DNA of 64,000 bases from Tepidiformaceae bacterium. Its GTDB lineage: Bacteria; Chloroflexota; Dehalococcoidia; Tepidiformales; Tepidiformaceae. A model generated the notes under the pieces. The model saw nothing but the letters and a program-made list of their open reading frames with translations. It ran no database searches and was not told the origin of the DNA. The stretch lies in the NCBI GenBank assembly GCA_958295975.1, contig OY282446.1:2271289-2335288 (forward strand), read 5' to 3'. Shown here in pieces: positions 1 through 64,000 of the stretch. The stretch's first letter is position 1; every line of letters starts with the position of its first letter. The position numbers and the translations under genes are program-made.

Positions 1-759
1 GATGCCTACTTCGACTGGATGGCCAGCGCCTTCCGGGGCGATTTCGGCAGCTCCTTCGTGAGCGGCACGCCCATCGCGGACGAGATCAAGCGGCGCCTCC
101 CCGTCACCATCCAGCTGGTCGTGCTCACGGTGCTCGTGCAGGCGGCGCTGGCCATTCCCCTCGGGGCGATCGCGGCGGTGCGCCAGAACGGACTCGGCGA
201 CCACGGCATCCGCATCATGAGCGTGGTGGTGCTGGCCGTGCCCAGCTTCGTGGTGGCCGTGTTCGCCCTGCGCTTCCCCGCTATCTGGTGGGGCTGGTTC
301 CCGCCCTCCGGCTACGTGCCCTTCCTGGAGGATCCGCTCCAGAACATGAAGGTCTACTCAATCCCCGTCATCGTGGGCTCGCTGGCGCTCATGGCCACGC
401 TCATCCGCCTGACACGCACGGAGATGCTGGAGGTGCTGCGGCAGGACTACGTGCGCACGGCGCGGGCCAAGGGGCTGGCCGCGCTCACGGTGGTGCGGCG
501 GCACGCGCTCAAGAACGCGCTCATCCCCGTCGTCACCGTGCTCGGCCTCTCCTTCGGCGGGGCGCTCGGCGGCGTCGTCATCATCGAGACCATCTTCAGC
601 CTGCCCGGCCTCGGCCTCTACGCCCTCGACGCCGTGCGTCGGGAGGACTACCTCGTGGTGCAGACGTTCGTGGTGCTCTCCGGCTTCATGTTCGTCATGG
701 TCAACCTCGCGGTGGACATCCTCTACGCGTGGCTCAACCCGCGGATCCAGTACTCGTGA
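1..759 (+). CDS. ABC transporter permease, DppB/OppB type (5' end outside window)
   Basis: Inner-membrane permease of a peptide/nickel-type ABC importer. The frame is open from base 1, so the N-terminus lies upstream of the window; about 252 codons are visible. Five or so hydrophobic segments are seen. The EAA-type cytoplasmic loop (RTARAKGL, about codons 154-161) contacts the ATPase in this family, and the C-terminus DILYAWLNPRIQYS is typical of DppB. It overlaps the next permease by 4 bases (GTGA), so the two are translationally coupled. The conserved GDFG motif near codons 12-15 shows that only the first TM region is missing. The ATPase genes are not in the window. Confidence 0.93.
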   Translation, partial: DAYFDWMASAFRGDFGSSFVSGTPIADEIKRRLPVTIQLVVLTVLVQAALAIPLGAIAAVRQNGLGDHGIRIMSVVVLAVPSFVVAVFALRFPAIWWGWFPPSGYVPFLEDPLQNMKVYSIPVIVGSLALMATLIRLTRTEMLEVLRQDYVRTARAKGLAALTVVRRHALKNALIPVVTVLGLSFGGALGGVVIIETIFSLPGLGLYALDAVRREDYLVVQTFVVLSGFMFVMVNLAVDILYAWLNPRIQYS

Positions 760-1643
760 GCGCGAGCGCGGCGGCGGCCACGGGCGATCTCGTTCTCGCC
801 CCCCGGCCGGGCGTCTGGCGGCGGCTGGGACGCACGGCGCGGACCCAGCCCGTGGGCACGTTCGGCCTCTTCCTCACGCTCGTCGTGGTCGTCATCGTCG
901 TCTTCGGGCCGATGATCGCGAGGACGGACCCGGACGCGCAGAGCGCCAACCTGCTGGCCCCGCCCTCCGGCGAAAGCTGGTTCGGGACCGACGACAAGGG
1001 GCGCGACTACTTCGCGCGCGTGATGACGGGCGGGCGCATCACCGTGGCCGTGGCCATCGTTTCGCTGGCGCTGGCGACGGCGGCGGGCACGCTGCTGGGG
1101 ATGCTCTCCGCCTACGTGCCCTGGCTCGACCTCGTCTTCCAGCGCATCATCGACGCCATGCTGGCCCTGCCGGGCCTCTTCCTCATCCTGCTCTTCATCA
1201 TCGTGCTGGGGCGCGACATGCAGGTGCTCATCTACGTGCTCGCGCTCGCCGTGACGCCACCGCTGGTACGCATCGCGCGCGCATCCACGCTGGCAACGCT
1301 CACCAACCCGTACGTGGAAGCGGCGGAGGTGCTCGGCGCTTCGTGGGGGCGGGTGCTGCTGCGCCACGTCCTGCCGAACATCGCACCGACGATCGGCGTG
1401 ATCTTCGCCGTGGGCGTCGGCAACCTGATGCTCCTGACGGGCGCGCTCGGCTTCCTCGGACTGGGGGTCAGCCCGCCCCAGTCCGAGTGGGGCCTCATGA
1501 TCGCCGACAGCCGCACCTACATCTCCTTTGCCTCGCACCTGTTCATCTTCCCGGGCATCGGGCTCGCGCTCGCGGTCCTCGGCGTGAACCTGCTGGGCGA
1601 TTCCCTGCGCGACCTCTGGGATCCGCGCATGAGGGGCACCTAG
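756..1643 (+). CDS. ABC transporter permease, DppC/OppC type
   Basis: Second membrane subunit of the peptide-type importer, 295 residues. It starts at GTG 756, overlapping the stop of the upstream permease (GTGA). An N-terminal cytoplasmic stretch is followed by one TM (about residues 32-52), the FGTDDKGRDYFARV signature typical of DppC, then the BPD_transp_1 core. The EAA-type loop (YVEAAEVLGASWGRVLLRHVLPN) sits around residues 187-209, and the end is GDSLRDLWDPRM. The partner receptor is probably the convergent Tat lipoprotein just downstream. A bidirectional hairpin separates the two. Confidence 0.95.
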   Translation: MSASAAAATGDLVLAPRPGVWRRLGRTARTQPVGTFGLFLTLVVVVIVVFGPMIARTDPDAQSANLLAPPSGESWFGTDDKGRDYFARVMTGGRITVAVAIVSLALATAAGTLLGMLSAYVPWLDLVFQRIIDAMLALPGLFLILLFIIVLGRDMQVLIYVLALAVTPPLVRIARASTLATLTNPYVEAAEVLGASWGRVLLRHVLPNIAPTIGVIFAVGVGNLMLLTGALGFLGLGVSPPQSEWGLMIADSRTYISFASHLFIFPGIGLALAVLGVNLLGDSLRDLWDPRMRGT

Positions 1644-1673
1644 ACGGCGCCCCAACGCGCACGGAGCAACGGC

Positions 1674-1701
1674 AGGGGCCGCCCCTTTCGGGACGGCCCC
1701 T
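1674..1701. terminator. Bidirectional hairpin terminator between convergent genes
   Basis: AGGGGCCG (1674-1681) pairs perfectly with CGGCCCCT (1694-1701), and an inner CCC/GGG extends the stem. Pyrimidine-rich CCGCTTTCTT follows on the plus strand, and its complement gives an A-rich approach on the minus strand. It sits between the stop of the permease (1643) and the stop of the convergent receptor gene (1724), where it could serve both. Confidence 0.7.
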
Positions 1702-1723
1702 CCGCTTTCTTCCGGGGACGGGA

Positions 1724-3523
1724 CTAGGCGTCCAGCCAGAGCCGCCCGAGGTTGTGGGTGAGCCCGAAGGGGATGCGCTCCGGGTGGCCCATCACGTAGC
1801 TGCGGAAGATGGGGTAGAAGACGAGCGAGGCGGTGAACGCCTGGGGCGAATGCTCGATGATGGCGAGCGACGCCTCGCGCACCGCGTCCGCGCGCGCCTC
1901 CGTGTCCAGCGTCGCGCGCTGCTTCTCCAGCAGGCGGTCGACGTCGGGGTCGGAGAAGCCCGTGCGGTTGAAGGGCGCGCCCGTATGGAAGCGGTGGTAG
2001 AGGTAGGTATCGGCGTCCGTGCCGCCCACCTCGAGGCCGATGTTCATGACGAAGTTGCCCTGGGAGCGCTCGGCGAAGTAGTCCGCGCCGGTCGCCTGCT
2101 CCAGCTCGAGGTTGAGGCCGAGGGCGGCCACGTCCTCCTTGATGCCGGTGGCGTGGCAGGGACACTGGATGGGCGTGCCGATGGTGATCGTCTCGTCCGC
2201 GCCCACGCCCACGCCGGCGGCGTTCATGAGGGCGATGGCGTCGGCGACGTCCTGCTCCTTGTCCTCGCGCCAGCCGGGCATCGCCAGCAGCTCCTGCTCG
2301 CTGAAGGCGAAGGGCTGGAACATCTGCGGGACCGGCCCCATGTAGATGCCGCTCTCCGGCCCGAAGGGGTTGAGCGCGATCTGGCGGTTGATGGCGAGGT
2401 GCACGGCCTGGCGCACGCGCGGATCGTTGAAGGGCGGTTTCTGCGTGTGCATGTGCGTCTCTTCAATGGCGGAGTGCAGCCGCTTGCGGAAGGCCACGCG
2501 GTCGCCCATCTGCCCCTGCAGCGCCTGCACCTGCACGAACATGCCGCCCGCGCCGATGTTGTCGAAATGGTCGAACTCGCCCGCGATGAAGGCGCCTTCC
2601 TGCGCCTCGGTCGAAAAGGCGAGGTGCTCGATGTTGTCGAGGTAGGGCAGACGCTGGCCGTCCTCGCCCATCTCGAAGTAGTTGGGGTTGCGGTCGAGCT
2701 TGGCATAGACACCGGGATCGAAGGTGTTCCGCATCCAGGGGCCGGTGCCGACCATGTTCTCGTACAGCTTCATGCCCGCGTCGCCGACGGCCTCGCGCTG
2801 CTCGCGGTTGACCATGAGGACGGGGTCGTCGGCGAGGAAGCGGATCATGGGCGCGAAGGGCTCGCCGGTGGTCACGCGGAAGGTGAGGTCGTCGATGACC
2901 TCGATGCCGGAGATGCGGTCCAGCTGGCCCTGGATGAACTCGGCGTTGTCCTCGTTGAAGCGTCCGAGGCCGAAGGCGGCGTCCTCGGCGGTGAACGAGC
3001 GCCCGTTGGCGGGGGGCAGGTCGTGCCAGTTCACGTCGGGCCGCAGCTTGAAGACGTAGGTCAGGTCGTCCGGCTGTTCGGGCAGCGACTCGGCCAGCTC
3101 GGCGTTGACGCGCACGTCGCCGTCGTAGCTGAGCAGGCGGTTGTAGACGAGCCCCATGCCCAGCGAGTAGGTGGTGGTGTGGTTGGTGATGGCGGGGTCG
3201 AACACGGAGTCGCCGCCGACGGTGCCGCCGATGCGGAGCGAGCCGCCGCGCTTGATGTTGGACGGCGGCTGCGTGGGCGCGGGCGTGGCCGTGGCGGTCG
3301 CCTCCGCGGCGGCGGCGGCGGTGGCCTCCGCGGTGGAGGCGGCGGCGCCGGCGGCGGCGGCCTCCGTGGGCACGGGCGTGGTCTCCTCGACGTCGTCGTC
3401 GTCGCCGCAGCCGATGATGGCGGCGGCGGCCGCGCCGCCGCCCACGAGCGCGGAGCCCTTGAGGAAGCGCCGCCGCGTGACGGGACGCCTGCGCGCGTAC
3501 CTGGTCCAGTAGTTCTCGGCCAT
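1724..3523 (-). CDS. ABC transporter substrate-binding lipoprotein, SBP_bac_5 family, Tat signal
   Basis: Extracytoplasmic receptor for peptides or similar solutes, 599 residues. The start at ATG 3523 is preceded by GGGAGGG. The N-terminus carries a twin-arginine motif (RRRFLKG, residues 17-23), then a hydrophobic run and lipobox IIGC with Cys39. It is therefore probably exported folded and lipid-anchored. GDDDD follows the cysteine, then a roughly 50-residue Ala/Thr/Pro linker, then the SBP_bac_5 fold from about residue 90 (RGGSLRIGG). The gene faces the DppBC pair and lies downstream of an amidohydrolase on the same strand. The ligand cannot be read from sequence; a D-amino-acid-containing peptide is suggested only by the neighbour. 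Confidence 0.93.
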   Translation of the reverse strand: MAENYWTRYARRRPVTRRRFLKGSALVGGGAAAAAIIGCGDDDDVEETTPVPTEAAAAGAAASTAEATAAAAAEATATATPAPTQPPSNIKRGGSLRIGGTVGGDSVFDPAITNHTTTYSLGMGLVYNRLLSYDGDVRVNAELAESLPEQPDDLTYVFKLRPDVNWHDLPPANGRSFTAEDAAFGLGRFNEDNAEFIQGQLDRISGIEVIDDLTFRVTTGEPFAPMIRFLADDPVLMVNREQREAVGDAGMKLYENMVGTGPWMRNTFDPGVYAKLDRNPNYFEMGEDGQRLPYLDNIEHLAFSTEAQEGAFIAGEFDHFDNIGAGGMFVQVQALQGQMGDRVAFRKRLHSAIEETHMHTQKPPFNDPRVRQAVHLAINRQIALNPFGPESGIYMGPVPQMFQPFAFSEQELLAMPGWREDKEQDVADAIALMNAAGVGVGADETITIGTPIQCPCHATGIKEDVAALGLNLELEQATGADYFAERSQGNFVMNIGLEVGGTDADTYLYHRFHTGAPFNRTGFSDPDVDRLLEKQRATLDTEARADAVREASLAIIEHSPQAFTASLVFYPIFRSYVMGHPERIPFGLTHNLGRLWLDA

Positions 3524-3547
3524 GTTCCCTCCCCTGATCGGTGAACG

Positions 3548-3578
3548 CCGCCCGCCCGCCAGCACGGCGGGCGGGCGG
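3548..3578. terminator. Strong GC hairpin between the amidohydrolase and receptor genes
   Basis: A perfect 13-bp stem (CCGCCCGCCCGCC / GGCGGGCGGGCGG) with a 5-nt loop lies in the 76-nt gap between the amidohydrolase stop and the receptor start. There is no T-run, so it may act as a partial terminator, mRNA stabiliser or processing signal rather than a full terminator. It could set different levels for the two cistrons. Confidence 0.45.
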
Positions 3579-3599
3579 ATCGTGGCGGGCTGGACGGCC

Positions 3600-5318
3600 C
3601 TAGGCGGCGCCGTGGCGGAGGAGCTTGCCGCTGGTGGCGCCGGTGCACTCGCCATCCACGAAGGTCTCCTCGCCGTTGACCATGATGTGGCGGTAGCCGT
3701 GCGGCTTGCGGATGAGCCGCCAGGCGCCGGCCGGGTAGTCGTAGGCCTTCTCGGTCGTACCCATGTCGAGGTTCTCGAGGTCGTAGACGACGATGTCGGC
3801 GGGCGCGCCCTCGCGGATGGCGCCGCGGTCGCGGAAGCCGGCGGCCAGCGCGGGGTAGGCGGAGAGCCGCCAGTGCGCCTGCTCCAGGTCCATGATCTCG
3901 TTGTCGCGCACGAGCAGGGAGAGGTACTCGGTGGGGTAGCGCCCCAGCGTGATGAACTTGGTGTGGGCGCCGCCGTCGGAGACGCCGGGCAGGGCGAAGG
4001 CGGAGGTGGCCATCTTCTTCATGGCCGCCATGTCCGCCTTCTGGGGGGAGGTCACGAAGAGCGCCTTCATGTCGTCCTCGAGGGCGATGTCGAGCATGGC
4101 GTCGATCACGTGGCAGCCGCGGTCGGCGGCGATCTCGCCGCAGGTCCAGCCCGTGTAGCGGTCCAGTTCGGGCTTGTGCAGCTCGCCCACGATGAGGCCG
4201 TTGAAGTCGAAGACGACGCCCGCGCCGCCGCCGCCCATGTCGCGGTATTCGGCCTGCTCGTCGTACTCCGCCTTCACGGCGGCGCGCATCTCGGGGAGGG
4301 CCATCTTCGCCGCGCGCTCCTCGACCGTGCCGAGCGTCATCGCGCGCCAGGCGGGGCTGGTGTCGAACAGGTTCCACTCCTCGAAGGTGAACTGGAAGTT
4401 GTTCTCCGCCGTGAGCGCCTGGCCGAAGATGCGCGTGCCGCGGGCGTTGCACTCGTCGAGCCAGTTCATGGCCGACTCGTAGCCGGGCATGGCGATGCCG
4501 TGCTGGTCGGTGAAGACGGCGAGCACGTTCCAGATGACGGGCCGCCCGCTTTCGTCGGCCAGCTTCTCGGTGAGGTCCTGGCTGGCGCCGATGCACTGGA
4601 TGAAGCCGCGCCCGGCCTCGCGCAGCACGCGCGCGAAGGAGATGAGGTCGCCCTCGGTCATGAGGTTCGTGATCATGAGCGTGCCGTCGTAGTCGCGCTG
4701 CACGTCGTTCTCGCCCATCTGGGCGGACCAGCCGCAGCCGCCCGCCGCCATGCCTTCCAGCATGAGGCGGCGCATCTCGGCCTTCTCGGCCTCGTTGGCG
4801 GGGCGGCTCTTGGCCGCCTCCAGGCCCATCACGTAGGACATGAGGGGGTTGAGCGGCATGTAGCTGAGGACGTTCACGCCCTTGGGCGTGCGCTCGAGGC
4901 TGTCGAGGAACTCGGGGTAGGTCTCCCAGTCCCAGGGCATCCCCTCCTGCATCGCCTCCAGGGGCACGGCCTCGTTGCGCGACATGGTGAGCATGGCGCG
5001 GTCCTGGTCCTCCGGCTTGCAGGGGGCGAAGCCGAAGCCGCAGTTGCCGATGGCCACGGAGGTGACGCCGTGCCAGCCCGAAATCGAGCAGTACGGGTCC
5101 CAGAACAGCTGCGAGTCGTAGTGCGTGTGCAGGTCGACGAAGCCGGGGGCCACGTTGAGGCCGCTGGCGTCGATCACCTTCGCGCCGCTGGAGCTGTGGA
5201 TGCTCCCGCCGATGGCGGCGATGCGCCCGTCCTTGATGCCGATGTCGCCACGGAAGCGCGGCGTGCGCTGTCCGTCGAAGATGGTGCCGCCCCTGATCAC
5301 GGTATCGAATTCGGGCAT
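3600..5318 (-). CDS. N-acyl-D-amino-acid deacylase-like amidohydrolase (Amidohydro_3)
   Basis: Metal-dependent hydrolase of 572 residues, start ATG 5318 behind GGGAGGGGGAG. It has the N-terminal beta-sandwich (VIRGGTIFDG, residues 8-17), the HxH metal motif in VDLHTHYDS (His64, His66), and the GWHGVTSVAIGNCGFGFAP region characteristic of the D-aminoacylase group. A late SDGGAHTKF carries another metal/catalytic Asp, and a composite C-terminal sandwich follows. Family members remove N-acyl groups from D-amino acids. Sitting upstream of an SBP_bac_5 receptor, it may process imported acyl-D-amino acids or D-peptides. Exact substrate is unknown; other cyclic-amide hydrolases share the fold. Confidence 0.88.
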   Translation of the reverse strand: MPEFDTVIRGGTIFDGQRTPRFRGDIGIKDGRIAAIGGSIHSSSGAKVIDASGLNVAPGFVDLHTHYDSQLFWDPYCSISGWHGVTSVAIGNCGFGFAPCKPEDQDRAMLTMSRNEAVPLEAMQEGMPWDWETYPEFLDSLERTPKGVNVLSYMPLNPLMSYVMGLEAAKSRPANEAEKAEMRRLMLEGMAAGGCGWSAQMGENDVQRDYDGTLMITNLMTEGDLISFARVLREAGRGFIQCIGASQDLTEKLADESGRPVIWNVLAVFTDQHGIAMPGYESAMNWLDECNARGTRIFGQALTAENNFQFTFEEWNLFDTSPAWRAMTLGTVEERAAKMALPEMRAAVKAEYDEQAEYRDMGGGGAGVVFDFNGLIVGELHKPELDRYTGWTCGEIAADRGCHVIDAMLDIALEDDMKALFVTSPQKADMAAMKKMATSAFALPGVSDGGAHTKFITLGRYPTEYLSLLVRDNEIMDLEQAHWRLSAYPALAAGFRDRGAIREGAPADIVVYDLENLDMGTTEKAYDYPAGAWRLIRKPHGYRHIMVNGEETFVDGECTGATSGKLLRHGAA

Positions 5319-5351
5319 GGCCGCTCCCCCTCCCGGATTGAGTATGTCTGC

Positions 5352-5369
5352 CGCGCATCCTACAGCATC
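5352..5369 (-). promoter_or_regulatory. Putative promoter -10 region of the amidohydrolase gene (18-mer shared with 18694-18711)
   Basis: On the minus strand GGATGCTGTAGGATGCGC includes a TAGGAT -10-like hexamer (5357-5362), about 38 nt upstream of the amidohydrolase ATG. The same 18 bases recur in front of the minus-strand gene that starts near 18690. No good -35 box is visible. Confidence 0.4.
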
Positions 5370-5462
5370 CGCGCGCCCGTTTGCACCACGCCCGCGCGCG
5401 CTTGCCAGCGCCGCTGGCGCGCGCCTATGCTCCGGCGGCGCAGGCGCGCGGAAGGGAACCAC

Positions 5463-6107
5463 ATGGGCGACGACCTCTCGCTGCACGAGGCCATCTTCTC
5501 GACGCGGAGCATGCGGCGGCTGAAGCCCGACCCCGTGCCCCGGGCCGACCTCGACTACCTGATCGAGGCCGCGACCATGGCCCCGAGCGCGGGCAACATG
5601 CAGATGTGGGCCTTCGTGACGGTCACCGACCGCGACCAGGTCGCGCGCATCGGCGCGGCCTACCGCGAGGTGGGCGAGCGCTACATCCGCGACGGCGTGC
5701 TCGCCGATCCCGACATCACCGCCGACCGGCGGCGCGTCTACACGCAGGCCATGCACAACGTCGAGCGGCTGGACGAGGCCCCCGCCATCGTCGCGGCCTG
5801 CCTCGCCGGGCGCGCCCCCGACGACGCGGACGTGTCGTCCGGCTTCTTCGGCTCCATCTTCCCGGCGGTGCAGAACCTGCTGCTGGCGGCGCGCGCGAGG
5901 GGGCTGGGCACGGTGCTGCTGACGCTGGCCACGGACTACTCCCCCGTGAAGCCGGAGGGGACGGCGCCCGTGCGCGAGGTGCTGGGCCTGCCCGACGACG
6001 TCACGGTGGCGGCGCTCATCCCCGTGGGCTACCCGCAGGGGCCGTGGGGCCGCCCCTGGCGCGAGGACTGGCGCACGCGCCATCACCGCGAGCGCTGGGG
6101 AGGCTGA
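5463..6107 (+). CDS. Nitroreductase family protein
   Basis: FMN-dependent oxidoreductase of 214 residues. The start at ATG 5463 follows GGAAGG. The N-terminal [14 protein letters not shown] and [10 protein letters not shown] segments are the phosphate/FMN-binding signatures of the nitroreductase fold. The central [20 protein letters not shown] helix and the late GYPQG loop complete it. Substrates in the family include nitroaromatics, quinones and flavins, so no specific activity is assigned. It is followed after one base by a P450 gene, which suggests a redox operon. It is divergent from the amidohydrolase, and a TATGCT -10-like hexamer lies near 5425. Confidence 0.9.
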
Positions 6108-6108
6108 G

Positions 6109-7263
6109 ATGGCCGCGCGCGAGGGCTACGACCCGCGCTCCGGGGACGTCATGGCGGAGCCGAGCACGGCCTACCGCTACCTGCACGAGGAAGCGCCCGT
6201 GCACTTCTTCGAGGCCTTCGAGCCGCCCTTCTACACGCTCTCGCGCCACCGCGACGTGCAGGCGGCGCTGCTCGACATCGACACCTATTCCAGCGAGTTC
6301 GGGCAGGGGCCGCGCTTCAGCGAGCCCCACGGGATGCTCTCCGACCCGCCGCAGCACACCTTCTACCGCGGGCTCGTGCAGCAGGCCTTCACGCCCCGCG
6401 CCATCGCCGCATGGGCGGAGCGCATCGAGGAGATCGCGGCGGAGCTGCTCGACGCGCGCGCGGACGCGGACGCCTGGGACCTGCACGACGACTACGCCTT
6501 CCCCCTGCCCGTCATCGTGATCGTGGAGATGCTGGGCGTGCCGGGCGACGACCTGCAGCGCTTCAAGCGCTGGTCGGACGTGGCCGTGGAGGCGATGGGC
6601 GCGGAGGACCCCACGCCCTGGGCGGCGGAGATGGGCGAGCTGGCCGCCTACCTGCTCGACGCCATCCGCCAGCGGCGGGCCGAACCGCGCGACGACCTCA
6701 TCAGCGCGCTCGTGGCCGCCGAACAGGACGGGCGCGGCCTCGCCGACGTGGACGTGCTCAGCGTGGTCAACCAGCTCTTCGTGGGGGGCAACGAGACCAC
6801 CACCTCGCTCATCGGCAACATGGTCTGGCGGCTGCTGGCCGACCGCGCGCTCTGGGAGCGGCTGCTGGCGGAGCCGGAGCTGGCGGACGCCGCCGTGGAG
6901 GAGAGCCTGCGCTTCGACTCGCCCGTGCTGGGCCTCTACCGCACGACCACGCGCGACGTGGAGCTGGAGGGCGGCGCCATTCCGAAGGACGCGAAGGTGA
7001 TGGCGCACTACGCGGCGGCGAACCGCGATCCGCGGGCGTTCGCGTCGCCGGACGAGTTCTCGCTGGACCGCGGGCGCAACCGGCACCTGTCCTTCGGGCT
7101 GGGGGTGCACTTCTGCCTGGGGGCGCCGCTGGCGCGGCTGGAGGCGCGCATCGCCCTGCGCGCGCTGCTGCGGCGCTGCCCGGACCTGCGCCTGCTGGGC
7201 GAGGGCGAGCGCATCGCGCCCTTCTTCCTGTGGGGCCGCCGCCGCCTGCCCGTGGCGGGCTGA
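6109..7263 (+). CDS. Cytochrome P450
   Basis: Soluble bacterial P450, 384 residues, ATG 6109, one base after the nitroreductase stop. Visible motifs: I-helix GGNETTT (oxygen activation), the K-helix ExxR in EESLRFDSP, and the heme-ligand loop [15 protein letters not shown] with the axial cysteine. There is no membrane anchor. The substrate is not predictable. Electrons would have to come from a ferredoxin/reductase pair not seen nearby; the adjacent flavoprotein is not a recognised P450 reductase. It is one of three P450s in the window. Confidence 0.95.
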
Positions 7264-7348
7264 GCGCGGAGACGCGCGCGCATTCCCGGCCGCCGGGGCG
7301 AGCGCCGCGATTGCTTCCCCGCCGGAACCCGTGAAGGGCGCGGCCCTG

Positions 7349-7354
7349 TAGCAT
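7349..7354 (+). promoter_or_regulatory. TAGCAT -10 element, putative leaderless promoter of the MFS gene
   Basis: TAGCAT ends 6 nt before the GTG start of the MFS transporter, and no Shine-Dalgarno is present. This spacing would place transcription start at or next to the start codon. The arrangement recurs at 18697, 27557, 29189 and 32929. Confidence 0.45.
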
Positions 7355-7360
7355 CGCCGC

Positions 7361-8668
7361 GTGGCGTCCCCCGCGAAAGCGACGGCCGGGCCCGAGGGCG
7401 GGCGCGGGCTTTCGCGCGCCACCTTCAACGCCTTCCGCTCGCGCCCCTTCGCCCTGCTCTGGACCAACACCTTCCTGTTCGCCCTCTCGCAGGCCTTCCA
7501 GCAGTTCACGCTCGCGTGGCTGGCGCTGAAGATCAGCGAGGACGGCGAGACGGTCTTCGGGCTGACGCTGGGCCCGGGCACGGCGGTGGGGCTGGTGCTC
7601 TTCGCGCTGGGGCTGCCGGTGCTCGTCTTCGGGCTGTACGCGGGCGCGCTCGCCGACCGCATCGACCGGCGGCTGCTCCTCTTCGGCAGCCAGCTGGCGG
7701 GCATCGCCGTGACGGCCACGGCGGCGGCGCTCATGGCGGCGGGCCTCATCGGCATCTGGAGCACGTTCGGGCTGGCGCTCCTGCTGGGGGCCGCGCTGGC
7801 CTTCGGGCAGCCCGTGCGCATGGCCATCCTGCCCTCCCTCGTCACGCCCGAGCGCGTGCTCAACGCGGTCACGCTCACGAACCTGGGGCTGACCGGCTCG
7901 CAGATGCTGGGGCAGCCCATCAGCGGCCTGCTCATCAACCTCGGCGGCATCGAGACGGCCTTCGCGGCGCAGTCGGCGCTGCTCACGCTGGGGCTGCTCC
8001 CGCTGCTGGGGCTGCGCGTGCCGCGCGTGGCCGCGGACGCGACGCGGCGCCTGCGCGAGGAGCTGCGCGAGGGCCTGTCCTTCGTGGCCGGGCACGCGGG
8101 CATCCGCGCCCTCATGTTCGTGCTGCTGGCCACGGCGCTGGTGATGGCGGGCACGTTCATGGCCCTGCTGCCCCGCATCGCGCGCGAGGAGCTCGGCGCG
8201 GAGGCGTTCGCCGCCTCCCTGCTCTTCGGGGCCATGGGCCCGGGCACGATCATGGCCTCGCTCCTGCTCGCCTCCTTCGCGCGGCTGCGGCGTGCGGGCC
8301 TCTTCTTCCTCGCCACGCTGGTCGCGGGCGGCGTGCTGAACGTGGCCCTCGGGCTGGCCCCGTGGTACTGGTTCGCGCTCCTCATCATGTTCATCACGGG
8401 CTGGAACGCGGGCTTCTTCACGAACCTGAACATGGCGCTCGTGCAGGCGCACACGCCGAACGCGCTGATGGGCCGCGTGATGAGCATCTACACCATGTGC
8501 ATGGTGGGCGGCATGCCCATCGGGGCGCTGGCGTCGGGGGCCATCTCGGACGTGGTGGGCGCGCGCGAATGGTTCGCCGTCTGCGGCGCGGCGCTGCTGG
8601 CGCTCGGCCTCATCGCCATGATCACGCAGCCCGCCCTGCGGCGCATGGCCTCCGCGCCCGATCCCTGA
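7361..8668 (+). CDS. MFS transporter (EntS-like exporter type)
   Basis: Inner-membrane major facilitator of 435 residues with about 12 hydrophobic segments, starting at GTG 7361 (no Shine-Dalgarno; probably leaderless). The N-terminal cytoplasmic FNAFRSRPFALLWTNTF and the loop GALADRIDRRLL, which follows TM2, match the MFS_3/EntS group of proton-driven exporters. The second half has TPNALMGRVMSIYTMCMVG. Family members export siderophores or drugs; the substrate here is unknown. It ends 10 bases before the convergent LivK-type gene. Confidence 0.9.
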   Translation: MASPAKATAGPEGGRGLSRATFNAFRSRPFALLWTNTFLFALSQAFQQFTLAWLALKISEDGETVFGLTLGPGTAVGLVLFALGLPVLVFGLYAGALADRIDRRLLLFGSQLAGIAVTATAAALMAAGLIGIWSTFGLALLLGAALAFGQPVRMAILPSLVTPERVLNAVTLTNLGLTGSQMLGQPISGLLINLGGIETAFAAQSALLTLGLLPLLGLRVPRVAADATRRLREELREGLSFVAGHAGIRALMFVLLATALVMAGTFMALLPRIAREELGAEAFAASLLFGAMGPGTIMASLLLASFARLRRAGLFFLATLVAGGVLNVALGLAPWYWFALLIMFITGWNAGFFTNLNMALVQAHTPNALMGRVMSIYTMCMVGGMPIGALASGAISDVVGAREWFAVCGAALLALGLIAMITQPALRRMASAPDP

Positions 8669-8678
8669 CGCGCGGCGC

Positions 8679-10280
8679 TCACTCCCCGACGGGCGCGATC
8701 TCGACGTCCTCGATGCGCCCGTCCGGCGTGAACCGCCAGACGCCGACGTAGCCGCCGCGCAGGTCGCCGTTGGCGTCCCATTCGATCTCGTTGACGGCGC
8801 CGTGGTAGTCCACCTGCGCGCCCGCGCGCAGCAGGCCGAGGGCGGCGGCGACGCCCTCGGGGCCGGCGAGCGTGTCCTCGCCCGGCGGCCCGGCGACGGC
8901 GCGCAGGCGGTCGCGGATGGCGGCCCCGTCGAGCCCGCCCGCGGCCTCAGCGGCGAGCGCGATGGCCACGGCGGCGTCGTAGTAGCCGCGCACGTAGATG
9001 TCCAGCGGCGGATCGCCATAGCCCGCCGCCTGCCAGGCCGCGTCCCAGGCCTCCGTGGAGGCGTCGGCGGGCGGGGCGTGCTGGGCCACGCCGTACATGT
9101 CCGCCAGCGCCTCCGCGCCGACGGCCTCGACCAACCCGAGCGTCTTGCCCTCGGCGAAGAGGAACTGGTCGTAGAGGCCGGAGTCGAGCGCCTCGCGCAG
9201 GATGGCGCGCTTCTCCCCGTAGAAGGTGAAGAGGAGGAGCGCCTCCGCGCCGTCGCGCGCGCTCTCGCGCAGATCGTCGAGGAACGCGGTCTGGCCCGCG
9301 GGGAACGTGACGATGGCGGCGGGGCCCGTCCACGCCGCCGCGAAGGCGTCGCGCAGGCCGCGGCCCCAGGCGTCGTCGCGCACGAGCACGCCGAGGTTCC
9401 CGTAGCCGCGCTCGCGCGCGACGCGGGCCAGCACCGGCCCCAGGGCGGCGTCGGAGAGGGCCGTGCGGAAGAAGAAATCGTCGTCGTCGAGCGCGGTCAG
9501 CAGGGGCGAGGTGGCGGACGCGGCGATGACGGGCACGCCCGCCGCCGCCGTCACCTGCTCGACGATGGCAATGGAGATGGCGCTGGTGTCGGGGCCCACG
9601 ATGGCGTGGACGCCGTCGACCTCGATGAGGCGGCGCGCGGCGGCCACGGCCGCATCGGTGTCGTTGTCCGTGTCCGCGTACACCGCCTCCACGGGCCGCC
9701 CGAAGACGCCGCCCGCCGCGTTCACGTGCCGCAGGGCGAGGTCGAAGCTGCGCCGCCGCTCGTTCCCCCGGTCCTGCTCGTCGTCCATCTCGTAGAGGAG
9801 GGCGATGCGAAGGGGCGTGACGCCCGCGGCCAGCGTGACGGCTCCGTGGCGGTAGGCGCCGGAGCGGCTGAGGCCGTCCAGCGCCAGCGGCACGGTCCCC
9901 AGCGCGCGCCAGGAGCCGCCCGACGGTCGGGCGCTCAGGTAGAGCCGCGACGGGTCCGCGACGGACTGCCAGACGCGCGCCTCGACGACGGCGGGGCCGA
10001 CGGCCAGCCGCGCCTCGATGGAGGCGTCGCCGTAGCGCCAGGCGCCGCTGGCGGAGAGGCTGTCCAGCGCCACGGGGAGCGGCGCGCGCTCCCCCCAGGG
10101 GCCGCCCGCGGGACGCGCGCTCAGGTAGAGCCGCGACGGGTCGGCCACGCCCTGCCAGACGCGCAGCTCGACGTCCGCGCCGTCGGGCGGCGTCTGCGCC
10201 AGCGCGCCCGTCGCCGCGAAGAGCGCGACGGCGGCCAGCAGGGGCACGAGCAGGAAGCGGACAGTGCGGGCGCGCGTCAT
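8679..10280 (-). CDS. LivK-type ligand-binding protein (Peripla_BP_6) with two N-terminal VWQ modules
   Basis: Secreted receptor-like protein of 533 residues. ATG 10280 is preferred because GGGGGAG lies 7 nt upstream; ATG 10286 is too close. A Sec signal ends near ALAQ (about residue 29). Two tandem copies of a module of about 50 residues follow, at roughly 35-95 and 96-150. Each copy contains RVWQ, VADPSRLYLSARP, GG.W, a proline/leucine stretch (PVALDSL; PLALDGL) and SGA(W/Y)R(Y/H)G. A branched-chain amino-acid receptor fold then runs to the end (ALRHVNAAGGVFGRPVEA). The C-terminus GVWRFTPDGRIEDV recurs in the paralogue at 15838. There is no permease or ATPase beside it, so it may be a sensor or a shared receptor. 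Confidence 0.88.
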   Translation of the reverse strand: MTRARTVRFLLVPLLAAVALFAATGALAQTPPDGADVELRVWQGVADPSRLYLSARPAGGPWGERAPLPVALDSLSASGAWRYGDASIEARLAVGPAVVEARVWQSVADPSRLYLSARPSGGSWRALGTVPLALDGLSRSGAYRHGAVTLAAGVTPLRIALLYEMDDEQDRGNERRRSFDLALRHVNAAGGVFGRPVEAVYADTDNDTDAAVAAARRLIEVDGVHAIVGPDTSAISIAIVEQVTAAAGVPVIAASATSPLLTALDDDDFFFRTALSDAALGPVLARVARERGYGNLGVLVRDDAWGRGLRDAFAAAWTGPAAIVTFPAGQTAFLDDLRESARDGAEALLLFTFYGEKRAILREALDSGLYDQFLFAEGKTLGLVEAVGAEALADMYGVAQHAPPADASTEAWDAAWQAAGYGDPPLDIYVRGYYDAAVAIALAAEAAGGLDGAAIRDRLRAVAGPPGEDTLAGPEGVAAALGLLRAGAQVDYHGAVNEIEWDANGDLRGGYVGVWRFTPDGRIEDVEIAPVGE

Positions 10281-10375
10281 GGACATACTCCCCCGAATTG
10301 GTCGCGGAGCAGGATACAACGGCGCCAGCCGCACGCCGCGGCTGGCGCCGTTTTGGAGACGCGGGGGAATCGCGC

Positions 10376-10630
10376 CTAGGAGACGGTGAAGTAGACGGCG
10401 TCGTCGCGCGTCCAGGTGTTGGTGGTCTTGCCCACGCGCTTGGCCGCGCGCGACACGCGCATGGCCAGACTGCGCGTGGTTTCGTCTTCTTCCGGCGTGA
10501 GTTTGCCCGCTTCGTCCGGGCCGACGGCGTTCACGTAATCCTCGTACTGCCGCATGCGGACGGAGGGCCTGCCCGTCTGCTTAATGGGCCTGGGAGCGAC
10601 GGACGACTTGATCGTCGAGAACTGCACCAT
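10376..10630 (-). CDS. Conserved small protein of unknown function
   Basis: 84 residues, ATG 10630 behind GGAGAG. Basic N-terminal part (SSVAPRPIKQTGRPSVRMRQ), an acidic middle (GKLTPEEDETTR), then a basic helix (SRAAKRVGKTTNTW) and a hydrophobic end, VYFTVS. There are no TM segments or cysteines. Not recognised. It has its own 210-bp, relatively AT-rich upstream region, so it is probably monocistronic. Coding is supported by the ribosome-binding site and by codon usage matching its neighbours. Confidence 0.6.
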   Translation of the reverse strand: MVQFSTIKSSVAPRPIKQTGRPSVRMRQYEDYVNAVGPDEAGKLTPEEDETTRSLAMRVSRAAKRVGKTTNTWTRDDAVYFTVS

Positions 10631-10838
10631 TGAATTCACTCTCCTGCGAGTTTCAGGTTGCGCGCATTCTGCGGGAAAACGGAGACTCGCGCAAATTGGG
10701 GCGCAAACGCGCCGCCAGACGCACGCCATTGCCCGAAGGCAGCGGGCGCGAGTTGCGCGCCATTGCGCCGGCATTTCGCGCGCCAACCCGCGCGCGCCCA
10801 ACCGGTGTAGGCTGCGCGCCACAACGGAGGAGCATGTG

Positions 10839-11969
10839 ATGAGCGTGAACGCGCGGGACGTGGCCGAACGCATGGCGGAGGCGGCGGGCGACTGGCTCGC
10901 GGCCCTGCCCGACGACCTGCGGGAGCGGGCGAACCCGCCCTTCGCCGACCCGCGCCGCGAGGTCTGGTACTACACGCCCACGGACCACGAGGGCGTGCCC
11001 ATGGCCGACCTCGGCGTGCGCCAGGTGCAGCTGGCCCACCGCCTGCTCGCCTCCGGCCTGAGCCTGCCCGCCTACCGCCGCGCCACGCTCATCATGAACC
11101 TGGAGGCGTGGCAGGACGCGCTCGGCGGCTGGCGCATCCCGCGCGGCTCCATGCGCGGCACCATGCACGGCTCCGACCCGGCCATGTACTTCGCGTCCGT
11201 CTTCGGCGAGCCCGGCGGCGCGGCCTGGGGCTGGCGCTTCGGCGGCCACCACGTCTCCGTCCACTACACCGTGATCGACGGCGAGGTCCTTTCGGCCACG
11301 CCCACCTTCTTCGGCGCGAACCCGCACGAGGCCGCGCTCAGCGATTACCAGACGCTGCGCCCCGTGGCGGGCGAGGAGGACCTCGCGCGCGAGCTGGTCC
11401 ACAGCCTCGACACGGCCCAGCGCGCCGTGGCCGTCATCTCCAAGGCCGCGCCCTTCGACATCGTGCAGTCCAACCGCCCGCGCGTGGAGGACGGCGCGCA
11501 GCCGGAGTGGATTTCGCGCGTGTTCAACGGCCTGCCCGACGACGCCACGGCGGAGCGCCTGTCGGTCATGCAGCGGGGCCTCGACAGCGGCCAGGCCATG
11601 ACGGACGCCGACCGCGAGGCCGCGCGCTACTCGCTCGCGCCCAAGGGGCTGCCCGCGGCGGCGCTCTCGGCGGCACAGCGCGTCATCCTCGAGGCGCTGC
11701 TGCGCGAATACACCGAGCGCCTGCCGGAGCCGCTGGCCGACGCCGAGCGCGCGCGCCTGTTCGGCATCCTGCCCGACCTGCACTTCGCCTGGGCGGGCGG
11801 GCTGGAGCGGAAGCAGCCCCACTACTATCGCCTGCAGGGCCCGCGCGTGCTCATCGAGTACGACTGCGTGCAGAACGATGCCAACCACAGCCACACCGTC
11901 TGGCGCGACCCGGAGGGCGACTTCGGGCGCGACCTGCTGGCCGAGCACTACGCCGCGGCGCACCGGTGA
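10839..11969 (+). CDS. DUF3500 family protein
   Basis: 376 residues, ATG 10839, with GGAGG 8 nt upstream and a TAGGCT -10-like hexamer near 10807. The central YFASVFGEPGGAAWGWRFGG segment, then HHVSVHYTVIDG and TPTFFGANPHEA, are the hallmark of DUF3500 proteins. The C-terminal HFAWAGGLERKQPHYYRLQG and DPEGDFGRDLL are also conserved in that family. Its members have no established activity; several conserved His/Glu residues suggest a metal site, which is inference. No signal peptide. The following gap is filled by a GGTGACCGG/ACCACCGAC-type repeat. Confidence 0.85.
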   Translation: MSVNARDVAERMAEAAGDWLAALPDDLRERANPPFADPRREVWYYTPTDHEGVPMADLGVRQVQLAHRLLASGLSLPAYRRATLIMNLEAWQDALGGWRIPRGSMRGTMHGSDPAMYFASVFGEPGGAAWGWRFGGHHVSVHYTVIDGEVLSATPTFFGANPHEAALSDYQTLRPVAGEEDLARELVHSLDTAQRAVAVISKAAPFDIVQSNRPRVEDGAQPEWISRVFNGLPDDATAERLSVMQRGLDSGQAMTDADREAARYSLAPKGLPAAALSAAQRVILEALLREYTERLPEPLADAERARLFGILPDLHFAWAGGLERKQPHYYRLQGPRVLIEYDCVQNDANHSHTVWRDPEGDFGRDLLAEHYAAAHR

Positions 11970-12082
11970 ACGGTGACCGGTGCCGGTGGCCGGTGACCGG
12001 TGGCCGGTCCCCCCACCACCGACCCCGCGAATCACCGATCACCAACCACCGACCACCGACCACCGACACCGACCACCGACCA
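11970..12082. repeat. Degenerate GGTGACCGG / ACCACCGAC repeat tract
   Basis: The whole gap between the DUF3500 and P450 genes is low-complexity. The first part repeats GGTGACCGGTGGCCGG-like units; the second repeats ACCACCGACC units, which are partly the reverse complement of the first. A related inverted repeat lies at 51466-51520. It could fold into a long imperfect hairpin. It may act as a terminator or be a dispersed intergenic element. Confidence 0.65.
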
Positions 12083-12094
12083 CAGGAGCAAGAG

Positions 12095-13363
12095 ATGAGC
12101 GAGAACGCCCCCAGGCCCGACGACTTCGATTTCACCGATCCGGACGTGCAGGACTGCCCCTACGAGGCCTACCGGGCGCTGCGCGATCAGGCCCCCGTCT
12201 ACCGCGACCCGCGCACGGGCCAGTACGTGATCACGCGCTTCGACGACCTGCGCCAGGTGCTGCTCGATACGGAGAACTTCGGCAACGGCGGCAGGCGCGC
12301 CGTCGACCCGGCCGCCCTCAGCGAGCGCCAGCGGCGGATGCTGGCCGTCTACGAGGAGAAGGAGGGCTGGCTGCCGGAGCCCACGCTCGCCGCCCGCGAC
12401 GACCCCAACCACCGCCAGATGCGCGCCATGTTCGACAAGGCCTTCCGCCCGGGCAAGATCAGGCAGCTCGACCCCTTCGTCGAAAGCACCGCCAACCGCC
12501 TCTTCGACGCCTTCATCGACGAGGGCCGCTGCGACTGGGTGCGCCAGTTCGCCGTGCCCCTGCCGCTCATCGTCATCGGCCACCAGATGGGCGTGAAGGA
12601 AGAGGACATCTGGTTCATCAAGCGCGCCACCGACGCCTGGGTGCGCCGCTTCGGCCAGATGCTCAGCGAGGAGGAAGAACGCGAGTGCATCGAGGCCGAA
12701 ATCGACGCCCAGCACTACTTCAAGAAGGTGTTCGACCGCCTGCGCGAGGAACCCGACGACACCCTCCTCTCCGACCTCGTGAACACCGAAATCCCCGAAT
12801 GGGGCCGCACCCTCACCGACGGCGAACTGCAGGCCGAGATGATGTCCGACACCTTCGTGGGCGGCTCCGAGACGAGCACCAACGCCATCGCCGAGGGCGT
12901 CAGGATGCTCATCGAACGGCCCGACCTGTGGGCGCAACTGAAGTCCGATCCGGACGCGCACCTGCGGACCTTCGTGGAGGAGGTGCTGCGGCTGGAATCG
13001 CCCGTGCAGGTGCTGGGCCGCGTGGCGATCAACGACGTGGAGATGCACGGCGTGACCATCCCCGCGGGGGCCTCCATCGGCACGCGCTACGCCGCCGCCA
13101 ACCGCGACGAACGCCGCTTCGAGCGCCCCGACGAGGCGGACCTGGAGCGCAAGAACCCGATGGCCCACCTCACCTTCGGCGCGGGCGTCCACTACTGCCT
13201 GGGCGCGCCCCTGGCCCGCCGCGAGCTGTACTACAGCTTCCGCACGCTGGCGGAGCGCGTCGACGAGCTGTGGTTCGCGCCGGAGAAGAACGATTTCCGT
13301 CACCATCCGCACATGTTCCTGCGCGCGCTGAAGGAGCTGCACATCGAATTCCGCCCGGCGTAG
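12095..13363 (+). CDS. Cytochrome P450
   Basis: Second P450, 422 residues, ATG 12095 with AGGAGCAAGAG upstream. The I-helix reads VGGSETSTNAI, the K-helix EEVLRLESPV contains ExxR, and the heme loop is [17 protein letters not shown] with the cysteine ligand. The N-terminus PDDFDFTDPDVQDCPYEAY is typical of CYP-class bacterial enzymes without a membrane anchor. The C-terminal HPHMFLRALKELHIEF is characteristic. Substrate unknown. Downstream lies a lower-GC nuclease gene after 29 bp. Confidence 0.95.
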   Translation: MSENAPRPDDFDFTDPDVQDCPYEAYRALRDQAPVYRDPRTGQYVITRFDDLRQVLLDTENFGNGGRRAVDPAALSERQRRMLAVYEEKEGWLPEPTLAARDDPNHRQMRAMFDKAFRPGKIRQLDPFVESTANRLFDAFIDEGRCDWVRQFAVPLPLIVIGHQMGVKEEDIWFIKRATDAWVRRFGQMLSEEEERECIEAEIDAQHYFKKVFDRLREEPDDTLLSDLVNTEIPEWGRTLTDGELQAEMMSDTFVGGSETSTNAIAEGVRMLIERPDLWAQLKSDPDAHLRTFVEEVLRLESPVQVLGRVAINDVEMHGVTIPAGASIGTRYAAANRDERRFERPDEADLERKNPMAHLTFGAGVHYCLGAPLARRELYYSFRTLAERVDELWFAPEKNDFRHHPHMFLRALKELHIEFRPA

Positions 13364-13392
13364 AATCCGCACGACAGGAGAAGGAGCGAGCG

Positions 13393-14868
13393 ATGACTGA
13401 AATCTGGCGCAAGACCGACGGCAAGTGGAGCACCATCGGGTCGAGCGGCTTCACCGATGAACGCGAGTTGCACAACCAGATCGTTGAGGCACCCGAACTG
13501 CTGTCTCTCTCCGGCCAGCCCTTCCTCGCTGCCGCCTTCAGCGAGGTCGGCCTGCGTGGCGGATCCGTCGACGTGCTCGCGTTCGAAGACAACGGTCGCC
13601 CGGTCGTCATCGAAGTCAAGCTCAAGCGCAACGACGAGGCGAAGCGGAACGTGGTCGCGCAAACGCTCGCTTACGCGGCCAGCCTGTATGGCACCTCTGT
13701 TGAGTACCTGGAAGGCACTATCCTTGCCAAGCATCTGCACAAGAGCGATCACAAATATCTGGCCGACGCCGTGGAGGAAGCCACGGATGAGAGTGACTTC
13801 AATCGTGATAAGTTCTACAGAAACCTCGAGATGCACCTCGAAAAAGGCAGTTTCCGCCTTGTTATCGTCCTCGACGACGTGCGACAGGATCTCATCCGTC
13901 TCACCGGTTACCTCGACGCAATCACGACCGAGGCTGTCGATGTTGATCTTGTGACCGTCAGCTCATACATGATCAACGACGATCAGATTCTCATCCCGCA
14001 GCGCATCGACCTGGAACGCGAGACCGAGGCCGAAACCGTTTCGGAGGCAACGGGCCCACGCCCAGTCCGGCAAGGTGGAACCACCAGGACGAAGGGATTC
14101 GAGCGCTTCCGGGAACTAATCGACGGGTTGGATGCTCAGACCGCCGCACATGGGCACGAACTCGTCGAGTGGGCGAGAGCGCTGGAAGCCGAGGGAATCT
14201 GCCGCCCCTACAGCGTCGAAGCGAGCGACGGCTGGCCGAACTTGCGCCTGCATATGCTTGACGAACGCAAGGCATTCGCGCACTTCTGGCCCGATTCCAA
14301 CGGCATCGGGGCATGGCTATATCCCACGGTGATCGAGCGGCGCGCGCCCGCAATGCTGGCCACGATCAGGGATATCACCGGAGTGCACGGCAACAAGGGA
14401 GGCGCACGGGCCACACCGGAACTGCTCAACGCCTTTGCCGAAGCCTATCGCGAGGCGCTGACCACCGAGCCCACTACCGAATTCACCCGCGATTCGGGGC
14501 TCTTCCGCGAGTCCCTTGCTGACTTGGTGGACGAGCGTCGGGAACACATCCTGCAGCTGGCAGACTGGGCCGATAGCCTTAGGCAGGAAGATCTATGCCG
14601 TGTCGAGAGCTTCAGGGGCAAATCCGGGCGCTTCACCCTGCTCATGCGCATCCCCGGCGAGAAATCCGGATTCTCGGTCCTCTGGAACGGCGGCGGCAAC
14701 TCCGCCCTGATGTCTCTGAACCGCAGCGTCATCGAGCGCCACGCGCCCGGGACGCTGCCGCGCATCGAGGCCATCGCGGGCAGGGTCGGACAGGGCACGA
14801 ACGCGGAGCCCACGCCCGAGCTGCTGGACGCGCTCGCGGACGCCTACCGCGAGGCGGCGGGACAGTGA
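13393..14868 (+). CDS. NucS-like PD-(D/E)XK nuclease with two C-terminal repeat domains
   Basis: 491 residues, ATG 13393 behind GGAGAAGGAG; a TAGAAT -10 hexamer lies at about 13362. Residues 45-80 hold a restriction-type nuclease core: Asp60 in GGSVDVLAF, then Glu74-x-Lys76 in VVIEVKLKR, as in the NucS/DUF91 group. A linker near residues 205-235 is followed by two copies of a domain of about 115 residues (about 238-360 and 375-488). Both copies contain a VIER.AP segment and end TPELLNAFAEAYREA or TPELLDALADAYREA. The repeats may bind DNA or dimerise (inference). Codon use is less GC-biased than in its neighbours, which suggests lateral acquisition. Confidence 0.75.
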   Translation: MTEIWRKTDGKWSTIGSSGFTDERELHNQIVEAPELLSLSGQPFLAAAFSEVGLRGGSVDVLAFEDNGRPVVIEVKLKRNDEAKRNVVAQTLAYAASLYGTSVEYLEGTILAKHLHKSDHKYLADAVEEATDESDFNRDKFYRNLEMHLEKGSFRLVIVLDDVRQDLIRLTGYLDAITTEAVDVDLVTVSSYMINDDQILIPQRIDLERETEAETVSEATGPRPVRQGGTTRTKGFERFRELIDGLDAQTAAHGHELVEWARALEAEGICRPYSVEASDGWPNLRLHMLDERKAFAHFWPDSNGIGAWLYPTVIERRAPAMLATIRDITGVHGNKGGARATPELLNAFAEAYREALTTEPTTEFTRDSGLFRESLADLVDERREHILQLADWADSLRQEDLCRVESFRGKSGRFTLLMRIPGEKSGFSVLWNGGGNSALMSLNRSVIERHAPGTLPRIEAIAGRVGQGTNAEPTPELLDALADAYREAAGQ

Positions 14869-14870
14869 CC

Positions 14871-15782
14871 ATGCGCGTCGGCATCTCCCTCACGACGGCG
14901 CTGCGCGCGCCCGATGCGCGCACCGGCGGGCGCTGGCTCGTCGAGCGCGCGGCGGCGGCGCGCGAGGCCGGGCTGGACAGCCTCTTCGTCGGCGACCACC
15001 ACAGCACCGCGCCCATGCGCTACTACCAGAACGTGCCCGTGCTCGCGCGCCTGCTGGCGGAATGGGGCGAGCGGCCCGCGGGCGCGCTCTTCCTGCTGCC
15101 CCTCTGGCACCCGGTGCTGCTGGCCGAACAGATCGGCACGCTGGCGTCGCTGCACGCGGGGCCGTTCGTGATGCAGTGCGCCATCGGGCCGGACGACGCG
15201 CAGTTCCCGGCGCTGGGCGTGGACGCGCGCCAGCGGCCCTCGCGCTTCGAGCAGTCGCTCGACGCCATGCGGCGGCTGTGGGCGGGCGAGACGGTGAGCG
15301 CGGAGGGGCGCTGGCGCTTCCGCGAGGCGCGCATCGCGCCCGTGCCGCCCGACGGCGTGGAGGTGTGGATCGGGGCGGTGGCGAGCGCCGCCATCGACCG
15401 CGCGGCGCGGCTCGGCGACGGCTGGCTGGCGTCGCCCGGCCTCACGCCCGCGCAGGCGGCGGCGCAGTCGGCGGAGTACCTCGAGCGGCGGCGGATGCAC
15501 GGCGGGCGCGAGGACGGCGCGGTGGCCATCCGCCGCGACGTGTACGTGGGCGAGAGCGACGCGGAGGCGGCGGAGACGGCGCGCCCCGTGCTGGAGGCGG
15601 GCTACCGCGGCATCGACCCGACGGCGCTGGCCATCGGCGGGCCGGAGACGGTGGCGGCGAACTGCCGCGCGCTCGGCGAGGCGGGCTACACGGACGTGAT
15701 CGTGCGGAACCTGACGCCCGCGCAGGACGCGGCCCTCGCCTCCATCCGCCGCCTGGCCGAGGTGCGCGCGCTGCTGGCCTAG
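14871..15782 (+). CDS. LLM-class flavin-dependent oxidoreductase (luciferase-like)
   Basis: TIM-barrel flavin or F420 oxidoreductase of 303 residues. The start is ATG 14871, two bases after the nuclease stop; a GTG at 14865 overlapping that stop is an alternative. Family features: MRVGISLTTA strand 1, EAGLDSLFVGDHH, a central LHAGPFVMQCAIG strand, RFEQSLDAMRRLWAGE, and ARLGDGWLASPG near the C-terminus. Whether it uses FMN or F420 cannot be decided. Its coupling to a nuclease gene looks incidental. Confidence 0.87.
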   Translation: MRVGISLTTALRAPDARTGGRWLVERAAAAREAGLDSLFVGDHHSTAPMRYYQNVPVLARLLAEWGERPAGALFLLPLWHPVLLAEQIGTLASLHAGPFVMQCAIGPDDAQFPALGVDARQRPSRFEQSLDAMRRLWAGETVSAEGRWRFREARIAPVPPDGVEVWIGAVASAAIDRAARLGDGWLASPGLTPAQAAAQSAEYLERRRMHGGREDGAVAIRRDVYVGESDAEAAETARPVLEAGYRGIDPTALAIGGPETVAANCRALGEAGYTDVIVRNLTPAQDAALASIRRLAEVRALLA

Positions 15783-15837
15783 CGGGGCGCGACGCGGGGC
15801 GCGTAGAGTGCGCGCACTCGGAACGGGGAGCATCGCC

Positions 15838-17463
15838 ATGTCTGACGTTCGGAAACTGGGCGCGACGCGCTGGCTCATCGCGGCGCTGGCGGGGGCGGTC
15901 GCGCTGGCCGCCGTCGCGGGCGCGTCGGCGCAATCGCCCGACGCTACGGACGGCCACGTGGAGGTGCGCGTCTGGCAGGGCGTGGCCGACTCCGGCGCCA
16001 TCTACCTGAGCGCGCGTCCGCTGGGCGGGGCCTGGGGCGAGGGCGCGCCCGCGCCGCTGGCGCTGGACGGGACGAGCGATTCCGGCCGCTGGCGCTACGG
16101 CGACGCCGCCATCTCCGGCGTGGACGTGCGCGTCTGGCAGCGCGTGACCGACGACCGGCGCCTCTGGATCAGCATGCGGCGCGCGGGCGACTCCTGGCGC
16201 ACGGTGGGCACGGTGCCGCTCGACATGAGCGGCGCGAGCGGCTCCGGCGCGTACCGCTACGGCGACCTGACCACGCGCGAGCCGCTGCGGCTCGGCCTGC
16301 TCGACCTCGAGACGCTCGCCCACATCTTCTTCGGGAACCGCCACGACGGGCCGCACGAGCGCGCCGCGGAACTGGCCATCAAGCACATCAACGACGCGGG
16401 CGGGGTGTTCGGCAAGCCCGTCGAGGCGCACTACGCGGACACGCTCGACGGGGACGCCGTGGACCACGCCCGGCAGCTGCTGCGGGAAGAGGACGTGCAC
16501 GCCTTCGTCGGCCCGCTCTACAGCCGCGACACGGTGGCCGTGGCCAACGCGGTGGCAGTGCCCAACCGCATCCCCCTCATCAGCCCCGTGAGCGCCTCGA
16601 CGTTCCTCGGGGACCTCGACGACGACGGCTACGTCTTCCGCACCGTCATGTCGAGCGCCGCGGAGGGGGTGGGCGTCGCCATGCTGGCGCACGACGAAGG
16701 CTACGACCATGTGGTCGTGCTGAAGCGCGACGCCGACTGGGGCGATCACATGACGGCCGCCTTCCGCGAACACTTCGATGGCGAGGTCACGGAGCTGCTC
16801 GTCGTCCACGACCTCGACGCGACCGCCTATTCGTCGGCCCCCGCGGAGGAGCTGGAGCAGCACATCGAGGAGGCCCTCGACCACGGCGCCGACGCGGTCG
16901 CCTTCTTCACCAGCACCGCCGCGGTCAGGCACATCATGGAGGTGCTTACCCGCCACGAGCTGTTCGACGTGAACCTCCTGTTCCTCCACCGCGACCGCAG
17001 CCGGGACTTCCTGGCCCGCTTCCCGGAGGCGCTCGACGGGCAGAAGGGCGTGGCCTTCCTGGGGCAGCACGTGACCGAGGCGGAGGGGCACTGGGAGGCC
17101 GACTACGAGGCCGAATACGGCGGCGAAGTGCCGCACGTCGCCTACATGCGCGAGACCTACGACGCGGCCATGGCCCTCATGCTGGCCGCCGAGTACGCGG
17201 GCACCACGGACGGCGCCGCCATCCGCGACGCCCTGCACGTCATCGCCGGCCCGCCGGGCGACCGCTACCCGGCCTCTTCGGCGGGCGTGGCCGCGGCCCT
17301 CGCCGCCATCCGCGCGGGCGAGGACATCGACCTCGACGGCGAGGCCTCCGACCTCAACTGGGACGAGCGCGGCGATCTGGTCACGGGCGACATGCTCGTC
17401 TGGCGCTTCACCAACGGGGCCATCGAGGACGTGCGCCACTTCGTCGTGGACCTCCGGGAGTAG
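15838..17463 (+). CDS. LivK-type ligand-binding protein with N-terminal VWQ modules (paralogue of 8679-10280)
   Basis: 541 residues, ATG 15838 with GGGGAG 7 nt upstream; TAGAGT near 15804 may be the -10. A Sec signal ends at ASAQ (about residue 31). One full VWQ module is present (VRVWQGVADSGAIYLSARP, W.EGAPAPLALDGTS, RWRYGD). A second, diverged one has VRVWQRVTDDRRLWISMRR, TVGTVPLDMSG and GAYRYGD. A Peripla_BP_6 domain (AIKHINDAGGVFGKPVEAHY) reaches the C-terminal LVWRFTNGAIEDVR. It shares its architecture with the gene at 8679 but is clearly diverged. No transporter genes are adjacent. Confidence 0.88.
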   Translation: MSDVRKLGATRWLIAALAGAVALAAVAGASAQSPDATDGHVEVRVWQGVADSGAIYLSARPLGGAWGEGAPAPLALDGTSDSGRWRYGDAAISGVDVRVWQRVTDDRRLWISMRRAGDSWRTVGTVPLDMSGASGSGAYRYGDLTTREPLRLGLLDLETLAHIFFGNRHDGPHERAAELAIKHINDAGGVFGKPVEAHYADTLDGDAVDHARQLLREEDVHAFVGPLYSRDTVAVANAVAVPNRIPLISPVSASTFLGDLDDDGYVFRTVMSSAAEGVGVAMLAHDEGYDHVVVLKRDADWGDHMTAAFREHFDGEVTELLVVHDLDATAYSSAPAEELEQHIEEALDHGADAVAFFTSTAAVRHIMEVLTRHELFDVNLLFLHRDRSRDFLARFPEALDGQKGVAFLGQHVTEAEGHWEADYEAEYGGEVPHVAYMRETYDAAMALMLAAEYAGTTDGAAIRDALHVIAGPPGDRYPASSAGVAAALAAIRAGEDIDLDGEASDLNWDERGDLVTGDMLVWRFTNGAIEDVRHFVVDLRE

Positions 17464-17571
17464 CGCCATCGTCGCGTCCGCTGCGGGGCGCTGCCGGACG
17501 GCATGGGCGTCTGGCGCTTCACCGACGGCGCCATCGAGGAGCTGCGCCAGTACCCCCTGACGCTCGACTGA
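17464..17571 (+). pseudogene. Duplicated C-terminal remnant of a VWQ/LivK receptor
   Basis: In frame with the preceding stop codon, the next 35 codons read through GALPDGMGVWRFTDGAIEELR to a second stop at 17569-17571. This aligns with the last residues of the gene just upstream (LVWRFTNGAIEDVR) and of the gene at 8679 (GVWRFTPDGRIEDV). It looks like the tail of a third, deleted copy. It has no start signal of its own and would be translated only by stop-codon readthrough. Confidence 0.65.
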
Positions 17572-17585
17572 CGCGCGGGCTGGCG

Positions 17586-18689
17586 TCAGCGGCTGGCGTA
17601 GATGAATTCGATATCCGCGCTGCTGTAGCCGAAGAGTGCAAGCAGGTTGACGCACCGACTTTGGAGGTGCTTGGCGCTCCCGTGGCCACCAACCCAATAC
17701 TGCGATCCGCGAAGGCTGTGCGCTGGAGCACTCAGCCTCCCACGATCCACTTCAACATAGGAAAGCTTGCCACCGGGCCTGCCAACGGCATCCCCAAATC
17801 GATCCGGGTGACGGTCGTACAGCGCTTCTGCAACGCCATACCAGACCTCCGTCCATTTCTTGGCCGGATATTTCCGGCCCCAGAGCTGGAATCCATCCGG
17901 CTTGCTGGACTTGGCCTTGCCAGCGGGCTTCTCAATGTCCAGCTGCTTCGGAGCAGGCGGTTTCCTCGAAGCAGGCTGCGGGGCAGAGGCGCGGTCAGCC
18001 TTCACACTACCCGTCGTACCGGCAAGAAACTCGCCGATCTGATCACTGGATGGGCGAAGCCTGATCGAGCTGAACACTCGCGCCTCAATGAGCTCGATGA
18101 GCGCTTGCGGCGGATCGTTGAGCATGGACCTCCAGACTTGCGGGATTTCTTTATTAAGGCGCTCGGAATCCCGGCGCGCCTCAATGATTTCCTTCGCATG
18201 CCGCTCGGCCTTGTGCTCCACCAGCGCCGTGTATTCGAGATAGGTCTCGAAATCAGCGAGCAACTGGTCGAGCGAATCCGTCGTGACGTTCAATTCCGCG
18301 AATCGGCGCTCCTCTGGCGGCCCTTTCTGCAGGGGAAGATAGAGCCACCAGACAAGACCCGTCGTCAGGGCGCACAGGTCGACTCCCTCGTAGAAGGCAT
18401 ACCTCAGCGTCTGTTCGACATGTTCCTCGAGTTGAACGCCCGCGGCCTTCACCTCGAGAAGCGCGACAGGGCGCTGGCCTCCCGGGGCCAGAAGCGCGAT
18501 GTCGGCTCTGCCGCTCTTTTTAGCGCCGACGGCATATTCCGGGACCAACCGCGACGGATCGGTGGCATGCCAACCGAGCGCGCTCAGAATCGGCAACACC
18601 ATCTGAAGCTTCGTCGCCTCTTCGTTCGGAGGCGCACCCAGCCCGCGAATGCGCTCAATCACCTGTCGCAGGGCCGCCAAGTCGCTCAC
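17586..18689 (-). CDS. HSDR_N-type restriction nuclease-like protein
   Basis: About 367 residues. The N-terminal region matches the type I restriction enzyme R N-terminal domain: PNEEATKLQMVLPILSALGW (residues 21-40), then the PD-(D/E)XK core GRADIALLAPG (Asp63) and ALLEVKAAG (Glu79-x-Lys81). A helical, charged middle and a Pro/Lys-rich linker lead to a compact C-terminal domain (KKWTEVWYGVAEALYDRHPDRF ... LLALFGYSSADIEFIY). That domain is also seen at the end of other stand-alone HSDR_N proteins. GTG 18689 is preferred because a TAGGAT -10 lies 7 nt upstream; ATG 18698 overlaps that element. There is no methylase, specificity subunit or helicase beside it. GC is lower than in its neighbours. 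Confidence 0.75.
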   Translation of the reverse strand: MSDLAALRQVIERIRGLGAPPNEEATKLQMVLPILSALGWHATDPSRLVPEYAVGAKKSGRADIALLAPGGQRPVALLEVKAAGVQLEEHVEQTLRYAFYEGVDLCALTTGLVWWLYLPLQKGPPEERRFAELNVTTDSLDQLLADFETYLEYTALVEHKAERHAKEIIEARRDSERLNKEIPQVWRSMLNDPPQALIELIEARVFSSIRLRPSSDQIGEFLAGTTGSVKADRASAPQPASRKPPAPKQLDIEKPAGKAKSSKPDGFQLWGRKYPAKKWTEVWYGVAEALYDRHPDRFGDAVGRPGGKLSYVEVDRGRLSAPAHSLRGSQYWVGGHGSAKHLQSRCVNLLALFGYSSADIEFIYASR

Positions 18690-18696
18690 GGCGCGC

Positions 18697-18702
18697 ATCC
18701 TA
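18697..18702 (-). promoter_or_regulatory. TAGGAT -10 element, putative leaderless promoter
   Basis: On the minus strand TAGGAT (inside CTGTAGGATGCGC) ends 7 nt before GTG 18689. If transcription starts at the usual distance, the mRNA begins at that GTG. The first in-frame ATG would then lie inside the promoter. Confidence 0.45.
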
Positions 18703-18781
18703 CAGCATCCCCGGCGCTGGCGGGCGGGCGGGGGATGGGGTAGCGTGCGCGCCATCACCATCCCCACGGAAGCGAGACCCC

Positions 18782-19351
18782 ATGACCGTTCTCACCGACA
18801 AGCCCGTCATGCACCACCTCGGCTTCGTCGTCTCCGACGCCGACGAGCTGGCCAACGCCTACACCAGCCTGCTCGGCGCGGAGTTCCGCCTGATGCCGCC
18901 CTACAAGGTCCACTCCATGGCGGGCGAGGAGGCCGAGCTGCGCGTCTACTACGGCGCCATCGCGGGCTCCATCGCCGAGATCATCCAGCCCGTGAGCGGG
19001 GACACGCCCCACCAGCAGTGGCTCGACGAGCACGGCGACGGCGTGCAGCACCTCGGCCTGTACGTGCCGGACGTGGTGGCGGCCACGAAGGACCTGCTGG
19101 AGAAGGGCGGCGAAATCCGCTGGGTCTACCCCAACGCGGGCGTCGTGCAGCTGACCTTCGACAGCCCGCTCGCGGAGGTGGTGGCGGAGACGCTGCCGGG
19201 CAGCCTCACCTACGTGCACGCGGCGGGCGGCGGGCCCATCCTCGAGCTGCTGGGGCCGCCCATCCACCAGGGCGTGGTCGGCGGCGCCGTGGCCGGGCTG
19301 GACGACCTGTTCAACACCACCTTCCCGGCGGTGGAGCCGATCCAGCAGTAG
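18782..19351 (+). CDS. VOC (glyoxalase/bleomycin-resistance fold) family protein
   Basis: 189 residues, ATG 18782. Two beta-alpha-beta-beta-beta repeats are seen: MHHLGFVVSDADELANAYTSLLG at residues 10-32, and DGVQHLGLYVPDVVAATKDLLEKGG at about 83-107. The paired HLG histidines and later Glu (EIIQPVSG; ILELLGPP) are in the usual metal-ligand positions, as in methylmalonyl-CoA epimerase-like members. The C-terminal tail is longer than the minimal fold. Substrate unknown. It ends 5 bp from the convergent DUF2164 gene. Confidence 0.85.
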   Translation: MTVLTDKPVMHHLGFVVSDADELANAYTSLLGAEFRLMPPYKVHSMAGEEAELRVYYGAIAGSIAEIIQPVSGDTPHQQWLDEHGDGVQHLGLYVPDVVAATKDLLEKGGEIRWVYPNAGVVQLTFDSPLAEVVAETLPGSLTYVHAAGGGPILELLGPPIHQGVVGGAVAGLDDLFNTTFPAVEPIQQ

Positions 19352-19356
19352 CGCGC

Positions 19357-19641
19357 TCACCCGTCGCGCTCGCGCACCTCGAAGGCATCCGGCGCGAGCG
19401 CGGCGAGGTCGGCCTCGACGATGGCGGCGTGCTCGCGGAAGGCGCGGGCCGCGTCCGCGAGGGCGGCGTTGTAGAGGTCGGGCCCGGCGAGGTCGAGCAC
19501 GAAGTCGAGGATGAAGCCCGCGGCCAGCTCGCCCACCTCCTCGCCGCGCTCCTCGCGCAGCCACGCCCGCAGTTCGCGCGCCAAGGCGCGGCGGCGGGCG
19601 CCGTCGATGCGTTCCGAGAGCCCGCGCGCGTCCCCGGCCAT
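19357..19641 (-). CDS. DUF2164-like small protein
   Basis: 94 residues, ATG 19641. The stretch REERGEEVGELAAGFILDFVLD and the following GPDLYNAALADA match the short DUF2164 family, whose members share an E..E.G.LAA....F.L...GP..YN pattern. No function is known for it. The remaining C-terminal 30 residues are extra and Ala/Glu-rich. It is divergent from the NfeD gene, with 55 bp between starts. Confidence 0.72.
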   Translation of the reverse strand: MAGDARGLSERIDGARRRALARELRAWLREERGEEVGELAAGFILDFVLDLAGPDLYNAALADAARAFREHAAIVEADLAALAPDAFEVRERDG

Positions 19642-19696
19642 GACGCGGGACAGGGTAGCGCACGGAGGCGGCGGCGCTCGCTATACTCGAAGGGCG

Positions 19697-21025
19697 ATGG
19701 ACCGGCGGAAGGCGGTGCGGCTCGCGCTCCCGGCGCTCATGCTGGCGGTCGGGATCGCGGCGGCGTGCGGCGGTTCGGAGCGGGAGCCGGGGGCGGTGTA
19801 CCTGCTTCGCATCGACGGCGGCATCGGCCCCATCACGGAGCGCTACCTGGACCGCGCCATGGACGAGGCGGAGGAGTCGGGGGCGCGGCTCATCGTCATC
19901 GGCATGGACACGCCCGGCGGCTTCAGCTCCTCCATGCGCGAGATCGTGCAGCGCATCGAGGCGGCGGACGTGCCCGTGGCCGTCTACGTCTCGCCCTGGG
20001 GGGCGCGCGCGGCGAGCGCGGGCACCTTCATCACCATGGCCGCGCACGTGGCCGTCATGGCCCCCAACACCTCCATCGGCGCGGCCTCCGCCGTGAACGC
20101 CGACGGCAGCGACATCGAGGGCGACCTCGGGCGCAAGGTGGAGAACGACTCCGTCAGCTTCATCCGCGGCATCGCCGAGCTGCGCGGGCGCAACGCCGAC
20201 TGGGCCGAGCGCGCCGTGCGCCGCGCCGTCTCCGCCACGCAGACCGAGGCGGTCGAGCTGAACGTGGTCGATTTCGCGGCGAGCGACCTCGACGAGCTGC
20301 TCGCGCGCATCGAGGGCTCGACCGTGACGCTGCGCCCGGGCGCGACGGTGACGCTCACGGGGCTGCCCGAAGCGGAGCGCGTGACCGCGAACATGACCAT
20401 CTGGGAGCGCGTGCTGGAGGTGCTGGCCAACCCCACGCTGGCGACCATCCTCATCTCCGTGGGCACGCTGGGGCTCATCTTCGAGCTCTCCAACCCGGGG
20501 CTCGTGCTGCCGGGCACGGTGGGCGTGATCGCCATCATCGTGGGCTTCCTCGCGTTCGGCGCGCTGCCCGTGGAGACGGCCGGGCTGGTGCTCATCGGGG
20601 CGGCGCTGTTCTTCTTCGCCCTCGAGCTGTTCGTGCCCTCGGGGGGCATCCTCGCGGGGGGCGGGCTGGTGGCGCTCGTGCTGGGCGCCATCATCGCCTT
20701 CCGCGACACGCCCACCGAATTCCAGCCCAACCGCATCCTCGTGGGCGTGCTCGGCGTCCTGCTCGTCGTTATGTTCGTTTCGATGGCGGTGGGGCTGACG
20801 CGGATGCGGAAGCTGCGCTCGGCCACCGGCACGGAGGCGCTTGTGGGTAGAATGGCGATCGCGCGCACGCCGCTCGCGCCCGACGGCCTCGTCTTCATTG
20901 AGGGCGAACGCTGGCGGGCGGAACTGGAGGACGGCGGCGACGCCCCCGAGGGGGAGCGCGTGCGCGTGGTGAGCGCCAGCGGCCTCAGGCTGCTGGTGCG
21001 GAAAGAGAAGGAGACGGACCCATGA
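19697..21025 (+). CDS. NfeD-family membrane-bound ClpP-class serine protease
   Basis: 442 residues, ATG 19697; TATACT lies 9 nt upstream, so the leader is very short. The N-terminal signal contains a cysteine (AAACGG), possibly a lipobox. A ClpP-like domain follows ([30 protein letters not shown]; the conserved serine in [13 protein letters not shown]). Four TM segments then span about residues 230-360, and a C-terminal OB-like NfeD domain starts with [14 protein letters not shown]. Family proteases cut the C-terminus of their SPFH partner, which here is the next gene with a 4-base overlap. Likely role: membrane quality control. Confidence 0.9.
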
Positions 21026-21867
21026 CCATGCAGGATCCCCCGCAGCCGGAGCAGCTGGCGGCCGAACCGCCCAGCAGCCTGCTCGCCCAGATCATCCGCG
21101 TCTTCCTGCTGGGGCTGAGCGCGGTGCTGCTGATCCCGCTGCTGCCCTTCCAGATCCGCATCGTGACCGAATACGAGCGCGGCGTCATCTTCCGCCTGGG
21201 GCGGCTCACGGGGGCGAAGGGGCCGGGCCTCTTCGTGCTGCTCCCCTTCATCGACCGCATGGTGAAGGTGGACCTGCGCACGATCACGCTGGACGTGCCC
21301 TCGCAGGAGGCAATCACGCGCGACAACGTGACCGTGAAGGTGAACGCCGTCGTCTACTTCCGCGTGGTGGAGCCCACCGCCGCGGTCGTGCGCATCCTCG
21401 ATTTCGTGCGCGCCACCTCGCAGATCTCGCAGACGACGCTGCGCTCGGTCATGGGCCAGACCGACCTCGACGGCCTCCTCTCGCAGCGCGAGGAGGTGAA
21501 CCAGGAGCTGCAGACGATCATCGACGACGAGACCGAGCCCTGGGGCATCAAGGTCAGCACCGTCGAGGTGAAGGACGTGGAGCTGCCGCCCACCATGCAG
21601 CGGGCGATGGCGGCGCAGGCCGAGGCCGAACGCGACCGGCGCGCCAAGATCATCGCCGCCGACGGCGAGTTCCAGGCCAGCGAACGGCTGCGCGAGGCCG
21701 CCGAGGTGATGGCCCGCGAGCCCATCACCCTCCAGCTGCGCTACCTACAGACGCTCTCCGAAATCTCCGTCGAGAACAACTCGACGATCGTCTTCCCCCT
21801 GCCCATGGACCTGATCCGCATGTTCCTCGACGAGGGGGACGGCGGGGACGGCGACGAGGACGCCTAG
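21022..21867 (+). CDS. SPFH/stomatin-like (slipin) membrane protein
   Basis: 281 residues, ATG 21022 overlapping the NfeD stop (ATGA). One N-terminal membrane segment (residues 24-45) precedes the SPFH domain: [20 protein letters not shown], then [21 protein letters not shown] and [19 protein letters not shown] coiled-coil with [21 protein letters not shown] follows, then an acidic tail. It forms oligomers in membrane microdomains and is the expected substrate and partner of the upstream NfeD protease. The last 4 bases (CTAG) are shared with the stop of convergent birA. Confidence 0.93.
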
Positions 21868-22640
21868 GCCCCGTTCGCGCGCAGCGTAACATCGGCGGCG
21901 AGCACCGCGAGGCGCTCGCCGCCGTCGCGCTCCACCACCAGCGCGCCATCGGGCGCGACGGCCACCGCGCGCGCCTCCCAGGCCCCGTCCGCGTCCGCGA
22001 TCACGACGGCGCGCCCCAGCACGAGGCTGCGTTCGCGGTAGGCGTCGACGAGCGCGGCCTCGGGCAGGGCGAGCGCCGCCTCCAACTCCTCGCAGAAACG
22101 CGCCAGCAGCGGCTCGCGCGCGACCTCGCGTCCGAGCTCGCGGGCGAGGCTGGTGGCGGTCCCGCGCAGGGCCGGATCGGCGGTGGGGTCGGCGTTCACG
22201 TTGACGCCCACGCCCACGCGCGCGACGAGGCCCGCGGGGCCGCTCTCGCCGTCGATGAGCACGCCCGCCAGCTTGCGCCCGCCGACGAGCACGTCGTTCG
22301 GCCATTTCACGCCCGCGTCCACGCCCTCGCACGCGCAGGCGCGGCAGACGGCCAGCGGCACGGCCAGCGGCAGGCGCGCGTGGGCCTCGCGCGGGAGGCG
22401 CAGCACGAGGGTGGCGTAGAGGCTGCCGCCGGGCGGGCTGAAGAAGCCGCGCCCGCGCCGCCCGCGCCCCGCGGTCTGCGCCTCGGCGAGCACGATCGTG
22501 CCGTGGGGCGCGCCCGCCGCCGCGGCCTCGCGCGCGAGGTCCATGGTCGAGGGCGTCTCGCGCACGCAGCGCAGGTCGCGCCCGATGGCGGCGGCGCGCA
22601 GGAGGGCGGCGAAGCGGTCGGCGTCGAAGGGGAGCGTCAT
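21864..22640 (-). CDS. birA: Biotin--[acetyl-CoA-carboxylase] ligase
   Basis: Attaches biotin to the carboxyl-carrier protein via biotinyl-AMP. 258 residues, ATG 22640; this is the short form without the N-terminal DNA-binding domain, so it is probably an enzyme only. Motifs: [20 protein letters not shown], the biotin/ATP loop [21 protein letters not shown], and [19 protein letters not shown], then GVGVNVNA. The C-terminal SH3-like part is present. There is no convincing Shine-Dalgarno. A strong terminator and an 18-codon reading frame lie directly upstream, so expression may need readthrough or attenuation control. Confidence 0.93.
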
Positions 22641-22662
22641 GGTTCGGCGGCGCACGGGGACG

Positions 22663-22699
22663 AAAAAGGGGCCCGGCGGCGGATCGCCGCGCGGGCCCC
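22663..22699 (-). terminator. Rho-independent terminator/attenuator in front of birA
   Basis: On the minus strand GGGGCCCGCGCGGCG-ATC-CGCCGCCGGGCCCC forms a 14-bp stem with one bulged base and a 3-nt loop, followed by TTTTT. It lies 24 bases downstream of the stop of the 18-codon peptide and 22 bases upstream of the birA start. It therefore either ends the peptide transcript or acts as an attenuator for birA. Confidence 0.85.
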
Positions 22700-22722
22700 G
22701 TACGTAGCGCAACGCACCCCGT

Positions 22723-22779
22723 CTAGGAGGCGCTCACCTCCCGCGCGGGATCGAGCTGGCTACAACTATGGTCGTCCAT
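22723..22779 (-). CDS. 18-residue peptide MDDHSCSQLDPAREVSAS, possible leader peptide
   Basis: The minus-strand ATG 22779 is preceded by AAAGGAGGTG, a near-perfect Shine-Dalgarno with 8 nt between GGAGG and the ATG. The frame ends at TAG 22723 after 18 codons (one Cys, three Ser, four acidic residues). A TATCGT -10-like hexamer sits at 22806-22811. The peptide is followed immediately by the terminator that precedes birA. It may be a regulatory leader peptide or a free small peptide. It has no codon run for a single amino acid that would indicate classic attenuation. Not recognised. Confidence 0.55.
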   Translation of the reverse strand: MDDHSCSQLDPAREVSAS

Positions 22780-22880
22780 GCGCACCACCTCCTTTCTTGC
22801 CGCCCACGATACCGCCCCGCCCGCGCAAGCGCCAGCGCCGCATCGTAGCCGCGTGCTACCATGCCGCCGAGGGGAACGCT

Positions 22881-23057
22881 ATGGAAGCGGCCGAGCCCGG
22901 AGGGGATACCGACGACATCCCGTCCTCCCAAGCCTACTTCTGGACGACCGGGTGGCAGCGCTGGGAGCGGCAGGCCGACCTTGACCGGATGGTTGGCGAC
23001 TACTACGAGCCCGAGGACGTTGACGACCTCATCGACTGGTTGAATGCCGACGACTAG
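22881..23057 (+). CDS. Small acidic protein resembling antitoxin C-termini
   Basis: 58 residues, ATG 22881 behind GAGGGGAACGCT. The sequence DDIPSSQAYFWTTGWQRWER, then an acidic helix ending DDLIDWLNADD, resembles the C-terminal tails of AbrB/MazE-like antitoxins. Those tails have a WT..WQ..E motif followed by an I.WL end. No DNA-binding domain precedes it and no recognisable toxin follows, so it may be an orphan or a reduced antitoxin. It is divergent from the 18-codon peptide. Start choice rests on the ribosome-binding site. Confidence 0.55.
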   Translation: MEAAEPGGDTDDIPSSQAYFWTTGWQRWERQADLDRMVGDYYEPEDVDDLIDWLNADD

Positions 23058-23216
23058 ACGAAGTCTGGCTGCGGAACAACTGCACGCACGACCAGGTCTA
23101 CCGCCGCCCGGCCTGAGCGTTCGCGCCCGTGGCGGCGGCCCGCTATCCTGTGGGGAACGTTCGCGGCGGCTGGCGTTCGCGCCAAATCCATGCGTCGCGC
23201 GGAAGGGGGCGGACCG

Positions 23217-24089
23217 TTGGTTACGCCCGTCACGATGAAGCAGCTGCTGGAGGCGGGGGTCCACTTCGGCCACCAGACGCGGCGCTGGAACCCGAAGATG
23301 CGACATTTCATCTTCACCGAGCGCAATGGCATCCACATCATCGACCTGCAGCAGACGGTCACGCGCCTGGACGAGGCCATCGGCTTCGTGCGCGAGGTGG
23401 TCGCCGGGGGCAACGACGTGCTCATCATCGGCACGAAGAAGCAGGCCCGCGAGACGGTCGAGCTGGAGGCGCAGCGCGCCGCTCTCCCCTATGTCAACAA
23501 CCGCTGGCTCGGCGGCACGCTCACCAATTTCCGCACCATCCAGTCGCGCATCCGCCACCTGCGCGACCTGGAGGAGCGCACGGCGCGCGGCGAGTTCGCG
23601 AGGCGCGCCAAGAAGGAGCAGCTCGACATCGCCAACGAGATCGAGCGGCTGAACCGCTACTTCGGCGGCATCAAGCAGCTCGACCGCCTGCCCGGCGCGG
23701 TCTTCGTCATCGACACCATGAAGGAAGCCATCGCCGTGGCCGAATGCGACCGGCTGGGCGTGCCCATCGTCTCGCTGGTCGATACGAACTGCGACCCCGA
23801 CCCGATCGCCTACCCCATCCCCAGCAACGACGACGCCATCCGCGCGATCAAGCTGATTCTGGGCAAGATCGCGGACGGCGCCATCGAGGGCCGCGCGGCG
23901 CGCGAGGCCGGCGCCGGCGCGGGCGCCTACAGCGAGGAGCTGGCGCGCATCGCGGCGGCGGAGGCGGAGGCCGTTCCGCCCGCCGCCCCGCCGGAGGAAG
24001 CCGCGCCCGCGCCCGCCGATGCGGCGCAGCTGGCGGCGCTGGCCGCCAGCGTGAACGCCCCCCCGCGAGAGGAGCGGACCGCTGGCTGA
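23217..24089 (+). CDS. rpsB: 30S ribosomal protein S2
   Basis: Small-subunit protein, 290 residues. The start is set to TTG 23217: GGAAGGGGG lies 7 nt upstream and the resulting N-terminus ([19 protein letters not shown]) matches S2 proteins. ATG 23190 would add nine unlikely residues. Core motifs: [40 protein letters not shown] roughly 55-residue Ala/Pro/Glu-rich tail is longer than usual. It is the first gene of rpsB-tsf-pyrH-frr-uppS-cdsA. A TATCCT hexamer at 23144 may be the promoter -10. Confidence 0.96.
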
Positions 24090-24594
24090 GATCACGACCG
24101 CGATGGTGAAGGAACTGCGCGACCGCAGCGGCGCGGGCGTGATGGACGCCAAGCGCGCCCTCGACGAGGCGGGCGGCGACATGGAGCGGGCGGCGGGCGT
24201 GCTGCGCGAGCGGGGGCTGGCCGCCGCCGCCAGCCGCGCCGAACGCGAAACCAGCCAGGGCGTCGTCGACACCTACATCCACGCGGGCGGCCGCATCGGC
24301 GCGCTCGTGGAGGTGAACTGCGAGACCGACTTCGTGGCCAAGACCGACGAGTTCCGCACGCTCGTGCACGAGGTGGCCATGCAGGTGGCGGCCATGGACC
24401 CCGCCGTGGTCGCGCCCGCGGACCGCGCCGAACGGCCCGAGCTGGAGGGCGCGGACGAGGAGGTCGCGCTGCTCAGCCAGCCGTGGGTGAAGGACGGCTC
24501 GAAGACGGTCGGCGAGCTGGTGCGCGACGCGGTGGCGAAGACGGGCGAGAACATCCGCGTGCGGCGCTTCGCCCGCTTCGAGCTGGGCGGCTGA
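24082..24594 (+). CDS. tsf: Translation elongation factor Ts, probable CTG start
   Basis: Nucleotide-exchange factor for EF-Tu, 170 residues, the short form. The conserved N-terminus is [18 protein letters not shown], encoded from CTG 24082. GAGAGGAG lies about 8 nt upstream, and the start overlaps the rpsB stop. The first ATG (24103) would delete AEITTA, which belongs to the first helix of the UBA-like domain. The core [13 protein letters not shown] motif is present. CTG initiation is inferred from conservation and the ribosome-binding site. Confidence 0.92.
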
Positions 24595-24601
24595 GGACGC
24601 C

Positions 24602-25348
24602 GTGAGCGGGCCCTGCCGGCGCGCGCTCGTCAAGCTCAGCGGCGAGGCCCTCATGGGGGACCGCGAGTTCGGCATCGACGCGGACGCCATCTCCGGCCTG
24701 GCGGGGCAGATCGCGCGCGCCTCGCGCGCAGGCGTCGAGATCGCCATCGTGGTGGGCGGCGGCAACTTCTGGCGCGGCCAGGCCGCCGCCGAGACCGGCA
24801 TGGACCGCGCCACCGCCGACTACGCGGGCATGTTGAGCACCATGATGAACGCCCTCGCCCTGCAGGACGCGCTGGAGCACGCGGGCGCGGAGGTGCGTAC
24901 GCAAACGGCCCTGCCCATGGCCCAGATCGCCGAGCCCTACACCCGCCGCCGCGCCATCCGCCACCTCGAGAAGGGCCGCGTGGTCGTGTTCGCGGCGGGC
25001 ACCGGCAACCCCTTCATGACCACCGACACGGCCGCCGCCCTGCGCGCCATCGAGGTCGAGTGCGAGACGCTGCTGATGGCCAAGAGCGGCGTGGACGGCG
25101 TCTACGACGCCGACCCTGCGACGACGCCCGACGCCACGCGCTTCGAGCATCTGAGCCATCTGGAGGCCCTCCAGCGGCGGCTGGGGGTGATGGACGGCAC
25201 CGCCCTCAGCCTCTGCATGGAGCACGAACTGCCCATCGTGGTGTTCGACGTGCGCGCGCCGGAGGGCATCGCGCGCGCGCTCCGCGGCGAACGCATCGGC
25301 ACGCTGGTGAGCGCGCGCGCGCCCGCCGAGCCCGTGCGGGCGCGCTAG
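24602..25348 (+). CDS. pyrH: UMP kinase
   Basis: Phosphorylates UMP to UDP in the cytoplasm. 248 residues, GTG 24602, 7 bases after tsf. Motifs of the amino-acid-kinase fold: [12 protein letters not shown] (residues 9-20), [11 protein letters not shown], the [20 protein letters not shown] loop, and [12 protein letters not shown]. The C-terminal tail is slightly extended and Arg/Ala-rich. It lies in the conserved translation/envelope operon between tsf and frr. Confidence 0.96.
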
Positions 25349-25351
25349 GCC

Positions 25352-25915
25352 ATGGCCGACGCGGACGAGACCCTGCTGGACGCGGAGGAGCGCATGGACG
25401 GGGCCGTGGAGGCCTTCCGGCGCGAACTGACCGGCCTGCGCACGGGCCGCGCCCATCCCAGCCTGATCGAGGGGCTGGCGGTGGAGCACTACGGCCAGAC
25501 GCAGCCCCTCAACCAGCTCGGCGCCATCAACGCCCCGGAGGCGCGCCTGCTCACCGTGCAGGTGTGGGACGCGGGCGCCGTGCGGGCCGTGGTGAAGGCC
25601 ATCCAGACCTCCGACCTGGGCCTCAACCCGGCCGTGGACGGGCAGCTCATCCGCCTGCCCATCCCCCAGCTGACGGAGGAGCGCCGCCGCGAATTCGTGC
25701 GCCTGCTCCACCAGAAGACGGAGGACGCGCGCGTGGCCGTGCGCAACGTGCGCCGCCACGCCCACGACGACCTGCGCAAGGGCGAGCGCGCGGGCGACCT
25801 CACGCGGGACGACCTGCGCCAGTACGAGCACGACCTGCAGGAGCTGACCGACGCGCACGTGCGCCTCATCGACGAGGAGGCGAAGCGCAAGGAGGAGGAC
25901 CTGCTTGCCGTCTAG
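25352..25915 (+). CDS. frr: Ribosome recycling factor
   Basis: Splits post-termination ribosomes together with EF-G. 187 residues, ATG 25352, 3 bases after pyrH. It has the RRF pattern: AVEAFRRELTGLRTGRAHPSLIEG, then PLNQLGAINAPEARLLTVQVWD, IRLPIPQLTEERRREFVRLLHQ and the C-terminal KGERAGDLTRDDLRQYEHDLQ helix. Its end overlaps the TTG start of uppS by 11 bases. Confidence 0.96.
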   Translation: MADADETLLDAEERMDGAVEAFRRELTGLRTGRAHPSLIEGLAVEHYGQTQPLNQLGAINAPEARLLTVQVWDAGAVRAVVKAIQTSDLGLNPAVDGQLIRLPIPQLTEERRREFVRLLHQKTEDARVAVRNVRRHAHDDLRKGERAGDLTRDDLRQYEHDLQELTDAHVRLIDEEAKRKEEDLLAV

Positions 25916-26714
25916 GGCGCGGGCGGAGGGCGCGGACGCGGGACCGGCGCCCGCGCCGGAGCGGGGCGGCGATCGCATCTCGCCGCTGACGGGCGGGCGC
26001 GTGCCCGGCCACGTGGCCATCATCATGGACGGCAACGGGCGCTGGGCCACGGAACGGGGCCTGCCGCGCACCGCCGGCCACCACGCGGGCGCGGAGAACA
26101 TCCGGCGGCTGGTCGAGCGCTTCGCCGAGCACGGCGTGCGCTACGTCACTCTCTTCGCCTTCTCCACGGAGAACTGGAACCGCCCGCACAGCGAGGTCTC
26201 CGTCATCTTCCGGCTGGTCGAGCGCTTCCTCCAGCGGGAACTGGAGCACCTGCGGCGGAACAACGTGCGCCTGCGCCATTTCGGCCGCCTCGAACGGCTG
26301 CCGACGAACCTGCGGCGGCGCGTGGAGGAGGCCATCGCGCTCACCCGCGACAACGACCGCCTGATGCTGAACGTGTGCTTCAGCTACGGCGGGCGGGACG
26401 AGATCGTGACGGCCATGCGGCGCATCGCCGAGGCGGGCATCGCCCCCGACGCCATCGACGAGGCCACCGTCTCCGCCCACCTCTTCACGGGCGGCCTGCC
26501 CGACCCCGACCTCGTGATCCGCACGGCGGGCGAGCAGCGCATCTCCAACTTCCTGCTCTGGCAAAGCGCCTACGCCGAGCTCTACTTCACCTCCGCCTGC
26601 TGGCCCGATTTCGGGCGCGAGGACATCGACCTGGCGCTGGTCGAATACGGACGCCGCAAGCGCAAGTTCGGCGCGCTCCCGCCCGAGGATCTCGACGCCT
26701 TCGGAAGCGACTAG
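25905..26714 (+). CDS. uppS: Isoprenyl transferase (undecaprenyl diphosphate synthase type)
   Basis: Adds isopentenyl units in cis to make the lipid carrier for cell-wall synthesis. 269 residues, TTG 25905 inside the end of frr. The catalytic HVAIIMDGNGRWATERGLPR segment (Asp in MDGNGRWA) starts near residue 36, after a Gly/Ala/Pro-rich extension. FAFSTENWNRP and FSYGGRDEI follow, then the late RTAGEQRISNFLLWQSAYAE. Polyprenyl length cannot be judged from sequence. The first conserved residues begin about 30 codons in, so a downstream start is possible. Confidence 0.95.
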   Translation: MPSRARAEGADAGPAPAPERGGDRISPLTGGRVPGHVAIIMDGNGRWATERGLPRTAGHHAGAENIRRLVERFAEHGVRYVTLFAFSTENWNRPHSEVSVIFRLVERFLQRELEHLRRNNVRLRHFGRLERLPTNLRRRVEEAIALTRDNDRLMLNVCFSYGGRDEIVTAMRRIAEAGIAPDAIDEATVSAHLFTGGLPDPDLVIRTAGEQRISNFLLWQSAYAELYFTSACWPDFGREDIDLALVEYGRRKRKFGALPPEDLDAFGSD

Positions 26715-26766
26715 GCGGCCGGGGCGCGCGCCCCGCAACCTCACGCTGCGTCTGGCCACGGCGGCG

Positions 26767-27531
26767 GTGGGCGTGCCCGCCCTGCTGGCCGTGATCGCGC
26801 TCGGCGGCTGGACCTTCGCCATCGTGGCGGGCCTCATCGCCCTCGGCGCGACGGCGGAGTTCGCCCGCGTCTGGCTCGCGCCCGACCGCCCCTGGCGCAC
26901 GCTGGCCCCGCTCGCCCCCATGCTGTGCGCCCCCGCCGTCGTGGTGGCGGGCGCGCACGCCAGCGAACGCTTCCTGCTGGCGGGGGCCGTGCTCGCCCTC
27001 CTCTTCCTGGCGGCGGGCCACCTCCGCACCGACGCCTTCGGCCCGCGCAAGACGCTGCGCGTCATGGGCTGGGCCATCGTCTACCCGGGCATCGTCTTCG
27101 CGACGGTGGTGCTCACGCGCGATCTGGAGCAGGGCCGCGACTGGCTGCTGCTGCTGGTGCTGACGACCTTCACGGTGGACACCGGGGCGTACGCCACGGG
27201 CTCGCTCATCGGACGGCGCCCGCTCGCGCCCGCCATCAGCCCGCGCAAGACGCTGGAGGGCGCGCTGGGCGGGCTGGCGGGGGGGCTGCTGGCCGTGGGC
27301 GTGCTCGCGCCGCTGCTCGGCCTCGGGCTCAACGCGGGCGCCATCGTCGCGCTCGGCCTCGGCCTGGGCGTGGCCGCGCAGGCGGGCGACCTGCTCGAAA
27401 GCTGGATGAAGCGCCGCGCGGGCGTGAAGGACTCGTCCGGGCTGCTGCCCGGCCACGGCGGCCTGCTCGACCGGCTCGATTCCATCGCGGGCGTGGCCCC
27501 GGTCGTCTATCTGGTCGCCAATTTCGGCTGA
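26767..27531 (+). CDS. cdsA: Phosphatidate cytidylyltransferase (N-terminal start uncertain)
   Basis: Makes CDP-diacylglycerol from phosphatidate and CTP in the membrane. At least 254 residues with 7-8 TM segments, and the C-terminal signature KDSSGLLPGHGGLLDRLDS. GTG 26767 is the first standard start, but in-frame codons upstream read NLTLRLATAAVGVP. That matches the usual CdsA N-terminus and means the real start is probably upstream, possibly CTG 26746. No ATG, GTG or TTG exists there, and no clear Shine-Dalgarno precedes GTG 26767. Last gene of the rpsB operon. Confidence 0.92.
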   Translation: MGVPALLAVIALGGWTFAIVAGLIALGATAEFARVWLAPDRPWRTLAPLAPMLCAPAVVVAGAHASERFLLAGAVLALLFLAAGHLRTDAFGPRKTLRVMGWAIVYPGIVFATVVLTRDLEQGRDWLLLLVLTTFTVDTGAYATGSLIGRRPLAPAISPRKTLEGALGGLAGGLLAVGVLAPLLGLGLNAGAIVALGLGLGVAAQAGDLLESWMKRRAGVKDSSGLLPGHGGLLDRLDSIAGVAPVVYLVANFG

Positions 27532-27556
27532 GCGGGCGCGCCGTCCGTTCTTCCGC

Positions 27557-27562
27557 GATACT
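27557..27562 (+). promoter_or_regulatory. GATACT -10 element close to the TVP38 start
   Basis: GATACT ends 7 nt before ATG 27570. The intervening GGGGGAC could instead serve as a weak Shine-Dalgarno if transcription starts further upstream. The spacing equals that of the other putative leaderless genes. Confidence 0.35.
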
Positions 27563-27569
27563 GGGGGAC

Positions 27570-28376
27570 ATGCCGGACGAAGCGCCGCCGCGCAGCGCAT
27601 TCGCCGCCTTCGCGGGGGACGGCGAGGGCCTGCCCCTGCTCCTGCGGGGGCGCGTGCTGGCGGGCATCGCCATCGCCTGCGTCGCGCTCGTGGTGGGCTA
27701 CTTCGCCGCCGCCGACGCCTTCGGCCTCTCCCTCAGCATCGACGCCGAGGGGCTGCAGGACTGGGTGGGCCGCTGGGGTCCGTGGGGACCGGTCGCGTTC
27801 GTGGCCGTGATGGGCCTCTCCGTGCTCTTCGCGCCCATCCCCAACGCGCCCATCTTCTTCGCCGCGGGGCTGATCTGGGGGCCCGTGCTGGGCACCGTCT
27901 ACTGCCTCGCGGGGCTGCTCTGGGGATCGGCGGCGGCCTTCCACGTGGCGCGGCGGCTGGGACGGCGGCACCTGCCGCGGCTCGTGGGCGCGAAAACCGC
28001 CGCGCGCATGGACGGCCTCACGCTGCGCATGGGCGGGCAGCTCATCTTCTGGGCGCGCATGGTGCCCATCGTCAACTTCGACTGGATCAGCTTCCTCGCC
28101 GGGCTCACGGCCATCGGCTTCTGGCGCTTCTTCATCTTCAGCGGGCTGGGCATGGTCATCCCTACGGCCGTGGCCGTGGCCGCGGGCGACAGCCTCGGGC
28201 GCGACTTCCGCCTCACCCTCGCCATCGGCGGCGGCTGGCTGGCGGGCGTGCTCCTCAGCGCCCTCTACTTCTGGTGGCGGCAACGGCGCGACGGTCCCGC
28301 GGAGGAAGCCGCCGGCGACGACGATGAATCCGACGAGGCCCGCGAACCGGCGACGGCGGAACCGGCCGGCTCCTGA
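27570..28376 (+). CDS. TVP38/TMEM64 (DedA-like, VTT domain) membrane protein
   Basis: 268 residues, ATG 27570. About six hydrophobic segments are seen. The VTT/SNARE-assoc core contains APIPNAPIFFAAGLIWG, then LGRRHLPRLVGAK and a re-entrant-loop region FWARMVPIVNFDWISFLAGL. The C-terminal tail is charged and acidic. Family members act as lipid or phospholipid transporters/scramblases or affect membrane potential; the exact role here is unknown. It follows cdsA but has its own putative promoter. Confidence 0.87.
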   Translation: MPDEAPPRSAFAAFAGDGEGLPLLLRGRVLAGIAIACVALVVGYFAAADAFGLSLSIDAEGLQDWVGRWGPWGPVAFVAVMGLSVLFAPIPNAPIFFAAGLIWGPVLGTVYCLAGLLWGSAAAFHVARRLGRRHLPRLVGAKTAARMDGLTLRMGGQLIFWARMVPIVNFDWISFLAGLTAIGFWRFFIFSGLGMVIPTAVAVAAGDSLGRDFRLTLAIGGGWLAGVLLSALYFWWRQRRDGPAEEAAGDDDESDEAREPATAEPAGS

Positions 28377-28380
28377 CGGA

Positions 28381-29181
28381 TCAGGTGAAGCGGCTCGGCA
28401 GCGGCTCCCGCCACGGCGGCAGCGCCACCTCGTGGCCGAGCCAGATGCCGATGTTCTCGCCCGTGCGCCCCTCCGGCCCCTCGCACAGGAGGTCGACGAG
28501 CAGCCCCCCGATCTGTTCGGGCCGCATCCAGCGCTCAAGCAGCTCCGGCGGCGGCTCCTGGCCGAGCGCGCCGCGGATCATGTTCGAGTCGGTGGCGTCC
28601 ATGCACAGGGCGTTCACGCGCACGCCGTGGGGCGCGAGCACGCGCGCCCATGCCTGCGTGAAGCCGTTGATGCCCCACTTGGTGGCATCGTACACGTCCA
28701 TGCGCGTGCCGCCGCCGGTCGAGTAGCCGGGCGGCGGGTGGATGTGGTCCGTGGCCACGCTGACGATGTGGCCGCCGCCCATTTCGGCCATGTGCGGGGC
28801 GACGGCGCGCCCGCAGAGGAACACGCCGCGCAGGTTGACGGCCACGAGCGCCTCGAAGTCGTCGAGCGCCTTGTCCCACGGGTCGAGCGGCGAGGTGGCG
28901 CGCCACACCCCCGCGTTGGCCACCATCGCGTCGATGCGCCCGAAGCGGGCGACGGCGGCGTCCACGAAGCGCCGCACGTCGGCGGCGACGGACACGTCGG
29001 CCTCGACGGCGAGGACGCGCGCGCCCTCCCCCTCCAGTTCGGCGGCGAGCGCGTGGACGGCGGGATCGACGTCGCAAAGCGCCAGCGCCGCGCCCTCGGC
29101 GGCGAGCGCGCGCGCCATGCCCGCGCCGATGCCGTGGGCGGCCCCGGTGACGGCGGCGGTGGTTCCCCCGAGCCTGTTCAT
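28381..29181 (-). CDS. SDR-family NAD(P)-dependent oxidoreductase
   Basis: 266 residues. Start ATG 29181 is preferred over 29190 because a TAGAAT -10 element overlaps the latter. The Rossmann motif is TGAAHGIGAGMA, followed by the Asp37-type acidic end of beta-2 (LALCDVDP; NAD preference likely), VANAGVW, a catalytic Ser in SVATDHI, and Tyr-xxx-Lys in VYDATKWG. A substrate loop (HPPPGYSTGGGTR) sits between Ser and Tyr. The C-terminus ends IGIWLGHEVALPP. Substrate unknown. Confidence 0.9.
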   Translation of the reverse strand: MNRLGGTTAAVTGAAHGIGAGMARALAAEGAALALCDVDPAVHALAAELEGEGARVLAVEADVSVAADVRRFVDAAVARFGRIDAMVANAGVWRATSPLDPWDKALDDFEALVAVNLRGVFLCGRAVAPHMAEMGGGHIVSVATDHIHPPPGYSTGGGTRMDVYDATKWGINGFTQAWARVLAPHGVRVNALCMDATDSNMIRGALGQEPPPELLERWMRPEQIGGLLVDLLCEGPEGRTGENIGIWLGHEVALPPWREPLPSRFT

Positions 29182-29188
29182 GCGCGAC

Positions 29189-29194
29189 ATTCTA
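29189..29194 (-). promoter_or_regulatory. TAGAAT -10 element, putative leaderless promoter of the SDR gene
   Basis: Minus-strand TAGAAT ends 7 nt before ATG 29181, and no Shine-Dalgarno precedes that ATG. The arrangement is the same as at 18697. Confidence 0.5.
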
Positions 29195-29211
29195 GCGCCC
29201 GCGCGGGCGGT

Positions 29212-29302
<91 letters not shown>

Positions 29303-29342
29303 GCTGCCCCAATTGTAGCCGGGGAGCGCGCGGCGGCGCGCC

Positions 29343-29371
29343 TTGACGGAGCGCGCCCGCGCCGCCACAAT
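29343..29371 (+). promoter_or_regulatory. Putative sigma-70 promoter of fmdB-dtd-proS
   Basis: TTGACG (29343-29348), a 17-bp spacer and CACAAT (29366-29371). It sits about 48 bp upstream of the fmdB start, behind the divergent tRNA-Ser gene. Confidence 0.45.
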
Positions 29372-29418
29372 CGGGGCCGTCCCGCATCCCGCTCCACGAG
29401 CCGCCGGAAGGATCCGCG

Positions 29419-29745
29419 TTGCCAACCTACGAGTACCGCTGCGATTCCTGCAGGCGCCGCTACGAACGGCGCGAAAGCTTCTCCGCCCCCGCCAGCCACG
29501 CCTGCCAGCGCTGCAAGCGGGGCACGGCCACGCGCATCCTGCACGCGCCCACGGTCGTCTTCAAGGGCAGCGGCTTCTACGTGAACGACAGCAGGAAGTC
29601 GCAGGAGAGCTCCTCGTCGGGCGACTCCTCCGGGGACTCCGAGGACTCCGGGAAGTCCGGGAAGTCCCCGAAATCCCTGAAGTCCGACAAAGACTCGAAG
29701 CCGTCGGGCGAGAAGGCGAGCGCCAAGAGCGCCGCGAAGAGCTAG
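29419..29745 (+). CDS. FmdB-family zinc-ribbon protein
   Basis: 108 residues, TTG 29419 with GGAAGGA upstream. The N-terminal MPTYEYRCDSCRRRYERRES opening and the second CxxC (HACQRCKRG) form the zinc ribbon of the FmdB putative regulatory family. RILHAPTVVFKGSGFYVND completes the domain. The last 50 residues are a Ser/Asp/Lys/Gly low-complexity tail made of SGDS-, SGKS- and LKSDK-like units. Molecular role is unproven in the family. First gene of a cluster with dtd and proS. Confidence 0.92.
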   Translation: MPTYEYRCDSCRRRYERRESFSAPASHACQRCKRGTATRILHAPTVVFKGSGFYVNDSRKSQESSSSGDSSGDSEDSGKSGKSPKSLKSDKDSKPSGEKASAKSAAKS

Positions 29746-29752
29746 CCGCCGC

Positions 29753-30205
29753 GTGCGCGCGCTCGTGCAGCGCGTGAGCCGCGCCAGCGTGCGCGTGGCG
29801 GGCGAGACCGTCGGGGCCATTGACGGCGGCCTCCTCATCCTGCTCGGCGTGACCCACGACGACGGCGAGGAGACCGCCGAGGCGCTCGCGCGCAAGGCGC
29901 TGGGCCTGCGCGTCTTCGACGACGGCGAGGGGCGCATGAACCGCGACCTCGCGCAGGCGGGCGGCGCCGTCCTCTGCGTGAGCCAGTTCACGCTCTACGG
30001 GGACGCGCGGCGCGGGCGGCGGCCATCCTTCACGGAGGCGGCGGAGGCGGCCCTCGCCGAGCGCCTGTGGGAGCGCTTCTGCGCCGCCATCGAGCGCGCG
30101 GGCGTGCGTTGCGCGCGCGGACGCTTCGGCGCGCGCATGGCCGTGGAGAGCGTGAACGACGGCCCCGTCACGCTGCTGCTCGACAGCGCCGACCTTCGCG
30201 CTTGA
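29753..30205 (+). CDS. dtd: D-aminoacyl-tRNA deacylase
   Basis: Removes mischarged D-amino acids (and Gly from tRNA-Ala) from tRNAs. 150 residues, GTG 29753, 7 bases after fmdB. The N-terminal MRALVQRVSRASVRV, the SQFTLYGD motif (catalytic core) and the C-terminal NDGPVTLLLD with the Gly-cis-Pro dipeptide (GP) are intact. Usual length is about 145-150. It fits the translation-quality context beside proS. Confidence 0.96.
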   Translation: MRALVQRVSRASVRVAGETVGAIDGGLLILLGVTHDDGEETAEALARKALGLRVFDDGEGRMNRDLAQAGGAVLCVSQFTLYGDARRGRRPSFTEAAEAALAERLWERFCAAIERAGVRCARGRFGARMAVESVNDGPVTLLLDSADLRA

Positions 30206-30236
30206 CCGCAACGGCAGCGGCGGGGAGCGTAGGCCC

Positions 30237-31949
30237 ATGACGCCGCCGACGCGCATGAGCCGCTACTTCCTGCGAACGCTGCGCGAGGCCCCCGCGGAGG
30301 CGGAGCTGCCCGGCCACCGGCTGCTGCTGCGCGCGGGGCTGGCCGCGCCGCTGGCCGCCGGGCTCTACAGCTTCACGCCCCTGGGCTGGCGCGCCATGCG
30401 GCGCATCGAGACGCTCATCCGCGAGGAGATGGACGCCGCGGGAGCGCACGAGCTGCGCCTGCCCGCCCTCCATCCGCTGGAGCTGTGGGAGGAATCGGGG
30501 CGCGCGCAGGCCTTCGGGGGCGCGCTCTTCCGCCTCGCCGACCGCCGCCAGCGCGGCTTCGTGCTCGCGCCCACGCACGAGGAGGCGGTGAGCATGCTCG
30601 CCGCCTCGCACATCCAGAGCTACCGCGAGCTGCCCGTCACGCTCTACCAGATCCAGCAGAAGTTCCGCGACGAGCCGCGGCCCCGCGGGGGCCTCCTGCG
30701 GCTGCGCGAATTCGGCATGAAGGACGCCTACAGCTTCGACGCCGGCTGGGAGTCGCTCGACCGCTCCTACCTCGCCATGTTCCGCGCCTACGAGCGCATC
30801 TTCGCGCGCGCGGGCGTGCCCGTGGTCGCGGTCGAGGCCGATTCCGGGGCCATCGGCGGGAAGGACAGCCAGGAGTTCATCCACCTGAACGAGCGCGGCG
30901 AGGACGAAGCCCTGCTCTGCCCGGCCTGCGGCTACGCGGCCAACGCGGAGAAGGCGGAGTTCCGCGCGGACCCGCCCGTCGCCGCCGATCCCGCCCCCGT
31001 CGAGCGCGTGGAGACGCCGGGCGTGGGCACCATCGCGGCGCTCGCCCAGTTCCTCGGCATCGAGGCGCGCCAGACGGCCAAGGCCGTGTTCCTCGTCGCC
31101 GACGGCGAGCCCCTGTTCGTCGCCATCCGCGGCGACCTCGAGGTGAACGAGACGAAGCTGCGAAACCTGCTGGGCGCGGCGACGCTCGAGCCGATGGACG
31201 ACGAGGCCGTCGCGCGCGCCGGGCTGGTGGCGGGATCCGCCGGGCCGCTGGGCCTCGCGGGCGTGCGCGTGGTGGCGGACGAGAGCGTCGCGGGCGCGCC
31301 CGGCCTCGTGGCCGGGGCCAACGAACGCGGCGTCCACCTTCGCAACCTCGCCCACGGGCGCGACTGGACCGCCGACGCGGTCGGCGACGTCGCCCTCGCG
31401 CGCGCGGGGCTGGGCTGCCCGCGCTGCGCGGAAGGGCGGCTGGAGGCGCGCGCGGGCATGGAGCTCGGCCACGTGTTCAAGCTCGGCGCGCGCTACGCGG
31501 AGACGCTGGGCGTGCGCTACCTCGACGACGCGGGCGCGCGCCATCACCCCGTCATGGGCTGCTACGGCATCGGCGTCGACCGCCTGCTGGCCGCCGTGAT
31601 CGAGGCCAACCACGACGAGGGCGGCATCGTCTGGCCCGCCACGGTCGCGCCCTTCGACGCGCACGTGGTGGCGCTCGGCAGCGACCGGCCGGAGGTGGCG
31701 GAGGCGCTGGCCGCGCTGGAGGCGGCGCTCGAGGCCGCGGGCCTGGAGGCGCTCGTGGACGACCGCGACGAATCGCCCGGGGCCAAGTTCGCGGACGCCG
31801 ATCTGCTGGGCATGCCCGTGCGCCTGACCGTCAGCCCGCGCGCCCTCGGACGGGGCGGCGTCGAGCTGAAGCCGCGCGCGGGCGGCGACGCCGTCGTGGT
31901 CCCGCTGGAGGAAGCCGTGGCGCGCGTGCGCGAGACGGCGGGCGGCTGA
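30237..31949 (+). CDS. proS: Prolyl-tRNA synthetase (bacterial type, with editing domain)
   Basis: Class II synthetase of 570 residues, ATG 30237 (ATG 30255 gives the more usual MSRYFLRTLREAP N-terminus). Motif 2 is FRDEPRPRGGLLRLREFGMKDAYSFD and motif 3 is GCYGIGVDRLLAAVIE. Between them lies the INS/YbaK-like editing insertion (roughly residues 220-385). The C-terminal anticodon domain has VDDRDESPGAKFADADLLGMP. Zinc-like pairs CPACG and CPRCAEG flank the insertion. Cytoplasmic. Confidence 0.97.
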   Translation: MTPPTRMSRYFLRTLREAPAEAELPGHRLLLRAGLAAPLAAGLYSFTPLGWRAMRRIETLIREEMDAAGAHELRLPALHPLELWEESGRAQAFGGALFRLADRRQRGFVLAPTHEEAVSMLAASHIQSYRELPVTLYQIQQKFRDEPRPRGGLLRLREFGMKDAYSFDAGWESLDRSYLAMFRAYERIFARAGVPVVAVEADSGAIGGKDSQEFIHLNERGEDEALLCPACGYAANAEKAEFRADPPVAADPAPVERVETPGVGTIAALAQFLGIEARQTAKAVFLVADGEPLFVAIRGDLEVNETKLRNLLGAATLEPMDDEAVARAGLVAGSAGPLGLAGVRVVADESVAGAPGLVAGANERGVHLRNLAHGRDWTADAVGDVALARAGLGCPRCAEGRLEARAGMELGHVFKLGARYAETLGVRYLDDAGARHHPVMGCYGIGVDRLLAAVIEANHDEGGIVWPATVAPFDAHVVALGSDRPEVAEALAALEAALEAAGLEALVDDRDESPGAKFADADLLGMPVRLTVSPRALGRGGVELKPRAGGDAVVVPLEEAVARVRETAGG

Positions 31950-31958
31950 GGCCGCGCC

Positions 31959-31987
31959 TTGCCACTGGCGGGCGCGCTTCCTACGAT
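31959..31987 (+). promoter_or_regulatory. Promoter of tRNA-Phe
   Basis: TTGCCA (31959-31964), a 17-bp spacer and TACGAT (31982-31987). The -10 ends 8 nt before the mature tRNA 5' end. Confidence 0.6.
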
Positions 31988-31995
31988 GATGGCGC

Positions 31996-32071
31996 GCTGA
32001 GGTAGCTCAGTCGGTAGAGCACTGCGCTGAAAACGCAGGTGTCCCCAGTTCGATTCTGGGCCTCAGCACCA
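31996..32071 (+). tRNA. tRNA-Phe(GAA)
   Basis: 76 nt with acceptor GCTGAGG/CCTCAGC, A discriminator and encoded CCA. The D-arm contains AGCTCAGTCGGTAGAGC. The anticodon stem CTGCG/CGCAG closes loop CTGAAAA with anticodon GAA, and the T-arm is CCCAGTTCGATTCTGGG. The convergent enoyl-CoA hydratase gene ends on the very next base. Confidence 0.97.
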
Positions 32072-32869
32072 CTACTCCCAGGCGCCCGTCCAGTTCGGGT
32101 CGCGCTTCTCGGCGAAGGCGCGCGGCCCCTCCACGGCGTCCGGCGACTGGCGGCGGCGCATCTCCCACGGGAAGACGGAGCGGGAGGCGTCGGGCAGCGC
32201 CAGGTGGAGCGCGCGCATGGCCGTCTCCTTGGTGGAGCGCACGGAGAGGGGGGCGCAGCCGAGGATGTCGGCCACCCAGCCCTCGACCGCCTCGTCCAGC
32301 CCCTCGCGGGGGACCACCTCGTTCACGAGGCCGAGCTCGTAGGCGCGCCGGGCGGTCATGTGGCGGCCCGTGAGCATGTGCCCCATGACGGCCTTGAGCG
32401 GCCCCTGGCGGGGCAGGCGGTGCACGCCGTTGGCCCCGGCGATAAGGCCCACGCGCGGCTCCGTGAGGCCGAAGCGCGCGTGTTCGGCGGCGACCACGAT
32501 GTCGCAGGCCAGCGCCATCTCGAAGCCGCCGCCGAGGGCGTAGCCGTTCACGCGCGCGATCAGCGGCTTGAACAGGTCGAAGCGGCTGGTGAGGCCGCCG
32601 AAGCCGGTGGACGGCCACGCCAGCCGCGGACGTTCGGAAGCGGGCAGGCGCGACTGCTGGGCGGTGAACTTGAGGTCGTTGCCGGCGCTGAAGGCGCGCT
32701 CCCCCTCGCCCGTGAAGACGGCCACCCAGAGGTCGTCGTCCGCGGCGAAGTCGTCCCAGACCTCGTGCAGTTCGAGGTTGGCGTGCACGTGCAGCGAGTT
32801 CATGACCTCGGGGCGGGTGATGGTGACGTAGGCGACGCGGCCCTTCTTCTCGTAGCGGCAGAACTCCAC
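32072..32869 (-). CDS. Enoyl-CoA hydratase/isomerase family protein
   Basis: Crotonase-fold enzyme acting on acyl-CoA thioesters, 265 residues. GTG 32869 with GGAGG upstream and a TAGAGT -10-like box. Oxyanion-hole segments FSAGNDLKF and NGYALGGGFEMALACD are present. FGLTEPRVGLIAGANGVHRLPR carries one of the two usual catalytic glutamates; the second position is not glutamate, so hydration is not certain and a dehydrogenase, isomerase or thioesterase variant is possible. The C-terminal AFAEKRDPNWTG is typical. Its stop abuts the tRNA-Phe CCA end. Confidence 0.9.
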   Translation of the reverse strand: MEFCRYEKKGRVAYVTITRPEVMNSLHVHANLELHEVWDDFAADDDLWVAVFTGEGERAFSAGNDLKFTAQQSRLPASERPRLAWPSTGFGGLTSRFDLFKPLIARVNGYALGGGFEMALACDIVVAAEHARFGLTEPRVGLIAGANGVHRLPRQGPLKAVMGHMLTGRHMTARRAYELGLVNEVVPREGLDEAVEGWVADILGCAPLSVRSTKETAMRALHLALPDASRSVFPWEMRRRQSPDAVEGPRAFAEKRDPNWTGAWE

Positions 32870-32928
32870 GGGGGCGACCTCCGGATGGTGAGGGGCACTC
32901 TACCGCGCCCGCGCCTCCCGCGCGCGGC

Positions 32929-32934
32929 TAGACT
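32929..32934 (+). promoter_or_regulatory. TAGACT -10 element next to a small membrane-protein start
   Basis: TAGACT ends 6 nt before ATG 32941. The intervening GGAGGC could be read as a Shine-Dalgarno, but transcription would begin at or beside the ATG. Confidence 0.45.
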
Positions 32935-32940
32935 GGAGGC

Positions 32941-33099
32941 ATGGCGTCGCTGCTCGTCGGGCTCGTGCTCCTGCCCTTCTTCGTCTGGTCGTGGATCAAG
33001 CGCGGCGCCGATGAGGACGCGGCGGCGGCGCTCTCCATCGCGGCCTGGATCGCGATCGGCGCGAGCGCCGCCGCCGCCCTCTGGTACGCGCTGGGCTGA
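32941..33099 (+). CDS. 52-residue two-TM membrane protein
   Basis: ATG 32941 to TGA 33099. The first hydrophobic helix is LLVGLVLLPFFVWSWI; a short acidic loop GADEDAAAA follows, then a second helix ending ALWYALG. Tight codon usage and the upstream TAGACT/GGAGG signals support coding. No homologue recognised. It precedes another small membrane protein and a lipoprotein on the same strand, so these may form a small envelope cluster. Confidence 0.65.
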   Translation: MASLLVGLVLLPFFVWSWIKRGADEDAAAALSIAAWIAIGASAAAALWYALG

Positions 33100-33236
33100 G
33101 GGCGCTGGCCCGCGCCCCGCGTCCGCGCGAGAATGGGCGGCATGATCGCCGCCGGAAGGCCCGTGCCGCGAAACGTGATCGCCCGCTTGCCGGAGGAAGC
33201 CCGCCCCGATCGCGTCCGCCCGCCGGAGGCCGCGGC

Positions 33237-33473
33237 GTGCTGAAGGCCCCCATCTCGCCGTACGTGGTGGCCGGGCGCATCCTCGCCATCATCGGCATGT
33301 CGTTCTTCGCCGCCGCGGGCATCCTCTTCTTCCTCGGGGGCTTCTGGCTGTGGGGAGCGCTGGCGCTGCTCGGCGCGATCCCCTTCTTCGCGCTCATCGT
33401 GGCGGTGGAGCGCCATTCGACCAAACACGGGTTGATCGGCCCTGAGCCCGACCTGCCGCACGCTGACGACTAG
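33237..33473 (+). CDS. Small membrane protein, unknown function
   Basis: 78 residues, GTG 33237. Two hydrophobic segments are seen (VVAGRILAIIGMSFFAAAGI and LGGFWLWGALALLGAIPFFALIV), followed by a charged cytoplasmic or periplasmic tail ERHSTKHGLIGPEPDLPHADD. Its last 11 bases overlap the proposed CTG start of the downstream lipoprotein gene, implying translational coupling. Not recognised. Confidence 0.6.
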   Translation: MLKAPISPYVVAGRILAIIGMSFFAAAGILFFLGGFWLWGALALLGAIPFFALIVAVERHSTKHGLIGPEPDLPHADD

Positions 33474-34053
33474 GGCGGGCGGAGCGCTCGTCGCGCTCTG
33501 CGCCATCGCGCTGCTGGCGGCGTGCGGGGGCGGCGGGCCGCAGCCGCTCGCCAGCCGCTCCTGCCAGGCGGACAACCTGCCGGAAACGTTCGAGCGGCTC
33601 GCCTTCGGCAACCTCGCGCGCGGCGACCTCGGACGCCAGGCCGGAGCGGCGGCGCTGGCGGACGCGGAGGGCGGCTACTTCGCCTTCTGGAAGGAGCGCA
33701 TCAGCGACCCCGGCGACGAGACCGCCCGCGAGCTGGTCTGCCAGATCATCGCCTTCGGCGACGCCGCCCGGGCGTCCCGCTTCGCCGCCGCCCTGCGCCC
33801 CGACCGCGAGTCGCTGGGCTCGACCGCGGCGGGCGTCCCCATCGCCGCGCACGCGACGGTCCGCGAGGTCGCGCCGCCGGACGCGGGGCCGGAGGGGGCG
33901 CGCGCCTTCCGGCTGGAGGAGCGCGGCGCGCTCGTGCGCCACGCCGTCGTGGCCGCGGACGGGCGCTTCGTGCTGAGCGTGCACCTCAGCGGCGAGCCGG
34001 AGGCGGAGATGCTCGCGCGGGCCGCCGCCATCCTCGCCTCGATGGCCCGCTGA
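33463..34053 (+). CDS. Lipoprotein of unknown function, apparent CTG start
   Basis: The frame after the small membrane gene has no ATG, GTG or TTG near its start, yet it encodes a complete signal. From CTG 33463 it reads TTRAGG, a hydrophobic core and lipobox LLAAC (Cys21), then GGGGPQPLAS. The remaining 175 residues are a compact soluble domain (CQADNLPETFERLAFGNLARGDLG; GGYFAFWKERISDPGDETA; RFVLSVHLSGEPEAEML) ending with TGA 34053. CTG 33442 is a less likely alternative. No family recognised. The start overlaps the upstream stop by 11 bases. Confidence 0.7.
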   Translation: MTTRAGGALVALCAIALLAACGGGGPQPLASRSCQADNLPETFERLAFGNLARGDLGRQAGAAALADAEGGYFAFWKERISDPGDETARELVCQIIAFGDAARASRFAAALRPDRESLGSTAAGVPIAAHATVREVAPPDAGPEGARAFRLEERGALVRHAVVAADGRFVLSVHLSGEPEAEMLARAAAILASMAR

Positions 34054-34056
34054 CGC

Positions 34057-34104
34057 TCAGGACGGCGCGACCAGTACGTTGGTGTCAACGACATCAGCAC
34101 TCAG
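34057..34104 (-). pseudogene. Truncated PIN-domain (VapC-like) toxin remnant
   Basis: On the minus strand, overlapping the stop of the small upstream gene, the codons after CTG 34104 read SADVVDTNVLVAPS and then stop at 34057. VVDTNVL is the first beta-strand and catalytic Asp of PIN-domain toxins. Only 15 codons remain; the rest is replaced by the convergent lipoprotein gene, which ends 3 bases away. Confidence 0.6.
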
Positions 34105-34274
34105 GGACGCTCGTCGCTGTAGATCTCTTCACGACTCAGCGCGCGCTCAGCCTCCGGCCCCCACGGGCCGAAATCGTGCGGCGGCAGGATTTCGTCGATG
34201 CGCTTGCGCGTGGGCTTGCGCGCGTCGCCTTCGGGCGGCGCGGGCGGGGTCTTGCGGGACGAGGGCGCGGTCAT
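34101..34274 (-). CDS. Antitoxin-like small protein (VapB-type position)
   Basis: 57 residues, ATG 34274 with GGAGG upstream and TACGCT as a possible -10. Pro/Lys/Arg-rich N-terminal half (KPTRKRIDEILPPHDFGPW), then an acidic end SREEIYSDERP like the tails of PIN-toxin antitoxins. It directly precedes, and by 4 bases overlaps, the truncated PIN remnant. The pair is therefore read as a decayed toxin-antitoxin locus whose antitoxin is still intact. Confidence 0.6.
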   Translation of the reverse strand: MTAPSSRKTPPAPPEGDARKPTRKRIDEILPPHDFGPWGPEAERALSREEIYSDERP

Positions 34275-34304
34275 GGGCCTGCCTCCGCCGACAGCGTAGC
34301 ACGG

Positions 34305-35216
34305 TCAGTTCCCGCCAGCGCCCTCGCCTTCGTCCGCGTCCGGCTCGGCCTCCGTGTCCGGCTCGTCCTCCGCATCCGGCTCGGGCTCGCCATCGTCCGC
34401 GGGCGGGGCGTCGGGGCGCGGCGTGCGCGCGATCATGACCGACTCCATGACGTCGCCCACCTCAATGGCGAGCACGACGTCCATGCCCTCGACCACGCGC
34501 CCGAAGGGGTAGAAGGCGTCGGGGTTGCCAGCGTCGAAATCGAGCGCGGGGTTGTCCTTCAGGTTGATGAAGAACTGGCTGCCGAAGACGCCCTGTCCCG
34601 ACACCTTGGCCATGGAGAGCGCGCCGAACTCGTTCCGCAGCTCGTTCGGCTCGTCGGCGGTCTGGTAGCCGGGGCCGCCCAGGCCCGTGCCCAGCGGATC
34701 GCCGCCCTGCACCACGAAACCCGGCTCGACGCGATGGAAGGCGATGCCGTCGAAGTACCCCCGCTCGGCGAGGAAGACGAAGCTGTTGACCGTGTTCGGG
34801 GCGACATCGGCGAACAGCTCGATGACGATCTCGCCCTTCGCCGTGGCGATGGTGGCGGCGTAGGTCTCGGCGACGGCATCGACCACCAGCTCGGCGGCGG
34901 CGAAGACGCGCGGGTTGGGCGTGGCGGTGGCGGTACCGGCGCCGTCCGTGGCCGCGGCCGTCGTGGCGACGGCGGGTTCGGGTTCGAGGTCGGGGGGCTG
35001 CGGATCGCGCTGGAAGACGCTGAGCGTGATGCCGCCCGCCATGGCGATCACGCCCACGACGACGAAGGCGATGAGCGCGACCTTGCCCGTGAACAGGTTC
35101 ATGGGGAAGCCGGGCTTGTAGCCCTCTTCCTGGCCGCCGCTGCGGTAGCGCCGCTGGCGCTGCGGCTGTTGCCCACGATGCTGTTGCTGGCGCTGGCGCC
35201 GCCGGTTGCCGGGCAC
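34305..35216 (-). CDS. Membrane-anchored cyclophilin-type peptidyl-prolyl isomerase
   Basis: 303 residues, GTG 35216 behind GAGGAGG; TATACT about 40 nt further up is a likely -10. An Arg/Gln-rich cytoplasmic N-terminus (RRRQRQQQHRGQQPQRQRR) leads to one TM (about residues 46-66) and a Pro/Ala/Thr linker. The cyclophilin domain then has FHRVEPGFVVQGGDPLGTG and SQFFINLKDNPALD. The catalytic-region residues FHR and QGGDP are intact. The last 45 residues are strongly acidic (Asp/Glu/Pro). It likely assists folding of exported proteins. Confidence 0.93.
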   Translation of the reverse strand: MPGNRRRQRQQQHRGQQPQRQRRYRSGGQEEGYKPGFPMNLFTGKVALIAFVVVGVIAMAGGITLSVFQRDPQPPDLEPEPAVATTAAATDGAGTATATPNPRVFAAAELVVDAVAETYAATIATAKGEIVIELFADVAPNTVNSFVFLAERGYFDGIAFHRVEPGFVVQGGDPLGTGLGGPGYQTADEPNELRNEFGALSMAKVSGQGVFGSQFFINLKDNPALDFDAGNPDAFYPFGRVVEGMDVVLAIEVGDVMESVMIARTPRPDAPPADDGEPEPDAEDEPDTEAEPDADEGEGAGGN

Positions 35217-35294
35217 GCCGCCTCCTCGTACGCGGCGCGTCCGCCGCCGCTCCCGCGAGTATACGAATGCGCCCCGTAGGCGAAACCGGCGCGG

Positions 35295-36839
35295 TCAGGG
35301 GCGCGCGTGGCCGAGGCGGGCCAGCTCCTCGCGCGTCACCTCGCGGTCGTCCCAGGGGATGGATTCGCCGCCGAGTTCGATGGAGCGCTCGTGCCCCTTG
35401 CCGCAGATGACGACGAGGTCGCCCTCCCCGGCGCGGGCGAGGGCGGCGGCGATGGCCTCGCGGCGGTCCTCGATTTCGAGGAAGTCGCGCCCGCGCTGGC
35501 GGCCCGCGTCCTCGGCGTGCCTGCCGATTTCGCGCACGATGCGGGCGGGGTCCTCGCCGCGCGGATCCTCGTTCGTGAACACGGCGAAATCGGCGCCCTC
35601 GGCGGCGGCGCGCCCCACGCCGAAGCGGCGGCCGGGGTCGCGCTCGCCCGCCGCGCCCACCACGATCAGCAGCCGCCGCCCGGCCAGCTCGCGCAGGACC
35701 GCCAGCACCTTGCGCACGGCGTCGCCCGTGTGGGCGTAATCGACGACCACGTCGAAGGGCTGGCCCTCGTCGATGCGCTCCATGCGGCCGGGCACGCCCG
35801 GGCAGGCGGCGAGGCCGCGCGCGATGGCGTCGGGGGCCACGCCCGCGGCGCTGGCGACGGCGGCGGCGGCGAGGGCGTTGGCCACGTTGAAGAGCGCGGG
35901 CAGGCGTATCTCCGCGCCCACCTCCGCGCCGGGCAGGCGCAGGCGGAAGCGGCTGCCGCTCGCGCCCAGCTCGATGGCGCGCGCCGTCACCTCCGCGTCC
36001 GGCGCCTCCAGCCCGTAGCGGACGGCCCGCTGGCCGGTGAGGCCGAGCATGAAGCTGGCGGAGGGGTCGTCGGCGTTGACGACGGCGGCTTTCGCCAGCC
36101 CCGAGGCGGGCGGCGGCGTCCCGTCCAGCGCGGCGAACAGCCGCCCCTTCGCCTCGCGGTAGGCCTCGAAGCTCTCGTGGAAATCGAGGTGATCGCCGGT
36201 CACGTTCGTGAACGCGGCGATGGCGAAGGGGACCTCGTCGAGGCGGTGGAGGGCCAGCCCGTGGCTCGTCGCCTCGACCACGGCGTAGTCGCAGCCCCCA
36301 TCGACCATCGCGCGCAGGAGGCGCTGCACCTGGGGCGCTTCCGGCGTCGTCATGCGCGCCGTGTGTCCGGCGATGTCCGTGCCGGGCACGTAGGCGTCCA
36401 CGGTGCCGAGACGGCCCGCGCGCGCGCCGGAGGCTTCAAGGATCGAGGTCAGCAGGTGCGAGGTGGTCGTCTTGCCGTCCGTGCCGGTGACGCCGATGAC
36501 GGTGAGCTCGCGGCCGGGGTGGCCGTGGAAGACGGCGGCGGCGCGCGCCAGCGAGGCGCGCGCATCGTCCACGGCCACGATGGGGGCGTCGCCGGGAAGG
36601 TGCCGCCAGGCGCCGCGCCTGCCGCGCTCGACGACCACGGCGGCGGCGCCCGCCTCCAGGGCGTCGGCGAGGAAGGCGTGGCCGTCCACCGTGAAGCCGG
36701 GCACGGCCACGAAGAGGGCCCCCGGCGCGACGCGGCGCGAGTCGTGTTCGACGCTCTCGACGACGGCGTCGCCGCCGCCCCGCACCAGCTCCGCGCCGGG
36801 CATCTCGGCGACGAGCGAGGCCAGCACGCGCGCGCTCAC
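35295..36839 (-). CDS. murE: UDP-N-acetylmuramoyl-tripeptide synthetase
   Basis: Adds the third amino acid to the peptidoglycan stem peptide. 514 residues, GTG 36839 overlapping the NUDIX stop by 4 bases. The ATP loop is GVTGTDGKTTT, then EATSHGL, TNVTGDHLDFH and REAKGRLF with the carbamylated Lys, and VDYAHTGDAV. The amino-acid selectivity motif reads NEDPRGEDP rather than the DNPR of diaminopimelate enzymes. The residue added (Lys, Orn or DAP) is therefore open. Confidence 0.94.
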   Translation of the reverse strand: MSARVLASLVAEMPGAELVRGGGDAVVESVEHDSRRVAPGALFVAVPGFTVDGHAFLADALEAGAAAVVVERGRRGAWRHLPGDAPIVAVDDARASLARAAAVFHGHPGRELTVIGVTGTDGKTTTSHLLTSILEASGARAGRLGTVDAYVPGTDIAGHTARMTTPEAPQVQRLLRAMVDGGCDYAVVEATSHGLALHRLDEVPFAIAAFTNVTGDHLDFHESFEAYREAKGRLFAALDGTPPPASGLAKAAVVNADDPSASFMLGLTGQRAVRYGLEAPDAEVTARAIELGASGSRFRLRLPGAEVGAEIRLPALFNVANALAAAAVASAAGVAPDAIARGLAACPGVPGRMERIDEGQPFDVVVDYAHTGDAVRKVLAVLRELAGRRLLIVVGAAGERDPGRRFGVGRAAAEGADFAVFTNEDPRGEDPARIVREIGRHAEDAGRQRGRDFLEIEDRREAIAAALARAGEGDLVVICGKGHERSIELGGESIPWDDREVTREELARLGHARP

Positions 36840-37453
36840 GGGGCGCCCCCCGCATGGCGCGGCGGCAGCGTGCGGCAGACGTCGAGGAAGTTCGTGAGGA
36901 TGCGCGCGGTCGCGCCCCAGATCAGGTGATCGCCCCAGCGGTAGGAGGGCAGCGCGACGCGGCGGCCATCGATTTCGCGCACGTCGTCCGCGAAGTTGGC
37001 GGGGTCGGCGAGGTGGGCGACGGGCACCTCCAGCAGCGCCGCCACTTCGCGCGGCGCGTGGCGGAAGCGGTAGGGCCAGTCGCGCAGCCAGCCCACGAAG
37101 GGCCGCACGCGGAAGTCGCTGATCGTCCAGATTTCGTCCAGCTCGCCCAGCAGGTCCACGTCGGCGGGGGCCACGCCCACCTCCTCGTGCGTTTCGCGCA
37201 GGGCGGTGGCGGCGGCGCTGGCGTCGCCCGCGTCGCGCGCCCCGCCGGGGAAGCTGATCTGGCCCTTATGGTGCTCGACCTGCTGCGAGCGCTGCTGGAA
37301 GAGGCAGTGCACGCCGTCAGCCCGCTCGTAGAGGAGCAGCAGGACGGCCGCCGGTTTGGCCCCAAGACGGTCGCTGCGGCCCGGCTCGTAGGCGGCGAGC
37401 GCTTCCCGCAGCTGCTCCCTGATGGCGGTCCCGATCGCGGGCGGCGGCGTCAT
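36836..37453 (-). CDS. NUDIX hydrolase, CoA-pyrophosphatase type
   Basis: 205 residues, ATG 37453. The NUDIX box GGARDAGDASAAATALRETHEEVGV is complete, including the metal-binding REtxEE core. It is preceded by QQVEHHKGQISFPGG, which is the UPF0035 signature of CoA diphosphohydrolases. The later WRW-like YRWGDHLIWGATARIL fits the NudL/YeaB group. Likely function is CoA or nucleotide diphosphate clean-up. It is coupled to murE and separated from hisB by 68 bases containing a possible promoter. Confidence 0.9.
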   Translation of the reverse strand: MTPPPAIGTAIREQLREALAAYEPGRSDRLGAKPAAVLLLLYERADGVHCLFQQRSQQVEHHKGQISFPGGARDAGDASAAATALRETHEEVGVAPADVDLLGELDEIWTISDFRVRPFVGWLRDWPYRFRHAPREVAALLEVPVAHLADPANFADDVREIDGRRVALPSYRWGDHLIWGATARILTNFLDVCRTLPPRHAGGAP

Positions 37454-37471
37454 GGCGGTGACCCGCGGGGA

Positions 37472-37500
37472 ATGGTCACGGCGCGCGCGCGGCCTGTCAA
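37472..37500 (-). promoter_or_regulatory. Putative promoter for NUDIX-murE
   Basis: On the minus strand TTGACA (37500-37495), a 17-bp spacer and GACCAT (37477-37472) lie just downstream of hisB and 18 bp before the NUDIX start. The -10 is a poor match. Confidence 0.35.
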
Positions 37501-37521
37501 TCGCGGCCCCGCGCGCCGCCC

Positions 37522-38118
37522 TCAGAGGGCGCCCTTCGTGGAGGGCAGGCCCCCGGCGCGGCGGGGATCGATGCGCGTGGCCGCGTCGAGCGCGCGGGCG
37601 AGCGCCTTGAAGCACGCCTCCGCCTTGTGGTGGTCGTTCACGCCCGCGAGCGCACGCACGTGCAGGTTCGCGCCCAGCGCCACGGCGAACGATTCGAGGA
37701 AGTGCGCGGGCAGGTCGGCGGGCAGCTCGCCCAGCGTGCGCCCCAGCAGGCGCAGGTCGAGCTCGGCGTACGGCCGCCCGCCCAGGTCGACGGCGGCGAA
37801 GGCGAGCGCCTCGTCGAGGGGCATGTGCGCGGAGCCCGCGCGCACGATGCCGGCCTTGTCCCCCAGCGCCTCGCGGAAGGCCTGGCCCAGCGCCAGACCC
37901 GCGTCCTCCACGGTGTGGTGGGCGTCCACGTGCAGGTCGCCCTCCGCCGCGATCTCGAGGTCGAACACGCCGTGGCGGGCGATCTGGGCGAGCATGTGGT
38001 CGAGGAAGCCGATGCCGGTGGCCACCTCGAAGCGCCCGGCGCCGTCGAGGTCCACGGTGACGGCGATGGCCGTCTCCGCCGTCTCGCGCCTGACCGTCGC
38101 GCGCCGTCCCTCCGTCAC
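37522..38118 (-). CDS. hisB: Imidazoleglycerol-phosphate dehydratase
   Basis: Sixth step of histidine synthesis. 198 residues, GTG 38118 overlapping the hisC stop (GTGA). The two manganese-site motifs HHTVEDAGLALG and NDHHKAEACFKALARAL are intact, as is GIGFLDHMLAQIARHG. Monofunctional form without the phosphatase domain. Last gene of the his cluster in this window. Confidence 0.96.
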   Translation of the reverse strand: MTEGRRATVRRETAETAIAVTVDLDGAGRFEVATGIGFLDHMLAQIARHGVFDLEIAAEGDLHVDAHHTVEDAGLALGQAFREALGDKAGIVRAGSAHMPLDEALAFAAVDLGGRPYAELDLRLLGRTLGELPADLPAHFLESFAVALGANLHVRALAGVNDHHKAEACFKALARALDAATRIDPRRAGGLPSTKGAL

Positions 38119-39200
38119 GGCGCGACCTCGCGCAGGGCCGCGAGCAGGCGGTCGGTATCGCGCGGACGCCCGGCGCTGATGCGGAGCTTGCCGGCCAGGT
38201 CGGGGCGGTCGTAGCGGCGCACGAGCACGCCGCGGCGGCGCAGCCCGGCGGCCACGGCGGCGGCGTCGGCCCCGTGCACGTCGAAGAGCGCGAAATTGGC
38301 GTCGGAGGGATGGGGCGTGAGCCAGCCGAGCGCGCCCACCGCCGCCGCCATGCGCTCGCGCTCGGCCACGATGGCGCGCACCGAGGCGAACAGCTCGTCG
38401 CGGTGGTCGAGGGCCGCGCGCGCGGCGGCGTCGCCCGCGACGTTCACGTTGTAGGGCTGCTTGATGGCCATCATGCGCTCCACCAGCCCAGCGTGAGCGA
38501 CGGCGTAGCCCACGCGCAAGCCCGCCAGCCCCGCCCACTTGCTGAAGGTGCGCAGGATCACGAGGTTCCCGTGGCGCTCCAGCAGGGGCACGGCGCTCAC
38601 GCCCGCGAACTCGGCGTAGGCCTCGTCCACCACCACCAGCGCCTCCAGCGCGCACAGCGCCTCGATCTCGTCGAGGCTGGAGGCGTTGCCCGTGGGGTTG
38701 TTGGGGGAAGCGACGAACACGACGCCCGCGCCGTCCGCGACGGCCCCGCGCAGGCCCGCGAGGTCGAGCGCATGGCCCGCGCCGCGCGGCGCCTCGACGT
38801 GCCGCGCGCCCGCCACGGCGGCGAGGAAGCCGTACATGCCGAAGGTGGGCGTGGCCGAGGCCACGGCGCGCGGCGAGGCCAGCCGCAGCACGATGTCGAT
38901 GAGGTCGTCCGCGCCCGCGCCCGCCGCCACCTGCGCGGGGGAGACGCCGAGCCAGGCGGCGATGGCCGCGCGCAGGGCCGTCTGGTCGGGGTCGGGATAG
39001 ATGCGCGGGTCGGCGGCGGCGATGGCGTCGCGCACGGCGGGCGGCGCGGCGTACGGGTTCTCGTTGGCGTCGAGCTTCACCAATTCGGCCACGGGCACGC
39101 CGATCTCCTCCGCCAGCGCCGCCAGCGGTTTCACGGGGGCGTAGCGCGGCAGGCGGTCGGCGTCGGGGCGCAGGAAGCGGCGCGGGTCCACGGCGGGCAC
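38115..39200 (-). CDS. hisC: Histidinol-phosphate aminotransferase
   Basis: PLP enzyme of histidine synthesis, 361 residues, GTG 39200, one base after the hisD stop. ANENPYAAPPAV near the N-terminus, SPNNPTGN, DEAYAEF, the PLP-lysine motif FSKWAGLAGLRVGYA and the C-terminal RISAGRPRDTDRLLAAL are seen. Fold-type I aminotransferases are promiscuous, but the his neighbours settle the role. Confidence 0.96.
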   Translation of the reverse strand: MPAVDPRRFLRPDADRLPRYAPVKPLAALAEEIGVPVAELVKLDANENPYAAPPAVRDAIAAADPRIYPDPDQTALRAAIAAWLGVSPAQVAAGAGADDLIDIVLRLASPRAVASATPTFGMYGFLAAVAGARHVEAPRGAGHALDLAGLRGAVADGAGVVFVASPNNPTGNASSLDEIEALCALEALVVVDEAYAEFAGVSAVPLLERHGNLVILRTFSKWAGLAGLRVGYAVAHAGLVERMMAIKQPYNVNVAGDAAARAALDHRDELFASVRAIVAERERMAAAVGALGWLTPHPSDANFALFDVHGADAAAVAAGLRRRGVLVRRYDRPDLAGKLRISAGRPRDTDRLLAALREVAP

Positions 39201-39201
39201 G

Positions 39202-40527
39202 CTAGCGCCCGCGCAGGCGCCGTTCGACGGAGGCGGCGTGCCCGCCCAGCCCCTCGGCGCGGGCGATGACGCGGGCGGCCGCGGCCAGCTCCTCCACCTC
39301 CTCCGGGGGCACGTTCACGAGGCTCATGGTCTTGAGGAAGTCGCGCACGCCGAGGGGGGAGCTCCAGCGGGCGCTGCCGCCCGTGGGCATGGTGTGGCTG
39401 GGGCCGGCGGTGTAGTCGCCCACCGCCTCGGGCGAGCCCTCGCCGAGGAAGACGCCGCCCGCGTTCCGCACCTTCATCACCCAGGCGGTGGGGTTCTCCA
39501 CCACGAGGCAGAGGTGTTCGGGGGCGTACTCGTTGGCGAGCTCGATGGCGTGGTCGATGTCGTTCACGAGCACGCAGCCGCCGCGCGTCCCGATGGCCTC
39601 GGCGGCGATGCGGGCGCGTTCCAGCCCCCGCAGCTGGCGCGCGACGGCGGCGGCCACGCGCTCCGCCAGGCGGTGCGAGGGCGTGAGCAGGATGGGGCTG
39701 GCCAGGCGGTCGTGCTCCGCCTGCGCCAGCAGGTCGGCGGCCACCAGCTCCGCGTCGGCGCTCTCGTCGGCGACGATCATCGTCTCCGTGGGGCCGTAGA
39801 CGGCGTCGATACCGGTCTCGCCGAACACCTGCTTCTTGGCGAGCGTGACGAACAGGTTGCCCGGCCCGCACACCTTGTCCACGCGCGGAACCGTCTCCGT
39901 GCCCCACGCGAAGGCCGCCACGGCCTGCGCGCCGCCCATCTTGAAGACGCCGTCCACGCCCGCCAGTTCGGCGGCCACGAGCTTGACCGGCGGCACGGAG
40001 CCGTCGGGCAGGACGGGACCGGCCACGAACACCTCCTCGACGCCCGCCACGCGCGCGGGGATGGCGCACATGAGCACCGTGCTGGGCAGCGGCGCGGCGC
40101 TACCGGGCGCGTAGACGCCGGCGCGCTGGATGGGGCGCGTGATCTGCCCCAGCCCGTCCATCTGGAAATCGACGAACGCGCCCCGCAGCTGCCGCTCGTG
40201 GTAGGCGCGGATGCGGTCGGCGGCGAAGGTCAGCGCCTCGATCACCTCGGGTTCGACGGCGTCGCGCGCGGCGCGCAGCTCGTCGCCGGTGACGCGCAGC
40301 CCCTCGACGCGCGCGCCGTCGAGGCGCTCGTTGTAGTAGCGCACGGCGTTGTCGCCGTCCTCGCGCACGTCGCGCAGGATGCGGCGCACGGCCTCGTCCG
40401 GCTCGAGCTCCGCGCCGAACGCGCGGAACGTCGTCTCGCGCATGTCGAGGGGCAGGGCGTCCGCGTCGAGGGGGGCGCGCGCGAGGATCGTGCGGCGGCC
40501 CTCCTCCGCGTTCCTGATTATGCGCAC
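39202..40527 (-). CDS. hisD: Histidinol dehydrogenase
   Basis: Last two oxidations to histidine. 441 residues. GTG 40527 is chosen because GGATGAGG lies 2-9 nt before it and it gives the typical MRIIRNAEEGRR start. It begins 4 bases after the stop of the phospholipase-like gene. Motifs: YAPGGS-like YAPGSAAPLPSTV, GPGNLFVTLAKKQVFG, DLLAQAEHD, NEYAPEHLCLVVE, AGPSHTMPTGGSARWSSPL. In the first of these, AP replaces the common GG pair. Confidence 0.95.
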   Translation of the reverse strand: MRIIRNAEEGRRTILARAPLDADALPLDMRETTFRAFGAELEPDEAVRRILRDVREDGDNAVRYYNERLDGARVEGLRVTGDELRAARDAVEPEVIEALTFAADRIRAYHERQLRGAFVDFQMDGLGQITRPIQRAGVYAPGSAAPLPSTVLMCAIPARVAGVEEVFVAGPVLPDGSVPPVKLVAAELAGVDGVFKMGGAQAVAAFAWGTETVPRVDKVCGPGNLFVTLAKKQVFGETGIDAVYGPTETMIVADESADAELVAADLLAQAEHDRLASPILLTPSHRLAERVAAAVARQLRGLERARIAAEAIGTRGGCVLVNDIDHAIELANEYAPEHLCLVVENPTAWVMKVRNAGGVFLGEGSPEAVGDYTAGPSHTMPTGGSARWSSPLGVRDFLKTMSLVNVPPEEVEELAAAARVIARAEGLGGHAASVERRLRGR

Positions 40528-40531
40528 GGCC

Positions 40532-41287
40532 TCATCCGCATGCGAGGTACCTTTCCACGGCGACGGCGGCGGCGGCGGTCGAGCGTTCGAGGAAGCCGTC
40601 CACCTCGGCGCTGGTGACGTGGCCGATTGTCTCACCCAAGAGGTCGGGGAGCGAATCGAGGAAGGCGGCCAGCTCGCCCTCCTCCTCGACCCCGGCGCGG
40701 CGCAGGTGGTTGGCGATCATGGCGCGGGCGCGGTCCCAGTCCATGCCGCGCGCGGCGATGTCGCTGGCCACCCCCCGCCAGCGCTCCAGCGTGCCGCCGT
40801 CGATGAACCCGGCGTCGATGGCGGCGATGGTCCCGCCCAGCGCCTCGCAGAGGCGGGCGCGCAGGCGGGCGTCGCCGTGGGCGCGTTCCAGCTCGAACTG
40901 CAGGAGGCGGTCCATCACGTTCGCGCGCAGGCGTCCGCCCACGGCCTCGTGCGGGTGGAAGAAGCGGCGGTAGATCGTCGTTATGTACTGTTCGTCGAGC
41001 ACGAGGTGGGTGAGGTATCCGGCCACGAAGGCGCGCGTCTCCGCGTTCAGGCGCGCCGGATCGGCGAGCCGCGGGCGCGCCTCGAGGAAGCCCGCGACGG
41101 AGTCCTGATGCTCGAACACGCCCAGGTCGAAGAAGTGCGTCTCGCGCCGGTCCTCGCGCGTGATGACGCGCACGTCGGGGGCGGTGGCGCCCAGCAGGTA
41201 GGGCCCCGAGGCGGCGTCCAGCGCCCCTTCCGGCAGCGCCTCGCCGAGCCGCCGCGCGAGGATCATGTGCAGCGTGATGGGGGGCAT
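40532..41287 (-). CDS. Zinc-dependent phospholipase C-like protein embedded in the his operon
   Basis: 251 residues, ATG 41287 sharing one base with the hisG stop (TGATG); GGGGGAG lies 8 nt upstream. ITLHMILARRLGEAL at residues 4-18, then GPYLLGATAPDVR, REDRRETHFFD, FVAGYLTHLVLDEQY and MDRLLQFELER give the His/Asp-rich pattern of the Zn-dependent phospholipase C fold. In many bacteria this fold is a generic hydrolase-like protein. There is no signal peptide, so it is cytoplasmic. Its coupling to hisG upstream and hisD downstream suggests co-expression, but no histidine step is unassigned to it. Confidence 0.75.
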   Translation of the reverse strand: MPPITLHMILARRLGEALPEGALDAASGPYLLGATAPDVRVITREDRRETHFFDLGVFEHQDSVAGFLEARPRLADPARLNAETRAFVAGYLTHLVLDEQYITTIYRRFFHPHEAVGGRLRANVMDRLLQFELERAHGDARLRARLCEALGGTIAAIDAGFIDGGTLERWRGVASDIAARGMDWDRARAMIANHLRRAGVEEEGELAAFLDSLPDLLGETIGHVTSAEVDGFLERSTAAAAVAVERYLACG

Positions 41288-42732
41288 CAGGCGGCTCCCC
41301 CGCCCGCCGCCGCCCCCGCCGCGGAGGCGCGCACGCCCTCGCGCAGCCGCCCCAGCAGCTCCTCCAGCAGGTCGCGGCGGGTCGTGCGCGGACGCGCGCC
41401 CGTGAGCACGCAGTTCGTGGAATCGAGGTAGGGGTCGAGCATCCGCAGGCGGTTCACGCGCAGGCTCGTGCCCGTCTCCGTGCCCTCGATGAGGACGTCG
41501 GCGTCCTCGGGCACGAAGGCCTCGCTGGCGCCCGCGATGGGGATGATGGCGGCGTGCGGCAGGCGGTGCGCGCGTGCCCACTCCTCCGCCAGCCCGGGGA
41601 ACTCGCTGGCGATGCGCACGGGCCGCCCCAGCCGCGCCCAGACGGCCAGCGCCTCCCGCGTCGTGCGCGCGGGGAAATCCTCGTGCACCACGGGGCCGAT
41701 GCGGTAGCGGCTGCGGCCCAGGTCGAGCGCCATCTCCACGGGCGAGGCGGGGAAGGCGGCGAGGTGCTCGCGCAGCCGGTCCACGCCGCTCACGGCCACG
41801 TCGAACGCGCCCCTCGCCACGAGCCCGGGCATGTCCTGCGGGCGCACCACCTTCACCTCCACGCCCGCGACGGGCGAGCGCGGACGGCGGACGAATTCGC
41901 GCTCGCCGTAGCCCTCGAACTCCAGCCCGGCGGCGGTCAGGGCGGCGTGCGTGTGGCGCTGCGCGTGCCCGTCGGGCAGGGCCAGTCGCAGCACGTCCGT
42001 CGCGCGCTCCTCGCGCCGCGGGGGAACGCCGCCGGCGCGATCGGGCAGCGTGAGCGCGGCTTCGGTCCCGACGAAGGCGGGCGCGAGCCGGTCGAGCAGC
42101 GCGCCGCAATCGCGCGAGGCCAGCGAGGCCGCGCTGGCCACCACGGCCACGCCGCCGCGGAAGAGGCAATGCAGCGGAACCAGCCCCAGCGCCTCGACGG
42201 CGGCGGCGTCCCGCGCCGCCAGCACGACGAGGTCGGCGTCCTCGGGCGGATAGGCCTCGGCGGCCCCGTGCAGGTCGATCAGCGTGTAGCGCGGCAGGCG
42301 CAGGCGCGAGGCAAGGAGGTCGGCGAGGTTCGGCAGCTCCGTGGCCAGCCGCACGCCGTCGAGCGATGCGGGCGCGGGCGTCTCGCCGGGTGCCAGCCCC
42401 GCGGACGGCGCGGCGCAGAGCCACACCCCGGCGGCGGGGCCGGGCAGCGCCCCCAGACGCACGACCCGCTGGCCGGGGAAGCGCGCGCGCAGCTCCGCCA
42501 CCCACACGTCGCCGCAGATGCCGACGTCGTAGTTGCCGAGCGCCACCTGGATGGGGATGTCGCGCTCGCGGAAGACGCGGAAGCGGAAGCCGCGCCCGTC
42601 CGCGCCCGCGCGCAGCAGCCGCGAGCCGGACTCGTAGCCGTCCAGCGCCAGCCCGCGCGCGGCCAGCAGCTCGCCCAGCGGCCCGCGCAGGTCGCCCGTG
42701 GGCAGGGCGAGGCCGGGCGGCGGCCCGCTCAT
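41287..42732 (-). CDS. hisG: ATP phosphoribosyltransferase with two fused HisG domains
   Basis: First histidine-pathway enzyme. 481 residues, about twice the short-form HisG. ATG 42732 overlaps the hisZ stop. Domain 1 (about 6-215) has LALPTGDLRGPLGELL, FRERDIPIQVALGNYDVGICG and VRLATELPNLA. Domain 2 (about 245-450) repeats [28 protein letters not shown] and VRIASEFPGLA. It also keeps the PRPP loop EGTETGTSL (416-424). In domain 1 the equivalent stretch is LAARDAAAV, without the TGxTL residues, so only the second half looks catalytic. HisZ next door fits the short-type enzyme. Confidence 0.88.
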   Translation of the reverse strand: MSGPPPGLALPTGDLRGPLGELLAARGLALDGYESGSRLLRAGADGRGFRFRVFRERDIPIQVALGNYDVGICGDVWVAELRARFPGQRVVRLGALPGPAAGVWLCAAPSAGLAPGETPAPASLDGVRLATELPNLADLLASRLRLPRYTLIDLHGAAEAYPPEDADLVVLAARDAAAVEALGLVPLHCLFRGGVAVVASAASLASRDCGALLDRLAPAFVGTEAALTLPDRAGGVPPRREERATDVLRLALPDGHAQRHTHAALTAAGLEFEGYGEREFVRRPRSPVAGVEVKVVRPQDMPGLVARGAFDVAVSGVDRLREHLAAFPASPVEMALDLGRSRYRIGPVVHEDFPARTTREALAVWARLGRPVRIASEFPGLAEEWARAHRLPHAAIIPIAGASEAFVPEDADVLIEGTETGTSLRVNRLRMLDPYLDSTNCVLTGARPRTTRRDLLEELLGRLREGVRASAAGAAAGGGAA

Positions 42733-43940
42733 TTGCGCCGCAGCACGAGCTGCACCACCTCGTCGAGGGTGGCGCCGTCGAGCGACAGGCCGGGGCCCGC
42801 AACGGCGATGCCGTCGGGACCGGCGGTGAGACGGATGGCGGCGTCGCCCGCCTCGCCGAGGGCGGCGGCGATGCCGTGGCGGTGGAGCGCGTCCGCCAGC
42901 CGCAGCGCATCCGCCAGCCCGGCGCCGCGCTCGGCGGCCACGGCCACGGCGGCCCCGCGCCGGGGGGCGTCGCCCATGTGCGCGACGAGGCGGTCCATGT
43001 CGATGGCGAAGCCGCAGGAGCTGGCGGGCGCGCCCTCGCCCGCGGGACGGTAGCGCCCGCCCCGCGCCCAGGCCCCGCCCGCGCCCCGCATCTCCCACGT
43101 GACCCCCGAGTAGTACTCGAAATCGAGGGGCAGGGCGGGATCGATGGCGACCGCGTGGCCCACCTCGACGAGGGCCGCGGCCACCTCGCGCAGCTCCGCG
43201 AGGGGCGCGACCGCGTCCGGCAGGCCCGCGCGCGCGAGCGCGATGAGGTTGTCCGCGAAGGGCGGCCCGCCCGACCCGTCGAGGGCCGCGTCGAGGAAGG
43301 CGAGCGCCCGCGGACGCCCCGCGAGGGCCTCGCGCACGGCGGCCAGCCCGCCGCCCGCCACGTCGTCGAGCAGGGCGCGCCGCGCGAGCGCGTCGTCGAT
43401 GCCGGCGGCGGCGATGGCGGCGCGCGCCACGCCCGCGTGCGTGAGGCGCAGCTCGACGGGCAGGGCCAGCGTCCCGAACACCGCGGCCGCCACCGCCACC
43501 GCCTCGAGATCGCCGGCCACGGCGGGCGCGCCCAGGTACTCCAGGCCGCACTGCCACTCCTCGCCCTCCGCGCCGCGGAACACGCTCTGCACGTAGGCCA
43601 GCCGCGCGGGCAGGGGGATGCCCGCCTCGGCGGCGGCGCGGGCCACGGGGATGGTGGAGTCGTAGCGCAGCACCACCCGCTCGCCGCTCCAGCCGTCCCA
43701 GTCGAGGAAGGAGTAGACGCCCGCCAGCATCTCCGGCGTGAGCGCCCCGGCGGCGGTGAAGAGGCCGTAGCTCTCCACCGTGGGCGTGCGCAGCTCCTCG
43801 TAGCCCCAGCGCCGCGCGGCCTCGCGGAAGGCGTCCTCCACGCGGCGGAAGGCGCGCATGCGGTCGGGCAACAGATCGCGCATGCCGCGCGCGCGGGGCG
43901 CGAGGGGGGCGGCGACGACGGCGGCGACGGTCTCGCTCAT
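42729..43940 (-). CDS. hisZ: ATP phosphoribosyltransferase regulatory subunit
   Basis: HisS-like paralogue that activates short HisG and mediates histidine feedback. 403 residues, ATG 43940; TACACT ends 12 nt upstream, so the leader is only a few bases. The class II fold is visible (RGMRDLLPDRMRAFRRVED; LRYDSTIPVARAAAEAG in place of motif 2; YYSGVTWEMRG; CGFAIDMDRL). True HisRS signatures are degenerate, and the genetic context is hisG. First gene of the his operon. Confidence 0.9.
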   Translation of the reverse strand: MSETVAAVVAAPLAPRARGMRDLLPDRMRAFRRVEDAFREAARRWGYEELRTPTVESYGLFTAAGALTPEMLAGVYSFLDWDGWSGERVVLRYDSTIPVARAAAEAGIPLPARLAYVQSVFRGAEGEEWQCGLEYLGAPAVAGDLEAVAVAAAVFGTLALPVELRLTHAGVARAAIAAAGIDDALARRALLDDVAGGGLAAVREALAGRPRALAFLDAALDGSGGPPFADNLIALARAGLPDAVAPLAELREVAAALVEVGHAVAIDPALPLDFEYYSGVTWEMRGAGGAWARGGRYRPAGEGAPASSCGFAIDMDRLVAHMGDAPRRGAAVAVAAERGAGLADALRLADALHRHGIAAALGEAGDAAIRLTAGPDGIAVAGPGLSLDGATLDEVVQLVLRRK

Positions 43941-43987
43941 GGGCGCGCCGCCAGTGTACCGCGTCCGCGCGCGAGCGCCCCGCGGCG

Positions 43988-44395
43988 CTACGACTGGCCG
44001 CGCAGCGCCCTCCACCAGTCCTGGATCTCCGGCTGGAACTGGGCGTGATACTGCTTCTGCACGTCGTTCGCGCCCTCGAAGAGCGGCTCCGTGTCCGTGG
44101 ACGCCAGGTCGGAGGCGGCGGGCACGGGGTCGATCCACTCCAGACGGATGCCCTCGATCACCTCGCCCAGCCCCGAATCCTCGTGGTGGGGGCTGGCCTG
44201 ATGCTCGATGAAGCCGTTGAAGCTGTCGAAGGAGAGCAGGCCGTAGTAGAGGCCCTTCTCCGCGCCGCGCCAGAACTCGTAGCGGCGCACATGCGTCTCG
44301 TGGGCGTGGGTGTCGCGCCAGAGCGCCCCCTCCAGCTCCTCGAAGCGCCCCTCCTTGCCGTCCTTGATCCTGATGTGCGCGAGAATCGTGGCCAT
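43988..44395 (-). CDS. ABM-like (dimeric ferredoxin-fold) protein
   Basis: 135 residues, ATG 44395 behind GGGGAA, with TACAAT as a likely -10 at 44454-44459. The first 70 residues (ILAHIRIKDGKEGRFEELEGAL ... FDSFNGFIEHQASPHHED) have the beta-alpha-beta pattern of antibiotic-biosynthesis-monooxygenase-like proteins. The C-terminal 60 residues are an acidic and aromatic extension (KQYHAQFQPEIQDWW). No cofactor is used in the family. Specific role unknown. Confidence 0.7.
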   Translation of the reverse strand: MATILAHIRIKDGKEGRFEELEGALWRDTHAHETHVRRYEFWRGAEKGLYYGLLSFDSFNGFIEHQASPHHEDSGLGEVIEGIRLEWIDPVPAASDLASTDTEPLFEGANDVQKQYHAQFQPEIQDWWRALRGQS

Positions 44396-44467
44396 CGTGT
44401 TCCCCGGGCCGCGCGGATTGGCGTCCCGCTCGGAGACGCCCTGCGACGCGCGGGATTGTAGCCGTCC

Positions 44468-44623
44468 CTAGCGCTCGTCGCGCTGCTGGCCGGGGCCGAG
44501 CCGCCAGAGACCGCGCAGCGCGCGCCCGACCAGACGCAGCGCGCCCCACAGGAGACGCACGAGTCCGCGCGCCAGCCGCCAGAGGCCGCGCAGCGGGGAA
44601 CGGGAGCCGTCGGAGTCGGACAT
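44468..44623 (-). CDS. 51-residue cationic amphipathic peptide with internal repeats
   Basis: ATG 44623 with GGAGAAG upstream; stop TAG 44468. After an acidic/serine leader (MSDSDGSRSP) come Leu/Trp/Arg-rich heptad-like repeats: LRGLWRL, ARGLVRLLW, GALRLVGRA, LRGLWRL again, then GPGQQRDER. There are eleven arginines against four acidic residues. It is predicted to form a long amphipathic helix that could bind membrane or nucleic acid. It may be a membrane-active or regulatory peptide, or a low-complexity gene remnant. Not recognised. Confidence 0.55.
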   Translation of the reverse strand: MSDSDGSRSPLRGLWRLARGLVRLLWGALRLVGRALRGLWRLGPGQQRDER

Positions 44624-44692
44624 GGCGCTTCTCCAGCTCAGGGGCGAGCGCGCGCAGCGTCGCGGAACCGCGCGCCGCTGTCAACGACGCCC

Positions 44693-46009
44693 CTACAGGT
44701 CGAACTCGATGTCGAGGTGGAGGAGGCCGCGCACGCCGCCCTTGCCCGGCGGCGGGAAGACGATGCCGTCGTTGGGCACGTCCTTCAGGCGCGGATTCTT
44801 CAGCACGTCCAGCAGCATCGTGCTCGCGATCACGGCCTCCTGGCGCGCCATCGCGTAGCCCATGCAGAAGTGCCGCTCCTGCCCGAAGCCGAGGTGGCTG
44901 GCCACGCCGTCCTTCCAGTAGCCCGTGCGCAGCTCCTTCCCGAAGTAGAGGTCCTCGCGGAAGATGTTGAACGTGGCGGGATCCCGGAACACGCGCTCGT
45001 CGCGGTTGCCGGAGCCGAGGCAGAGGGCCACGCTCGCGCCCATGGGGATGATGCGCCCGCCCAGCTCCGTCTCGCGCAGGGCGCGCCGCTGCTGGTAGTG
45101 GTTGGAGCCGTCGAAGCGCAGCATCTCCGTGAACACGCGGTCCATCAGCTCCGGCCGCGCGCGCACGGCCTCGTACTGCTCGGGGTGGCGCAGCAGGTTC
45201 CACCACATGGCGTCGATGGCCTTGTGCGTGGTGTCGCCGCCGCCCACCAGCAGCAGCGTGACGAAGGCCTTGATCTGGTCGTCCGTCATCATCTCGCCCG
45301 ACATCTCGGCGGTGACGAATTTGGAGATGAGGTCGTCCGTGGGGTCGGCGCGGCGCGCGGCGAGGATGGGCGTGAGGTAGTCGTGCAGCGCGATCTTGGC
45401 CTGCTCCGCCGAGCGGAAGTAGGCGCGCCCGTAGCCCATGCCCGCGAAGAGCGTGTTGTAGATGCCCTCGAAGTAGTCGAAATCCTCGCGCGGCAGGCCC
45501 AGCATCCCGGCGATGACGCGGATGGGGAAGCGCTGGCTGAACTGCGAGACCAGGTCCACCTCGCCGCGCCCGGCGAGGCCGCCCGCGAGGCTCTCCGCCG
45601 CCTCCACGGAGAAGCGCCCGATCATCTCCGCCGCCGTCCCCTCGATCACGGGCAGCCACGTGAGCAGCTTGCGGCCCACGAATTCGCCCGCCACGATGCC
45701 GCGGCTCCAGCGGTGCTCCGCGCCCTCGCCCATCTCGAGGATGGTCGGGCCGAGGGGCGATTCCGAGCCGAACTCGTACCGGCCCTTCGGGTCGTAGACG
45801 GCGCGCGTGAAGTCCCCGCCCTCGCGGCTGCGCTTGTAGGCGTCCCAGATGTCGGCGTAGCGCGTGACCACGAAGCGGTTCTGGAACTGGTCGCGGTAGA
45901 CCGGCTCCCAGTCGCGGATCTTCCGGTAGAGGGGGAAGGGGTCGATGCGGTGTTCGGCGGTGAGGAACTCGCCGGGCTCGATGATGGGGGCTTCGGCGGG
46001 CGCGGTCAT
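44693..46009 (-). CDS. Cytochrome P450
   Basis: Third P450, 438 residues, ATG 46009 with GGGAGG upstream. N-terminal FLTAEHRIDPFPLYRKIRDW, I-helix LLLVGGGDTTHKAI (Asp-Thr-Thr pair), K-helix TEMLRFDGSN, and heme loop LGFGQERHFCMGYAMARQEA. The loop keeps Phe, His-x-Cys and Gly, but has QE in place of the more common G-x pair. There is no membrane anchor. It is divergent from the second peptide transporter, with 121 bp between. Confidence 0.94.
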   Translation of the reverse strand: MTAPAEAPIIEPGEFLTAEHRIDPFPLYRKIRDWEPVYRDQFQNRFVVTRYADIWDAYKRSREGGDFTRAVYDPKGRYEFGSESPLGPTILEMGEGAEHRWSRGIVAGEFVGRKLLTWLPVIEGTAAEMIGRFSVEAAESLAGGLAGRGEVDLVSQFSQRFPIRVIAGMLGLPREDFDYFEGIYNTLFAGMGYGRAYFRSAEQAKIALHDYLTPILAARRADPTDDLISKFVTAEMSGEMMTDDQIKAFVTLLLVGGGDTTHKAIDAMWWNLLRHPEQYEAVRARPELMDRVFTEMLRFDGSNHYQQRRALRETELGGRIIPMGASVALCLGSGNRDERVFRDPATFNIFREDLYFGKELRTGYWKDGVASHLGFGQERHFCMGYAMARQEAVIASTMLLDVLKNPRLKDVPNDGIVFPPPGKGGVRGLLHLDIEFDL

Positions 46010-46130
46010 GGTCGCCTCCCTGCGGTGGTCGCCGCCCAGTCTACACGGGCGCGGGGGCGGGGGGCTTGCGGGGCCGCGTTCGGATCGGCCAGAATCGGCG
46101 CGCCTCCGCGGGGCGGAGCGAGGGGAAGCC

Positions 46131-47075
46131 ATGTGGTCCTACATCCTGCGCCGCGCCGTGGCCATCCCCGTCATGCTGCTGATCCTGTCGTTCGTCCTCT
46201 TCCTGCTCATCTACATCCTCCCGGGCGACGCTGCGTTCTCGATCGTCGCTGGCATCTCGGAGTCTCGCAACCTCGACGCCTTTCGGGAGCAGCTGGGGCT
46301 CGACCGCCCCTGGTACATACAGTACTTCGACTGGCTGGGGGGCATCTTCCGGGGCGACCTCGGGACCTCGCTCACGCCGCCTCACGACACCGTGGGACGG
46401 TCCATCGTGGAGCGGTTGCCCAACACCCTCGAGATCGGGCTGATCACGATCCTGCTCTCGGCGGTCGTCAGCCTGCCCGTGGGCATCATCTCGGCGGTGC
46501 GACGGAACAGCGTGCTCGACTATCTCCTGCGAACGGGAACGATCCTCGGCATCTCCGTGCCCAACTTCTGGACGGCGACGCTGATCATCCTCTACGCCGT
46601 CGTCTGGTTCGACTGGAACCCCGTCCAGCAATACGTCACCTTCCCCGAGGATCCGCTCCGGAACCTCTCCATCGTCATCTTCCCCTCGGCCATCCTGGCC
46701 TACGCGGGCGCGGCCTACACGGCCCGCATCGTGCGTTCCGCCATGCTGGAGGTCTTCTACTCCGACCACGTGCGCACGGCCCGCGCCAAGGGCCTGCGGG
46801 AGCGTGTGGTCATCTTCCGGCATGTGTTCCGCAGCGCCCTCATCCCCGTGCTGACCGTCGTCGGCCTGCAGCTGGGCGGCATTCTGGGCGGGGCCGTCGT
46901 GGCCGAGCAGATATTCGCCATTCCGGGCATCGGCCTGCTGACGTTCGAGGCGCTCCTCGCGCGAGACTACCCAACCATCCTCATGACGGTGATGATCTTC
47001 GCCGGGATGTTCATGCTCATCACGCTCCTCGTGGACATCCTCTACACGGTGGTCGACCCACGGATCAGGTATTAG
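46131..47075 (+). CDS. ABC transporter permease, DppB/OppB type
   Basis: 314 residues, ATG 46131 with GAGGGGAAG upstream. N-terminal TM (MWSYILRRAVAIPVMLLILS), the FRGDLGTSL motif, five further TMs and the EAA loop HVRTARAKGLRERVVIFRHVF; C-terminus DILYTVVDPRIRY. It is the complete counterpart of the truncated permease at position 1. Forms the membrane channel with the next gene. Confidence 0.96.
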   Translation: MWSYILRRAVAIPVMLLILSFVLFLLIYILPGDAAFSIVAGISESRNLDAFREQLGLDRPWYIQYFDWLGGIFRGDLGTSLTPPHDTVGRSIVERLPNTLEIGLITILLSAVVSLPVGIISAVRRNSVLDYLLRTGTILGISVPNFWTATLIILYAVVWFDWNPVQQYVTFPEDPLRNLSIVIFPSAILAYAGAAYTARIVRSAMLEVFYSDHVRTARAKGLRERVVIFRHVFRSALIPVLTVVGLQLGGILGGAVVAEQIFAIPGIGLLTFEALLARDYPTILMTVMIFAGMFMLITLLVDILYTVVDPRIRY

Positions 47076-47077
47076 CC

Positions 47078-48013
47078 ATGACGCAGGCCAGCGAATCCCC
47101 CGCGACCGTCCTCCGCGAGCAGGAGTATCTGCTGCCGCCGCGCCAGCGGTTCAATCCCCTGCGCTGGGCGCGAAGGGAACCGGTCGGCGCGCTCGGCGTC
47201 CTGCTCATCCTGCTCGTGGGCTTCGCCTCGGGCGCCGCGCCGCTGCTGGGCACCACGGATCCCCAGTCGCTGGAGGCCTTCACCCCGAACGTGCTCGAGG
47301 GGCCGAGCAGCGAGTTTCTCTTCGGGACGGACCGCCAGGGACGCGATGTCTGGTCAAGGGTCCTCTACGGGGGCCGCATCTCGCTCAAGATTGGCGTGGC
47401 CACGGTGCTGGTGGGCACCGTCGGGGGCACCCTGCTCGCCCTCATGGCGGGCTTCCTCGCTGGCGTGGTCGACTTCACGTTCAGCCGCATCGCCGACATG
47501 ATCATCGCCGTTCCCGCGCTCCTGCTGGCGCTCGTAATCAACGTGGTGCTGGGCGACCAGCTCCCCGACCTGCCCGCGCTGCCGAAGGAGGAGTTAGCCC
47601 GCGTGCTCGCCATCTCACTCTTCTTCATGCCGAGCGCCTTCCGCATCATGCGCGGCTCCGTGCTTGAGCAGCGCAACGCCCAGTACGTGGAGGCCGCCAG
47701 CCTCATCGGCGCGGGCCAGCTGCGCATCATGCTGCGGCACATCCTGCCCAACATCACCGGCCTCATGATCGTGCTCACCACCATCAGCCTGCCCGCCGCC
47801 ATTCTCACGGAGGCGACGCTCTCCTTCCTGCTCGGCTCCAACGCCCCCTCCTGGGGCGCGGAGCTGAGCGGAGACTCGCGCCGCTTCTTCCAGAGCGCGC
47901 AGTGGATCGCCATCTTCCCCGGCGCCGCCCTCGCCCTCACGATCTTCGCCTTCAACATCTTCGGCGACTCCGTGCGCGATACGCTCGACCCACGCCTGCG
48001 GGGACGCATCTAG
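47078..48013 (+). CDS. ABC transporter permease, DppC/OppC type
   Basis: 311 residues, ATG 47078, two bases after the dppB-like stop. The N-terminal cytoplasmic segment ends with FNPLRWARREPVGALG. The FGTDRQGRDVWSRVLYGGRISL signature and the EAA loop YVEAASLIGAGQLRIMLRHILPN follow, and the C-terminus is GDSVRDTLDPRLRG. Partner of the upstream permease and the downstream receptor. Confidence 0.96.
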   Translation: MTQASESPATVLREQEYLLPPRQRFNPLRWARREPVGALGVLLILLVGFASGAAPLLGTTDPQSLEAFTPNVLEGPSSEFLFGTDRQGRDVWSRVLYGGRISLKIGVATVLVGTVGGTLLALMAGFLAGVVDFTFSRIADMIIAVPALLLALVINVVLGDQLPDLPALPKEELARVLAISLFFMPSAFRIMRGSVLEQRNAQYVEAASLIGAGQLRIMLRHILPNITGLMIVLTTISLPAAILTEATLSFLLGSNAPSWGAELSGDSRRFFQSAQWIAIFPGAALALTIFAFNIFGDSVRDTLDPRLRGRI

Positions 48014-48114
48014 AAACTCGCGCTTGCCCATTGCGGCGCGATCCCCCACGGGCGTATCGTGCCGCGCATCCGCATTGACGCTCCGGCGCAAGGCCGCGGC
48101 GGGAAGGAAGAACG

Positions 48115-50004
48115 ATGCGCGAACAGGACAACTACTGGCTGCGCCTTCGCGGGAGGCGCCTCAACCGCCGCCGCTTCCTCGCCGGGGCCAGCGTGGCCGC
48201 GGCTGGCTCCGCCGCCATTCTGGCCGGTTGCGGGGACGACGACGATGACGACGACGGCGCGACCGATCCCACGGCCACGGCTGCGGCCACGGCCGCCAGC
48301 GGGGCGGAGGCGACGGCCACGACCGCCGCCGCCACGGCCACCGCCACCGCCGCGCCCACGGAGGCCCCGGCGGCTGGCGGCCCGCGCCGCGGCGGCACCT
48401 TCCGCACGTGGAAGAGCACCGAGGATCAGGGCCTCGATCCGGCCATCTTCCACACCAACAACGGCGAGGTCACCCAGAACGTTTACAACCACCTGCTCGA
48501 TTTCCAGGTGAGCAAGGGCGTCTTCTCCCTGGACGGGGCCATCGGCTACGAGCAGATCGACGACACGACGCTGGTGTGGACGCTGCGCGAGGGGATGCAG
48601 TTCCACAACGGCGATCCCGTCACCGCCGAGGACGTGGCCTACACCATCGCCCGCCCGCCCGTGCTCCTCGCGGACCTGGGGGCCACGCACGTGCCCGCCA
48701 ACTCCTTTGACTACTTCGACTCCATCGACGCGATCGACGCCACGCACGTCCAGGAAAACTGGGTGGGGCCGCGCGCCGACGCGCTCATCCACCGCTCCCG
48801 CCAGTACTTCGGCCTCGTCAACAAGAAGCTGGTCGAGGCCGCGGGCGGCACGGCCCAGGAGCACGAGCAGGGCATGGCCGCTGGTCCCTACATGCTCTCC
48901 GAGCGAAACGCCGAGGGCACCCACCTCATCCGCAACCCGAACTACTACGCGCACCCGAACCCGGAGGACGGCTTCGTCGAGGACGGTCCGTACATCGAGG
49001 AATACGACGTGCGCATCGTTCCCGACGCCATCACCGCCCGTTCGCTGCTCGAGAGCGGCGACCTCGACGTGTACGGCTCGATCGATGCACTTGAGGCCGA
49101 GGAACTCGAGGGCAACGACAACGTCGCGGTCGAGGGCGCGCCTGCCGGGGGCTGGGCCGTGCTCGGCTTCGACGGCGGCAAGTGGCGTGACCAGCGCGCC
49201 CGCGAGGCCATCCGCAAGGGCTTCAACTACGACGCCTTCATCGCCAGCATCCGCGCGGGCGACGGCAAACTGCAGGCGCCGCTCACCATCATCAACACGC
49301 GCTTCCAGCGGCTCTCGCAGGAAGACCTCGCGGGTTGGTACGTTTACGACCCGGCCGACGCCCGCGCCCTTTGGGAGGCGGCCGCCTCCGATGCCGACGC
49401 CCGCGGCGACGCCGACGCCGACTACGACAGCATCTACAAGAACGTCAACATCCACACCATCACCGGCGATCTCTATCTGACGGTCAGCGAGTTCGCCGCC
49501 CGCAGCCTGCAGGACGCCCTCGGCACCCCGTTCGAGGTCACCAGCGCCGACGTCCAGACCTGGGTGAACGCGGCGAACGACAACACGCGGGACGTGAAGC
49601 CCTGGGACCTGCTGCAGAGCGGCACGGGCGTCAGCGGCGGCACCGACGGCACGCCCGGCACGAGCTACCTCTCCTGGTTCGACCCGGAGCAGTACGGCGC
49701 GGTCGCCTTCAACTTCCGCTACGACTCCCCCCACCCCGAGATCGCCGAGGGGTCCAGGTACGTGGGAGACCAGATGGTTCTCCAGAACGAGACGCTGGAC
49801 CACGAGTCGCGCGTGCAGGTCATCACCGACCTGCAGCGCTGGATCCTGGACCGGGCCTGGGGCATCTTCACCATGCCCATGGCCGCCACTTCGTTCCTCG
49901 CCGTCAGTTCGCGGCTGCGCGACTACGGCAAGGACGACTGGTTCAACGCCTACGCCGTGGGCAACGTGCCGCGCCGCGAGAGCGCCTGGCTGGACGACGC
50001 CTAG
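48115..50004 (+). CDS. ABC transporter substrate-binding lipoprotein, SBP_bac_5 family, Tat signal
   Basis: 629 residues, ATG 48115 with GGAAGGAAG upstream. Twin-arginine motif NRRRFLAG (17-24) and lipobox LAGC (Cys39), followed by GDDDDDDDG and a roughly 45-residue Thr/Ala linker. The SBP_bac_5 domain starts at RRGGTFRTWKSTEDQGLDPA. Same plan as the receptor at 1724, including the cysteine at residue 39, but it is diverged in the binding domain. It completes the dppBC-receptor operon; the ATPases are again absent. Ligand unknown. Confidence 0.94.
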   Translation: MREQDNYWLRLRGRRLNRRRFLAGASVAAAGSAAILAGCGDDDDDDDGATDPTATAAATAASGAEATATTAAATATATAAPTEAPAAGGPRRGGTFRTWKSTEDQGLDPAIFHTNNGEVTQNVYNHLLDFQVSKGVFSLDGAIGYEQIDDTTLVWTLREGMQFHNGDPVTAEDVAYTIARPPVLLADLGATHVPANSFDYFDSIDAIDATHVQENWVGPRADALIHRSRQYFGLVNKKLVEAAGGTAQEHEQGMAAGPYMLSERNAEGTHLIRNPNYYAHPNPEDGFVEDGPYIEEYDVRIVPDAITARSLLESGDLDVYGSIDALEAEELEGNDNVAVEGAPAGGWAVLGFDGGKWRDQRAREAIRKGFNYDAFIASIRAGDGKLQAPLTIINTRFQRLSQEDLAGWYVYDPADARALWEAAASDADARGDADADYDSIYKNVNIHTITGDLYLTVSEFAARSLQDALGTPFEVTSADVQTWVNAANDNTRDVKPWDLLQSGTGVSGGTDGTPGTSYLSWFDPEQYGAVAFNFRYDSPHPEIAEGSRYVGDQMVLQNETLDHESRVQVITDLQRWILDRAWGIFTMPMAATSFLAVSSRLRDYGKDDWFNAYAVGNVPRRESAWLDDA

Positions 50005-50035
50005 CCACCGCACGGCGCGGCGCCGGCCACGCATC

Positions 50036-50067
50036 GCGGGCCCCGGGGGACTGCCTCCGGGGCCCGC
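50036..50067 (+). terminator. Hairpin terminator after the transporter operon
   Basis: GCGGGCCCCGG (50036-50046) pairs with CCGGGGCCCGC (50057-50067) around a 10-nt loop, 32 nt after the receptor stop. There is no T-run, as is common in this GC-rich genome. Confidence 0.55.
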
Positions 50068-50156
50068 CCGCGTTCGCGCGATGGGCGGCTTTGGGCCTTG
50101 CGCGGCGGGGCCGGGCGGTCCATGCTCGCGCGCATCACCCACGGGGAGCGAACGCC

Positions 50157-50699
50157 ATGACGGACGAGCTCACGGAACTGCGCGCCCGCGTCGCCCGCCT
50201 CGAAGCCGAGCGGGCCGCCATCAGCACCTTCAACGAGTACCTCTACAACATGGACGTCGGCTACACCGACGCCATCCTCGACGTGTTCACGGAGGACGCC
50301 CTGCTGGAGGTGATCAACTTCCCGCCGGGCACGATGCAGGACCTCGAGTTCCGCGGGCGCGAGGCCATGCGCGAGCTCTACGGCTCCCATTCCAGCGCGG
50401 AGCCCACGCTCTCGGGCGGGCACCACGCGGCCAACGTGCAGGTGAACGTGGCGCAGGACGCCTCCAGCGCCGAGCTGAGCGCCTACTTCTTCACCTCCGG
50501 CGGCCACGGCGGCGCGGGCGGCGGCATGTACCAGGCCACGCTCAGGCCGGACGGGGACAAGTGGCGCATCTCGCACTACCGCATCATCAGCAACTGGGGC
50601 TGGACGCCGAAGGAGTGGGAGAAGCGCACGGAAGCGCTGCCCGCGAGCAAGGCGCGGCGCGGGGGCAAGCCGCCGGTCTACGAGCCGTCGCGGGGGTAG
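50157..50699 (+). CDS. SnoaL/NTF2-like protein
   Basis: 180 residues, ATG 50157 with GGGGAG upstream. An N-terminal helix (ELTELRARVARLEAERAAI), then the cone-shaped NTF2-like pattern: YNMDVGYTDAILDVFTEDALLEV, FRGREAMRELYGSH, HHAANVQVNV and MYQATLRPDGDKWRISHYRI. Such proteins are isomerase/dehydratase-like or ligand binders; no catalytic residue assignment is possible. The last 22 bases overlap the convergent small membrane gene. Confidence 0.82.
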   Translation: MTDELTELRARVARLEAERAAISTFNEYLYNMDVGYTDAILDVFTEDALLEVINFPPGTMQDLEFRGREAMRELYGSHSSAEPTLSGGHHAANVQVNVAQDASSAELSAYFFTSGGHGGAGGGMYQATLRPDGDKWRISHYRIISNWGWTPKEWEKRTEALPASKARRGGKPPVYEPSRG

Positions 50700-50929
50700 G
50701 AATCGTCGCCGCCACGCCTTCCGAAAAGGCGACGCAGGACACGCGCCATGCGCTCCGGCGGGAACACTGGCCGGAGCGCCCAGACGAACAGCACGGCCAC
50801 GATGAAGGCGACCATCCAGAGCCAGTCGCGCAGCGTCAGCACGTCCGAATCTCCGGAAGAGGCGAAGCCAAACAGCAGCCCGACCACGAGGCCAAGCGCG
50901 AGCAGACCCCAAATCGTGCGTCCCGCCAT
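50678..50929 (-). CDS. Small two-TM membrane protein
   Basis: 83 residues, ATG 50929 behind GGGGGAGGG. TM1 TIWGLLALGLVVGLLFGFA and TM2 WLWMVAFIVAVLFVWALRP are separated by SSGDSDVLTLRD. A basic cytoplasmic tail follows (ERMARVLRRLFGRRGGDD). Not recognised. It overlaps the end of the NTF2-like gene and is divergent from the next gene. Confidence 0.65.
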   Translation of the reverse strand: MAGRTIWGLLALGLVVGLLFGFASSGDSDVLTLRDWLWMVAFIVAVLFVWALRPVFPPERMARVLRRLFGRRGGDDSYPRDGS

Positions 50930-51017
50930 GTCGCCCTCCCCCCCCAACAGCTTAGCGCCGTGGCTGCGAGAGCGGGGTAGACTGGGCGCGCCCGCATTCG
51001 GGCCCGGAGCGTACCCC

Positions 51018-51461
51018 GTGCCGATGTCCCGCGAAGAGATGGACGCCTTCCTCGCCGAGCCGCGCAACGGCATCGTGGCCACCGTCAATCCCGACGGCTT
51101 CCCCCAGCTGACGCCCATCTGGTTCCACTGGGAGGACGGCACGGTCTACTTCAGCACGACCGCGCCGCGCCTGAAGACGCGCAACCTGCGGCGCGACGGG
51201 CGCGTCTCGCTGTGCGTGGACGAGCCGGGCGATCCGGGCCAGCGCACGGTGGTGCTGGGCGCGGAGTCGGTCACGATCGCGCCCGGGCTGGGCACGGTCA
51301 CGGAGGCCATCGCGCGCAAGTACGGCGGCGAGAATTGGGAGACGAGCTACGAGCACATCGCCAACACGCCGGAGCGCGTGGTCGTCTCCTTCCAGCCGAC
51401 GCGCATCCTGACCTGGAGCTCGTCCGGCGACCGCCGCGAGCACGTGCAGAAGCACCGCTAG
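51018..51461 (+). CDS. PNPOx/F420-type split-barrel flavoprotein
   Basis: 147 residues. GTG 51018 is preferred, with GGAG 9 nt upstream; ATG 51024 is an alternative. EEMDAFLAEPRNGIVATVNPDGFPQLTPIWFHWEDGTVYFSTT is the signature N-terminal half of PPOX-class F420- or FMN-binding proteins, followed by KTRNLRRDGRVSLCVDE. Family members reduce or bind flavins and deazaflavins. Substrate unknown. A TAGACT box near 50976 is a candidate -10. Confidence 0.85.
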   Translation: MPMSREEMDAFLAEPRNGIVATVNPDGFPQLTPIWFHWEDGTVYFSTTAPRLKTRNLRRDGRVSLCVDEPGDPGQRTVVLGAESVTIAPGLGTVTEAIARKYGGENWETSYEHIANTPERVVVSFQPTRILTWSSSGDRREHVQKHR

Positions 51462-51465
51462 GGTC

Positions 51466-51520
51466 GGTGGCCGGTGATCGGTGCCGGTGGCCAGTGGGCG
51501 GGGCCCGATCACCGGCCACC
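51466..51520. repeat. 16-bp perfect inverted repeat (GGTGGCCGGTGATCGG)
   Basis: GGTGGCCGGTGATCGG (51466-51481) is exactly complementary to CCGATCACCGGCCACC (51505-51520), with 23 nt between. It begins 5 nt after the flavoprotein stop. The arms resemble the repeat tract at 11970-12082. Confidence 0.75.
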
Positions 51521-51529
51521 GCCGAACGT

Positions 51530-51561
51530 GCGAAGGGGGAGCTGGCCAGCTCCCCCTTCGC
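51530..51561. terminator. 32-bp perfect palindrome, likely bidirectional terminator
   Basis: GCGAAGGGGGAGCTGG is followed directly by its reverse complement CCAGCTCCCCCTTCGC. It lies in the 160-bp gap between two convergent genes, next to the 16-bp inverted repeat. It could terminate both, although no T-run follows. Confidence 0.6.
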
Positions 51562-51622
51562 CACACAGTCTGCAAGGGCACTCAACTCACGGAGTGAGTA
51601 TGCGGCCCCCCAACGCTGCCGG

Positions 51623-52207
51623 TCAAGGCTCGTTGTCGGATTCGAACTGCTCTCGCTCGCCGACATCCTCCAGCAGGTCCGAATAGAGCTGGACCGCCTC
51701 CCGCGCGAGCACGATGACGTCCCGATACTGGGCGGGCAGCTGATCGATCAGGTTCAGCCTGTCGTGAATGTCGTCAATCCGCGACTGGTCTTCGGGCCCA
51801 AGGTAGTTCGAGAGGTCATCAAGGTCATCGGCGAGGTGCTGGGCGGTCTTCATCGTCTGACCATGCATCCGGCGCATCGCCTGGTGCTGCACCGGATCCA
51901 CGGAGAGGCGGACGGCGCCGATCCTGAACTGCCGCCGCCCGTAGGCTCCCTCGAACATGTACGTCTCGAACTCGTCCGTCGTCCGCTTGAGGAAGATGAC
52001 GCTCCTGCGCGCCGCGTACCAGGTGGCCCGAAACTGCTGGCGCTGGGCCCTCTGCATTTCCCGCCGCTGCCGCCGACTCTCGAGGAAGGCTCCCCCGGCG
52101 GCAACGATCTGCAAGATGCCCAGGCCGATGATGAACGGATCGGGGTCGACGAACTCCGCCTCCGTTTCAGTGCGCTCGGCCATCGGATCCTCAGACGGGT
52201 CGGTCAT
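51623..52207 (-). CDS. Single-TM protein of unknown function
   Basis: 194 residues. ATG 52207 is preferred because AGGAG lies 6 nt upstream; ATG 52213 abuts it. An acidic N-terminus precedes one TM (PFIIGLGILQIVAAGGAFL, about residues 23-41). A long helical cytoplasmic region follows (SRRQRREMQRAQRQQF ... QHQAMRRMHGQTMKTAQHLADDLDDLSNY). Codon use is less GC-biased than in its neighbours. It starts 9 bp after the upstream flavoprotein stop, on the same strand. Not recognised. Confidence 0.65.
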   Translation of the reverse strand: MTDPSEDPMAERTETEAEFVDPDPFIIGLGILQIVAAGGAFLESRRQRREMQRAQRQQFRATWYAARRSVIFLKRTTDEFETYMFEGAYGRRQFRIGAVRLSVDPVQHQAMRRMHGQTMKTAQHLADDLDDLSNYLGPEDQSRIDDIHDRLNLIDQLPAQYRDVIVLAREAVQLYSDLLEDVGEREQFESDNEP

Positions 52208-52216
52208 CACCATCTC

Positions 52217-52810
52217 CTAGCGCGCGTCCGGGTCGAGGCCGCGACGCTCACGCTCGGCGCGCATGCGCACGGCGTCCGAGCCCAGCCGCGGGCCGCGCTC
52301 CTTGTCCGTGAGCGTGCCCGCCACGTCCTTCGCCGACTTGCCGCTGTCGAAGGTGATCCACTGCTCCGGCGTGGCCTCGATGATGATGCGCAGAGGCGAA
52401 TCGAGGCGCTCCACGAAGTCGTCCTCGGCGGCCTTGTCGTCCGGGTTCGCCTTGTGCGCGAGCGCGCGGTAGAACCACTCCTTCGTCTCGCGGTCCTCGC
52501 GCACGACGGCGCGGCACTTGGCCGTGGCCGAGCCGCGCGGGGAATCCTCGCCGCGCGCGGAGACGCCGCTGACGGCCACGGCCACGCGCCCGTCGCGGCG
52601 GATGGCGGCCACGCGGTGGCGGTGGGCGGCGCAGGTGATCCAGAACTTGCCGTGCCGCCACACGAAGGAGTGGTAGACGCCGACGGGCCAGCCGTCGCGC
52701 GTGCCCCACATGAGCACGCATTCGCCGGCGTCGTTCAGCAGCCGCTCGAGCTGCTCTTCGGAGTAGGGATAGACGGACACGACCTCGTGGTCGCGCATTC
52801 CCTCGGACAT
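52217..52810 (-). CDS. Pyridoxamine 5'-phosphate oxidase-family protein
   Basis: 197 residues, ATG 52810 behind AGGAGGTG. Split-barrel pattern: CVLMWGTRDGWPVGVYHSFVWRHGKFWIT, then HRVAAIRRDGRVAVAVSG and CRAVVREDRETKEWFYRAL. The C-terminal 50 residues have a DSPLRIIIEATPEQWITFD strand and a basic tail. It probably binds FMN or F420; substrate unknown. It forms a two-gene unit with the TM protein downstream. Confidence 0.82.
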   Translation of the reverse strand: MSEGMRDHEVVSVYPYSEEQLERLLNDAGECVLMWGTRDGWPVGVYHSFVWRHGKFWITCAAHRHRVAAIRRDGRVAVAVSGVSARGEDSPRGSATAKCRAVVREDRETKEWFYRALAHKANPDDKAAEDDFVERLDSPLRIIIEATPEQWITFDSGKSAKDVAGTLTDKERGPRLGSDAVRMRAERERRGLDPDAR

Positions 52811-52870
52811 GGGGACACCTCCTCGAATGAAGCCCTACGGTAGTCAGCCGGAGTCCGGCGCGAAAGGCTG

Positions 52871-53815
52871 CTACCGCTCCAGACGGGCGTAGCGAACGCC
52901 GGTGAGCGCCTCCGACGCCTCCCAGAGGCGTCGGGCGTCGCCCTCGTCACGCGAGGCCGCGCTCGACTTCACGGGGACGGGAAAGCCGCGCTGCTCCATG
53001 AAGCCGTGCGGGCCGTAGTACTGGCTGCCCCCGGCCGCCGGATCGGTGGCGGCGCGAAGCGTGGGCAGCGCGCCCCTGGCCGCGCTCTGGAACAGCAGGG
53101 AGGCCAGCAGGTTCAGCAGGGGCGCAGACCAGCGCCGCCGCAGGTGATCCGTGAGGTGCGTGTCGGAAAAGCCCGGGTGCGCGGCCAGCGCGAGCGCGTC
53201 CACGCCCGCGGCCCCGCAGCGGCGCTGCAGCTCGCGGGTGAAGAGCAGGTTCGCCAGCTTCGAGCGGCCGTACGCCGCCCACGGCGCATAGCCGCCATGC
53301 TCGAAGAGCAGGTTCCCGAAATCCATCGAGGCCCGCCGGTGCGCGAGGCTGCTCACGTTCACGATGCGGGCCGCGGGCGTGGCCGCGATCAGGTCGAACA
53401 GGCGGCCGGTCAGGGCGAAATGGCCGAGGTGGTTGACGCCCATCTGGCGCTCGAAGCCGTCCGCCGTGCGCCCATGGGGGACGGCCATGATGCCCGCGTT
53501 GTTCACGAGCACGTCGAGGCGCTCGTGGCGGGCGCGGAAGGCGTCCGCGAAGCGCGCGATCGAGTCGAGGCTCTCCAGGTCGAGCTCCATGAGGACGGCA
53601 TCGGCGGCGGGCGCCTCGGCGCGAAGCCCTTCGAGCGCCCGCTGGCCGCGTTCGGCGGAACGGCAGGCGAGCACGGTCGCCGCGCCCTTGCGCGCCAGCG
53701 CCTTCGCCGCCTCGAACCCGATGCCGCTGTTCGCGCCCGTGACGATGGCGACCTTCCCCGTGAGGTCGGGGATGTCGTCCGCGGTCCAGTGCGCGTTGCG
53801 CTTCCCTGCGGGCAC
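52871..53815 (-). CDS. SDR-family oxidoreductase (retinol-dehydrogenase-like)
   Basis: 314 residues, GTG 53815 with GAGGAGGG 8 nt upstream. TADDIPDLTGKVAIVTGANSGIG carries the TGxxxGIG cofactor loop. LACRSAERG suggests NADP. VLVNNAGIMAVP follows, then Ser in NVSSLAHRR and Tyr-xxx-Lys in YGRSKLAN. The HWT..DIPDLTGK opening and the FTRELQRR segment are typical of the WW-domain oxidoreductase/RDH subgroup. Substrate unknown. Confidence 0.92.
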   Translation of the reverse strand: MPAGKRNAHWTADDIPDLTGKVAIVTGANSGIGFEAAKALARKGAATVLACRSAERGQRALEGLRAEAPAADAVLMELDLESLDSIARFADAFRARHERLDVLVNNAGIMAVPHGRTADGFERQMGVNHLGHFALTGRLFDLIAATPAARIVNVSSLAHRRASMDFGNLLFEHGGYAPWAAYGRSKLANLLFTRELQRRCGAAGVDALALAAHPGFSDTHLTDHLRRRWSAPLLNLLASLLFQSAARGALPTLRAATDPAAGGSQYYGPHGFMEQRGFPVPVKSSAASRDEGDARRLWEASEALTGVRYARLER

Positions 53816-53856
53816 GGGGAACCCTCCTCGGGACGGGAGCCCGGTACGGCGGGCGG

Positions 53857-54627
53857 CTACGGCCCGCCGCTCACCATGAGCAGATGGCCGGTGACCCAGC
53901 TGGCCGCGTCGGAGGCGAGATAGACGGCGGCCGCGCCGAAATCCTCCTCGCGGCCCAGACGCTTGAGGGGCTGGTTCTTCGCCATCTCCGCGAAGTACTC
54001 GTCGCCGCCGCCAGAGGCGTCCTCGAAATCCTCCGTGCGCACGCCGCCGGGCAGGATGGCGTTGACGCGGATGTTGAAGGGCGCCATCTCCAGCGCGAGC
54101 GTCTTGGTGAGGTGGTTGAGGCCCGCCTTGGCCGCCGTGTAGACGCCGTTCGTGGGCGCGCCGCGGGAGATGCCGCCCACGGAGCTGACGTTGATGATGG
54201 CGCCGCCGTTCGCGCGCATGGCGGGCCAGACGGCCTTCGCGCACATCCAGGGGGCCTTGAGGTTGAGCGTGGTGGTGGCGTCCCACGACTCCTCGGGCGT
54301 CTTCACGAGGAAGTTGACGCGCTGCTCCTGCAGCCCGCCCGCGTTGCTCACCCACACGTCGATGCGCCCGAATTCGTCCATCACGGCCTGCACGAGGGCC
54401 TCGACGTTGGCCCACTCGCGCACGTCCGTGGGCAGGGCGAGCGTGCGGCGTCCGCGCGCCTCGATCTCCGCGCCGGTATCGCGCAGCGGCTGCTCGCGGC
54501 GTCCGGCGAGGGCCACGTCGGCGCCTGCCTCGGCGAGGCCGAGGGCGATGCCGCGCCCGATGCCGCCCCCGCCGCCGGTGACCATCGCCACCTTCCCCTC
54601 GAGGCTGAACAGATCGAGAATGCCCAT
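53857..54627 (-). CDS. SDR-family oxidoreductase
   Basis: 256 residues, ATG 54627 behind GGGAG. Motifs: TGGGGGIGRGIALGLAEAG, VWVSNAGG, a catalytic Ser in NVSSVGGISRG, and Tyr-xxx-Lys in VYTAAKAGLNHL. Then IRVNAILPGGVRTEDFED and the C-terminal ASWVTGHLLMVSGG of classical FabG-like members. ALAGRREQ after beta-2 suggests NADPH. It lies 41 bp upstream of the other SDR on the same strand; they may share a transcript. Confidence 0.92.
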   Translation of the reverse strand: MGILDLFSLEGKVAMVTGGGGGIGRGIALGLAEAGADVALAGRREQPLRDTGAEIEARGRRTLALPTDVREWANVEALVQAVMDEFGRIDVWVSNAGGLQEQRVNFLVKTPEESWDATTTLNLKAPWMCAKAVWPAMRANGGAIINVSSVGGISRGAPTNGVYTAAKAGLNHLTKTLALEMAPFNIRVNAILPGGVRTEDFEDASGGGDEYFAEMAKNQPLKRLGREEDFGAAAVYLASDAASWVTGHLLMVSGGP

Positions 54628-54682
54628 GGCCACGCTCCCGTAGTGGTATCGCGCCATCCTAGCGGGCGCGGGCCGCGCGCGC

Positions 54683-54711
54683 TTGACACCCTACCGCACG
54701 GGCCCGATACT
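54683..54711 (+). promoter_or_regulatory. Sigma-70 promoter of the NYN-domain gene
   Basis: TTGACA (54683-54688), 17-bp spacer, GATACT (54706-54711). This is the best consensus promoter in the window, leaving a leader of about 88 nt that contains a hairpin. Confidence 0.7.
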
Positions 54712-54747
54712 TTCCCCACTCCACCGGTCGTTTCGCCGGCCGGCCCC

Positions 54748-54769
54748 GAGGCTCCCGCGGGGGAGCCTC
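54748..54769 (+). terminator. Hairpin in the 5' leader of the NYN gene
   Basis: GAGGCTCCC (54748-54756) pairs with GGGAGCCTC (54761-54769) around a GCGG loop and is followed by ATTTAAAT. It lies between the promoter and the gene start, so it may be an attenuator or a leader structure. Confidence 0.5.
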
Positions 54770-54805
54770 ATTTAAATCCCTACAATCGAACCGGGAGCCT
54801 GGACA

Positions 54806-55492
54806 ATGCCCCCGCCTGAAGCACCGCCCCGCATCCACGCCTACATCGACGGCCTGAACCTCTACTACGGCTGCCTGAAGGGCACGCCCTACCGCTGGCT
54901 GGACGTCGCCATGCTCGTCCGCGGGCTGCTCGATCCGTTGTTCACCGATTACTCGCTGGACCACATCCGTTACTTCACCGCCAACATCAGGAGCGAGCCG
55001 GGGAGCCCCGAAGCCGCAAACCGGCAGAAGGAGTACCTTCGCGCGCTTGGTTCCCTGAGCCCGTCCCTGCTCTCGATCCACCACGGGCGCTTCCTGACGC
55101 ACCAGCGCAGGTACCGGCTCGCCGACGGGACGGGCCATGCCAACGTTCTGTGCCCCGAGGAGAAGGGTTCCGACGTGAATCTGGCCTCCTGGCTGCTCAT
55201 GGACGCCTTCGACGGGCGCTACGACGTGGCGCTCGTGATCTCGAACGACAGCGACCTCGCGACGCCCGTTGCGATGGTGCGCGACCGGTTCCCCGTTTCC
55301 GTGGGAGTGGCAGGGCCATGCTACTTCCGGAACCGGCAGCCATCGTACGAGCTGGAGAACGCGGCCAGCTTCACCGCGCACATCACGCGCCGCCACAGGG
55401 AGCTGCTGCGCGCCAGCCAGTTCCCGGAGGTCGTCGAGCTCGGCGGGGGGAAGCGGGCCTTCCGCCCGAAACGCTGGGCCCCGCCCGCCTAG
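54806..55492 (+). CDS. NYN-domain (PIN-like, LabA/DUF88) ribonuclease-like protein
   Basis: 228 residues, ATG 54806. Acidic active-site residues of the NYN fold are visible: Asp15 in HAYIDGLNLYYG, then EEKGSDVNLASWLLMDAF and DVALVISNDSDLATPV. Family members are metal-dependent RNases or RNA-binding proteins. An 80-residue middle (IRYFTANIRSEPGSPEAANR) matches the LabA-like subgroup. It has its own strong promoter. The last 4 bases (CTAG) are shared with the convergent oxidoreductase stop. Confidence 0.88.
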   Translation: MPPPEAPPRIHAYIDGLNLYYGCLKGTPYRWLDVAMLVRGLLDPLFTDYSLDHIRYFTANIRSEPGSPEAANRQKEYLRALGSLSPSLLSIHHGRFLTHQRRYRLADGTGHANVLCPEEKGSDVNLASWLLMDAFDGRYDVALVISNDSDLATPVAMVRDRFPVSVGVAGPCYFRNRQPSYELENAASFTAHITRRHRELLRASQFPEVVELGGGKRAFRPKRWAPPA

Positions 55493-57675
55493 CCGCCCCC
55501 GGGCGCGGGCTCCGCGACCTTGCGCACGTTCACGGGAATGGCGCTCATGACGGGGATGCCCGTGATGGGGTCGTAGTCCCGCTGCGTGTCGGAGAGGCGG
55601 CCCGTGTTCGCCCCCAGCTCGCGCACGCGCGCGTCCTCCGCGGGCGCGTCGCCCCAGGCGTGCGCCATGGAGACGACGCCCGCGCGCACGTCGGCGGCGG
55701 GCGCGACCACACCGTAGATGGCCGCGCGCGCCGACTCGATCTCGACCACGTCCCCCGCCTCCAGCCCCAGCTCGGCGAGATCGAGCGGGTTCATGTAGGC
55801 GGGATTGCCCGTGTTCGCGTAGCGGCGCATGAGCCGCGGGAGGTCGCGCCCGGAGGAGTTGTAGGACTCGAGCAGGCGGCGGCTCACGAGGCGGTGGCTG
55901 AAGGACTCGCCCGCGCGGTAGCCGCCGCCCTCGAAATGCGGTTCGGCGCGCACGACGGCCAGCTCGGCCAGCATCTCGGCGCGGCCCACGTCGAGGCGCG
56001 GCGATCCCGGACGCTTCGGCGCCACGCGGATTTCGTCGTCCGTGAAGATGTGCCCGTGCGGGTGCTTCTTCACTTCCTCCAGCGGGATGCGCGAACCCTC
56101 GCACATCCGCTCCAGCAGCCCGGACGAGGTCGGCTTCGCGTCGATGTCGACCTCGCCCCAGGCCGTGCGCAGGGGCACGCGCATGCGGTTGGCGAGGCCC
56201 CAGAAGAACTCCCACTCCTCGATCACGTCGGCGCCCGCGGGCGGATCGACCAGCTTCGGGCCGTACTGCGCGTAGGGCGCGGGGTAGCCCTGGGCGAAGC
56301 CGAACACGCCGGAGAGCGCCTCGTTCGGGAGCGTCGTGTCCTCCCGTTCGAGCGACAGCTTCGGCGCGATCACGTAGTGCGCCAGCTTGGCCGTGGCCGA
56401 CAGCTTGATGTCGAGCGTGACCAGCAGGTCGAGCGCCTGAAGCGCCTCATGCGTACGCAGCTGGTCGGGCCAGGCCGCCATCGGGTTGGAGCCGATGCAG
56501 ATGAGCGCGCGCACGCGCCCCTCGCCCGGCGTCAGAATCTCCTCCGCCAGCGCGCTCGTGGGCGGCCCGATGTGCGTGATGGGCAGATCGCGGATGCGCA
56601 GCTTCTCGCGCGATTCCCAGTCCGTGGACTCCTCGTACGCCTGCGCGCGGTACTCCTTCGGCTTGCGCAGCACGGGCGGGTTGGGCACGCGCTCGCCCTC
56701 GCGCAGCCAGCGCCCGCAGACGGTGTTAATCGCGTTGATGAGGTACTCGGTGACGTTGGCGTGGGGCGCGAAATCGGGGCCCGTGCCGCTCGTCGCGGAG
56801 CCGCGTTCGCCGCCCGCGAAGATGCGCGCCGCGCGCTCCACCAGCGCCGCCGGAACGCCCGCGCGCTCCTCCACGTAGTCGAGCGTGAACGGCTCGACGG
56901 CCTCGCGCAGCGCCTCCACGCCCCGCACGTTGGCGGCGATGAAGTCGCCGTCCACCAGCCCCTCGCCGAGGATCACGCGCAGGATGCCCGCCAGCAGCGT
57001 GGGGTCCTCGCCCGGCTTCACCTGCAGGAACACGTCCGCCTTCTCCGCCGCCTCCGTGCGCCGCGGGTCGATCACGACCAGCTTCAGCCCGCGCTGTTTC
57101 GCGCGGTGCAGCCGCTTCGCCGGGTTGTACTGGGGGATGCCGCCCCACATGGAGATGGTCGGGTTCGCGCCGATCAGCATCCACACGTCGGCGTCGTCGA
57201 ACATCTGCGGGCCCGCGCCCCAGTTGCCGTGGTAGGAGCGCGCGATGGGCTTGGCGGGCTGGTCGATGGTGCCGCCGGAGTAGGTCATGTTCGAGCCGAT
57301 GCCCGCCATGAACGCCCCCGTGAACTGCCCCGACGACGGGTAGGAGAAGCCGTAGGTGCCGCTGAAGGTGGCCACCGCGCGGGGGCCGTGCTCGGCGATG
57401 ATGGCGGACAGCCGCTCCGCCACCTCGTCGATGGCGCGCTGGTGGGGAATGGGGGCGAACGTCCCGTCGGGGGCGCGCTTCTGCGAATGGAGCAGGCGGT
57501 CGGGATGGTAGTGCTGCTCCGGCAGCTGCCGCCCCTTGATGCAGGTGAAACCCTCGTACATGGGGTTCCGGGCGTCGCCGCGCACCTTGATCGCGCGCCC
57601 GTCCTCGATGTCCACCTCGATGCCGCAGAAGGCGTGGCAGAAGCGGCAGAAGGTCTGCTTCGTCTCGACGACCAT
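55489..57675 (-). CDS. Molybdopterin oxidoreductase (DMSO-reductase superfamily)
   Basis: 728 residues, ATG 57675 with GGAGG upstream. An N-terminal iron-sulfur site is present: Cys10-x2-Cys13-x3-Cys17 in CRFCHAFCG, with the fourth cysteine in FTCIKG (about residue 45). Bis-MGD-binding segments follow (GANPTISMWGGIPQ; IDPRRTEAAEKADVFLQVKPGED), and the late C-terminal cofactor domain has NPLDLAELGLEAGDVVEIES. No Tat signal is seen, so it is cytoplasmic unless partnered. No electron-transfer subunits lie beside it. Substrate unknown (formate-, thiosulfate- or hydroxylase-like members share these features). Confidence 0.92.
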   Translation of the reverse strand: MVVETKQTFCRFCHAFCGIEVDIEDGRAIKVRGDARNPMYEGFTCIKGRQLPEQHYHPDRLLHSQKRAPDGTFAPIPHQRAIDEVAERLSAIIAEHGPRAVATFSGTYGFSYPSSGQFTGAFMAGIGSNMTYSGGTIDQPAKPIARSYHGNWGAGPQMFDDADVWMLIGANPTISMWGGIPQYNPAKRLHRAKQRGLKLVVIDPRRTEAAEKADVFLQVKPGEDPTLLAGILRVILGEGLVDGDFIAANVRGVEALREAVEPFTLDYVEERAGVPAALVERAARIFAGGERGSATSGTGPDFAPHANVTEYLINAINTVCGRWLREGERVPNPPVLRKPKEYRAQAYEESTDWESREKLRIRDLPITHIGPPTSALAEEILTPGEGRVRALICIGSNPMAAWPDQLRTHEALQALDLLVTLDIKLSATAKLAHYVIAPKLSLEREDTTLPNEALSGVFGFAQGYPAPYAQYGPKLVDPPAGADVIEEWEFFWGLANRMRVPLRTAWGEVDIDAKPTSSGLLERMCEGSRIPLEEVKKHPHGHIFTDDEIRVAPKRPGSPRLDVGRAEMLAELAVVRAEPHFEGGGYRAGESFSHRLVSRRLLESYNSSGRDLPRLMRRYANTGNPAYMNPLDLAELGLEAGDVVEIESARAAIYGVVAPAADVRAGVVSMAHAWGDAPAEDARVRELGANTGRLSDTQRDYDPITGIPVMSAIPVNVRKVAEPAPGGG

Positions 57676-57803
57676 CGGGAGCCTCCGGGCGCGCGTCCGC
57701 GCCGCACGCACGATAGCGGAGCGCGATCGCGTCCGGCAACGCCGCGCGCCGCGCCGCCCCGCGGGCTAGACTCGCGCCGCGCTTCCCGCGCACGGAGGAC
57801 GCC

Positions 57804-58979
57804 ATGCCGGCCGAACCTTTCACCATCGCCATCCCCGACGAGAAGCTGGCCGACCTGCGCGGGCGGCTGGCGCGCGTCAACTGGGCGCCCGACTTCGGCA
57901 ACGACGACTGGGCGTACGGCGTGAACGGCGCCTACCTGCGCGAACTCGCCGACCACTGGCTCCAGCGCTACGACTGGCGCGCGCACGAGGCGGAGATGAA
58001 CCGCCTGCCCAACTACCGCGTCGCGATCGAGGGCGTCCCGGTGCACTTCGCGCACGTGCGCGGGGAGGGGCCGAATCCGATCCCGCTCGTGCTCTCGCAC
58101 GGCTGGCCGTGGACCTTCTGGGACCTGCGCCACGTGATCGGCCCCCTCAGCGACCCCGCCGCCCACGGCGGCGATCCCGCCGACGCCTTCGACGTGGTCG
58201 TCCCCTCCCTGCCCGGCTTCGGCTTCTCCACGCCGCTGACCGTGCCCGGCGTCAACTTCTGGCGCACGGCGGACCTCTGGGACCAGCTCATGCGCGGCGT
58301 GCTGGGCTACGAGCGCTACGGCGCGCAGGGCGGCGACTGGGGCGCGCTCGTCACCAGCCAGCTGGGCCACCGCTACGCGGAGCACGTGATCGGCATCCAT
58401 CTCACGGACGCGATCATGCTGGACCTGTTCAGCCACGACCGGCCCTGGGTGCTCGGCGACCCCGGCCTCGCGACGCTGCCCGCGGGCGAGGCGCGACGGG
58501 CGCAACTGGCGCGCATGCGGCTCTACTCCTCGCACGTGGCCGTGCAGACGCTCGACCCGCAGACGCTGGCCTTCATGGCGCACGATTCGCCCATCGGCCT
58601 CTGCGCCTGGATCCTCGAGCGGCGGCGCAACTGGGGCGACACCAACGGCGACGTCGAGTCCCGCTTCCCGAAGGACGACCTGCTCACGACGATGATGCTC
58701 TACTGGGCCACGGACGCCTTCGTCACCTCCGTGCGCTACTACTACGAGGCGGCCTGGAATCCCTGGCGTCCGGACCACGACCGCACGCCCGTGGTCGAGG
58801 CCCCCGCGGGCGTCACCTTCCACGGGCCGGACGCGCCGCGCGAACCGGGCGCGCAGCTGCGGCGCTACTGGAACCTCGTGCACTGGGACCGCCATCCGGC
58901 GGGCGGCCACTTCGCCCCGGCGGAGGAGCCGGAGGCCATCGTGCGCGGCATCCGCGCCACCTTCCGCGCGCTGCGCTAA
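57804..58979 (+). CDS. Epoxide hydrolase (EHN-type alpha/beta hydrolase)
   Basis: 391 residues, ATG 57804 behind GGAGG; TAGACT about 35 nt upstream is a likely -10. The N-terminal EHN region (FTIAIPDEKLADLRGRLARVNW, then HWLQRYDWRAHEAEMNRLPNY) precedes the hydrolase fold. Oxyanion motif SHGWPWTFWD, nucleophile Asp in AQGGDWGALVTS and catalytic His in HPAGGHFAPAEEPE are all in place. It converts epoxides to diols, perhaps acting on P450 products. Confidence 0.93.
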   Translation: MPAEPFTIAIPDEKLADLRGRLARVNWAPDFGNDDWAYGVNGAYLRELADHWLQRYDWRAHEAEMNRLPNYRVAIEGVPVHFAHVRGEGPNPIPLVLSHGWPWTFWDLRHVIGPLSDPAAHGGDPADAFDVVVPSLPGFGFSTPLTVPGVNFWRTADLWDQLMRGVLGYERYGAQGGDWGALVTSQLGHRYAEHVIGIHLTDAIMLDLFSHDRPWVLGDPGLATLPAGEARRAQLARMRLYSSHVAVQTLDPQTLAFMAHDSPIGLCAWILERRRNWGDTNGDVESRFPKDDLLTTMMLYWATDAFVTSVRYYYEAAWNPWRPDHDRTPVVEAPAGVTFHGPDAPREPGAQLRRYWNLVHWDRHPAGGHFAPAEEPEAIVRGIRATFRALR

Positions 58980-58989
58980 AGTTCGGCCG

Positions 58990-59811
58990 CTAGCTCCGCG
59001 CCCAGGCGCGCGCGTCCTCCGTGGCCACCCAGTGCAGGGCGTTGTGCAGCAGCTTGCGGAAGCCCGCGTTCGCGTAGCAGTTCGGGCCGTCCCCGATCTG
59101 CATGGCCACGACGGGGCTGTTCCCGCTCTTCTTCGCCCACACCACCAGATCGCTGCCCTCCGGATGGTCCCAGTTCGCCTGTTCGGCGGCGGGCGCCAGC
59201 GGCGGCGGGTTGAAGTTCTCGCGCACCATCGGGTAGTCCGTGCGCATGAGCGGCAGGATGTCCGGCTGCGACTCGAAGCGCTTCGAGGTCAGGTACAGCT
59301 CGTCCTCGATCTCGAAGGGATCGACGCCGTCCAGCACGGGGTGGCCGGCGGCGGCGGCATCGGCGGAGACCGTGCCGCGGGGGTTGCCGCGCGGATCGGC
59401 GGCCCCGCCGCGGTAGCCGGAGCCCGGCGTCATCTCGCCCAGCACCTCGCCCTGCGTGAGCAGGAAGGAGGTGCCGCTCACCTCGCGCCAGCCGGGCCAG
59501 GCGGGCCACTGCACGATGGCGTGGTTGAGCATGACGATGCCCGTGCCGCGCTCCAGCAGGGCCGCGATGCTGCGCTGGTACTCCTCCGGCGCGGGCGCGA
59601 AGCTGGCCCCCCCGTCCGGGCTCTCCGTGCCCCACATGTCGTAGAAGAGCACGGCCTCGTACTCCGCCACGTTCTCCGGGCGCAGCATGACCTGCGCGGC
59701 GGGCTGCTCCACCTGCGTGGTGAGCAGCTCCGGGTTCGCGTCGAAGATGGCGTAGAACCCGTTGTAGTCGAACGGGTGCCCCTTCGTCACCACCAGCGTC
59801 TTCACGGCCAT
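58990..59811 (-). CDS. ThuA-like domain protein
   Basis: 273 residues, ATG 59811. Opening VKTLVVTKGHPFDYNGFYAIFD, then YEAVLFYDMWG, LLERGTGIVMLNHAIVQWPAW and HPVLDGVDPFEIEDELYLT form the class I glutamine-amidotransferase-like ThuA fold. The late LVVWAKKSGNSPVVAMQIGDGPNCYANAGFRKLLHNALHWVA is the usual end of such proteins. They occur in sugar-utilisation and oxidoreductase clusters; enzymatic activity is not established. It lies 30 bp downstream of the next SDR gene on the same strand. Confidence 0.88.
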   Translation of the reverse strand: MAVKTLVVTKGHPFDYNGFYAIFDANPELLTTQVEQPAAQVMLRPENVAEYEAVLFYDMWGTESPDGGASFAPAPEEYQRSIAALLERGTGIVMLNHAIVQWPAWPGWREVSGTSFLLTQGEVLGEMTPGSGYRGGAADPRGNPRGTVSADAAAAGHPVLDGVDPFEIEDELYLTSKRFESQPDILPLMRTDYPMVRENFNPPPLAPAAEQANWDHPEGSDLVVWAKKSGNSPVVAMQIGDGPNCYANAGFRKLLHNALHWVATEDARAWARS

Positions 59812-59841
59812 GAGTGCGCTCCTCTCCCTGATGCCCCCGCG

Positions 59842-60660
59842 CTAGCCCGCGGGGATGGCGTCGTAGGCCCCGAGGATGGCGGCGAAGCGCGCCTCCACCG
59901 CGGGCTGCGTCTCCGGATGGCTGAGCACGTACAGCTCGTTGCCCCGCACCGCCCGCACCACGCGCGCGGCCAGGTCCTCCGGCTCGATGATCGTCTGCGG
60001 CACGCCCTCGCCCTCCACGCGGTTCAGCGGCTCCGGCCCGCCGTACTCCTCGGGACGGTTGCGGCCCGCCTCCACGATGCGCGAGCGCACGCCCCCCGGG
60101 CAGACCACGGAGACGCCGATGCCGTGTTCGGCGAGGTCCAGCGCCAGCCCCTCGCTGAGGCCCACCACGCCGTACTTGGCCGTCGTGTAGGAGACGATGC
60201 CCGGCGTGGCCGCGGGCACCAGCCCGGCGATGGAGGCCGTGTTCACGATGTGCCCCCCCTCGCCCTGCGCCACCATACGCGGCAGGAACGCTTGGACGCC
60301 GTGGATGACGCCGTACAGGTCCACCCCCAGCACCCAGTCCCAGTCCGCCTCGGTCATGTCCTGCGCCAGCCGGAAGGTGACCACGCCGGCGTTGTTGCAG
60401 AGCACGTGCGCGCCGCCGAAGCCGTCCCACGCGGCGTCCGCGAGCGCCTGCATGGAGGCGCGGTCGGTCACGTCGTTCTCGACGGCGATGGCGCGCGCGC
60501 CCTCGGCCTCGACCGCGGCCACCGCCTCCGCCGCCATGTCCATCTCGATCTCGCCGATGACGACGTTCATGCCCTCTTTGGCGAAGGCCACGGCCATCGC
60601 CCTGCCGATGCCGCCGCCGCCGCCGGTGACGACGGCCACGCGCCCGCGAAGCTCTTCCAC
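59842..60660 (-). CDS. SDR-family oxidoreductase
   Basis: 272 residues, GTG 60660 with GGGAGGTG upstream. TGGGGGIGRAMAVAFAKEG, GEIEMDMAAEA, an NNAGVVTF motif, Ser in NTASIAGLVP and Tyr-xxx-Lys in SYTTAKYGVVGL. The C-terminal third is longer than FabG, with a GPEPLNRVEGEG insertion and YVLSHPETQPAVEARFAAI, as in a subgroup of actinobacterial-type SDRs. Substrate unknown. Probably co-transcribed with the ThuA-like gene. Confidence 0.92.
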   Translation of the reverse strand: MEELRGRVAVVTGGGGGIGRAMAVAFAKEGMNVVIGEIEMDMAAEAVAAVEAEGARAIAVENDVTDRASMQALADAAWDGFGGAHVLCNNAGVVTFRLAQDMTEADWDWVLGVDLYGVIHGVQAFLPRMVAQGEGGHIVNTASIAGLVPAATPGIVSYTTAKYGVVGLSEGLALDLAEHGIGVSVVCPGGVRSRIVEAGRNRPEEYGGPEPLNRVEGEGVPQTIIEPEDLAARVVRAVRGNELYVLSHPETQPAVEARFAAILGAYDAIPAG

Positions 60661-60865
60661 GCGAACACCTCCCGCGGCGCGGAGTCTGGCACGCCGCCCC
60701 CCGCGCGCGCAAGCGGCCGCGTGTGATACGGGGGCGCTGCGGTCCCCCGGGGTGGCCCGTCAGTGCATACGACTCGTCACCGTAGTCCAGGCCGGACGGC
60801 AGGTCGGGGGCAGTGAAGCGCGCGGGGCGGGGAGGCGGAAGGGGACGGCGTCACCGTCAAACGGC

Positions 60866-63800
60866 CTACTCGAAGTCCCAGCCGTCGGGGGAGCGCATGA
60901 GCTGTAGCGTCGGGAGCAGCTCCGTGGGATCCAGCCCCAAGGACTTGAGATGGAAGCGGTCGAGCTCCTCGATCAGATCGGGCTGGTGCTCGAAGAAGTC
61001 CACGTTGGGCCAGCGCTGGCCTGCGTTCAGCTTGGCCTTGCGGGAGGCGTCGATGGCGTCGATGAGTTCCTGGCCGAGGTAGAGGGCCCAGTCGCGCTCC
61101 TCGCCTTCGCGCCAGGCGTCGGGGATGGTGAAGGCGGCGTAGTCCGAGCGCTTGACATGGAAGCCGTCTCCGAAGGCGCGCCACCAGCCATAGGCGACAT
61201 GCCCGTTGAGCGCGGCCATGGCAAGCAGGCGCGCCTCCTCGTCGGGCAGCGGCAGCAGGATTTCCCCAGCCGGATCGCGCGTGCCCGGCGGCAGCGCGCT
61301 CACGAAGTACCCGGCGGTCGGCGGGAGCGACAGCGGGGACGTCTCGCCATTGGCGGCCCGCTCACGCAACTGGCCGATGGTGACGTCCTGTGCGGCAACC
61401 TTGCGGATCATCTCCGCCACTTTGTCATTCGGGACGCGCGGCCACTGTCCGCCCAACCATTCCTCGGTACCGTGGAGCCGGAGGCGGGGGCGGCGGCGCA
61501 ACACCGCAGTGCGATCACGGTCCCGCCAGCGCATCATCGCGTCGGCCTGGAGCGTGAACGTCGGCTCGCGCTCGCGCACGGCGGTGATGATCGTGGCCCG
61601 CTGGCGGTTCTTCCAGCCCTTGAAGAGGGGGTGCTGGTTGAAGATCGTGTCGGGGATGTTGTCGTAGGAGCGCACGCTCACGGAGCGGCAGCGCTCGGCG
61701 AAGATGGCGCGCAGGTCGCGCTCCTGCCGTCCGAAGGCGATGCTCAGCGGAACGACCAGCGCGACCGCGCCGCCATCCGGCCGAGCGAGGCCGAGGGCGG
61801 CCTCACAGAAGAGGGTGTACAGGTCCGCCGCGCCGGTGGTGCGATAGCCGCGCTCAGCGAGCGCAGTACGTTTCTCGTCGTCGATGTCCGAATTGCGGAA
61901 CGACTGGTAGGGCGGATTGCCGATCACGACGTCGAAGCCCGGCCAGCCCCGTTCATCCTGCGCGAACAGCAGGCGCGGGTCGATGCTGGCGGGCACGTCG
62001 TGGTCCATCTCCAGCAGGGGGTAGTCGGCGAGCGCCCGCAGTTCCGCCGCCGCGTCGGGGTGGAGCCACGCATCGTCCACGAGACGCCCGCGCAGTTCAT
62101 CCCGCTTGTCCCTGTCTTCGTTGCGGCGCGCGCGCTTGGCGGATTCGGTGGAGTCGCGCGGCCACTTCACGCGCACCTCCGCCAGCCCGCGGATGGCGTT
62201 TTCGAGTGCGTCGCGCGTCCAGCCGTTCGCGCCCAGCGTGCCATTGGCGCCGCGCGCGAACGGATCGTAGCCGTCACCGGGATGCGCGGCGAGCGTATCG
62301 GCGCAGGCGATGCGCGCCTCGAGGTTGGGCAGGGCGAGCGGGTCCGTCAGTTCACGCTCCGCGTGCCAGAGCGCGATGAAGAGCCGCAGGCGCGCGATCT
62401 GCGCGGCCATGGGATTGATGTCCTGCCCCATCAGCTGATACGTGATGATGGAACGGGTCACGGTGGAGCGGGACTCATGGCGCTCGTCCCCGTTGAGCTT
62501 GCCGAGCGCAGTTCGCAGCGCCTGAAGCACGGCCAGCAGGAACGCGCCGCTACCGGTAGCAGGATCGAAGATGCGCAGCCCGCCAATGCTCCCCAGCAGT
62601 CGCCGCCGCGTCTGCTCCCGCTCCGGTCCGCTGAGCGCGGGCGGAAGCGGAGCATCGGGATCGCGGAACAGGTCGAGCAGATCGTCATCGCGGACGGACG
62701 CGGGGGTTCGCGCGCGCACTGCCGCCGCCAGCGCGTCGGCGGCCATCTCGGCGGTCACGTCCATGGGCGTGTAGTAGGCCCCGTCCGGCGCCTTCAGCGT
62801 CTCATCCCCATCCCGTTCTTCCAACAGGGGGTCGGCCACGAGCTGCTCGAAAAGGTTGCTGAGCAGCTCGGGATCCAGCGTCTGCTCGCGCTCGCCGGGG
62901 CGCTGCTCGTCGGCGGTCCAGTGGTAGCGGGCGAGCACATCGAACAGGCCGGGTTCGCGTCCGTCTCTCCAATAGTGCGTGTCCGCGATGAAGAGGCGGT
63001 CATCGCCCACGCGCCGCTCGAAGAGGGAACCGTTGAGGAAGGGCACATCCGCGAACGCCTCGCGGGCGGCTTCGATGGAGTAGTCAGTCCGGTCCCGCTT
63101 CTCCCTGTTGAGCCGTTCGTGGAAGAGGTAGCGCAGCACCTCGCCGTGGTAGTCGCCGATTCCGCTCTCGGTGACGAACTGGCGGTCGAAGAGGGCAGGG
63201 GGAATATCGCCCTCTTCCTTCAGAATCCAGACGAACAGCGTCCGAATCAGGTGGCGCAACAGGATTTCGTGGCGCGCGTGCGTATCGGGCGTCTCGCGGA
63301 ACGCGCCGTCGTCGTGTCGCAGACCGCGCATCCATCGCCGGACTTCCTCGTAGAAGCCGCGCTGCAGGGGCAGCACGTCGAGCGCGTCCGCGAACGACTG
63401 GGGCTTGATCGTTTCCCGCCGCAGCAGCTCCAACACGCGAGCGGCGGCGTCCCGGGCGGCGGGCGGCGGCAGCTCGGGATCGAACGGCTGCGTCATGGAG
63501 ACGCGCCGATCCCGAGCAGTCGCGATGCGCGCAAGGGAACGACCACCGGGACCCGTCTGCCACACAAACGCGACGGCGATGCGCGAATCGGATTGCGCCG
63601 CGAAGGTACGCGCGCAGCGAGCCGCGTCCCCGCGACTGATGCCGCGTTCGTCGTACCCGAAGCGCACGGCGGCGATGCGCACGCGGGGCGGGAGCAGCGA
63701 GGGCTGCTGGACCCGCTCCAGCTCGACCTCCGGCCCGTCCCCGTGAGCGTGCGCCTGCCAGTCCACCAGCGCCTGATCGCGCGCGGCGCCCTGCAGTTCG

Positions 63801-64000
63801 CCAGCATCGACGGGCGGATGCGAGACGGAGACGGCACCGAGCGCCCGCAGCGCCTCACTCTCGTTCCCGACGGCGGCGGCAAGCGCCCGCAGCGCCCGTT
63901 CTCCCACGCCCCCCTGTCGCTGGCGGCCAGTCGTCGGAGCGAGAACGGCGAGCAGGGAGTCCAGCGGATCAAAGGACTCGCTTTCTCCACGCACGAGCGG
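60866..64000 (-). CDS. Eco57I-like N6-adenine DNA methylase/restriction protein (5' end outside window)
   Basis: More than 1,040 codons are open from the window edge to the stop at 60866. An N-terminal part (IAVAFVWQTGPGGRSLARIA) is followed by a helical region, then the methylase core. Motif I is FDPATGSGAFLLAVL and motif IV is NPPYQSF, the adenine-methylating type. AYYTPMDVTAEMAADAL precedes motif I. The C-terminal half resembles target-recognition parts of type IIG or BREX-PglX-like enzymes. Whether a nuclease domain is present upstream cannot be seen. GC is lower than in the operons before it. Confidence 0.85.
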   Translation of the reverse strand, partial: PLVRGESESFDPLDSLLAVLAPTTGRQRQGGVGERALRALAAAVGNESEALRALGAVSVSHPPVDAGELQGAARDQALVDWQAHAHGDGPEVELERVQQPSLLPPRVRIAAVRFGYDERGISRGDAARCARTFAAQSDSRIAVAFVWQTGPGGRSLARIATARDRRVSMTQPFDPELPPPAARDAAARVLELLRRETIKPQSFADALDVLPLQRGFYEEVRRWMRGLRHDDGAFRETPDTHARHEILLRHLIRTLFVWILKEEGDIPPALFDRQFVTESGIGDYHGEVLRYLFHERLNREKRDRTDYSIEAAREAFADVPFLNGSLFERRVGDDRLFIADTHYWRDGREPGLFDVLARYHWTADEQRPGEREQTLDPELLSNLFEQLVADPLLEERDGDETLKAPDGAYYTPMDVTAEMAADALAAAVRARTPASVRDDDLLDLFRDPDAPLPPALSGPEREQTRRRLLGSIGGLRIFDPATGSGAFLLAVLQALRTALGKLNGDERHESRSTVTRSIITYQLMGQDINPMAAQIARLRLFIALWHAERELTDPLALPNLEARIACADTLAAHPGDGYDPFARGANGTLGANGWTRDALENAIRGLAEVRVKWPRDSTESAKRARRNEDRDKRDELRGRLVDDAWLHPDAAAELRALADYPLLEMDHDVPASIDPRLLFAQDERGWPGFDVVIGNPPYQSFRNSDIDDEKRTALAERGYRTTGAADLYTLFCEAALGLARPDGGAVALVVPLSIAFGRQERDLRAIFAERCRSVSVRSYDNIPDTIFNQHPLFKGWKNRQRATIITAVREREPTFTLQADAMMRWRDRDRTAVLRRRPRLRLHGTEEWLGGQWPRVPNDKVAEMIRKVAAQDVTIGQLRERAANGETSPLSLPPTAGYFVSALPPGTRDPAGEILLPLPDEEARLLAMAALNGHVAYGWWRAFGDGFHVKRSDYAAFTIPDAWREGEERDWALYLGQELIDAIDASRKAKLNAGQRWPNVDFFEHQPDLIEELDRFHLKSLGLDPTELLPTLQLMRSPDGWDFE

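Follow-up and report, generated by a model that had tools for sequence, protein, structure and literature searches.

A fused tandem HisG with complementary loss of active-site residues and a linked hisZ gene in Dehalococcoidia

The window analysed here, a stretch of 64,000 nucleotides from a Tepidiformaceae bacterium, carries on its minus strand a tandem hisG gene (41287-42732) that encodes two fused HisG domains in a single open frame of 481 aa. The N half (residues 1-222; 42067-42732) is a HisG domain without the PRPP loop, and the C half (residues 247-481; 41290-41994) is a HisG domain in which this loop is intact. The linker between the halves spans about residues 223-246 (41995-42066), its approximate limits being taken from the secondary structure of an AlphaFold2 model. 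Where the C half reads EGTETGTSL (residues 416-424; 41461-41487), the N half has the degenerate LAARDAAAV (residues 171-179; 42196-42222), and the loss of the PRPP loop from the first half, as claimed in a preliminary description of this DNA, is thereby confirmed. Two further sites, on the same strand as all the genes and features described here, are of importance for what follows: R38 in the N half (42619-42621), equivalent by alignment to Arg56 of Psychrobacter arcticus HisGS, a residue that acts in trans, and PDGH in the C half (residues 253-256; 41965-41976), which in this lineage takes the place of the canonical [PS]KGR motif.

The tandem gene lies within a his operon. Its start is overlapped by four bases by hisZ (42729-43940), encoding a regulatory HisRS-like subunit of 403 aa (PF13393, 135.8 bits), for which TIGR00443 is the best NCBIfam match, though below the cut-off of that model. 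A HisRS-like gene with a better match lies elsewhere in the genome, separate from hisZ, and is presumably hisS. The same operon contains hisD (39202-40530; PF00815, 494.7 bits) and hisC (38115-39200; PF00155, 174.8 bits), followed by hisB for imidazoleglycerol-phosphate dehydratase (37522-38121; PF00475, 198.8 bits), the true start of which may fall inside the stretch. Between hisG and hisD, a gene for a Zn-dependent phospholipase C-like protein of 251 aa (40532-41287) begins inside the hisG stop codon; its match to Zn_dep_PLPC is weak (23.1 bits, below the cut-off of 26.8). The proposed pairing of the double HisG with hisZ holds well beyond this locus, where hisZ, read from 43940 to 42729, adjoins hisG: a hisZ-like gene was found directly upstream of the tandem hisG in 50 of 50 evaluable loci.

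For family searches the two halves were cut in frame (N half 42732-42016, C half 42015-41287). Both match Pfam PF01634 above its curated cut-off of 25.5 bits, the N half with 42.7 and the C half with 80.8 bits, and by these matches the tandem chain is a member of the HisG family. The fused double HisG of the preliminary description, which had advised that residues 1-230 and 231-481 be compared separately with HisG models, is thus upheld. With NCBIfam TIGR00070 the C half scored 97.1 bits and the N half 63.4 bits, below the whole-protein cut-off of 75.75; for the chain as a whole, NCBIfam holds only the general hisG model. The two halves are the only HisG matches across the whole single-contig genome of 2.40 Mb, and the HisG_C domain (PF08029), the mark of the long-form enzyme, has no match in this genome (G000). 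The lack of HisG_C and the presence of hisZ agree with the short form of ATP phosphoribosyltransferase (ATPPRT). Instead of a separate, homodimerising single-domain chain of about 200-230 aa, a tandem of 481 aa is found, and the protein is therefore a variant rather than an ordinary member of the short form. Both the PRPP loop and the trans arginine occur in the chain, the former only through the C half and the latter only through the N half. The half-length hits L069, L071, L072 and L103 were considered as a separate second hisG or as a gene naturally split in two, and this was rejected: all of these extend to, or almost to, the end of a contig, and two of them, L069 and L071, belong to one assembly.

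In the HisZ-activated enzyme of P. arcticus, Arg56 of HisGS crosses the dimer interface and forms a salt bridge to the PRPP pyrophosphate in the site of the other subunit, and the R56A substitution lowered the activity of free HisGS (without HisZ) 42-fold (PMC9734150). Arg32 of the KGR motif, which is conserved in HisGS (PMC9734150), is a second pyrophosphate-stabilising arginine, and R73 contacts the gamma-phosphate of ATP (PMC10795190). P. arcticus HisGS, in a sequence that matches PDB 5M8H over all 231 residues, was used as the position ruler, and residues were counted over 54 distinct tandem proteins, of which 53 are untruncated and could be scored for the C-half loop. The PRPP-loop motif is absent from all N halves (0/54) and present in every scored C half (53/53). 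At position 56 the N halves have arginine in 52 and lysine in 2 of 54, while the C halves have arginine in 0/54 and lysine once. R73 and D94 are kept throughout the C halves (54/54 each) as against 33/54 and 17/54 of the N halves; the pocket positions E137, G160 and D76 are kept in both. Column entropies follow the same division, position 56 standing at the 9th percentile among the columns of N halves but at the 84th among those of C halves, and the loop columns 176-184 averaging 2.43 bits in N halves versus 0.89 bits in C halves.

Separate N and C profiles align without gaps to P. arcticus HisGS around position 56, so that this assignment is independent of any one alignment. In a PDB search, the N profile aligned its own Ser-Arg with the Ser-Arg of A. 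baumannii HisGS, and an R-P pair at positions 59-60, conserved in 50/54 C halves, anchors the alignment of the loop. R278, which phmmer placed opposite Arg56 for the C half of the window, was set aside as it is unconserved outside the genus; the C profile and the multiple alignment anchored on R-P put F280 there. The counts indicate that the N half may contribute to catalysis across a pseudo-dimer interface through R38. The preliminary description had attributed a structural or regulatory role to the first half on the ground of its lost loop; the loss stands, and the role itself reads as something more specific, a putative catalytic contribution in trans, given that R38 is kept and the C half is without the arginine.

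Arg32 does not follow this division. The C half has PDGH, with histidine at this position in 54/54 proteins, and the N half has arginine in only 20/54 and aspartate in the window. As Arg32 is replaced by histidine in all C halves, the chemistry may differ from that of P. arcticus. The KGR motif also varies among the other single HisG proteins aligned, e.g. KGS or KGH, and therefore PDGH weakens the identity of the chemistry but not the family membership. In one tandem group of 20 proteins (e.g. L029, L064 and L068), the N half has lost the loop and still keeps K30-G31-R32 in 20/20 and D94 in 17/20, which may reflect a remaining ligand or interface role. This is a larger set of residues than the donation of one arginine would call for, and it leaves room for an alternative in which the N half serves mainly as a regulatory sensor of ligands, non-catalytic itself, its old pocket binding a nucleotide or phosphate compound (e.g. 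AMP, ADP or a PRPP-like compound) and tuning the C half. The shared pocket positions would suit such a sensor. K30, R32 and D94 are nevertheless lost from the N half in the group of the window (34 proteins), R73 is lost from it in the other group, and the PRPP loop is gone from every N half counted. Nor does a sensor predict that Arg56 is kept by the N halves and lost from all C halves. A primarily regulatory N half is thus unlikely, and owes the small share of probability it retains to KGR and D94 in that one group.

AlphaFold2 prediction of the full chain from a 50-row alignment gave a pLDDT of 92.9 and a pTM of 0.89. In the VIA-align search with this model only matches to the C half were listed, among them HisG chains up to Z 23, and the N half was therefore folded and searched alone. 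The isolated N half was predicted with a pLDDT of 89.1 and a pTM of 0.87; its top PDB matches were all HisG chains (Z 17-20), and the next fold followed at about 10. Both halves thus have the HisG fold in the models, and the first half, for which a lack of this fold had been named as grounds for giving up the double-HisG reading, is predicted to adopt it with a best Z of 20. For residues 151-170 of the N half the prediction reached 94 in the full-chain model versus 72-80 in that of the half alone, suggesting that this conserved loop may pack against the C half. It may be asked whether the C halves of two chains form a true symmetric HisG dimer instead, with the N halves outside. The C half, with its PRPP loop, R73 and D94, is a recognisable HisG by itself and could be imagined in such a dimer, which would, however, be without any trans arginine; the pTM of the full chain also fits intramolecular packing. 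We regard this arrangement as very improbable.

The descent of the two halves was traced in a tree that combined 33 single HisG proteins with both halves of 36 tandem proteins. All N halves fall into one clade (SH-aLRT 100) and all C halves into another (98), and these clades are sisters (96). This topology points to a single duplication and fusion that preceded the radiation of the sampled lineages. An identical set of 22 proteins forms one clade among the N halves and one among the C halves (99 each), and the remaining 14 N halves form one clade (88). Over the same 36 proteins the subtree length is 28.0 for N halves versus 18.1 for C halves, indicating that the N half evolves faster. Faster change would be in keeping with an N half that is merely structural, a spacer for holding the C half and docking HisZ, and the linkage to hisZ wherever it could be judged is compatible with this as well. 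A spacer need not keep arginine or lysine at position 56 in 54/54 N halves while the C half drops its arginine, and this explanation appears a little less probable even than the ligand sensor.

Tandem HisG was searched for in further genomes with a profile built from 50 tandem proteins at a threshold of E ≤ 1e-40, which separates tandem from single HisG, since four single HisG proteins tested reached 1e-34 at best and over the C half only. It was found in 163 of 345 Dehalococcoidia genomes (at least 90% complete) and in 114 of 205 genera, nearly all matches being full-length. In a sample of 400 Chloroflexota genomes all 36 matches fell inside Dehalococcoidia, and none came from the about 346 sampled genomes of other classes. 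Samples of two other phyla gave no tandem match at 1e-45, a result obtained with no positive control within those phyla. In a scan of 84,980 species the named relatives were Chloroflexota, mostly titled Dehalococcoidia, and the matches from other phyla were single HisG proteins with open frames of about 310-420 aa. Tandem HisG is therefore a class-wide architecture of Dehalococcoidia and no local oddity. One tandem-bearing family has 8-42 reductive dehalogenase genes per genome of 1.4-2.1 Mb, which would fit Dehalococcoides and Dehalogenimonas. The same survey disposes of an artefact of sequencing, assembly or frame, since one and the same architecture recurs in one frame in the 163 genomes. 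Apart from the lost loop, nothing speaks for such an artefact or for a decaying duplicate; the carriers include finished single-contig genomes, the tandem gene is usually the sole hisG of its genome, and the probability of this explanation is negligible.

Other forms of HisG occur around the tandem one. Among the tandem genomes of a 60-genome sample, HisG_C was found in none except two that have a long HisG besides. These two, G017 and G023 (loci L093, L096, L011 and L008), belong to the family of the window and encode a tandem HisG with hisZ plus a separate long-form HisG with HisG_C; the double complement possibly represents stages of replacement, or else contamination, both assemblies being in many contigs. 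Members of this family without the tandem form mostly have a long HisG with HisG_C. In five Dehalococcoidia families (G038, G039, G040, G056 and G059), a hisZ-like gene adjoins a HisG with a weak HisG_C match (40-53 bits), for example at G056:C61:9271-11638, so that features of the long and short forms are combined; in a sixth family (G049) the HisG_C match is under the cut-off. Single HisG proteins of Acidobacteria and Deltaproteobacteria (L074, L077 and L081) resemble the tandem halves and, with open frames of about 310 aa or more, exceed the classic short HisG in length, and L077 and L081 share an E-YPPEDADL motif.

Compared with known systems, the tandem protein is closest in organisation to the short-form HisGS/HisZ enzymes (P. 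arcticus 5M8H, A. baumannii 8OY0, T. maritima 1USY and L. lactis 1Z7M), which likewise have a catalytic HisG domain with no regulatory domain at its C terminus, an adjacent hisZ, and the PRPP loop and trans arginine within the chain, here assigned to the C and N half, respectively. HisGS is a homodimer, whereas the tandem consists of two diverged, fused HisG domains that each miss one side of the site, and the [PS]KGR of HisGS contrasts with PDGH in the tandem C half. The catalytic fold is also shared with long-form HisG (E. coli 1H3D, M. tuberculosis 1NH8 and C. jejuni 4YB7), which carries HisG_C and replaces or accompanies the tandem in some members of the family of the window; the genome of the window has no HisG_C, and its regulation presumably proceeds through HisZ. 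HisZ itself, derived from HisRS and non-catalytic, offers a parallel within this complex, as a former enzyme copy that took on a regulatory role. It is, however, a separate chain of another fold, while the site-less HisG paralogue of the tandem is covalently attached. Within the literature searched, HisG in double, tandem or fused form is nowhere described, and the portion consulted of a 2007 review of his gene fusions, two Dehalococcoidetes genomes included, contains no hisG fusion (PMC1963479).

In a symmetric HisG dimer, the PRPP loop of one subunit and Arg56 of the other together form a site, so that there are two per dimer. In the tandem protein this homodimer would have turned into a covalent, asymmetric pseudo-dimer of the short-form enzyme. 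The C half would bind PRPP and ATP, and the N half, its own PRPP site lost, would present Arg38 across the interface and stabilise the departing pyrophosphate in the C-half site; the published trans assignment on which this composite site draws concerns Arg56 only. The mirror site, formed by a C-half arginine and the N-half loop, would be gone at both ends, which leaves one composite active site per chain. The C-half loop and the N-half arginine are kept and the reciprocal pair is lost, as would be expected if the fusion had fixed which halves pair and a single composite site was enough. We infer that the chain catalyses ATP + PRPP → PR-ATP + PPi, being usually the sole hisG and lying within a his operon. 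HisZ would provide activation and histidine inhibition, and from its linkage in all evaluable loci the holoenzyme is likely composed of a HisZ tetramer and two tandem chains, with two sites in all, versus HisZ4 with four HisG subunits (four sites) in the ordinary short form. Of the changes that the preliminary description had foreseen, stoichiometry would be altered in this way, and allostery may be altered as well. Taken as a whole, it is quite likely that the fused protein is an obligate pseudo-dimer, that each chain has one composite active site, and that it works with HisZ.

ATP phosphoribosyltransferase, the first enzyme in the synthesis of histidine, is known in two forms and is a standard example of allostery. 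With slightly less assurance, it is probable that the tandem protein represents a third beside the long and short ones, an obligate fused pseudo-dimer of two reciprocally degenerate HisG domains with a single composite site driven by HisZ. If so, about half of the genomes sampled from a bacterial class would rely on this third form, and the annotation that calls the whole chain a plain hisG would stand corrected. The way in which HisZ shifts Arg56 across the HisG dimer is a matter of current interest, and the tandem protein would split the partners of this contact into distinct domains, so that the arginine donor could be mutated with the PRPP-binding half untouched. With one site per catalytic unit in place of two coupled ones, the need of site-to-site coupling for HisZ activation and histidine feedback would become testable. 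The tandem HisG of Dehalococcoidia would then be a clear case of complementary degeneration following duplication and fusion, and would show, as a natural experiment, what happens when an allosteric enzyme loses its symmetry.
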